NCBI GenBank assembly: GCA_020346185.1
Contig: CP070775.1
Coordinates: forward strand, 1,324,897-1,357,774
Source of the DNA: Betaproteobacteria bacterium
Lineage (GTDB): Bacteria; Pseudomonadota; Gammaproteobacteria; Burkholderiales; Eutrophovitaceae
Direction of reading: 5' to 3'
DNA: 32,878 nt
Made by a program: the position numbers and the translations under genes. The notes beneath the pieces were generated by a model. It made no database searches, was not told where the DNA came from, and was given only the letters and a program-made list of their open reading frames with translations. Positions 1 through 32,878 of this stretch are shown here, piece by piece; position 1 is the first letter of the stretch, and each line of letters starts with the position of its first letter.

Positions 1-1852
1 TGTCGACACCAAGCACAGCAGGATCACCCGTCACCCACTCGCCAACTTCCGGATCGGTGCGCATTTCCTCTTCGACTTCGCGAAGTACTCGCATTACATG
101 ATCCGGGTCTTCCTTCAGCGAAACCGGGATCCTGAGCAAGGCTCTGCCCCAGACGTAAGTGCGATTGGTGACGGCCTTGATTTCGCCGTTGGGAATGAAG
201 TGCACCCGCCCTTCGAAATCGCGCAGCACCGTGGTGCGCATGTTTACCTTCTCAACCGTTCCGGTTACAGAACCGATGGTAATCAGGTCGCCGAGTTCAT
301 ATTGGTCCTCCAGCACGATCATGATGCCGGTGAAATAGTCTCGCATCAGATTCTGCGCTCCAAAGGCAAATGCGACACCAAGAATCGCCGCGCCACCCAG
401 CACCGTCTTGATGTCGACCCCTGCTTCCTGAAACGCCAGTAGCCCGGCGCCAATGATGATCACGACACTTGCCGCGCTCTGGAAACTCAGTGCCAGGGTA
501 TCTGCCCGGTTGGTCCCGCGTCTGGGTTCAGTGCCGGCTTTTGACACCAGAGCGCGCGCAATCCTGCGGCTGGAAATGCGGACCAGCAAGAGCATAATCC
601 AGGCGGCGATGATGACAATCAGAATGCGCGGGCCACGCTCGATCAACCAACCCCATACGTTGCGCGGGTGCAGTGGACTTTGCAGCCAGACGCTTCGTTT
701 AAGGGCCGCCCCCGCTTCTTCCCGCTTCTCCTTGAGCTGTTGCGTGACTGCCAACTGTTCTGCGTTCAGGCTCTCACGTCGCTCGTAGAGCGACTCGAGG
801 TACTCGGTGCGCTGGTCGAGTTCTGCGCGGTTCTGGTCGACCATTTTGCCGATATTGTCGATCCGTTGCTTGACATCCCTCAGTTTGGCCTTGCCGGCGC
901 CTTGCTCGATGAGCGCGTCCATCTCGGAACGAGCTACATTCAGGGCGCGATCGAGGTTGTCGCGAGACGTCATGGCCGCATCGATCAGCGCTTGCTCCAT
1001 TTCGATCTGCTGTTCGAGCTGCCGCTTGCGCTCGACAAAGCTCACCAACTCCTGCTCGGCAAGCTGCGCTTCAGCCTCGAGTTTCTCGGCTTCTCGGCGT
1101 GCCTCGATCTGTTCGGCTGTCTCCGGTTGCGCGGTTGGTGGCTGTCGCGGTACTGCCGGTTGGCTCGGGATAGCGCCGGGCACGATGACCTGGGCCGGGG
1201 ACGGCGCGGTTGGGGACAGCGCGGCGGGGGCTGGCTGCGCAGCGGTGGCAGCGGGCGGCAGCGCTGCAGGGCTGAGCAGTGTGTCCAATGCCTGCTGATC
1301 GGTGGCAATCTTTTTCTCCAGCGCCTGAATCTGGCCCTTGAGCGTTTTTACCGAATTGAACCGTACCTCCAACTCGGATTTGCCGAGTGCGATCTGTTCC
1401 TCGAAGGCTTGTATCTGCGAGGCGAGTGCGGCCGCCTCGTCAGAAGCTTCGGCGCCACCCATCTCCTCGAGTCGTGCTTTCATCTCCTCGAGTTCGACCG
1501 CCGCTTGCTCGATGTTGGTACCTAGCTCATCGAAGAACGCCTCTTGCTCGGCCAGCTGTTTCTTCGTCTCGGCGAGCTTGTTCTGGTCCAGTTCGATGAT
1601 CTGCTCCAGACGCTTGAGCCGTTGTGCTTCGGTGATCGGCTCCTGTTCTTTCTTCTGCCGGTCTGTTTCTTTTGGGGTGAGGTCCTTTTTGTTTACTTCT
1701 CCGCCTTGCTGTGCGGCTGTTTCTGCTTTTTGGCCAGCCGATTCGCTTGGTTGCTGGGCAGCCAAGTCGTGTGAGGGCCAGCACTGGATCAGTCCCAGCA
1801 GCAGGATGCCGGCCAGAAGTTGAGAGTGGCTGAGAGCGGTAAATCTCACCAT
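1..1852 (-). CDS. MscS-family mechanosensitive channel with long coiled-coil N-terminus (C-terminus outside window)
   Basis: Partial gene read on the minus strand; 617 codons are visible and the frame is open to the window edge. It begins with a signal peptide (charged start, hydrophobic core LLAGILLLGLI, likely cut after DLAA). Residues about 70-380 are rich in E, K, Q and L and predicted coiled coil, interrupted by a Pro/Ala-rich linker near residues 195-243. Membrane helices follow at about 406-426 and 455-475, then the pore helix and beta domain of the MscS family (GGAAILGVAFAFGAQNL near 485-503, then DYFTGIMIVLEDQYELGD). This is the MscK/YbdG-like layout, so a tension-gated inner-membrane channel with an exported stalk is likely. 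The ATG at 1852 is chosen because it gives the signal peptide; its ribosome site is weak. The ion selectivity and the stalk's role are not readable from sequence. Confidence 0.88.
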   Translation of the reverse strand, partial: MVRFTALSHSQLLAGILLLGLIQCWPSHDLAAQQPSESAGQKAETAAQQGGEVNKKDLTPKETDRQKKEQEPITEAQRLKRLEQIIELDQNKLAETKKQLAEQEAFFDELGTNIEQAAVELEEMKARLEEMGGAEASDEAAALASQIQAFEEQIALGKSELEVRFNSVKTLKGQIQALEKKIATDQQALDTLLSPAALPPAATAAQPAPAALSPTAPSPAQVIVPGAIPSQPAVPRQPPTAQPETAEQIEARREAEKLEAEAQLAEQELVSFVERKRQLEQQIEMEQALIDAAMTSRDNLDRALNVARSEMDALIEQGAGKAKLRDVKQRIDNIGKMVDQNRAELDQRTEYLESLYERRESLNAEQLAVTQQLKEKREEAGAALKRSVWLQSPLHPRNVWGWLIERGPRILIVIIAAWIMLLLVRISSRRIARALVSKAGTEPRRGTNRADTLALSFQSAASVVIIIGAGLLAFQEAGVDIKTVLGGAAILGVAFAFGAQNLMRDYFTGIMIVLEDQYELGDLITIGSVTGTVEKVNMRTTVLRDFEGRVHFIPNGEIKAVTNRTYVWGRALLRIPVSLKEDPDHVMRVLREVEEEMRTDPEVGEWVTGDPAVLGVD

Positions 1853-2235
1853 TGATGTCAAGTCCGCATCGGAAAATGAGCAGTGGATCAACGCCAAATC
1901 GTCGAGCCACCGCCCGAAAAGCCTGCATTGTAGGCGATTCGCAATGTGCCGGCGCTGAATATCGCCGGGCTCAAGCCGGTTGCGGGCCTGCCCCCTCGTC
2001 GATACCCTCACAACCCGGGCAACGTCGTCGGACACGCTGATGAAACCAGGGTCACCCCGACGTGTGGACGGCTCTAGCGCGATTCTTGCGTACCGACGTC
2101 ATAAGTGAAGTGCCGGCAGCTCGTGAGCCGGCAGCCTGAATTGGATTTTCTTCGAGGTGGTCTTGTTACAGGAAAAATGCCATTCACATCAGGCTCGATT
2201 ATGGCACCATGAAGCGCATTCGCAGCGGAGGTGAG
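1853..2235. other. Intergenic region between divergent genes
   Basis: No convincing gene. It must contain the promoters of the channel gene (leftward) and of the small gene at 2236 (rightward), but I see no clear -35/-10 pair. The only structure is a palindrome at 2111-2133: arms TGCCGGC and GCCGGCA around a 9-base loop. It has no T-run and is not called a terminator. Confidence 0.5.
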
Positions 2236-2508
2236 ATGACCAAGGATATGCAGGAAGAAGAAGTCTCGATGCTTCGCACCGAGATAGAGATGCTCATGGG
2301 TGAACGCGATGGGTTGTTACGCACGGTGGGAGCAGCTGCCGTGTTCGTTGCCCACATGGACAGTTCGGTGCTGCCTGAGGAGACTTACGTGTCGGCGGAC
2401 GTTTTGGCGCACGCGCTGAATGCGCTGCCGGAGGAAACGCTACGCGACGCCTTAGAAAAAATTCGCCCGGAGGTTGATCCGGCCTCGGGCGAGTCTGCAG
2501 ACCAATGA
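2236..2508 (+). CDS. Small hypothetical protein, 90 residues
   Basis: Function not recognised. The ATG at 2236 is preferred over the in-frame ATG at 2209 because GGAGG lies at 2227-2231, four bases upstream, while 2209 has no ribosome site. The protein is acidic. It has a helical, probably coiled-coil N-terminal stretch (EEEVSMLRTEIEMLMGERD), then a small hydrophobic patch (VGAAAVFVAHM) and a second helical part ending in a polar tail. There are no cysteines and no signal peptide, so it is probably a small cytoplasmic protein. It sits 33 bases upstream of the patatin-like lipase gene in the same direction, and the two are probably co-transcribed. Confidence 0.6.
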   Translation: MTKDMQEEEVSMLRTEIEMLMGERDGLLRTVGAAAVFVAHMDSSVLPEETYVSADVLAHALNALPEETLRDALEKIRPEVDPASGESADQ

Positions 2509-2541
2509 AGGGATGATGACAGCGGACCCACCAGACCCCTA

Positions 2542-3711
2542 ATGATTTTGAGCCCGGCTCCCCATTGGGACACCGCTTTGGTGCTGACCGGAGGCGGAGC
2601 CCGCGCCGCCTATCAGGTCGGCGTGCTGCGCGCACTTGCGCACATTCTCCCGCATGGAATTTCCAACCCTTTCCCTATTGTTTGCGGTACCTCCGCCGGC
2701 GCGATCAACGCGGCCGCTGTCGCGGCGGGTGCCGCCGACTTTCATCGCGCGGTACGCCGTCTGCAGTTGGTATGGCGCAACTTTCGAGCGCAACAGGTGT
2801 ATCGTTCAGATCCGATCGGCATCGCAGCCACCGGTGCCCGCTGGCTGCTCGAGCCGGCGCTAAGAGGTCTTGGTCGCAAGGCGCCGGTGGCGTTACTCGA
2901 TAACACGCCGTTAACGAAATTGCTCGAAGAACGGCTTGACCTGCACGAGATCGGGCACGTCATCAGCTCAAAAGTGCTGCGCGCGATTGCGATCTCTGCA
3001 TCCTCCTACAGCACCGGTGAGTCGATCAGTTTTTACCAGGGTAACGAGGTGCTGTCAGGTTGGCGGCGTGCGCGGCGAGTCGGTTTGCGCGTGGAAATCG
3101 GCATTGAGCACTTGCTCGCTTCCAGTGCGCTACCCTTTATTTTTCCGCCGATCCGTATCCGCCGAGAGTATTTTGGCGACGGTTCCATGCGCCAGATGGC
3201 ACCCCTCAGTCCGGCGTTGCATCTTGGTGCGAAACGGGTATTTGTTATTAGTGTCGGCCGTGGCGTCACGGGAGCACAGGAACGCGTGCGTACCAATTCA
3301 TATCCCTCTCTGGCGCAAATTGCCGGGCACGCGATGAATAGCATTTTCCTGGATGGTCTTGAAATCGACATCGAACGGTTGGAGCGGATTAACCGAACTC
3401 TGCGATTGATGCCGCAGGAAAGCCGTGACCCAGATCTGTTTCAACTGCGTGAAGTCGAGGTATTGGTGATGCGGCCGTCGCAGGATCTCGGCGCGTTGGC
3501 GGTGCAATATGCGCGAGAACTGCCGATCGCCGTGCGCACACTGATGTCAATTATAGGCGGCATGCGCCGCGGCGGTGGAACCTTGTTGAGCTATCTGCTG
3601 TTTGAGTCAGGCTACTGTCGTGCGCTGATCGAGGTGGGCTACAAGGACACCATGGCACGACGAGAGGAGGTCAGCAAATTCTTCGACGTCAAGCAGCGCG
3701 GTACAGGCTAA
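2542..3711 (+). CDS. Patatin-like phospholipase
   Basis: A 389-residue serine lipid acyl hydrolase of the patatin/RssA class. The oxyanion loop GGGARAAYQ is at residues 17-25, the nucleophile motif GTSAG is at 49-53 (Ser51), and the catalytic aspartate is in FGDGS (Asp213), so the Ser-Asp dyad is complete. No signal peptide or membrane segment is obvious, which suggests a cytoplasmic or peripheral enzyme cleaving acyl chains from phospholipids. The C-terminal 130 residues, after the patatin domain, are of unclear role. The ATG is the only start in frame after the previous gene's stop, and no strong ribosome site is seen. A nine-codon frame at 2513-2542 ends in TAATG, with its stop overlapping this ATG, so translational coupling is possible. 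The physiological substrate is unknown. Confidence 0.9.
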   Translation: MILSPAPHWDTALVLTGGGARAAYQVGVLRALAHILPHGISNPFPIVCGTSAGAINAAAVAAGAADFHRAVRRLQLVWRNFRAQQVYRSDPIGIAATGARWLLEPALRGLGRKAPVALLDNTPLTKLLEERLDLHEIGHVISSKVLRAIAISASSYSTGESISFYQGNEVLSGWRRARRVGLRVEIGIEHLLASSALPFIFPPIRIRREYFGDGSMRQMAPLSPALHLGAKRVFVISVGRGVTGAQERVRTNSYPSLAQIAGHAMNSIFLDGLEIDIERLERINRTLRLMPQESRDPDLFQLREVEVLVMRPSQDLGALAVQYARELPIAVRTLMSIIGGMRRGGGTLLSYLLFESGYCRALIEVGYKDTMARREEVSKFFDVKQRGTG

Positions 3712-3735
3712 TGATCACTGAGGAAACGCTCTGTC

Positions 3736-4308
3736 TTGCTCGTAAGCGGATTCGTGAGTCTTGTCACAGTTGTGATCGTGCCGTTGTTTGTTGATATTGA
3801 GAGTGTGTTGGAAGTCGGCAGCAGCACCGGGCAACAAGCTGTGTGCAGCGGCGTGCGCGTGGCGCATCTGGTTTGGCAGCCGTCGTGCCTGGTACGAAAC
3901 CACCACGAGATTCGTCAGTGGTGCGACGAAGCCGCATTATTCAACGCGCCAAATCCTGTTAGTCTCGACCACGACGCGCTCTGGCCGGTATAGCGCTTCG
4001 ACGCCATTGTCATCGGCAACGCGTTGCACATCGCGGCGTGATTGGACGAGCAAAGTATGTTTGCCGGTGCTTCGCGCCAGCTCGCTCAAGCTAGCCTGTT
4101 TTTCTCGCCTGGTCCTCTCCGCTACGAGGCGAGGCTCACGGCCGTATCGAAAGCCCGCTTCGATGCGCCGCTAGGATCGCACAATCCGCCGCAGCAGTAT
4201 CCGTTACTTTAGCGAGGCGCCTGCGCTCGCGCAGACCAGCTCGTGGGCGATCTCAGCGCCTCATGCAATGCGGGCGACCAACTGCTTGCCGGTATTCAGC
4301 AAGAAAGG
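3736..4308 (+). pseudogene. Decayed DUF938-type methyltransferase-like gene
   Basis: One frame shows the order of motifs I know from DUF938 proteins (SAM-methyltransferase fold): VLEVGSSTGQQAV (motif I), LVWQPS, then after the stop at 3991-3993 FDAIVIGNALHIA, after the stop at 4039-4041 MFAGASRQLAQA, GPLRYE and ARFDAPLGSHNP, and after the stop at 4210-4212 NAGDQLLAG, which matches the usual family ending (PANNQLL). Family members run to roughly 200 residues, which fits the span. Three stops in one otherwise readable frame, a degraded glycine motif (GSSTG for GSGTG) and no readable N-terminus point to a gene that died by point mutation. Assignment rests on recalled family motifs, not a search. 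Confidence 0.75.
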
Positions 4309-4403
4309 CCACCTCTTTTGTCAGGCGTTTTTCAAGGGGGCGTATACTTCCCCAACTGTCGGCGCGGTATCCTCGTGGCTGTTTTGGGATTGATCGGTGC
4401 CCG

Positions 4404-4431
4404 TTGGCAGCGATCTTGAATTTTCGATAAT
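4404..4431 (+). promoter_or_regulatory. Candidate sigma70 promoter of the cstA cluster
   Basis: TTGGCA at 4404-4409 and GATAAT at 4426-4431 are separated by 16 bases, about 44 bases upstream of the cstA ATG. A GAGGAGG ribosome site follows just before the start. Assigned by eye only. Confidence 0.4.
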
Positions 4432-4474
4432 CATGTTGCGGCGTAGCAAATGACTTTATAACGAGGAGGTCGGT

Positions 4475-6214
4475 ATGAACGGAATTTGGCTGGCCGTTTT
4501 CGGTCTGGCTGTATTTTTTCTGGGATTTCGTTTCTATTCGAAATACCTTGCTGAACGCGTCTATCGGCTCGATCCGAATTACGTTACGCCGGCGCATCAG
4601 TTCAATGACGGAGTCGACTTCGTTCCCACCCAGAAGTGGGTGCTGTGGGGACATCACTTCACGTCAGTCGCCGGCGCCGCGCCGATTGTGGGTCCTGCCA
4701 TTGCGCTGTACTGGGGCTGGTTGCCGGCGCTGTTGTGGGTTGTCTTCGGCACCGCGTTTGCGGCTGGTGTGCATGATTTCGGCGCCTTGGTGCTGTCGGC
4801 ACGCAACAAAGGTCAGTCGATCGGCACGCTGTGCAACAGGCTCATCGGCAAACACGCCAAGATTCTCTTTTTGTTCATCATTCTGATTCTGCTGTTGATG
4901 GTCAACGCAGTTTTCGCATGGGTCATCGCCAACCTGTTTATCAAGGAGCCGGGGTCGGTGCTGTCGATCTTCATTCAGATCCCATTGGCAATCTGGGTCG
5001 GCTACGCGGTCCTGAAAAAGAAAGGCCGCATGCTGGTGCCGGCATTGGTTGCGCTGGCCGTCATGTATGGAGCAGCCGTTATCGCCACCCGTGTGGAGTT
5101 TCTGCAGATCGATGTGGTGCGTTACCTGGGTGGCGCGGACGCGACCGTTATGGGAATGGATGCCGTTTCGATGGCTTTTCTGATCTGGATTGCGGTGCTG
5201 CTGATCTATGTCTATTTCGCCAGCACGCTACCGGTGTGGGTGCTGTTGCAGCCGCGTGACTACATCAATGCACAACAGCTCGTCGTTGGCCTGCTGATGT
5301 TGTACGGTGGTTTGCTCATACTCAACCCTCAGCTCACCGCGCCGGCCTATAACAGCGAGGCAACGACGTCCTGGTTCCCGTTGCTGTTTATTACCATCGC
5401 CTGTGGGGCTATCTCCGGTTTCCACGGGCTGGTTGCATCGGGTACATCCTCGAAGCAACTCAACAAGGAGACCGATGCACGGGTGGTCGGCTATCTCGGT
5501 GCCGTTGGCGAGGGATCGCTGGCGTTGATCGTGATCGTTGCCGTCGCCACATTCTTCAGCAATCAAGGCGAATTTCTAAGCACCTACAGCAGCTTCACCG
5601 AGGCCGGCAAGCGCGGTGTCGGTGCGTTTGTCGGTGGTGCCGGTCAATTGGCGACCGGGCTGGGTATACCGGCAGACATTGCACGTACCATAGTTGCGGT
5701 GATCATCATCAGCTTCGCTGCGACGACGCTTGATACGGCGCTGCGCTTGCTGCGCTACATCATTGCCGAACTGGGCACCGAATACAAAGTTCAATGGATT
5801 ACCAGCCGCCATGTGGCATCCGGTGTCGGCGTCGCGCTTGTCGCCGCGCTGGTCCTGCTCCCCGACGGCGGCCGTGGCCTCGGTTCCGGAGGCTATCTGC
5901 TGTGGCCGTTGTTCGGCACCGCCAATCAGCTGCTTGCCGGTATAACGCTGATGCTGGTCTCCTTGTGGTTGTGGCGTCAGGCCCGCAATCCACTTCCGAC
6001 CATTGTTCCGATGATCTTCCTGCTGTTCATGACGATCTGGGCCATGACCAAGCAAGTCGTGTTCGACTGGTCAGGCCTGGGTCCGAATGACGCCAAGTGG
6101 CTGCTGTTTGTACTGGGAGCGGTGATACTCGGGTTTGCGTTGTGGATACTGTTGGAAGCGATCATGGTATTTCGCAACCCGAAGAAAATAGCAGCGTACG
6201 AATCGGAAGCCTGA
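4475..6214 (+). CDS. cstA: CstA-family carbon starvation / pyruvate-peptide transporter, short form
   Basis: A 579-residue polytopic inner-membrane protein. Family marks are the N-terminal FYSKYLAERVYRLD, the HHFTSVAGAAPIVGPAIA segment (residues about 65-82), the VHDFGALVLSARNKGQSIG loop, and many hydrophobic helices to the C-terminus. CstA proteins are reported to carry pyruvate and/or peptides on carbon limitation; E. coli CstA is about 700 residues, so this is the shorter subtype. A strong GAGGAGG ribosome site precedes the ATG. It is the first gene of a cluster with the small Cys-Cys protein (18-base gap) and the ArsA-type ATPase, implying one transcript. Substrate cannot be read from sequence. 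Confidence 0.92.
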   Translation: MNGIWLAVFGLAVFFLGFRFYSKYLAERVYRLDPNYVTPAHQFNDGVDFVPTQKWVLWGHHFTSVAGAAPIVGPAIALYWGWLPALLWVVFGTAFAAGVHDFGALVLSARNKGQSIGTLCNRLIGKHAKILFLFIILILLLMVNAVFAWVIANLFIKEPGSVLSIFIQIPLAIWVGYAVLKKKGRMLVPALVALAVMYGAAVIATRVEFLQIDVVRYLGGADATVMGMDAVSMAFLIWIAVLLIYVYFASTLPVWVLLQPRDYINAQQLVVGLLMLYGGLLILNPQLTAPAYNSEATTSWFPLLFITIACGAISGFHGLVASGTSSKQLNKETDARVVGYLGAVGEGSLALIVIVAVATFFSNQGEFLSTYSSFTEAGKRGVGAFVGGAGQLATGLGIPADIARTIVAVIIISFAATTLDTALRLLRYIIAELGTEYKVQWITSRHVASGVGVALVAALVLLPDGGRGLGSGGYLLWPLFGTANQLLAGITLMLVSLWLWRQARNPLPTIVPMIFLLFMTIWAMTKQVVFDWSGLGPNDAKWLLFVLGAVILGFALWILLEAIMVFRNPKKIAAYESEA

Positions 6215-6232
6215 TCGCGCTAGCGGGACACC

Positions 6233-6499
6233 ATGACCGATTCTAGCAACCCTGTGGCGCATTGGCTGGACCTGTACGACCAGACAATGCGCCTCGGTCA
6301 CGAAGCCGAGATCAAGCGTGAATTGCGCTCACAGGACGATCTGTTCATGTTCCTGTGTTTCTCGGAGATGATGGGTATTCCCAATCCGGTGGCTTACTAC
6401 ACGCTCGAACTGTACCCGATTCTGCTGGCCGAGTTTCACGAATGGCATCAGCGCATGGGAATGGATAGGTCGCCGCTGGATCATGTGCGATGTTGTTAG
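6233..6499 (+). CDS. Small CstA-linked protein ending in Cys-Cys (cory-CC-star-like)
   Basis: An 88-residue protein with no signal peptide. It has a polar helical N-terminus, a hydrophobic middle (DDLFMFLCFSEMMGIP), the stretch YYTLELYPILLAEFHEWH, and a tail that ends exactly in Arg-Cys-Cys at residues 86-88. I recall an NCBI family called cory-CC-star for short proteins ending this way, but could not check. It is placed 18 bases after cstA, and its last codons overlap the start of the ArsA-type ATPase gene by 10 bases, so the two are probably translationally coupled. A C-terminal thiol pair could bind metal, form a disulfide or be modified. The function is unknown; a link between transporter and ATPase is inference from gene order. 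Confidence 0.8.
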   Translation: MTDSSNPVAHWLDLYDQTMRLGHEAEIKRELRSQDDLFMFLCFSEMMGIPNPVAYYTLELYPILLAEFHEWHQRMGMDRSPLDHVRCC

Positions 6500-7479
6500 C
6501 ACAGCCGTCTTTCGCTGGTCTTGCGGCCAAACGAATTGTCTTCTTCGCTGGCAAAGGGGGCGTAGGCAAGACGACCAGCGCGGCTGCATTCGCTCTGGCG
6601 CGGGCATATTCCGGTGCTCGTGCGCTGCTCGTTTCCACCGACCCGGCGCACAACTTGGGCGATATTTTTGGTGTCGGCATCGGTGACAGCATCACGCCGA
6701 TTAGCGCTAACCTCGAAGCGATCGAGATCGAACAGGAAACCGAGACCCGTAAATACCTCGACCAAGTCAAGCGCAATCTGAGCAAGGCAGTTCAGACGAC
6801 GATGCTCGATGAGGTCATGCGGCAGATCGATCTGGTTGCGCATGCGCCGGGCACCGCCGAAGCTGCCATGTTCGATCGCATGGTGTCGATCATTCTCGAT
6901 GAGTCTCATCTTTTTGACGTGGTTGTTTTTGATACCGCACCGACCGGGCACACGATTCGGCTATTGAGTCTTCCGGAATTGATGGGGGTGTGGATCAAAG
7001 GGTTGTTGCAGCGACGGCAACGGCGCAACGAGGATTATTCGCAGCTTTTGGCGGACGGAGAGCCGATGGAGGACCCGATGTTCGAGGTGTTGAACCGGCG
7101 GCGCGAACGCGCGGCCCAGGTCAGCAACCTGTTGTTGAATTCGAAAGTGACCGGTTTTGTGTTCGTATTGGTGCCGGAGTATTTGCCGATTGCCGAAACA
7201 CGCAGGGGTATCGATCAATTGAGCCAGTACGACCTTCACGTCGAAACGCTTTTCGTCAACAAGTTATTGCCGGAATCGGTAAGTGATCCTTTCTTCCAGG
7301 GCCGGCTCGATCAGCAACAACAGTACCGTAAACAAATTGACGCGGATTTTCCGCGGCAGGCTAAGCTCGATCTGCCGCTGCTTAGTCATGACATTAATAC
7401 ACTGCAGTCGCTGGAGACGATTGCTCGTCACATCGAGCAAGCACTGGTGCTGCGGGAAAATGTGGTTTCAAGATCATGA
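6490..7479 (+). CDS. ArsA/Get3-family P-loop ATPase
   Basis: A 329-residue soluble ATPase of the SIMIBI class. It has the deviant Walker A GKGGVGKTT at residues 21-29, the switch I motif STDPAHNLGD (Asp51) and switch II FDTAPTGHTIRLLSLPE (from residue 147). It is a single-domain protein, unlike the two-domain arsenite pump ATPase of plasmids. No arsR, arsB or arsC is nearby and I see no clustered metal-binding cysteines, so an arsenic role is not supported. Get3-type relatives act as dimers that handle membrane proteins. The ATG lies inside the previous gene and reads MLLAQPSF. Co-location with a transporter and the Cys-Cys protein suggests an ATP-driven step in that transporter's assembly or activity, which is inference. 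Confidence 0.88.
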   Translation: MLLAQPSFAGLAAKRIVFFAGKGGVGKTTSAAAFALARAYSGARALLVSTDPAHNLGDIFGVGIGDSITPISANLEAIEIEQETETRKYLDQVKRNLSKAVQTTMLDEVMRQIDLVAHAPGTAEAAMFDRMVSIILDESHLFDVVVFDTAPTGHTIRLLSLPELMGVWIKGLLQRRQRRNEDYSQLLADGEPMEDPMFEVLNRRRERAAQVSNLLLNSKVTGFVFVLVPEYLPIAETRRGIDQLSQYDLHVETLFVNKLLPESVSDPFFQGRLDQQQQYRKQIDADFPRQAKLDLPLLSHDINTLQSLETIARHIEQALVLRENVVSRS

Positions 7480-7540
7480 GTTGGGATGATCGGTGTGGCA
7501 TAGAAGTCGATACACGTCAAGACATCAAGAGGGGGAGCGT

Positions 7541-8443
7541 GTGAAGGTATTTATCACCGGAGTGGCCGGTTTCATTGGTGGATCTGTCGCGGTGACTTTG
7601 ATCAAGGCGGGGCACGATGTCTCCGGCCTTGTGCGCAGTGAGGCCAGGGCGCGAGATATTGAGCCGTTCGGAATCGAGCCGGTCATTGGTGATCTGGGTG
7701 ACTTGGCGGTGCTGGCGCGAGCCGCGAACGGCGTCGACGCGGTGATCAACATCGCGAACTCGGACAATCGCGAAGTCGCAGATGTGTTCCTCAAATCCAT
7801 GCGGGGTACTGGCAAGACATACATTCAGTCGAGTGGTACCAGCATCGTTGCCGACCTTGCCGGCGGCGCACGTCCGGGCAAGATTTTCGATGAGGCCACT
7901 CCCGTTAACCCGCTTCCGCTGCGCGCGGGGCGGGTCGCGTTGAACGATGCGGTTCTGGCTGCTTCCAATGACGGTTTGCGCGCGGTGGTCATATGCCCGT
8001 CGCTGATCTACGGGGTCGGCCTTGGCGCATCAAAAGACAGCATGCAGGTGCCATGGATGATTGAGTTGGCAAAGAAACACGGTGTCGGGCGGCATATCGG
8101 TGCTGGCGAGAATATCTGGTCCAACGTTCACATTAATGATTTGGTGGATCTGTATCGGCGTGCACTGCAGGATGCGCCGGGAGGCGCATTCTATTACGCC
8201 GAGAATGGTGAGAACTCGATGCGTGAACTTGCGGAGGCAATCAGCCGTATGCTCGGTTATGGCGGCCGCACCGAGAGCATGAGCGTTGAGGATGCGGTTG
8301 CCGAGTGGGGTGAAGGGGGAGCGCGTTACACGATGGGATCGAACAGTCGCGTGCGCGCGGTTCGGGCGCGAGAAGAACTCGGGTGGTCGCCCTTGGCGCT
8401 GCCGCTGCTCGACGAAGTCGAGCATGGCTGTTACAGGTCGTAA
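7541..8443 (+). CDS. NAD(P)-binding epimerase/dehydratase-like protein (atypical SDR)
   Basis: A 300-residue extended SDR-type protein. The Rossmann motif GVAGFIGG is at the N-terminus and the family features CPSLIYGVG and NVHINDLVDLYRRAL follow, as in nucleotide-sugar epimerases. The usual YxxxK catalytic pair is not seen where expected; the region reads PLRAGRVALNDAVL, so the chemistry may differ or the protein may only bind cofactor. GTG at 7541 is chosen as start because AGGGGGAG precedes it closely; the upstream in-frame ATG (7493) would add 16 residues that do not fit the family. It lies 61 bases after the ATPase gene and may be part of that transcript. Substrate unknown. Confidence 0.82.
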   Translation: MKVFITGVAGFIGGSVAVTLIKAGHDVSGLVRSEARARDIEPFGIEPVIGDLGDLAVLARAANGVDAVINIANSDNREVADVFLKSMRGTGKTYIQSSGTSIVADLAGGARPGKIFDEATPVNPLPLRAGRVALNDAVLAASNDGLRAVVICPSLIYGVGLGASKDSMQVPWMIELAKKHGVGRHIGAGENIWSNVHINDLVDLYRRALQDAPGGAFYYAENGENSMRELAEAISRMLGYGGRTESMSVEDAVAEWGEGGARYTMGSNSRVRAVRAREELGWSPLALPLLDEVEHGCYRS

Positions 8444-8455
8444 TTGAAGCTGGAT

Positions 8456-8785
8456 CTATTCGGCCGCGTTTGCTGCGGTTCGCCGCTCAAAGCGCAACTT
8501 GCTGGAGTGGATAACTTCGGTCTGTAGTTCAACGTCGTCCTCTGGTAAATAGTGGAAGCGAAAAACCAGGGTGTCGCTGATCGTGAATTCGACGTCCGTG
8601 GTTACTAACATCTCGTCGGCGTACTAGGCGTTGACCTGTCGCACGAGGTGCGGCTCGAGGATGATGTTGGTGGACATGCCGGTCATTTGTGGGTGCCTGA
8701 TCGTCAGCTCGGCAGTAACCGAGTCACCGAGATCAGCAATTTCGGTGAGAAGGTGCGGAGAAAGTGTTTTCCAATTTTCGATCAT
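8456..8785 (-). pseudogene. Small hypothetical gene interrupted by one in-frame amber codon
   Basis: Reading leftward from the ATG at 8785 gives 109 codons with a single TAG at codon 54 (8624-8626) and a normal TAG stop at 8456-8458. Both halves look coding: first MIENWKTLSPHLLTEIADLG, then after the amber YADEMLVTTDVEFTISD and LVFRFHYLPEDDVELQTEV, a plausible alternating beta-type acidic sequence. A GGAAAG ribosome site lies about ten bases upstream, and the gene starts 34 bases after the end of the HtrA gene, as a downstream operon member would. It could be a nonsense-mutated gene, a draft-sequence error or, much less likely, readthrough. An internal ATG shortly after the amber could allow reinitiation. 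I do not recognise the family. Confidence 0.6.
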
Positions 8786-8819
8786 GATTGTGTTCTTTCC
8801 AATCGGAAATTGGTCTTGG

Positions 8820-9950
8820 CTAGCGCATTGCCTCTAGCGTGACCGCGACGCGAACCTCTTCTCCGTCTCGCAGAATGGACAGTGAAACCATGTTGCCGAC
8901 CTGAAAGTCATCAAGACTTGCAAACAACTGGCCCACCGAAGCAATCGATTGATTCTCGACAGCAACGATAATGTCTCCGGGCACGATGATGCCGTCCGCG
9001 CGTACCCTTGCCGCCCTCAGGCCGGCTTTTGCCGCTGCGGAGCCGCGTTCGACATCGAGGATGATGACGCCTTCGACGCCGAGCTCGACTGAAAGGCGAC
9101 GGTTAAGTGTCTCGTCGACCTGAATGCCTAGGCCCGGCTGGATGAACCTGCCGTGACGGATAATTTGAGGCACGATGTGGTTGACGGTGTCTGCCGGTAC
9201 TGCAAAGCCGATCCCGGCCGAAGCACCAGAGGGGCTGAAAATGGCAGTATTCATTCCGATCAGACGGCCGGCGGAATCGAGCAAAGGCCCGCCCGAATTA
9301 CCCGGGTTGATCGCCGCGTCCGTTTGAATCAGATGATCGATGCTTCTGCCACCATCGCCGGCGAGACTGCGGTCCAGTGCGGAGACAATACCAGTGGTGA
9401 GGGTCCAGTCGAGACCGAAGGGATTGCCAATGGCGAAGACTTTCTGACCAACTCGGAGGTTATTACTCGAACCAAGCGGTACCGGTGGCGGACTCTGCTC
9501 GCCGACGTCGATCCTCAGGACCGCAACGTCATGAGCTGGACTTACGCCAACCAGTGATGCCTTGTAATCGCGTCCGTCTGCCAGTCTCACCGTCGCCTCA
9601 CTTGCTCCTTCGACGACATGGAAATTGGTCACGATGTGCCCATGCGTGTCCCAAACGAACCCCGAGCCGTTGCCGCGTGGCACGGAGAACACATTTCGCG
9701 TCCAGAAATCACGAACTTGCTGTCGAGTGCTGATGAAGACGACCGAATTTCGCGCGCTTTCGAATAGCGCGATGTCAGCTTGCTCCTCGGCGGCAAGATC
9801 ACCGCGCGGCGCGACTGCGCGAGGCTCGGCATGAGGCAGGTCTGCCGCATGATTGGGTGGCGGCAGGTGACGCCACAGTGCGATCAGTATCGCGCCGGCA
9901 ACCGTGAGCCAGAACAAACGGCGTAGGAAAAGATCTGATCGATTCTGCAC
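8820..9950 (-). CDS. Membrane-anchored HtrA/DegS-like serine protease with one PDZ domain
   Basis: A 376-residue protease. A single N-terminal hydrophobic anchor (LFWLTVAGAILIAL, residues 12-25) is followed by a Pro/Ala-rich linker, then a trypsin-like domain with the full triad: His111 (TNFHVVEG), Asp141 (AHDVAVL) and Ser219 (NPGNSGGP). One PDZ domain fills about residues 270-376. This layout matches DegS and short HtrA proteins, which sit in the inner membrane with the protease in the periplasm and act in envelope quality control. DegS triggers the sigmaE response, but no rseA or rpoE gene is in the window, so that role is not claimed. The interrupted small gene follows 34 bases downstream. 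Confidence 0.92.
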   Translation of the reverse strand: MQNRSDLFLRRLFWLTVAGAILIALWRHLPPPNHAADLPHAEPRAVAPRGDLAAEEQADIALFESARNSVVFISTRQQVRDFWTRNVFSVPRGNGSGFVWDTHGHIVTNFHVVEGASEATVRLADGRDYKASLVGVSPAHDVAVLRIDVGEQSPPPVPLGSSNNLRVGQKVFAIGNPFGLDWTLTTGIVSALDRSLAGDGGRSIDHLIQTDAAINPGNSGGPLLDSAGRLIGMNTAIFSPSGASAGIGFAVPADTVNHIVPQIIRHGRFIQPGLGIQVDETLNRRLSVELGVEGVIILDVERGSAAAKAGLRAARVRADGIIVPGDIIVAVENQSIASVGQLFASLDDFQVGNMVSLSILRDGEEVRVAVTLEAMR

Positions 9951-10114
9951 TGGTTTGAATTCTATGCCCAGGTTCTGGGGAAAAGACTGTTAGCGGTTAG
10001 ACCAAAAAATATGTTGCCGGTCGCTCGGAAAATCAAGCGGTCGCAGTTAAGCGATGTTCTGTGGCAGTGGCATTGCCAAGTCGAGCGGTGAGTTGATTTG
10101 GCGCCTGATGCGCT

Positions 10115-10888
10115 CTAGTTTCGGCTCTTTCGCGCTTCCGCGAGCTGCTTTTGCAAAGCGTCGATTCGTTCGTGGTTGTCCTCTGACCCGATATAGGTAC
10201 GGAACAACCACTCCTGCACCCGCATTGCGCTGTCCAGATCCTGGCTCAATACTTGGTTTGACAAGCGCTTGGTTTCCGCCAGGCAGCGACGGTCATAGGT
10301 AGCCATCTCCTTGGCAATGGCCTCAACCGAGGACAGTAACTCGCCTTCTGCAAAGACTTTGCTGACATAGCCCATGCGCTCGGCCTCGTCAGCGTCGTAA
10401 ATCCGCCCTGTCAATGCAACTTCCCTTGCGCGGCCGAGCCCGATTATGCGCCACAACGGGTCCATGATTGGGGTCAAAGACAGCGCGATCTCGCGCTGCC
10501 CGAATTTCGCCCGGGTCGAGGCGTAGCGGATATCGCACATCATGGTCAGGTCGAAACCGCCGGCGATTGCCGCGCCGCCGACAGCGCAGATGACCGGCTG
10601 CTCGCAGAACAAAATGGAGCGGTAGGCACGATGAAACAGTTCCGTGTACGCTTCATTCGATACCTTTTCCAGTTTGCGGATCTCCGCTAGATCGAAGCCG
10701 GCGGAAAAGTACTTCTCGCCGCCTGTGAAAACGATCACGTTCGCTTCATTGTGCGCCCCCAGTTCGGAGAATAAGGCGGTTAGTTCGAGCAGCACGTCAG
10801 GTGCGAGCGCGTTGCCTTTGTCCGGCCGGTTGATGGTAACGGTCGCGACCTTCTCGGCGATGTCCACGAGTAAATATTTGTAGCTCAT
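10115..10888 (-). CDS. Enoyl-CoA hydratase/isomerase-family protein
   Basis: A 257-residue crotonase-fold enzyme acting on acyl-CoA thioesters. The first oxyanion-hole region is YFSAGFDLAEI (residues 60-70) and the second GGAAIAGGFDLTMMCDI (104-120). By alignment with classical hydratase, the first catalytic glutamate (Glu144 in rat) is replaced by Asp113 while the second (Glu164) is kept as Glu133; the usual glycine-rich PGxGG that follows is replaced by TPIMDP. Plain 2-enoyl-CoA hydration is therefore not certain, and an isomerase, hydrolase or altered-specificity role is possible. The ATG at 10888 follows GAGGG about eight bases upstream. It is transcribed towards the HtrA gene with a 164-base gap and is probably a separate unit. 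Confidence 0.85.
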   Translation of the reverse strand: MSYKYLLVDIAEKVATVTINRPDKGNALAPDVLLELTALFSELGAHNEANVIVFTGGEKYFSAGFDLAEIRKLEKVSNEAYTELFHRAYRSILFCEQPVICAVGGAAIAGGFDLTMMCDIRYASTRAKFGQREIALSLTPIMDPLWRIIGLGRAREVALTGRIYDADEAERMGYVSKVFAEGELLSSVEAIAKEMATYDRRCLAETKRLSNQVLSQDLDSAMRVQEWLFRTYIGSEDNHERIDALQKQLAEARKSRN

Positions 10889-11269
10889 TGGGCAAACCCT
10901 CGATTCATTGTTGTTCCGTGTTGCTCAGTCCTGTCTTCAGGACCGTGTTCATGGGATGACATTCTATTTCACACGCCGCTGCCGGCCGTTACGCCACGTT
11001 TGGCTGCGGTGTAGTGGAAAAGGCGCGAATGACGCCCGCTCCATGCCGGAGGAAAGCTGGAAGGCCTCCGCCGACCAGCCGACATCGCCATTCGGTGGGC
11101 TCTTCCAGCATGCCGTTTTGCTTCGGAAGCTCAGGCATCTGCCTCCCTAACCCACTGTTTTGTAGTAGTGGGAAATTGCCCACTCAACGGGCCAGTAGAT
11201 TTGTGGTTTCCGTCCCACCCAATTCGGCGCACAATAATCAATAACCGTTCCGGTCTTGGAGGATTAGCG
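10889..11269. other. Intergenic region between divergent genes with possible alternative hairpins
   Basis: No gene I would defend. It carries the upstream regions of the hydratase (leftward) and the methyltransferase (rightward). Three short segments at 11151-11156 (CCCACT), 11167-11172 (AGTGGG) and 11179-11184 (CCCACT) could pair 1:2 or 2:3 but not both, about 90 bases before the methyltransferase start. The arms are only six bases. Confidence 0.4.
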
Positions 11270-12674
11270 TTGGCGGTGCAGTCTTTGCTGGATGCGATTT
11301 CAACTTACTGCCGGCGCGAATGTATTGCCAAATCGACGTTTGGCCGGCGGGCGGTGAACGACGGCAAGTTCGTGTCGCGTTTGCGCGATGGAGCGCGGAT
11401 CACGCCAGCGACATTTGAGCGTCTGCATAGTTATATGTCGCAACGGGGTATGGAGTTGCCGAATCCAACACCGTCCGAATTGTTGCAATTGATTCGCCCG
11501 GCGGAACTCGCGCCACCGAGCGAATTGATCGCCCAAGCGCCCGCAGAGCCGGGGCGTAACTTCCGGTTCTTTGACAACCGCCAGAAGTATCTGCTGTTCG
11601 TGCATACCTGCGGTGAGAAGCGGGTAGCGGCCCGGCGCGTCGGCTTGGAATTGTCGAATATTCATCCTCAGCCGCCGGCGATTCGTGTTTTTGATGCGGG
11701 CATGGGCGACGGAACCGTCCTGGCAGGCGTGATGCGCGAGATGCATCGGCGCTTCCCGACCATGCCGTTCTACGTCGTCGGAAAGGAAATCAGCCTCGAA
11801 GATGTTCGATTATCGCTGGCGCGCATGGCCGATCGCTTTCACGAACACCCCTCCACGGTTTTGGTGGTGACGAATATGTACTACACCGAAGCGCCATGGT
11901 TAACGCCACGTTCGGCCAATGTCGCGAAGTCGATTGAGTGGCGCGAGGTGGCCTTGATGGGTACTTCGGCTCACGAGTTTGCCGAGCAGATCGCGTCGCT
12001 CGATGGTTTTCTGGACAAACATTGGCAGGCGCGACATAACCCGAAAACCGGTAATCCCGTTTACGAGCGTCCGGTGGTGCTGATCGTTTACCGGGAAGAC
12101 TATCGCTTCCTGCTCGATGACGTGATACCGCGACAGAGTTCGGTGCGTGCCGATTACGATCTTGTAATCGCGTCGCAGCCTTATCGCGCACGCGCGCCGC
12201 TCGGATTCAAGGCCAGTTGCGTTATTGCTCCGCTGGTGCGTGCGCTTGGCGACGGAGGCCGTTTGCTTGGTATTCACTCTTATGGCAATGACCCTGGCCT
12301 AGACGTGGTGCGTAACATCTGGCCTGAAGAGCATCCGTTCACCGACGACCGCCACGCCGTTCTGCGCGCGGTCAAGGCCGGGCTGGGGGCGGAGGCGCGG
12401 CGCTACAATTTCAACGCCTATGCCGACACACGCGCAATCTTTCGCTACGACATGCATACGCTGCCTACCCGAAATATCTGCAAGCATTGGCACGTCGACG
12501 CTGTTTGCCGCCTGGAATGCTGCCGTCTATGTTGCGCAAATTGAAGATGACCGCCTGGCGGCCGTTCTCGGCGAGCGTCATTACCTCGCCGCGACGCAGA
12601 AGGTGCTGCAAAGGCACGGTGGCCTCTGGTTTTTTGACGAATCTTATGTGATTGCGAGAAGGCGCGAGAAATGA
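11270..12674 (+). pseudogene. Class I SAM methyltransferase-like gene with predicted DNA-binding-like N-terminus, frameshifted
   Basis: The start is taken as TTG at 11270 because GGAGGA lies at 11258-11263 with a seven-base space. Residues about 1-55 look like a helix-turn-helix-type module (YCRRECIAKSTFGRRAV, then FVSRLRDGARITPATFERL). A methyltransferase-like domain follows, with motif I VFDAGMGDGTVLAG and a later VIASQPY stretch. The frame is lost at the CCC at 12468-12470: removing one C continues PTEISASIGTSTLFAAWNA and then DESYVIARRREK to the stop at 12672-12674. As given, the frame instead ends in a Cys-rich nonsense tail at 12544. The intact gene would be about 467 residues and overlap the next gene by ATGA. 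One extra C may be a sequencing error, in which case the gene is functional. Substrate unknown. Confidence 0.75.
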
Positions 12675-13582
12675 ATACAACTGAACCCGTATTGTCGGCG
12701 TACACGTCCGGCGGGGCGAAGATCGATACGCGAATCTCTGAACTGGTTGCCAGTGGTTCGGTGGAGATGTCTCCCCGGGATGCTGCCCAAATCACCGAGG
12801 CGGCGAGAGTGCTGCCCGCCAATACTCGGGTCTATGTCAATGCGCTACCGGGACGATTGCATTACGCGACCTTGCGCGCAATGGAAGCATTGCGCGACGA
12901 AGGTCTTGATCCGGTACCCCACATCGCCGCTCGGCGACTCGAGTCGCGCGCCGCTCTTGAGGAGTTCGTGCAGGGAGCAGTGCATGCCGGAGCGCATCGG
13001 GTCCTGCTGATTGGTGGTGACCAACCAGCGCCAGCCGGGCCTTATGCGAGTTCGATGCAGGTGCTCAGGGAAGGCACGCTCGCCAAGTATCAGATCAGGG
13101 AAGTCGGATTTGCTGGCTACCCGGAAGGCCACCCACGCATTGAGCAACCTGTTCTCGACGAGGCGCTGTCCGAGAAAATTGCGCTTGCCAGCGAGCAAGG
13201 AATTGACGTCAGCATCGTCACGCAGTTTTCCTTCGTCCCGGTGCGCATTGCCGAATATTGCGCGTTGATGGCGCGCACCTATCCCCAGCTGCCCTTGTAT
13301 GTCGGAATGGCCGGGCCGACATCGACTGCGTCGTTGTTACGCTATGCGCAGCACTGCGGGGTAAGTGCCTCGCTCAGGGCGTTGTCAGGAATGGGTGTAG
13401 CCGCGGCAAAGCTGGTCACCCATTCGGATCCTATGGAGCAACTGGCGTCCCTGGCGCACCATTGCGAAGGAGGTGGAACCAGCAACGCCGTTGGCGCGCA
13501 TTTCTTCAGCTTTGGGGGGTTCGCTAATACCGCGCGATTCATCAACCGTATTATTGCCGAAGCGTCCGGCTCGGTGCTTTGA
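12671..13582 (+). CDS. Methylenetetrahydrofolate reductase-like flavoprotein
   Basis: A 303-residue TIM-barrel protein of the MTHFR family. Landmarks are Glu32 in GSVEMSPRDA (the position of the catalytic Glu28 of E. coli MetF) and Asp117 in LLIGGDQPAP (the flavin/folate-binding Asp120 position). The sequence is well diverged from MetF proper: the second half, for example, has LPLYVGMAGPTSTASLL. The family reduces 5,10-methylene-tetrahydrofolate to the 5-methyl form, but a related C1 reaction is possible. Its ATG overlaps the stop of the upstream methyltransferase-like gene (ATGA), so the two are translationally coupled and likely act in one pathway, perhaps generating and using or recycling a methyl group; that is inference. 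Confidence 0.78.
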   Translation: MNTTEPVLSAYTSGGAKIDTRISELVASGSVEMSPRDAAQITEAARVLPANTRVYVNALPGRLHYATLRAMEALRDEGLDPVPHIAARRLESRAALEEFVQGAVHAGAHRVLLIGGDQPAPAGPYASSMQVLREGTLAKYQIREVGFAGYPEGHPRIEQPVLDEALSEKIALASEQGIDVSIVTQFSFVPVRIAEYCALMARTYPQLPLYVGMAGPTSTASLLRYAQHCGVSASLRALSGMGVAAAKLVTHSDPMEQLASLAHHCEGGGTSNAVGAHFFSFGGFANTARFINRIIAEASGSVL

Positions 13583-13789
13583 TGATTGCATCACAAACTG
13601 TTCGGCTCGTTTTTTGACTGTTAACGACGCGATCGCCGAGTCGCTGGTATCCTTACGCTCTGTGCCGCCGCTAGTCGATTGATTTTTGTCAAGTTTGGTG
13701 CCGTTGCCGATGATGGTTGTGCGGGGCTGACTGGTTTGCGAGCAATTAGCGGCGTAGCCGGCTTGAAGCTTGGGTCGGAACTGCGGCAA

Positions 13790-14104
13790 ATGGCCGAGGG
13801 TTCGGAAGCGTTTGTCTGGTACAACAGCGACAGACTCACGACCGATTTTTTCGAAGCGGAGAAGCGAAAAGTGGCAGACAACGAGAATCGAATGAAGGTG
13901 ACCATTCTTACCGGCACCTATCGAGTGAAAGGATTTATTGAGATTGTTCCGGGCGCTAGAGTCACCGACTATTTGGTGGAGGCCAAGAACTTCATCGCGG
14001 TCACCGACGCAGAGGTGCGGGATTTGAACGACCGGCATATCATGAATACACCGTTTCTGAACATAAACCGCGAGTGTATCCAGATCGTAGCGCCACAGGA
14101 GTAA
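13790..14104 (+). CDS. Small conserved hypothetical protein (DUF6812-like)
   Basis: A 104-residue protein with no signal peptide or membrane segment. ATG at 13790 is chosen because GGAA lies nine bases upstream and because the longer in-frame extension from a TTG at 13679 looks non-coding. The core pattern (TYRVKGFIEI, GARVTDYL, IAVTDAEVRDL, then TPFLNINRECI) resembles what I recall as DUF6812, a short all-beta family of unknown function. Located 27 bases before the CobD/CbiB-like gene in the same direction, so likely co-transcribed. No function proposed. Confidence 0.65.
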   Translation: MAEGSEAFVWYNSDRLTTDFFEAEKRKVADNENRMKVTILTGTYRVKGFIEIVPGARVTDYLVEAKNFIAVTDAEVRDLNDRHIMNTPFLNINRECIQIVAPQE

Positions 14105-14131
14105 AACGTGATGTCGGGTAGCCGCTAAAAG

Positions 14132-15052
14132 ATGACGCTCATTTCTCTTGTTTTTGTGTTCTTGCTTGAACAGCTGCGACCGCTGCCTTCGCCCAACGCC
14201 GTGCAATCGATGTTGGCCGGCTACCTGGAGAACTTGTCAGGCCAGCTCAACGCGGGCGAGCGACGACAAGAAGCGATCACCTGGTTGCTTGCGGTCGTTC
14301 CATTGGTGATCGTTGCGTTGCTGGTCTATTACCTGCTGGACGCGGCCAGCGTGCTGTTGGCACTTGCATTCAATGTGGCTGTACTTTACTTCCTGGTAGG
14401 GTTCCGGCGGTTCAGCGTTCTTTACAACGCGATTCTGCAGGCTCTCAGGAACGATGACGTCGGTACCGCACGCACGACACTCGAGAGCTGGCGCAACAAG
14501 CCTGCACAAGCACTGGATGCAACCGAGATTGCCAAGCTGGCGATTGAACAAGGGCTGACTGCTGCGCACAGACAGCTTTTTGGCGTCATGTTCTGGTTCA
14601 TTGTTATGCCGGGTCCGGCAGGTGTGGTGCTGTATTGCGTCGCGGCAATGCTGAACGATAAATGGGGCCGCGGTGGCGGAGAATATGTCGAATTTGGCGG
14701 TTTCGCCCGCAAGGCCTTCAACGTACTGGATTGGATACCGTCTCGTCTCACAGCGGTTACGTTTGCCATTGTTGGTGATTTTGAGGACGCTATTTATTGC
14801 TGGCGAACGCAATCGAACTCATGGGGCAATTTGGAGCAAGGCATCGTACTTGCGGCCGGTGCCGGAGCCCTTGGTGTGCGCCTTGGTGAGTCGATACATG
14901 AAGACGACGCCGTTGCGTTCAGACCCGAGCTTGGCCTCGGCGATGAGGCCAACGTTGAGCACATGGCTAGCGGTATCGGGCTGGTATGGCGTTCGGTCAT
15001 GATCTGGATGTCCCTGATCGCGCTGGTTACCCTTGTGGCCTGGTTTGACTGA
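14132..15052 (+). CDS. CobD/CbiB-family integral membrane protein
   Basis: A 306-residue membrane protein with hydrophobic helices near the N-terminus (LISLVFVFLLEQL), around residues 50-90, at about 150-175 and at the C-terminus. The sequence GGGEYVEFGGFARKAFNVLDWIPSRLTA is typical of the CbiB/AmpE-like group, in which NxxDW.P.R.TA is conserved. CbiB makes adenosylcobinamide phosphate from adenosylcobyric acid and an aminopropanol. No other cobalamin gene is nearby, and the beta-type proteins carrying this name often stand alone, so the true role (cobalamin step or AmpE-like sensing) is uncertain. The ATG lacks a strong ribosome site. Confidence 0.8.
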   Translation: MTLISLVFVFLLEQLRPLPSPNAVQSMLAGYLENLSGQLNAGERRQEAITWLLAVVPLVIVALLVYYLLDAASVLLALAFNVAVLYFLVGFRRFSVLYNAILQALRNDDVGTARTTLESWRNKPAQALDATEIAKLAIEQGLTAAHRQLFGVMFWFIVMPGPAGVVLYCVAAMLNDKWGRGGGEYVEFGGFARKAFNVLDWIPSRLTAVTFAIVGDFEDAIYCWRTQSNSWGNLEQGIVLAAGAGALGVRLGESIHEDDAVAFRPELGLGDEANVEHMASGIGLVWRSVMIWMSLIALVTLVAWFD

Positions 15053-15171
15053 AGAAGCTTGTGCGCTGGCTCTGGTATTTGGCCTACCGCTCCTCTTGGC
15101 GCTGTTGATGACTGACTGACGAAGTCAGCCTTTGTCCGACGATTGTGGTCCTCGCTCGGGAAGCCAGTGTG

Positions 15172-16083
15172 TCATGCCCACCTGCGCGGCTTGGCGTCGA
15201 GCTCGGCGACGAGTTCGCGATAGGCTGACCAGCGGCGCTCGTCGACTCGTTGCTCTTTAACCGCTGATATAACGGCACAGCCAGGTTCCACGTTATGCCG
15301 GCAATCGTCGAACCGGCAATGTCCCAAAAATGGTTTGAACTCCGGAAAACAATTCACCAAATCGGTTTGGGAAAGGTGGAGCAGCCCGAAAGTCTGCAGA
15401 CCCGGTGAATCAATAATGCTGGTTTCTGCGTCGAGTTGATAAAGCTGCGCGGTGGTCGTTGTGTGTTTGCCCGAATCGAGGGCCTCGGAGATCTCCGCTG
15501 TGCGTGCCCGAACATCGGGCAGCAATCCATTGACGATGGTCGATTTGCCCATTCCCGACTGACCGACCAGAACGTTGCGTTGGCCTCGCAGGGCGGATTT
15601 CAGCGGTGAAATATCATTGTGCGCTGCCAGTGGCACGACCGGATAGCCGAGTTCGCGATACAGGGTCAACTGAATCGCTGTTTTTGCCGTTTCTTCCACC
15701 AGATCGGTTTTGTTCAGCACGATGAGTGCCTTGATGTGCTGCTGCTCGCAAGCGATCAGGCAGCGCTGCAAGAGATCCTCATTGAAGGCTGGTTTGGCCG
15801 CGACAACCACCACTGCCTGGGTTATGTTTGCCGCAATGATTTTTTGCCGGTAGCGATCGGAGCGGTACAGCAGCGACGTGCGCGAATGTGCGTTTTTGAT
15901 CGTTCCCTGCCTGTCACCGGAGCGTTCGACGTCAACCATGTCGCCACATGCGTAGCTGTTCCTTTTTCCGCGCGGGTAGCAGTGAAGCAAGTCCCCGTGG
16001 GCAAGCTCGACTACATAATGACGCCCGTGAGCCGCGGTAACCAGGCCTGTTTCCGTTCCGGATCGGGTCTGGTGCTCCGTCAC
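15172..16083 (-). CDS. rsgA: Ribosome small-subunit-dependent GTPase RsgA
   Basis: A 303-residue circularly permuted GTPase that checks late 30S subunit maturation. The motif order is G4 NKTD (124-127), then the P-loop GQSGMGKST (174-182), then G3 DSPG (225-228), which is diagnostic of the permutation. The N-terminal OB fold precedes it (residues 10-65), and the C-terminal zinc site is Cys256, Cys261, His263 and Cys269. Length is normal. It is divergent from the second MscS-type gene. In many betaproteobacteria rsgA lies near the M48 protease, orn and pterin dehydratase, as here, though not contiguous. Confidence 0.97.
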   Translation of the reverse strand: MTEHQTRSGTETGLVTAAHGRHYVVELAHGDLLHCYPRGKRNSYACGDMVDVERSGDRQGTIKNAHSRTSLLYRSDRYRQKIIAANITQAVVVVAAKPAFNEDLLQRCLIACEQQHIKALIVLNKTDLVEETAKTAIQLTLYRELGYPVVPLAAHNDISPLKSALRGQRNVLVGQSGMGKSTIVNGLLPDVRARTAEISEALDSGKHTTTTAQLYQLDAETSIIDSPGLQTFGLLHLSQTDLVNCFPEFKPFLGHCRFDDCRHNVEPGCAVISAVKEQRVDERRWSAYRELVAELDAKPRRWA

Positions 16084-16417
16084 GCCGTTAATGTGCCCGG
16101 CACAGGTAAGTCTTTCCCGGCAGTGTTAGGTGAGCTGACTTCCATGCACCGTACATGTTAAGGCATGTGGCCGTCGGGAGGCAGCAGGCATCGTTTCGAG
16201 CCGTGTGGACAGCGCAGCATTTAGCATGAACTAATGCGCCATTGCCTATCGCGTGTTCACGTAGAATAACTCTCGGACCGTCGCTGAACGCTGCAGCGAT
16301 TGGCGCTGAGGAAGCTCAATCAATGAGCAGCGTTGCAAGACGGTCGACTGCATTGAAGTCAGTACGCTAACCTTCGATGTGTGTATTCTTGGGCACCGCT
16401 CCCGATCAAATAATTTG
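16084..16417. other. Intergenic region between divergent rsgA and MscS-type gene
   Basis: No gene, RNA or repeat that I can support. It must hold both promoters, but no clear pair of -35/-10 boxes stands out. Confidence 0.4.
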
Positions 16418-17524
16418 ATGCTTGCAGATTTTTCCACTTTCCTCGAGCGTCTTGGCTTGGGTTTCGAGTCACTCTTGACGCTGTTTCTGGCGGCCGCGCT
16501 CGGGCTCGCGCTTGCCTGGGTCACCACGTTTTTGCTCAAGCGAATGGCCAAGTTCGAACGCACACGTCTCGCTGCCGCTGTCGCGGCACGCTGCGCCGCC
16601 CCATTAAAGGTTCTTCTGCCTGTCCTGGCGATGTCTGTCGCGCTAACCGGTCTCGATACCTCCGCGGGCATCGGCGAGCATTTGCCGCGCGCGCTGACCG
16701 TACTGGGTATCGCACTGGCGGGTTGGCTCGCCATACGCGCCGTGCGCGGGTTGGTCGACTACTTTCTGACCGCCTACAGCATAGATCACGCCGACAACCT
16801 GGAAGCGCGCCGAATGCAAACGCAGATCCGGGTGCTGGGGCGGGTGATGATCTTCGTCGTCGTGCTCGTGACTGCCGCCGCAGTGATGATGTCGATTCCC
16901 AGCATCCGCCATATTGGTGTGAGCGTGTTTGCCTCGGCTGGGATCGCTGGGCTCGCCCTGGGTTTGGCGGCGCGACCAGCGCTTGGCAATGTCATTGCCG
17001 GTATCCAGATTGCGTTGACGCAACCGATTCGGATTGAGGATGCGGTGGTTGTCGAAGGTGAATGGGGCTGGATAGAAGAGATTCACCTGACATATGTCGT
17101 GGTGCGCATCTGGGATTTGCGCCGCCTGATTCTGCCGATCTCGTACTTCATCGAGAGGCCCTTCCAGAACTGGACTCGTACCACTGCGGACATACTCGGC
17201 TCGGTCATATTGCATATGGACTACAGCGTACCGGTGGACGAGATTCGTGCCGAATTTGGCCGGGCCGTCAGAGCATCGAAGCACTGGGACAGCAAGGTTG
17301 ACGTGGTGCATGTCGTGGACTGCACAGATAGAACGATGCAAATCCGGTTGCTGATGAGCGCCGCCAGTTCGCCCGGCGCGTGGGAGTTGCGTTGCGCCGT
17401 GCGTGAGCACATGATCGGCTACCTGCAGCGCGAGTACCCTGAGTCGTTGCCGCGGATTCGACTGGAGAAAATCGACGAAGTTGGCCGCGGCGCCGCGATG
17501 CAGGGTTCCTCAAACAACGGTTAA
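16418..17524 (+). CDS. MscS-family small-conductance mechanosensitive channel
   Basis: A 368-residue membrane protein with helices near residues 15-35, 65-85, 95-115 and 145-170, then the pore-helix region IGVSVFASAGIAGLALGLAA and RPALGNVIAGIQIALTQPI. The beta domain follows with EDAVVVEGEWGWIEEI and the conserved ILPISYFIERPFQNW. The family opens on membrane tension to release solutes after osmotic downshock. The ATG at 16418 is preferred over a GTG 39 bases upstream, which would add a charged leader that does not fit. The gene is short and compact compared with the long coiled-coil paralogue at the left end of the window. Confidence 0.9.
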   Translation: MLADFSTFLERLGLGFESLLTLFLAAALGLALAWVTTFLLKRMAKFERTRLAAAVAARCAAPLKVLLPVLAMSVALTGLDTSAGIGEHLPRALTVLGIALAGWLAIRAVRGLVDYFLTAYSIDHADNLEARRMQTQIRVLGRVMIFVVVLVTAAAVMMSIPSIRHIGVSVFASAGIAGLALGLAARPALGNVIAGIQIALTQPIRIEDAVVVEGEWGWIEEIHLTYVVVRIWDLRRLILPISYFIERPFQNWTRTTADILGSVILHMDYSVPVDEIRAEFGRAVRASKHWDSKVDVVHVVDCTDRTMQIRLLMSAASSPGAWELRCAVREHMIGYLQREYPESLPRIRLEKIDEVGRGAAMQGSSNNG

Positions 17525-17670
17525 CTCGAGAGTCTTCGTGGTTTTACCGAGGCCGTGATCGAGGCTAGCGGCGCTGCTCGATGCGTTGCTGAGGAAATTG
17601 CTGCCCGGTTTTTCCGAAGCAACGCGATCGATAGCGGAGTAACTGCACTCATGAGATGGGGAGACCAAGA

Positions 17671-18114
17671 ATGCCGACTTACACTGTCCTTTCTCCTGCT
17701 GGCCAATTGTCGCGCCAGAAGAAGAAGACCATTGCTGGGAACATTACCCGCACCCACAACGAGGTTACTGGCGCGCCGTCGTTCTTTGCCCAGGTCGTGT
17801 TCGTTGATATCGCAGATGGAAACTGGTTCGTCGGCGGGGCCGCGCTGGAATCAGACCAGATTTACATTTATGGCCACATTCGTGACGGACGTTCCGCTGA
17901 AATGAAGCGCAAGCTGGTGTTGGCGCTTCGGGACGCTCTCGCCGAGGGTGCTGCGGTCCCTACCAGTCGGGTGTGGAGTTACATCGTCGAACTACCGGCG
18001 GCGGACATGGTGGAATACGGTCACGTTCTTCCCGAACCTGGCGACGAAGCCGCATGGATGGAAGGGTTGCCATCTGAGGATCGAGCAATGATGGAGACTG
18101 TCGGGCCGGCATAG
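17671..18114 (+). CDS. Tautomerase-superfamily protein, cis-3-chloroacrylic acid dehalogenase-like
   Basis: A 147-residue protein starting Met-Pro-Thr-Tyr; after Met removal Pro1 would be the catalytic base. GGGGAGA before 17671 supports this start over the ATG 15 bases upstream. Against the cis-CaaD family all six reported catalytic residues are in register: Pro1, His28, Arg70, Arg73, Tyr103 and Glu114, and the C-terminal MVEYGHVLPEPG and WMEGLPSEDRAMMET also match. cis-CaaD hydrolyses cis-3-chloroacrylate to malonate semialdehyde; Cg10062 shares these residues but is poor at that reaction, so the native substrate is open. Located 21 bases before a membrane-protein gene, no haloalkane pathway genes are near. 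Confidence 0.88.
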   Translation: MPTYTVLSPAGQLSRQKKKTIAGNITRTHNEVTGAPSFFAQVVFVDIADGNWFVGGAALESDQIYIYGHIRDGRSAEMKRKLVLALRDALAEGAAVPTSRVWSYIVELPAADMVEYGHVLPEPGDEAAWMEGLPSEDRAMMETVGPA

Positions 18115-18135
18115 GAAGGGAGTCGGCGAAACCTT

Positions 18136-18777
18136 ATGAGCGTTTTGCAGCCAGAGAGTAGGGTGACCGTTTCTCTGTGGATAAAAATAAGCTACACGGT
18201 TTTTGTGGCACTTCTGGTGCCCGTTTACTGGCTTCAGTACGGACCGCAGAATTTTCTTTGGGGTTCAGATCTCGTTTTGTTTGGAACACTGTTGGCGGTT
18301 TGGTTGGAGAGCCGTTTGCTCATCAGCATGATGGCGATTGCGGCCCTGATTCCAGAACTTTTTTGGACGGTCGACTATTTCGGACGATTGATTGCCGGAC
18401 CAGAGGCGCTACCAGGACTCGGCACACAGTACATGTTCAATCCTGATATTCCGCTGCACGTTCGTGGACTTTCACTGTTCCACATTGTGCTTCCCCCGTT
18501 ACTCGTTTGGCTACTGCAACGGTTCGGCTATGAGCGACGCGCATTTATCTATCAGACTGTGCTGGCGTGTCTGGTCTTGCTGATTTCTTACCTGTTTACG
18601 GAGCCGACGGCAAACATTAACTGGATCTACGGCTTTGGGCGCGAGCCTCAAACATGGATGCCGGAGCGTGTGTACCTCGCTTTGTTGATGATCTGCATCC
18701 CGTTATTCTTTTACTTGCCCACACATCTGGTGCTCAGGAAATTGTTCGGGCGGTCGTCAAAGAGAAGCACCGGTTAG
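18136..18777 (+). CDS. Uncharacterised integral membrane protein
   Basis: A 213-residue hydrophobic protein with about six or seven membrane helices (residues near 15-35, 45-65, 66-80, 115-130, 138-158 and 180-200). Between helices lie conserved-looking motifs: ELFWTVDYFGRL, LSLFHIVLPP, and TEPTANINWIYGFG. I do not recognise the family. The ATG follows AGGGAG about ten bases upstream, and the gene is 21 bases from the tautomerase stop, so the two are probably one transcript. The histidines in FH and PTH positions and the polar residues near the membrane edge may be functional, but nothing points to a substrate. Confidence 0.7.
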   Translation: MSVLQPESRVTVSLWIKISYTVFVALLVPVYWLQYGPQNFLWGSDLVLFGTLLAVWLESRLLISMMAIAALIPELFWTVDYFGRLIAGPEALPGLGTQYMFNPDIPLHVRGLSLFHIVLPPLLVWLLQRFGYERRAFIYQTVLACLVLLISYLFTEPTANINWIYGFGREPQTWMPERVYLALLMICIPLFFYLPTHLVLRKLFGRSSKRSTG

Positions 18778-18809
18778 GGTGCCAGGCGAACCTTTCGATC
18801 AATTCAATG

Positions 18810-18986
18810 AGCGCGTCGAGTTTCGCCGCGCGTGTTGTTGTTTTAGTTCCGGCCGCGCACTACGTTTGCTTAACCTGCTGCGCAGGTTAGCCTGCACTGA
18901 AATGACTTTATTTACCCGCTTCGCAGCCTTTTCGACTAAAGGTCGAAAAGCGCGTCGAGTTTCGCCGCGCAAATAAAGTCATTTTC
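18810..18986. repeat. Direct repeat and nested inverted repeats around the end of the pterin dehydratase gene
   Basis: A 22-base direct repeat lies at 18810-18831 and 18949-18970. An outer inverted repeat pairs GAAATGACTTTATTT (18899-18913) with AAATAAAGTCATTT (18971-18984). Inside it is a perfect nine-base stem, CTTTTCGAC/GTCGAAAAG (18928-18936 and 18942-18950), containing the dehydratase stop codon. A further eight-base palindrome, TAACCTGC/GCAGGTTA, is at 18871-18889. The right-hand copies are coding sequence for the C-terminus of the dehydratase. Confidence 0.85.
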
Positions 18987-19277
18987 ACTAATGCCTTTTA
19001 TTGCGTGGGTCATGTAGGCGACTTCGCATTTGTCATAGCTGACCGTGATGTCAGGATGATGGTCTTCGCGGTGCGAGATCCACGCTGTTGCGTTGACGAA
19101 CGCCATCGTCTGGTAGTAATCCTTGAAGTTGTAGGTCTTGCGGATCATGCCGTCCGTATAGGCCCAGCCTTCGACGCCCTTGAGCAAGTGGCCGATCTGG
19201 ACCTCGGTCATCGGATCGACGCCACCCTCACAGGGTTTGCATTTCTTGCGCACCAGGTTTTGTGCTGTCGTGACCAT
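18936..19277 (-). CDS. phhB: 4a-hydroxytetrahydrobiopterin dehydratase (pterin-4a-carbinolamine dehydratase)
   Basis: A 113-residue enzyme that dehydrates 4a-hydroxytetrahydropterin during pterin recycling after aromatic hydroxylation. Active-site histidines lie in HREDHHPDI (His73, His74 with the nearby aromatic WISH), and CKPCEGG near the N-terminus is typical of the bacterial form. GGAGGAA nine bases upstream supports the start. No phenylalanine hydroxylase gene is in the window; the enzyme can also act elsewhere. The 3' end, including the stop at 18936-18938, falls in a strong inverted repeat, and the last 35 codons include sequence repeated in the adjacent intergenic DNA. Confidence 0.95.
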   Translation of the reverse strand: MVTTAQNLVRKKCKPCEGGVDPMTEVQIGHLLKGVEGWAYTDGMIRKTYNFKDYYQTMAFVNATAWISHREDHHPDITVSYDKCEVAYMTHAIKGISENDFICAAKLDALFDL

Positions 19278-19310
19278 GTTCAGAATTTCCTCCGCTTCAT
19301 GATGAACGTG

Positions 19311-20561
19311 TCAGGCTCTCGATAACTGTTCGAGTCGCGCGATGCGCACCGCCGCCGGCGGATGCGAGTCGTAGAATGCCGAATGCAGCGGGTCAGGCGT
19401 CAGTGTCGAGGCGTTGTCCTTGTAGAGCTTGACGAGGGCCCGCACCAGGTCATGCGCCGGCGCATGCTCGGCGGCGTAGGCGTCAGCTTCGAATTCATTG
19501 TTGCGCAAATATGCAGCAAGCAACGGGCGCATGAAAAACAGGAATGGCGGCACGACCAGATAGAAAACCGTCAGGACCAGCGCGTCCGATGCCGGGAAGG
19601 AAATGTTCAAGCCGCTAAACAGCCACGATGTATTTTTCGCGAGGCCGAGCAGCCAGAAAAACACGAAACCGAGTACCGCAAACATGGCAGTCAGTTTCAG
19701 CACATGGCGACGTTTGAAGTGCCCGAGTTCGTGGGCGAGAACGGCTTCCACCTCGGGACCGTCATGACGCTCTACCAGTGTGTCGAAAAACACAATGCGC
19801 TTCGATTTGCCGAAGCCGGTGAAATACGCATTGCCATGACTGCTGCGTTTGCTGCCGTCCATCACAAACAGCCCTTTGGATTGAAAACCGCAGCGTATGA
19901 GCAGCGCTTCGATGCGCTGCTTTAGATCCTGGTTCTCGAGCGGCGAGAATTTATTGAACAGCGGAGCAATGACGGTTGGCGAAATGAACTGAACAAAAAG
20001 CCAGAAAGCTACTCCTGCCAGCCAGGCGTAGAGCCACCAGTTGCCGCCCGCCGCGCTCATCAGCCACAACAGAACGGCGAGGAACGGAAGTCCCAGCACC
20101 GCCGAGACGACAAGCCCAACGACGAAGTCCTTGATGAACAGTCCGGACGTCATTTTATTGAAGCCGAACTTTTCCTCGATCACGAATGTGCGGTATAGAT
20201 CGAAAGGCACGTCGATGACCGACATCAGCAGGCCAAGAAAGGCAAAGAACAGAACGCCGCGCGCGAGCTCGTCGCTCAGGAAGTTCGCGGTCAGGTCGTA
20301 AACACCCTGCAGGACGCCGCCAAATGTCAAGATCAAAAGTACCGCTGCGTTGAACACGATGCCGAGCATCGAGAAGCGTGACTTTGCGACTGTGTAATCG
20401 GCAGCCTTTTGATGCGCATCAAGGGGCATTTCCGAACTGAAAGCGTCTGGCACACTGGCACGATGCGCGCGCACGTAATTGACGTGGCGCCGGGCCAGCC
20501 ACAGCCGGGTTGCCGCGGCGACGGTTACTGCCAACAGGAAAAGTATCGAGAAAGTATTCAT
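19311..20561 (-). CDS. M48-family membrane metallopeptidase (Ste24/HtpX-like)
   Basis: A 416-residue integral membrane zinc protease. The ATG at 20561 (MNTFSILFLL) is preferred over an upstream in-frame start because it gives a clean first membrane helix. The active site is HELGH at residues 277-281, with the third zinc ligand in NNEFEADAYA near residue 356. Several helices precede and follow the site, as in Ste24 proteases; the sequence SHGNAYFTGFGKSKRIVFFDTL is characteristic. Such enzymes cut membrane or misfolded proteins; a CaaX role is a eukaryotic function and not implied. It is divergent from orn; this M48/orn pairing is common in betaproteobacteria. Confidence 0.93.
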   Translation of the reverse strand: MNTFSILFLLAVTVAAATRLWLARRHVNYVRAHRASVPDAFSSEMPLDAHQKAADYTVAKSRFSMLGIVFNAAVLLILTFGGVLQGVYDLTANFLSDELARGVLFFAFLGLLMSVIDVPFDLYRTFVIEEKFGFNKMTSGLFIKDFVVGLVVSAVLGLPFLAVLLWLMSAAGGNWWLYAWLAGVAFWLFVQFISPTVIAPLFNKFSPLENQDLKQRIEALLIRCGFQSKGLFVMDGSKRSSHGNAYFTGFGKSKRIVFFDTLVERHDGPEVEAVLAHELGHFKRRHVLKLTAMFAVLGFVFFWLLGLAKNTSWLFSGLNISFPASDALVLTVFYLVVPPFLFFMRPLLAAYLRNNEFEADAYAAEHAPAHDLVRALVKLYKDNASTLTPDPLHSAFYDSHPPAAVRIARLEQLSRA

Positions 20562-20637
20562 TGGATTCGCTGCCGGTTTGGTACTGTTGTTCGATGTGAC
20601 ACAATATCCCAATGAAAATTCAATGGAAATTGCTAGT

Positions 20638-20643
20638 TATAAT
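20638..20643 (+). promoter_or_regulatory. Candidate -10 element of orn
   Basis: TATAAT at 20638-20643 ends 11 bases before the orn ATG. No clear -35 box is visible, and no ribosome site lies between it and the ATG, so if used it would give an almost leaderless mRNA. Confidence 0.35.
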
Positions 20644-20654
20644 CATCAAATATT

Positions 20655-21209
20655 ATGGCACAAGAGAAGAAAAGTTCTGACAACCTGATCTGGCTGGACA
20701 TGGAGATGACCGGCTTGAATCCGGACCGCGATCGCATCATCGAGATTGCAGTAGTGATTACAGACTCGCAACTGGAGAAGGTGGCCGAATCCCCGGTTCT
20801 GGTCGTACATCAGCCCGAGCGGGTTTTGAGCGCAATGGATGACTGGAACAAATCAACGCATGGGCGTTCCGGTCTGGTCGAAAGGGTCAAGGCGTCGCGC
20901 CTCGACGAGGTAACGGTAGAGGAGCAAATGCTCGCGTTCCTTGATCAGTATGTGCCGGCCAATACTTCACCCTTGTGCGGCAACTCGATCTGTCAGGATC
21001 GGCGTTTTCTGGCCCGCTGGATGCCGCGGCTCGAACAGCATTTTCACTACCGTAACCTCGACGTGTCTACGCTGAAAGAATTGGCGAAGCGCTGGAAACC
21101 GGAGATCATGTCCGGCGTCGTCAAACACGGCAAGCATGAGGCGCTTGCCGACATCTACGAGTCAATTGAGGAAATGAAGTACTATCGGGCGAATTTTCTT
21201 CGAGCCTGA
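20655..21209 (+). CDS. orn: Oligoribonuclease
   Basis: A 184-residue 3'-5' exoribonuclease of the DEDDh class that degrades very short RNAs, including the pGpG from cyclic di-GMP turnover. Catalytic residues visible are Asp15 and Glu17 in WLDMEMTGL, Asp in [10 protein letters not shown], and His/Asp in KHEALADI. The domain order and length are standard. The ATG at 20655 has no ribosome-binding purine run upstream, and a TATAAT lies 11 bases away, which suggests a leaderless or near-leaderless message. It is transcribed divergently from the M48 protease gene. Confidence 0.97.
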
Positions 21210-21320
21210 TTGCTCTTTTTCAGCTATCCGCCTCGAGCTTGTTTCACGGAGTTGCCGCGACCAGTCGCTGTTGCTAGCTGCGTCGTGATCTCGCTCATTA
21301 CTCAAGGGCGATTTCGCTAG

Positions 21321-21527
21321 TTACTGCAAGGCGATTTCGCCGTCAAAATCAACGTCCAGTCCCAGCGAGGGGATGGTCAGTTTCATCGACACCGGCAGTG
21401 TTTCGATGCCTTGGAGCTTGTTCTCGGCGAGCGCTTTTGAAACCGCCTGTTCGATCTCGCGCTGCGAGCCGACGCCGGTCATTTTGAGAAACTTGCGGAT
21501 ACTCATGTTGAAGTTGTCTTCGTTCAT
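21321..21527 (-). CDS. Small DUF6494-like protein
   Basis: A 68-residue soluble protein (start MNEDNFNMSIRKFLKMTGV, then a helical QREIEQAVSKAL segment and a C-terminal strand LDVDFDGEIALQ). I recall this as DUF6494, a short family of unknown function. The ATG at 21527 overlaps the pgi stop (ATGA) and is preceded by AGGGGGAAA, so this start is preferred over the in-frame ATG 21 bases upstream inside pgi. The overlap implies translational coupling with pgi. Function unknown. Confidence 0.75.
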   Translation of the reverse strand: MNEDNFNMSIRKFLKMTGVGSQREIEQAVSKALAENKLQGIETLPVSMKLTIPSLGLDVDFDGEIALQ

Positions 21528-23185
21528 TGTTTCCCCCTCATTGCACAAATTCGTTTGATCAGGGCTGCAGTGGATTGATCATGGTCAGGTGAAGCATGAC
21601 CCGCGCGCAGATCATTCAGCACTTCCTTCGCCAGACCCTTGCCAAGCTCTACACCCCACTGATCAAAGGAATTGATATTCCAGATTGCACCTTGCACAAA
21701 TACCTTGTGCTCGTATAGCGCAATGAGTGCGCCAACCGAGTGTGCATCTAGCCGCTCCATGAGAATGGTACTGCTTGGCCGGTTCCCTGGAAAACTGCGG
21801 TGCGCGGCCAGTCGTTGCGCCTCCTGGCCCTTGATTCCTCGCGCCTGTAGCTCCTCGAGCACCTCATCTTTGGTTCGCCCGCGCAACAGCGCCTCGGACT
21901 GGGCGATGCAATTGGCGAGCAGGATCTCATGATGCTCCGCCATGCCCCACTCGCTTTTTGCGGCGACAATGAAATCGCACGGCGTGACCTGGGTACCCTG
22001 GTGCAAGTGCTGGAAAAAGGCATGCTGACCGTTAGTGCCGGGCGCTCCCCAGATGATCGGGCCAGTAGTGTACTCGACGGTGTCACCGGCGCGATCGATG
22101 CTCTTGCCGTTACTCTCCATGTCGAGTTGTTGGAGATGCATCGGCAGCCATGACAGATCCTGCGCGTAGGGGAGCACAGCGTGGGTCGGCGAATCCAGAA
22201 AATTGGTGTGCCAGACGCCGATAAGGGCCAGCAGCAAGGGCATGTTCACATGCGCGGGGGCGTTGCGGAAATGCTCATCCATGGCGTATGCGCCAGCGAG
22301 AAGCCGGTCAAATTGCCGGAAGCCGACCGCCAAGGCAATCGGCAGGCCGATCGCTGACCAAAGGGAATAACGTCCGCCCACCCAGTCCCAGAAGCCGAAT
22401 ACCCGTTCCGGCGGTATGCCGAACGCGCCGGTTTCATCGAGATTGGTCGAGGCCGCCGCGAAGTGCTGCCCGACGACGCTGTCCAGGGACTCTGCCCCAT
22501 TCAAATTAGTGAGTAGCCACTCGCGAGCAGACCTCGCATTAGTCATGGTTTCTTGCGTCGTGAAGGTTTTCGACGAGACGATAAACAAAGTTGCTTCCGG
22601 ATCCAGGTCAGCAACTGTCGCGGCTAGGTGAGCACCGTCGACATTGGAAACGAAATGGAGCCGGGGGCCGCGCTGCGCAAAGGGCCGCAGTGCGCTGTAG
22701 ATGGTTAGTGGCCCAAGATCGGAACCACCGATCCCGATGTTGACGACGTCGGCAAACGGTTTGCCGGTGGAACCGCGCAACGTTCCGTTTCGCACCGATT
22801 CTGAAAACTCGCGCAGTCGATGCAGGACCGCTCTGACGTCTGGCATCACGTCGCGACCGTCGACACAAATGGGGCGTTGCGATTGATTGCGCAAGGCAAT
22901 ATGCAATACCGGGCGGTTCTCTGTGACATTGATGCGGCGGCCGTCAAACATCGCCTGTGTTTGCTCGGCGACGCTCGATTCTGCGGCTAGCGCTAGCAGC
23001 AATTGCACTGTCTGGTCCGAAACGGGGTTCTTCGAAAAATCGAGAATCAGGCCGGCAGCTTCCAGGCTGTAGCGTTCGGCGCGCCGCGGGTCGCTCGCAA
23101 ATAGACCAACAATGTCACGTGCTTGCGGTCGCGCCGCGTGCGCTTCGAGGGCTTTCCAGCTGTTGCGCTCGGTCAGGCGCGCCAT
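21524..23185 (-). CDS. pgi: Glucose-6-phosphate isomerase
   Basis: A 553-residue cytoplasmic isomerase interconverting glucose-6-phosphate and fructose-6-phosphate. All family motifs are present in order: NIGIGGSDLGP (phosphate loop), the SSKTFTTQET signature, GFWDWVGGRYS, GTNGQHAFFQHLHQG (catalytic Glu/His region), and INSFDQWGVELGK near the C-terminus with the catalytic lysine. Length fits the long bacterial type. No alternative start lies between the ATG at 23185 and the upstream stop; the ribosome site is weak. It is followed by the overlapping small DUF6494-like gene. Confidence 0.97.
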   Translation of the reverse strand: MARLTERNSWKALEAHAARPQARDIVGLFASDPRRAERYSLEAAGLILDFSKNPVSDQTVQLLLALAAESSVAEQTQAMFDGRRINVTENRPVLHIALRNQSQRPICVDGRDVMPDVRAVLHRLREFSESVRNGTLRGSTGKPFADVVNIGIGGSDLGPLTIYSALRPFAQRGPRLHFVSNVDGAHLAATVADLDPEATLFIVSSKTFTTQETMTNARSAREWLLTNLNGAESLDSVVGQHFAAASTNLDETGAFGIPPERVFGFWDWVGGRYSLWSAIGLPIALAVGFRQFDRLLAGAYAMDEHFRNAPAHVNMPLLLALIGVWHTNFLDSPTHAVLPYAQDLSWLPMHLQQLDMESNGKSIDRAGDTVEYTTGPIIWGAPGTNGQHAFFQHLHQGTQVTPCDFIVAAKSEWGMAEHHEILLANCIAQSEALLRGRTKDEVLEELQARGIKGQEAQRLAAHRSFPGNRPSSTILMERLDAHSVGALIALYEHKVFVQGAIWNINSFDQWGVELGKGLAKEVLNDLRAGHASPDHDQSTAALIKRICAMRGKQ

Positions 23186-23439
23186 GGCTTGAGATTCGGC
23201 GACTGCATCGGCATCGGTACGGTCTGTCGGAACGACTTCATAGCGGCGATTTTAAGCTTTAATTGCGGGTGCGAAGGAAGCAATCGGAATCTCGCCCCTG
23301 CAATGTGTGAATTCTCTAATTCGTTCGATCCCGACGCGTGGCCGCGAGACGTTCAGCTTCAGCGGCGTCGGAAAAGCAAAAAGCCTCCAGAGTAATCTGG
23401 AGGCTTTTTGTCGGGGAGTTAAGGGGCTTGACCCGTTAC
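23186..23439. terminator. Intergenic region with strong terminator downstream of the phasin gene
   Basis: A perfect 14-base stem (AAAAAGCCTCCAGA at 23378-23391 with its complement at 23396-23409, loop GTAA) has a T-run on the minus strand and ends phasin transcription 30 bases past its stop. The arms begin with A-runs, so it may act in both directions. The rest of the stretch holds no gene I can support; it precedes pgi. Confidence 0.8.
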
Positions 23440-23973
23440 TTAGGCCGCCGACTTCTTCTTTGACGCGGTCGGGCTCACCGTGCTGACCGTTGCGGAGGTC
23501 ACCTCCTGGACTTGCTTGCTGGCCTTTGAAATCGCGTCGTAGGTCTGATTGGCTGCGGCAACGGCAGATTTCATCGCGGCGACTGCCATATCGGAGCCGG
23601 CCGGTGCATTTTTCTCGGCTTGATCAAGGCTGGACACGATAATCTTGTTGACCTCAGTCATTTTCGCTTCGACGATCTTGCTGAACTCACTCTGTGCCTC
23701 GCTCATGATGTCGTAGCTGTCCTTCATGTAAGCGGTCATAGCATCGAAGGCCGGTTGCGCGAGCTGGGACTGCAGGGCGGTCATGGACTGTACGTCTTTG
23801 GCTTCAGCCATTGCCTTGCTGTTGTCTGTCGCGGTCGAGATGGCGGACTTGATTGCCCCGACGTTCAGGTCCATGGCCTTTTCGGCTGCGCTAGCTGCAA
23901 TATTGGCCAAGGCAACGGTTGTTGCCATATTCTCTTTCTGTGCTGCGGTCATCTGCTCCATAATCGTCGACAT
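23440..23973 (-). CDS. phaP: Phasin family protein
   Basis: A 177-residue all-helical protein that coats polyhydroxyalkanoate granules. Start at 23973 (MSTIMEQMTAAQKEN) is chosen for AGGAGG five bases upstream; the longer in-frame ORF would extend across the promoter and is not real. It has long amphipathic Ala/Glu/Lys-rich helices without strong membrane segments and ends in a Lys/Ala tail (SKKKSAA), as in the Phasin_2 group. A near-consensus sigma70 promoter and a palindromic operator candidate lie upstream, consistent with repression when granules are absent. It is monocistronic with a strong terminator. No phaC synthase is in the window, but phaA and bktB type thiolases lie 1-3 kb away. 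Confidence 0.92.
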   Translation of the reverse strand: MSTIMEQMTAAQKENMATTVALANIAASAAEKAMDLNVGAIKSAISTATDNSKAMAEAKDVQSMTALQSQLAQPAFDAMTAYMKDSYDIMSEAQSEFSKIVEAKMTEVNKIIVSSLDQAEKNAPAGSDMAVAAMKSAVAAANQTYDAISKASKQVQEVTSATVSTVSPTASKKKSAA

Positions 23974-24048
23974 ACAACCTCCTGAAAAAAGTGGGAAAAA
24001 ACCTACAAAACTGGAATCCAGCGTCATGGATCCCGTGCGAAGAGTGCA

Positions 24049-24065
24049 TTTGTGCAATGCACAAA
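24049..24065. promoter_or_regulatory. Palindromic operator candidate, likely PhaR-type
   Basis: TTTGTGCAATGCACAAA is a perfect inverted repeat (two eight-base arms, one central base) covering roughly +3 to +19 of the phasin promoter. PhaR repressors of PHA bacteria bind TGC/GCA palindromes of this sort near phasin promoters; assignment to PhaR is inference, as phaR is not in the window. Confidence 0.6.
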
Positions 24066-24074
24066 CGATAGCGA

Positions 24075-24102
24075 ATTGTACCGCTGACACGGGTATTGTC
24101 AA
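24075..24102 (-). promoter_or_regulatory. Sigma70 promoter of the phasin gene
   Basis: Minus strand TTGACA (24097-24102) and TACAAT (24075-24080) with a 16-base spacer: a near-consensus pair. Expected start of transcription is near 24068, about 95 bases before the phasin ATG. Confidence 0.85.
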
Positions 24103-24180
24103 TAGGCGATGCTGTTTTTTTGAGCGCTGCGCGAAATAATTAGATCATCATTAACAGATAGTTACAATTTTGTTCTTCAG

Positions 24181-24933
24181 ATGAATGCTTATCGCTATGC
24201 CTTGAGAGCGCTGCGGGGTGCGCTGCGCAATACCTTCCATCCGGCGATCTTGGGGGTGATGCTGCTTCCTGGCATCGCGGCCCTCACTCTCTGGGTCGGT
24301 CTTTCCTGGTGGTTCTGGGGCAGCTGGAACAGCGGCATTGAATCAACGTTGATCAGTCTCACCAGTGAAGGCTGGTTGGCGCGCTTGAACACGCAGCGAT
24401 ATGCCGGATTTGCCGCGGGCCTGCTTTTGCTGTTACTGATTGCGCCGGCTGTGATGGCGACAGCGATGCTGCTATCGGCCATCTTTGCCATGCCGGTGCT
24501 TGTGGCGCATGTGGCGCGTCGGGAGTTTCCCGCGCTCGAGCGGCGTCGCGGAGGCACTTTTGTCGGCAGCATTGCTAATGCAGTCACAGCGGTCGCCGCT
24601 TTCGCGCTGCTATGGGTGGTGACGCTGCCGCTCTGGATGTTTCTCGGGCCTCTCGCAGTGCTGCTGCCGTGGGCGCTGTCAGCCTATCTGAATCAGCGCT
24701 TGTTTCGCTACGACGCGCTTGCCGAACACGCTGATCCGACGGAAATGCGGCGGGTCTTTTCCGAACGCTTCTCCGACCTGTTCGTGCTGGGTCTGATGAC
24801 CGGACTGCTTTATTTCGTGCCGTTCATCAATTTGATTGCTCCGGTGTTCTCGGCACTGGCGTTTACCTACCTTTGCCTCGACGAACTGTCCCGTATGCGC
24901 AGTGCAGGAGAGGTTCAACCCGCATCAACCTAG
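24181..24933 (+). CDS. EI24/CysZ-like membrane protein
   Basis: A 250-residue protein with about six membrane helices: near residues 20-45, 75-105, 120-145, 150-170, 198-220 and the C-terminal stretch. Features shared with EI24-domain proteins are the short soluble ends, the FSDLFVLGLMTGLLYFVPFINLIAPVFS stretch and PVFSALAFTYLCLDEL. CysZ of E. coli takes up sulfate; most members are uncharacterised, and sulfate transport is not shown here. No sulfate genes are nearby. It is divergent from the phasin and convergent with bktB. Confidence 0.8.
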   Translation: MNAYRYALRALRGALRNTFHPAILGVMLLPGIAALTLWVGLSWWFWGSWNSGIESTLISLTSEGWLARLNTQRYAGFAAGLLLLLLIAPAVMATAMLLSAIFAMPVLVAHVARREFPALERRRGGTFVGSIANAVTAVAAFALLWVVTLPLWMFLGPLAVLLPWALSAYLNQRLFRYDALAEHADPTEMRRVFSERFSDLFVLGLMTGLLYFVPFINLIAPVFSALAFTYLCLDELSRMRSAGEVQPAST

Positions 24934-24991
24934 CAGAGCTGTGCCTGGCCGCCAGAGGTGCGCATGAACGCACGCTGGTTTATTCGCTGCC

Positions 24992-26179
24992 TCAGACGCG
25001 CTCATAAACAGCGGCAATACCCTGGCCGCCGCCGATACACATCGTCGCGAGAGCGTATTTGCCGCCGATGCGCTGCAATTCATAGAGCGCCTTGATGCTG
25101 ATGATGCAGCCGGTCGCACCGACTGGATGACCGAGCGCTACTGCGCCGCCGTTCGGATTGGTCTTCTCCGGGGCGAAATCGAGGTCCTTGGCCACGGCAC
25201 ACGCTTGCGCCGCAAAAGCTTCATTGGATTCGATCACGTCCATGTCGCTTACGCTTAGACCCGCTTTAGTCATGGCGTTCTTTACCGCCGGAATCGGGCC
25301 GAGCCCCATGACGCGCGGATCGACGCCGGCGTGGCCATAAGCGACCAATCGCGCCAACGGCTCGATGCCACGTTTCTCGGCGACGCCACGTTCCATTAGC
25401 ACGACCGCTGCGGCGCCATCGTTGATGCCGGAGGCATTGCCTGCCGTCACCGTGCCATTCTTCTTGAACACTGCGCGCAATTTGCCGAGATTATCTCGCG
25501 AGACGTCAGTGCGTACGTGTTCGTCGGTATCAAACACTCGTGTCTCTTTACGCGCTTTTATCTCGATGGGCAGGATCTGATCCTTGAACCAGCCATTGGT
25601 TTGTGCGTTCGCAGCGCGTTTGTGGGATTCGAGCGCAAATGCGTCCTGGTCGCCCCTAGTCAGGCCAAATTTTTCCGCCACATTCTCAGCAGTCACGCCC
25701 ATGTGCATTCCTTCGAACGGGTCAGACAGGGCGCCAATCAGTGAATCGACAATGGCCTGGTCGCCCATTTTCGTTCCCCATCGCGCGGTCGGAATCCAGT
25801 AGTTGGAGCGGCTCATCGACTCGGCGCCGCCGGCCACGGCGATGTCGGCATCGCCGAGTGCAATGATTTGTGCTGCACTGACGATCGCCTGCAAGCCGCT
25901 GCCGCACAGCCGGTTCAATGTCAGCGCCGGCACTTGCTTGGGTATTCCAGCATTGATCGCCGCAACGCGCGAAAGGTACATGTCCTTTGTTTCGGTGTGT
26001 ATGACGTTGCCGAAAACAACATGTCCCACTTCGTCGGGAGCGATGCTGGCGCGAGACAGCGCCTCTTTGACGCAGCGCGCCGCCAGGTCAGTCGGCGCAA
26101 AATCCTTCAGCGATCCACCATAATCGCCAATTGCAGTACGTACACCGGTAGCCACGACTACTTCGCGTGCGTTAATCAT
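24992..26179 (-). CDS. bktB: Beta-ketothiolase, BktB-type
   Basis: A 395-residue thiolase that condenses acyl-CoA with acetyl-CoA, or cleaves beta-ketoacyl-CoA. Catalytic residues in place: nucleophile Cys92 (NRLCGSGLQA), His351 (GHPVGATG), Cys381 (MCIGGGQG). It resembles the Cupriavidus BktB more than PhaA: VVVATGVRTAIGDYGGSLKD at the start, RDMYL-like KDMYLSRVAA, and GHVVFGNVI. BktB accepts propionyl-CoA and so supports hydroxyvalerate-containing PHA, but substrate range is inferred from similarity. GAGAGGAG precedes the ATG. It lies 97 bases downstream of the phaA-type gene and is probably in the same transcript. Confidence 0.88.
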   Translation of the reverse strand: MINAREVVVATGVRTAIGDYGGSLKDFAPTDLAARCVKEALSRASIAPDEVGHVVFGNVIHTETKDMYLSRVAAINAGIPKQVPALTLNRLCGSGLQAIVSAAQIIALGDADIAVAGGAESMSRSNYWIPTARWGTKMGDQAIVDSLIGALSDPFEGMHMGVTAENVAEKFGLTRGDQDAFALESHKRAANAQTNGWFKDQILPIEIKARKETRVFDTDEHVRTDVSRDNLGKLRAVFKKNGTVTAGNASGINDGAAAVVLMERGVAEKRGIEPLARLVAYGHAGVDPRVMGLGPIPAVKNAMTKAGLSVSDMDVIESNEAFAAQACAVAKDLDFAPEKTNPNGGAVALGHPVGATGCIISIKALYELQRIGGKYALATMCIGGGQGIAAVYERV

Positions 26180-26276
26180 CCAATTGCTCCTCTCGGAATA
26201 CTTGGGTTTGTGCTCGATATCGCCGTCGTGTCCCTGTAATTTGAGCGGTCACACCGGCGCGCGCCATCCTTAATCC

Positions 26277-27452
26277 TTATCTTTCGACGGCGAGTGCAAC
26301 GCCCATGCCGCCGCCGATGCACAACGACGCGAGCCCCTTCCTGGCGTCGCGTTTGACCATTTCGTGCAGCAGTGTGACTAGAACGCGGCAGCCCGAGGCG
26401 CCGATAGGATGTCCCAGCGCAATCGCGCCGCCATTGACGTTGACCTTCTCGACATCCCAGCCCATGTCGCGGTTGACCGCGATTGCCTGTGCCGCAAACG
26501 CCTCATTGATCTCGAGCAGATCGAGATCAGCCACATTCCAGCCGGCTTTTTTCAGGCACAAGCGGCTCGCCGGAATCGGCCCCGTGCCCATCATGGCGGG
26601 ATCAACGCCGGCGGAAGAATAGGCTTTGACTCGTGCGATCGGTTCGAGCCCGAGTTCGTCTGCCTTGCTTGCCGACATCATCATCACGGCAGCAGCGCCG
26701 TCATTGATGCCTGATGCATTACCTGCGGTAACGCTGCCGTCCTTCTGGAAGGCCGGCTTTAACTTCGCCAGCGACTCCGCGGTAGTGCCATGCCGTGGAA
26801 ACTCGTCAGTGTCGAAAACGATATCGCCCTTGCGCGTAGAGATGGTGAGGGGGGCAATCTCGTCGTTGAACCGGCCGGCTTTTTGCGCCGCCTCGGCCTT
26901 TTGCTGCGAGGCGGCGGCAAACGCGTCCTGCTCTTCGCGCGACACGCCCCATTTGTTCGCAACGTTCTCTGCCGTATTGCCCATGTGATACTGGTTGTAG
27001 ACGTCCCACAATCCATCAACGATCATCGTGTCGATCAGTTTGCTGTCACCCATGCGGATTCCGTCGCGCGCGCCGAACATGGCGTGCGGGGAAATACTCA
27101 TGTTTTCCTGCCCGCCCGCAATCACGCAGTCAGCGTCGCCCGCCTTGATTGCCTGGGCAGCGAGATGCGTTGCCTTTAGACCAGAGCCGCAGACCTTGTT
27201 CAGCGTCATGGCCGGTACCATGTCAGGCAGGCCGGATTTGATGGCGGCCTGACGTGCCGGGTTCTGGCCGGCGCCGGCGGTGAGGACCTGACCCAGGATG
27301 ACTTCTGATACCTGGTCGCCCTTCACTCCGGTGCTTTCGAGCAGTTCCTTGATAATGTGCGCACCCAGCTCGGATGCAGGTGTCTTGGCAAGCGTGCCGC
27401 CGAATTTCCCGATCGGGGTGCGAAGCGCACCGACGATGACCACCTCGTTCAT
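26277..27452 (-). CDS. phaA: Acetyl-CoA acetyltransferase, PhaA-type
   Basis: A 391-residue biosynthetic thiolase making acetoacetyl-CoA from two acetyl-CoA. Catalytic Cys88 ([10 protein letters not shown]), His348 (GHPIGASG) and Cys378 (SLCIGGGMG) match the canonical numbering. Its neighbours [15 protein letters not shown] and [15 protein letters not shown] are typical of PhaA. It is the first gene of the pair with bktB, and a palindrome resembling the phasin operator lies 130 bases upstream. No phaB or phaC is seen in the window, so the rest of the PHA pathway must be elsewhere. Confidence 0.93.
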
Positions 27453-27673
27453 TTCTGTTTCTCCCGCGTCAGTGTTATGTCACGCACGTCACTGCGCATG
27501 CTGTGAGCAGGCAGCCGAGCTTCGTGCGCAAAAAACGATCCGACAGTTTACGCCCGTCTGCGGCCGGTTGTCGACCTGAATAGTGCGATGCACGATTTAT
27601 TTTTTACTATAAAACAATGATGTAAGTATATTCTGCTGCATCTGCGCAGCGATCCCTTATGTCATAACAGGGG
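27453..27673. other. phaA upstream region
   Basis: No gene. It contains GTGCGATGCAC at 27583-27593, one base different from the core GTGCAATGCAC of the phasin operator candidate, next to an AT-rich patch (27595-27620) that includes TTTTATAGT on the minus strand. A promoter here is plausible but not clear. Confidence 0.45.
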
Positions 27674-28072
27674 TTAGTTGTTGTCTTGCCTGAACCGAAT
27701 GATCTTTCGTCGATCCCGTTTGCTTGGCCGGCCTCTGCTGAATTCGGGCATGGCGCGACGCTCCGCCTTGAGCTGCGCGGCATTTTCTTCACGTGCCAGG
27801 CGGCTTTGCTCCGTTTCCTCGTAAAGGCGTTGTGCTTCTGCAGGTGGGCCGCGTCGTTCCGACAAGGCCAAGACGGTAATTGTCCATTCATACGCACCGC
27901 TCCGAACAACGAGCTGGTCCCCGACCCTGACCGGCTTGGCGGGTTTGGTCCGCTCGCCATTGAGTGTCACCTTCCCGCCACCCGCCGCATCGGCCGCGAT
28001 CGACCGCGTCTTGAAGAAACGGGCCGCCCACAGCCACTTGTCGAGGCGAACCGAAACCTGTTCAGCGCTCAC
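27674..28072 (-). CDS. hslR: S4-domain RNA-binding protein Hsp15
   Basis: A 132-residue protein. The S4 domain (residues about 6-70) begins VRLDKWLWAARFFKTRS and continues GGKVTLNG and VGDQLVVR; a basic tail (RGRPSKRDRRKIIRF) follows, as in Hsp15. E. coli Hsp15 rescues heat-stalled 50S subunits still carrying nascent chain. The start is GTG at 28072. It lies 93 bases downstream of hslO, the classical heat-shock pairing hslR/hslO, in the minus direction. Confidence 0.92.
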   Translation of the reverse strand: MSAEQVSVRLDKWLWAARFFKTRSIAADAAGGGKVTLNGERTKPAKPVRVGDQLVVRSGAYEWTITVLALSERRGPPAEAQRLYEETEQSRLAREENAAQLKAERRAMPEFSRGRPSKRDRRKIIRFRQDNN

Positions 28073-28165
28073 GGGATTTCCAGCAGGAGCGGTTCGCCGA
28101 TTGTTGATCGCGGTACGACCTCTGCGGTTCTGAGAAGCGGTAGCAAAACGGCGATGCAGTCACGA

Positions 28166-29035
28166 CTAGTGCCGGGTCTGTCTCGCCGAGGTCTGAATGT
28201 CGGTGGCAAATACCTGTTCTGCATCGACTGCATCAAACACGTACTGCCGCCCACAGAATTCGCAAGCAACCTCGACCAATCCCTGCTCGGAGAGTACAGA
28301 GTGCACTTCTTCACTACCAAGCAAACGCAGCATCGCCGTTACGCGCTCGCGGGTGCACGAGCAGCGAAACGCGGTAGGCCTTTCATCGAACAGTCTGATG
28401 TCCTCCTGGTGATACAGACGATGGATGATATCGCGCGCGGGTAAATTCAGGAGCTCACGTTTGGTGATGGTCTCGCCGATCTTGGTTGCCCTGTTCCAGG
28501 CATCCGGGTCGTAGTTGGGTCGGCCCGGCAAACGCTGCAGCAGCAGACCCCCGGCCTTGGCCGTGTCAGATGCCAGCCATAGCCGCGTGTCGAGTTGCTC
28601 AGACGTTTTCATGTAATGCTCCAGTACCTCCGACATAGTTGCGCCTTCGAGCGCAACCACACCCTGGTATGCTTGCTTGCCAGCCTCGGGAGCAATGGTG
28701 ATCACAAATTTGCCGTTGCCGAGCAGTGTGCGAATGCTGCCAGGGGGGATGTCACCTTCCCACTTGGCGGTGGCACGCAACGTGTGCTCACTGGTTGCTT
28801 CTACGACCAGCAGTCTGATCGGCCCGTCCCCCTGCATCTGCATGATGAGCGCTCCGTCGAACTTCAGCGTTGCCGATAGAAGCGCGCCCGCCGCCATCAT
28901 TTCTCCGAGCAACGTTTCCAGCGGCTGAGGGTAGTCACGGCGCTCGAGCACGGCGCGCCAGGTTGCATCGAGCTGGACGATTTCCCCACGCACCGGCGTC
29001 CCTTCGAGAAGAAAGCGTTGAAGCGAATCACTCAT
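28166..29035 (-). CDS. hslO: Redox-regulated chaperone Hsp33
   Basis: A 289-residue holdase activated by oxidation. The zinc/redox switch is complete at the C-terminus: Cys225 and Cys227 (CSC) with Cys258 and Cys261 (CEFC). The N-terminal substrate-binding fold matches family length, with the conserved ALLSATLKFDG and LLQRLPG segments. It binds unfolding proteins during oxidative heat stress in the cytoplasm. It is followed by hslR and preceded 54 bases away by the glycosyltransferase gene on the same strand. Confidence 0.96.
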   Translation of the reverse strand: MSDSLQRFLLEGTPVRGEIVQLDATWRAVLERRDYPQPLETLLGEMMAAGALLSATLKFDGALIMQMQGDGPIRLLVVEATSEHTLRATAKWEGDIPPGSIRTLLGNGKFVITIAPEAGKQAYQGVVALEGATMSEVLEHYMKTSEQLDTRLWLASDTAKAGGLLLQRLPGRPNYDPDAWNRATKIGETITKRELLNLPARDIIHRLYHQEDIRLFDERPTAFRCSCTRERVTAMLRLLGSEEVHSVLSEQGLVEVACEFCGRQYVFDAVDAEQVFATDIQTSARQTRH

Positions 29036-29089
29036 GCTTTAACATCCATTGTTACCTTTCCATGAGCGTCACGTCTGCGTCAACCGGAC

Positions 29090-30754
29090 TCATTCTTCAC
29101 CACGCCTGAACAAGCGATAACGCTCGTGCCGGTCACCGGAGCGCCCCCCTTCCCATATCAACTGCCACGGTGCGCCGACTGTATTGGCATCATCCCAGCG
29201 GTCCTGAGTGATCAATAGATCGCATGCTCGGTCGCCGCTGCGCGTATAGATTTGCGAGGCAATGATGTTGCCGAAATAGTAGAACATAGCGCGTTGTGCG
29301 TCGCCGACGCCCTGGCTGATGATGCATTGGTGTTGCTCTGGCACCTGCGTGCTCATCTCGGCCACCATCGAGCGGTAGGTCCTGCGCGCGTCGATCCAGT
29401 GAAACAAGAGTAAGACCGCGAGCGCCCAACCGATGGTGATACCGGCGGCCCACAGGATGAATGGCCGCTCCGGTGAGCGTTTGATATTGAAGACCAGCAC
29501 GAACCATAGGAGGGTGACGATTGCTGCAGCCAACATCGACCCCGTGCGCGGGACCGCCTCGTATTCCGGTTGCAGACTGAATATGTGCTCGGCGAGTCTG
29601 GTTGGAACGCCGAACTGCGCGGCGCTGAAATAAACCCAAGCGACCAACGTGAACACTGTCGCCACCATAATGCCAAACCAGTAATAGGCATTGAGCGCAC
29701 CGCGCGGCAGTCGATCGACTGCGATCGATCCGAGTAATGCCAGCGGGAGCAGCATTGGCATCGCCATCACATCGCGACCTTCCCCAGCAAGCGACAAGAA
29801 ACCGAAGATGGCGAGGAAGGCGACCAGCGGCAGCTGTACCTCACGTTTCGAAAGTCCTTCCTTCCCCTCGACCCAGAGCGACCACAAGGCGAACAACCAG
29901 GCTGGCCAGGCAAACCAGGGCAACACGTCGAGGAAATACAGATGTCGTTCGTGTTTCGTGAATACGAACAAATCGCCTAGTTGTTGCAGGCTCTGCGCAG
30001 ACCATTGCGCAAACAGCTCAGGGTGTTTCATGTACACCGCTAGCGGCCAGATCGCCACCAGTGGAATGCCGATGACCAGGGCCATGCCAACGCTTTGCGC
30101 AAATCGGACCGTACGGTAGCGAGGCGAGACAATAACCATGCCGATGGTCATGACAACGAGCATCAGCAGGTCGGTGAGGCCGCTCGAGAGAAACGCCATG
30201 CCCAATGCAACGCCGAGCCATGTTCCACCGGCAAGCGAGCGTCTCGGCGCCAGCGCTAGGCTGTAAATTCCGATGGCGAGGGCAACCAGCAGCACAACTG
30301 CACTGATCAGCTGGTGGCCGCGTACCAGCAGTCCAGCGCAACCAATCAACATCAACTGAGAAATCCAGGTGCTGTTTCCGCCCCACAGCTCCCGCGCAGT
30401 GAGTGCGGTAAAGACTAGCAGCAAAGTGAGCCAGATACCGACCGAGAGCCGTGCCGCATCATGCACGGCGACAATCGGAGCAAACGCCGTCGTGGTGAGT
30501 GCGGCACCATAATGCACCAGCGGGGGCGTTTTCAGGAAGGGCGTGTCACCGATCCGAGGGACCGTCCAATCACCGGCCTGCAACATGCTGTAGGCCGCGC
30601 CAAATGTGTAGGCTTCGTCTGATTTCCATGGATCGTGACCGACCAGGCCGATCAGTACCCATGCCACGCAAATGCCAATAGCAAGCTGTCGCGGCCTTGC
30701 AGTCAGCCAGGTGGCGAATTGTTCGTTTCTGAGGAAAGTTTCCGGCCGAAGCAT
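29090..30754 (-). CDS. ArnT/PMT-like membrane glycosyltransferase
   Basis: A 554-residue protein with about twelve membrane helices. It begins with a cytoplasmic tail, then the first periplasmic loop carries DPWKSDEAYTFG, the acidic motif at the place where PMT- and ArnT-type GT-C enzymes have their catalytic acidic residues, followed by DTPFLKTPPLVHY. The C-terminal 90 residues form a soluble domain. These enzymes move a lipid-linked sugar onto an acceptor at the periplasmic face (for example aminoarabinose on lipid A). Neither the sugar nor acceptor can be inferred, and no arn or pmr genes are nearby. Confidence 0.85.
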   Translation of the reverse strand: MLRPETFLRNEQFATWLTARPRQLAIGICVAWVLIGLVGHDPWKSDEAYTFGAAYSMLQAGDWTVPRIGDTPFLKTPPLVHYGAALTTTAFAPIVAVHDAARLSVGIWLTLLLVFTALTARELWGGNSTWISQLMLIGCAGLLVRGHQLISAVVLLVALAIGIYSLALAPRRSLAGGTWLGVALGMAFLSSGLTDLLMLVVMTIGMVIVSPRYRTVRFAQSVGMALVIGIPLVAIWPLAVYMKHPELFAQWSAQSLQQLGDLFVFTKHERHLYFLDVLPWFAWPAWLFALWSLWVEGKEGLSKREVQLPLVAFLAIFGFLSLAGEGRDVMAMPMLLPLALLGSIAVDRLPRGALNAYYWFGIMVATVFTLVAWVYFSAAQFGVPTRLAEHIFSLQPEYEAVPRTGSMLAAAIVTLLWFVLVFNIKRSPERPFILWAAGITIGWALAVLLLFHWIDARRTYRSMVAEMSTQVPEQHQCIISQGVGDAQRAMFYYFGNIIASQIYTRSGDRACDLLITQDRWDDANTVGAPWQLIWEGGRSGDRHERYRLFRRGEE

Positions 30755-30932
30755 TGCGGTGAGCTCGAGACCTTAGCCTGATCCGCGCTGGCTGAAGAGG
30801 AGGTGGTCACCGACGGAACGGCCTGTAGCTGCGGCCGGCTTGGGGCAGGCTGTAATCACCATCCGGCTATTCTAGAGCGTAACGGATCTTTTTTCGCGCC
30901 GTTGTATTGTCTGGACTAATCAGGCGCCGAAA

Positions 30933-30964
30933 CAACAGAAGGCAGCCTCAGCTGCCTTCTGTTG
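30933..30964 (-). terminator. Rho-independent terminator of rpmE
   Basis: A perfect 14-base stem (CAACAGAAGGCAGC with its complement, loop CTCA) lies 33 bases downstream of the rpmE stop, followed on the minus strand by TTTC. The short T-run makes it moderate in strength. Confidence 0.75.
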
Positions 30965-30996
30965 CCAACCTAGTGTACGAGTGTCCGCGCTGGCGC

Positions 30997-31212
30997 CTAT
31001 GCCTTGACGCCGGCCCGCGCGTATTTTTGCTTGAAGCGCTCGACGCGCCCGGCAGTATCCACGATTTTCTGCTTTCCCGTATAAAAGGGGTGACACACCG
31101 AGCAGACTTCTACAGACAAGTCTCGCTTGAGCGTCGAGCGGGTGGAAAAAGTGTTGCCGCAGCTGCAGGTCACTTTGACTTCGTGATAATCGGGATGAAT
31201 GCCTGTTTTCAT
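30997..31212 (-). CDS. rpmE: 50S ribosomal protein L31, zinc-binding form
   Basis: A 71-residue ribosomal protein of the intersubunit bridge. The ATG at 31212 ([12 protein letters not shown]) with AGGAAA upstream is the family start; the longer in-frame ORF is rejected. All four zinc cysteines are present: Cys16, Cys18, Cys37, Cys40, so this is the C+ type, normally replaced by a zinc-free paralogue under zinc starvation. A hairpin with a seven-base stem (31232-31238 with 31246-31252) is in the leader, 19 bases from the ATG, and could be regulatory. It lies downstream of rho. Confidence 0.97.
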
Positions 31213-31352
31213 GGCGTTTCCTTTCACCTGGGCCGGCGGATTGTGCGCCGGCATTATTTCGAGCGACGCATTATCCACGCCGGAAAGCGGTTTATCAAGG
31301 CTCGCGGATCGGGGATGCTGTGCTTAAATGCGATATAGTGGTTTCGCGACAC

Positions 31353-32612
31353 CTATCCTTTGCGCATACTGTCGAAAAACTCCCCATTGTTCTTTGTCGC
31401 CTTCAGTTTGCCGACCAGGAATTCGGTTGCCTCGAGTTCGTCCATAGGGTAGAGCAACTTTCGCAGAATCCAGACTTTTTGCAGGATATCCGGTGCCAGC
31501 AACAGCTCTTCGCGCCGCGTTCCAGAGCGATTGACGTTTATCGATGGGTAGATACGCTTTTCCGCCATGCGCCGATCAAGGTGAATTTCCATGTTGCCGG
31601 TGCCCTTGAATTCCTCATAGATCACATCGTCCATGCGCGAACCCGTATCGATCAGTGCGGTGGCGATGATGGTCAGAGATCCCCCCTCTTCGATGTTGCG
31701 GGCGGCGCCGAAGAATCGCTTCGGTCGCTGCAGTGCATTAGCATCGACGCCACCCGTAAGTACCTTCCCGGAAGCCGGCACCACGGTGTTGTAAGCGCGC
31801 GCCAGACGGGTGATGGAGTCAAGCAGAATAACCACATCCTTGCGGTGTTCGACCAGGCGCTTGGCCTTTTCCATGACCATCTCGGCAACTTGCACGTGAC
31901 GCGTCGCGGGCTCGTCAAAGGTTGAGGAGACGACTTCGCCACGCACGGAACGCTGCATTTCCGTGACTTCTTCCGGCCGCTCATCAATGAGCAGCACGAG
32001 CAAATAGATCTCCGGGAAATTCGACGCGATCGAATGCGCGATGTGCTGCAGCATCACCGTCTTGCCGCTTTTCGGGCTGGCTACCAGCAAGCCGCGCTGA
32101 CCTTTTCCGATCGGGGCAATTATGTCGATGATGCGGCCGGTGAGATTCTCATCGGACTTGATATCGCGCTCCATTGTGATCTGTTCGGTGGGAAACAGCG
32201 GCGTCAGGTTCTCGAAAAGGATCTTATGCTTGGCGTTCTCCGGCGTCTCGTCGTTGACTTTATCGACTTTTACAAGCGCAAAGTAGCGTTCACCATCCTT
32301 CGGTGTGCGAATTTCGCCTTCTACCGAATCACCCGTGTGCAGGTTAAATCGTCTTATTTGCGACGGACTGACGTAGATGTCGTCTGGGCCAGCTAGATAC
32401 GAGGTGTCAGGTGATCGCAAGAATCCGAACCCGTCAGGCAAAACCTCAAGCGTACCGCTTCCAAAAATACTGTCGCCTTTCTTGGCGCGATTCTTCAGAA
32501 GCGCGAAGATGAGGTCTTGCTTGCGTAAGCGGTTGGCGTTTTCAACTTCGTTCGTGATCGCCATTTCGACGAGTTCGCTGACATGAAGGGTTTTTAGGTC
32601 GGATAGATGCAT
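31353..32612 (-). CDS. rho: Transcription termination factor Rho
   Basis: A 419-residue hexameric RNA helicase that ends transcripts, the same length as E. coli Rho. The N-terminal helical and cold-shock-like RNA-binding domain is residues 1-130 ([21 protein letters not shown]). The ATP site ASPKSGKT includes Lys184, Walker B is [16 protein letters not shown], and the Q-loop/R-loop region includes [21 protein letters not shown]. It is between trxA and rpmE, the normal betaproteobacterial order. It is likely autoregulated through its leader, but no leader gene is visible here. Confidence 0.98.
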
Positions 32613-32782
32613 ATTTGGAAAGGGGACGTGCTCGGGGTGACGGCTTGAGGGAAGAAGAATGGGATGCTTGGAGAGGTGGCGGAGCGAGAGAACTTTCGAC
32701 CGCCTTTTCTCACCGGATGTATCGGGGCGAATTCGCTCTGAGCGTACACCCGATGTTGCGATTCCGGAAAGCCTAAACGAGA

Positions 32783-32878
32783 TTAGATATTGCTGTCAAT
32801 AAAAGCGGTCAGTTGGGATTTGGACACGGCGCCGACCTTCATCGCCTCTACATTGCCGTTCTTGAATAGCATCAGGGT
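32783..32878 (-). CDS. trxA: Thioredoxin, C-terminal part (gene continues outside window)
   Basis: The last 31 codons and stop of a thioredoxin: [20 protein letters not shown] then [18 protein letters not shown] is the conserved strand after the cis-proline and its neighbour, and the C-terminal helix is typical. The CGPC active site lies beyond the window edge. It is 170 bases upstream of rho in the same direction. Confidence 0.93.

Follow-up and report, generated by a model that had tools for sequence, protein, structure and literature searches.

The window that we analyzed, which is the whole stretch of 32,878 nucleotides, belongs to a genome assembled as a single contig of 3.6 Mb that is 90% complete. 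The following features lie at the locus considered here:

16379-17524, forward strand: gene for an MscS-type mechanosensitive channel, the upstream flank, which is also present where the tautomerase/membrane gene pair is missing
17658-17663, forward strand: Shine-Dalgarno-like GGGGAG, 7 bases 5' of the ATG at 17671
17671-18114, forward strand: gene for a tautomerase of the cis-3-chloroacrylate dehalogenase (cis-CaaD) subgroup, 147 amino acids, with Pro1, His28, Arg70, Arg73, Tyr103 and Glu114
18136-18777, forward strand: gene for a 213-aa protein, hydrophobic by eye, 21 bp downstream of the tautomerase gene, with no family match
18936-19277, reverse strand: gene for a 4a-hydroxytetrahydrobiopterin dehydratase, the flank on the other side

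The tautomerase gene begins with an ATG located 146 bp after the stop codon of the MscS gene and encodes 147 amino acids, followed by a stop codon, with a Met-Pro N-terminus. A start at 17671 was favored over the in-frame ATG at 17656 because of the position of the GGGGAG element and because the Met-Pro start is conserved among relatives. A promoter scan at this locus returned no candidate, with 1.3 expected from shuffled sequences, and is uninformative. Comparison with the copy of a congener gave a dN/dS of 0.18 (NG86, 146 codons), showing that the gene is maintained and that it is under purifying selection. Past the pterin dehydratase gene, the other strand encodes an M48-type peptidase similar to HtpX, with a match below the cut-off. 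The window also contains a 22-base exact repeat (18810-18831 and 18949-18970, spacing of 139 bp), the second copy of which falls within the 3'-terminal part of the pterin dehydratase gene. The corresponding locus of the congener bin90 (L051) has three 49-base copies (9122-9170, 9264-9312 and 9399-9447) that are 71-78% alike and spaced by 142 and 135 bp; the 3' end of the dehydratase gene seems to have been copied here partially and in tandem.

The 147-aa protein matches the Pfam family Tautomerase_3 above its cut-off (E 8.6e-15), and alignment with cis-CaaD confirmed the register of all six residues proposed in a preliminary description, namely Pro1, His28, Arg70, Arg73, Tyr103 and Glu114. The same description also saw a match to cis-CaaD in the C-terminal part, and this was borne out by a gapless phmmer alignment over residues 1-143 and by an AlphaFold2 monomer model (built from 56 sequences, mean pLDDT of 94.1) that superposes on chain B of the cis-CaaD structure 2FLZ at 1.2 Å over 145 residues. 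The Z score of this superposition (22.5) and those obtained with Cg10062 (3N4G, 22.0) and with N1 (7M58, 22.0, 1.1 Å over 143 residues) are ties as far as the model is concerned. By sequence, the best phmmer chain from the PDB was 9NG8 (E 5.9e-30), a T34A mutant of cis-CaaD according to its title, and the top matches were cis-CaaD, Cg10062 (some entries of which are titled "4-oxalocrotonate tautomerase") and N1, with an E value of about 1e-28 for cis-CaaD against 0.91 for authentic 4-OT (1BJP) and 0.53 for the FG41 MSAD. In sequence, 4-OT, MIF and MSAD are more distant from the protein than cis-CaaD and Cg10062 are; its model shows the cis-CaaD fold with two beta-alpha-beta units fused as a pair, and the protein combines a Pro that becomes N-terminal after the initiator Met with His28, Arg70, Arg73, Tyr103 and Glu114. 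Altogether, these results show that it is a cis-CaaD-subgroup tautomerase made of two fused beta-alpha-beta units and a C-terminal helical extension, which presumably assembles into a trimer.

A search of named genomes returned 123 places with a coding sequence for a relative, of which the 80 best were kept. Since the search pattern was limited to residues 33-42, none of the six catalytic residues was imposed by the search. Adding the window protein, cis-CaaD and Cg10062 to the alignment of these 80 relatives gave 83 rows, and the complete Pro-His-Arg-Arg-Tyr-Glu set was found in 83/83, with Proteobacteria, Acidobacteria and Actinobacteria included among the record titles. We then have a 99-row set that adds 16 of 29 pattern-free loci (one of which, L014, is identical to L109 of the named loci): the full set was present in 88 rows, Pro1 was replaced by Ala in four, and seven shorter proteins had Arg, Ser, Asn or Lys instead of Tyr103. 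A recount took in all 29 pattern-free loci, of which L010 and L049 are partial and 27 span all six sites; 15 of these 27 had the full set, four had Ala1, seven lacked Tyr103 only and one remote protein (L042) kept only Pro1 and one arginine of the six. Among the 19 pattern-free relatives with an E value of 4e-27 or better, 15 had the full set and four lacked Pro1 only. Such relatives were found in 14/399 genomes of the order (E 4e-27 or better) and in 8/398 genomes of a phylum sample (E 4e-28 or better), the genome under study included in both counts.

Two kinds of altered relatives were also observed. In four genomes from one genus of the order (L015, L016, L017 and L018; minus-strand match from 1501), a cis-CaaD-type protein has Ala in place of Pro1 with the other five residues intact; PMC5818174 counts 346 superfamily members without Pro-1, mostly in the MSAD subgroup. 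In genome G570, a relative (L035:1501-1923) has an in-frame TAG at codon 43, with a partial second copy (L049) located about 25 kb away, and the tautomerase gene of another member of the same genus (L037) is intact.

The match in six residues goes far past what chance would give; as judged from these alignments, however, the set is a trait of the clade among close relatives and not something special to the window protein, which is an ordinary member of an already known and widespread bacterial subgroup. The earlier statement that the full set is missing from most annotated tautomerases agrees with PMC5818174 for the superfamily at large, but it fails for the cis-CaaD-type clade, in which all 83 aligned rows have it. 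Since the six residues are invariant in this clade, Cg10062 included, they cannot separate a dehalogenase from a Cg10062-like enzyme, and we rejected the catalytic set as a proof of dehalogenase function. Naming such proteins chloroacrylate dehalogenases from these six residues, however tempting, is unsafe.

Cg10062 is a poor dehalogenase that hydrates acetylenic acids and has a weak and unspecific activity on chloroacrylates. The preliminary description had offered two options, a true dehalogenase or a Cg10062-like enzyme, and residues outside the catalytic set tilt towards the second. Thr34, His69 and Phe104 of cis-CaaD correspond to Ala, Ile and Ile in both the window protein and Cg10062; the window protein also lacks further residues that are private to cis-CaaD. 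Among the 83 rows, neither His69 nor Phe104 was found outside that of cis-CaaD. Concerning position 34, the search pattern forced Ala34, Phe38 and Ile/Leu/Val42 in the 80 named loci, so that the count of Ala34 in 82/83 rows is circular; Ala34 was also found in 26/26 pattern-free relatives with a letter at this column. A key role in cis-CaaD is attributed to Thr34 in a molecular dynamics study (PMC11641302), and the window protein has Ala34 instead. When private residues were counted outside the pattern columns of the 83 rows, cis-CaaD had the most (13), followed by Cg10062 (10), while the window protein had 3 for a median of 2. Judged from these counts, cis-CaaD is the derived enzyme and the window protein is an ordinary one; what is private to a single derived enzyme is not necessarily the cause of its dehalogenase activity. 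Residues 34, 69 and 104 together with the private counts lean to a Cg10062-like enzyme without amounting to proof.

A quick tree grouped the window protein with the copy of its congener (L051) and with its closest relative outside the genus (L052), with an SH-aLRT of 98, and placed cis-CaaD and Cg10062 elsewhere. Neither of two unions was rejected by an AU test, the window group being joined in one to cis-CaaD (p 0.754, the constrained tree being even better than the free one) and in the other to Cg10062 (p 0.46), and tree placement was therefore not used as evidence. The activities of the two types overlap, as indicated by the titles of PDB entries: native cis-CaaD with acetylenecarboxylic acid, Cg10062 mutants with intermediates of its hydration, and covalent intermediates of this hydration in cis-CaaD and Cg10062 mutants.

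On balance, we favor the view that the window protein is probably a Cg10062-like, cofactor-free hydratase of a small unsaturated acid, a reaction type and a substrate class that we infer. In cis-CaaD and Cg10062, carboxylate binding is the role of the two arginines and His28, and water activation that of Glu114 and Tyr103, while Pro1 gives a proton or forms an adduct. By analogy with these two enzymes, a small unsaturated acid would dock through its carboxylate to Arg70, Arg73 and His28 of the window protein, a water molecule activated by Glu114 and Tyr103 would attack C3, and Pro1 would either deliver a proton to C2 or form a covalent adduct. The natural substrate of the window protein would be a common small acid of the alkenoic, alkynoic or enol type and probably not cis-3-chloroacrylate; dehalogenation of chloroacrylate is possible for a protein with this sequence and would be a side activity at most, as in Cg10062.

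One proposal that is compatible with the other readings concerns the gene downstream: the tautomerase and the membrane protein may form a dedicated two-gene module, consisting of an enzyme and an uptake or export protein, that some members of the genus acquired in one piece. We hold this as a tentative possibility. The two genes are adjacent in two genomes, both from one genus, where 21 and 19 bp separate them; in the second of these genomes (bin90, G015, where the locus appears as L051 and as L002), the gene order is the same, with 111 bp between the MscS and tautomerase genes. In a third congener (G014, 71% complete), the syntenic locus lies on one contig and consists of the MscS gene, about 60 bp and then the pterin dehydratase gene, and neither the tautomerase nor the membrane gene was detected there or elsewhere in that genome. 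In a fourth congener (G016), MscS, tautomerase and membrane genes all went undetected at the thresholds used. The pair was thus gained or lost jointly on at least one occasion, a single event for which a block deletion is also an explanation.

Against a dedicated module, homologs of the membrane protein were found in 9/250 genomes of the order, the genome under study and its congener included, and in the other seven, tblastn with the window ORFs (E 1e-8, stretches of 7-10 kb) hit just the membrane protein and ORFs that overlap it, so that no tautomerase gene was seen beside it. These seven have other neighbors there and no full-length tautomerase among the matches listed; three have short 4-OT-like matches. 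The 213-aa protein itself had no match in Pfam, NCBIfam or PHROGs. The idea that it is a general partner of the enzyme in this clade was rejected, as it stands beside only one of the 80 named loci, which is that of the congener (L051). The preliminary description had called the tautomerase coupled to a membrane protein that might transport its substrate: the 21-bp gap agrees with the coupling, while transport by this protein is a guess, considering that the pair occurs in two genomes of one genus and that seven others have the membrane gene with no tautomerase adjacent.

Mobile origins were considered as well. A phage origin was rejected, as there was no PHROGs match at 0.001 and no confirmed relative in viral_contigs, in a scan with a single protein that finds close relatives only. 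Relatives of the tautomerase were found in 14 plasmid records, all below 60% identity; a plasmid origin was rejected since the gene is part of a 3.6 Mb contig, where the genes on either side of it are also present in congeners.

The genes surrounding relatives bear on what the clade may do. Their neighbors were counted by tblastn on the 80 named loci (the best 80 of 123) using a single query protein for each kind, which makes all counts lower bounds; a clustering by called genes left out 11/81 loci, in which no gene was called at the center. A MarR regulator gene was found upstream, on the same strand and within 2.5 kb, in at least 16/80 loci, including L052, and in 15 of these 16 it was within 300 bp. 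An MFS transporter gene was located downstream within 2.5 kb in at least 7/80 loci, and other neighbors were an alpha/beta hydrolase upstream (at least 4), an EamA transporter (at least 3) and a PLP-dependent beta-eliminating lyase (at least 2), with ABC transporter and SDR genes as further contexts. On annotated plasmids, the tautomerase gene is followed by an MFS transporter gene in Cupriavidus oxalaticus, and the order MarR, tautomerase, MFS is found in Paraburkholderia. The MarR gene lies directly 5' of the tautomerase gene in 14 of the 16 loci (L052, L057, L058, L060, L061, L064, L065, L079, L084, L085, L088, L093, L106 and L108), which come from Xenophilus, Caballeronia, Trinickia and Paraburkholderia. 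Four Bradyrhizobium loci (L063, L070, L074 and L077) have an alpha/beta hydrolase gene upstream and a GSDH-domain gene converging downstream. No haloacrylate pathway common to the relatives' loci was seen, and no single context was found in most of them. These contexts suggest catabolism or detoxification of small compounds, and the recurrent MarR, tautomerase, MFS order of some relatives provides a handle on the natural substrate of the clade.

Such general catabolism or detoxification would also fit an enzyme that acts mainly as a keto-enol tautomerase, or on a C-C bond, of some catabolic intermediate, with hydratase residues that were inherited and serve another step. We consider this unlikely. 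PMC5818174 reports phenylenolpyruvate tautomerase activity in all enzymes on the path from 4-OT to cis-CaaD, with cis-CaaD and CgX (that is, Cg10062) included, but also that this activity falls stepwise along the path and that these two enzymes have no activity on 2-hydroxymuconate. In addition, none of the 83 rows departs from Tyr103 or Glu114, two residues that a pure tautomerase would hardly need.

A true dehalogenase acting on cis-3-chloroacrylate or a related 3-haloacrylate, placed late in a haloallyl or haloalkane route, seems quite unlikely to us. In such a route, a haloalkane dehalogenase and the oxidation of an alcohol and an aldehyde would feed the window enzyme, and the malonate semialdehyde that it forms would be converted into acetyl-CoA by MmsA. 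A search of the genome for dehalogenases, as advised in the preliminary description, did find candidates for several of these steps. A LinB-like haloalkane dehalogenase is encoded at 252.6 kb (L177:1498-2385; 445 bits for a cut-off of 241, passed by 0/14 control genomes), with 7PW1 as its best PDB match (E 5.2e-161); its gene adjoins an enoyl-CoA-hydratase-like gene. There are also two HAD type II (haloacid dehalogenase) proteins (164.4 and 129.8 bits, cut-off of 125.4, passed by 2/14 controls) and MmsA (719.6 bits, cut-off of 448.5, passed by 5/14 controls). Because of these dehalogenases, the dehalogenase half of the earlier proposal stays alive, while residues 34, 69 and 104 favor its Cg10062-like half. 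The union of the window group with cis-CaaD was also not rejected by the AU test. However, all of these genes are distant from the tautomerase gene, the haloalkane dehalogenase gene by about 1.09 Mb, and Ala34, Ile69 and Ile104 stand where cis-CaaD has its own three residues.

A malonate-semialdehyde decarboxylase downstream is a feature of the cis-CaaD pathway. In this 90% complete genome, neither this decarboxylase nor a trans-CaaD was identified by a search for the tautomerase superfamily at E 0.1, and MmsA is a possible alternative route for malonate semialdehyde. The only other member of the superfamily found at that threshold is a protein of about 120 residues encoded at 323 kb, which matches 7M59 best (E 1.9e-9), then the alpha chain of trans-CaaD over its second half only (E 3.2e-6), a point in favor of the dehalogenase route, and the FG41 decarboxylase (E 0.056). 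That a gained module of hydratase and dedicated membrane partner completes a LinB-to-MmsA haloallyl route lacking a malonate-semialdehyde decarboxylase is very improbable.

The Cg10062-like hydratase that we favor can finally be compared with the closest known proteins. With cis-CaaD (2FLT and 2FLZ), the window protein shares the fold, the length, the six catalytic residues and the C-terminal extension, at 39.9% identity over 143 columns. With Cg10062 from Corynebacterium glutamicum, it shares these six residues and the fold, plus Ala34, Ile69 and Ile104, at 36.8% identity over 133 columns; Cg10062 differs from it by Leu38 and Arg117, where the window protein has Phe and His, and at these two positions the window protein is unlike both cis-CaaD and Cg10062. 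N1, which is titled a cis-CaaD family member, is like it in fold and is found by sequence at E 8.3e-26 with 32% identity. Linker 1 (Ps01740, 5UIF), as described in PMC5818174, has Pro1, His28, both arginines and Glu114 like the window protein but Ala at the position of Tyr103, and its chain is shorter, with 127 residues compared to 147.
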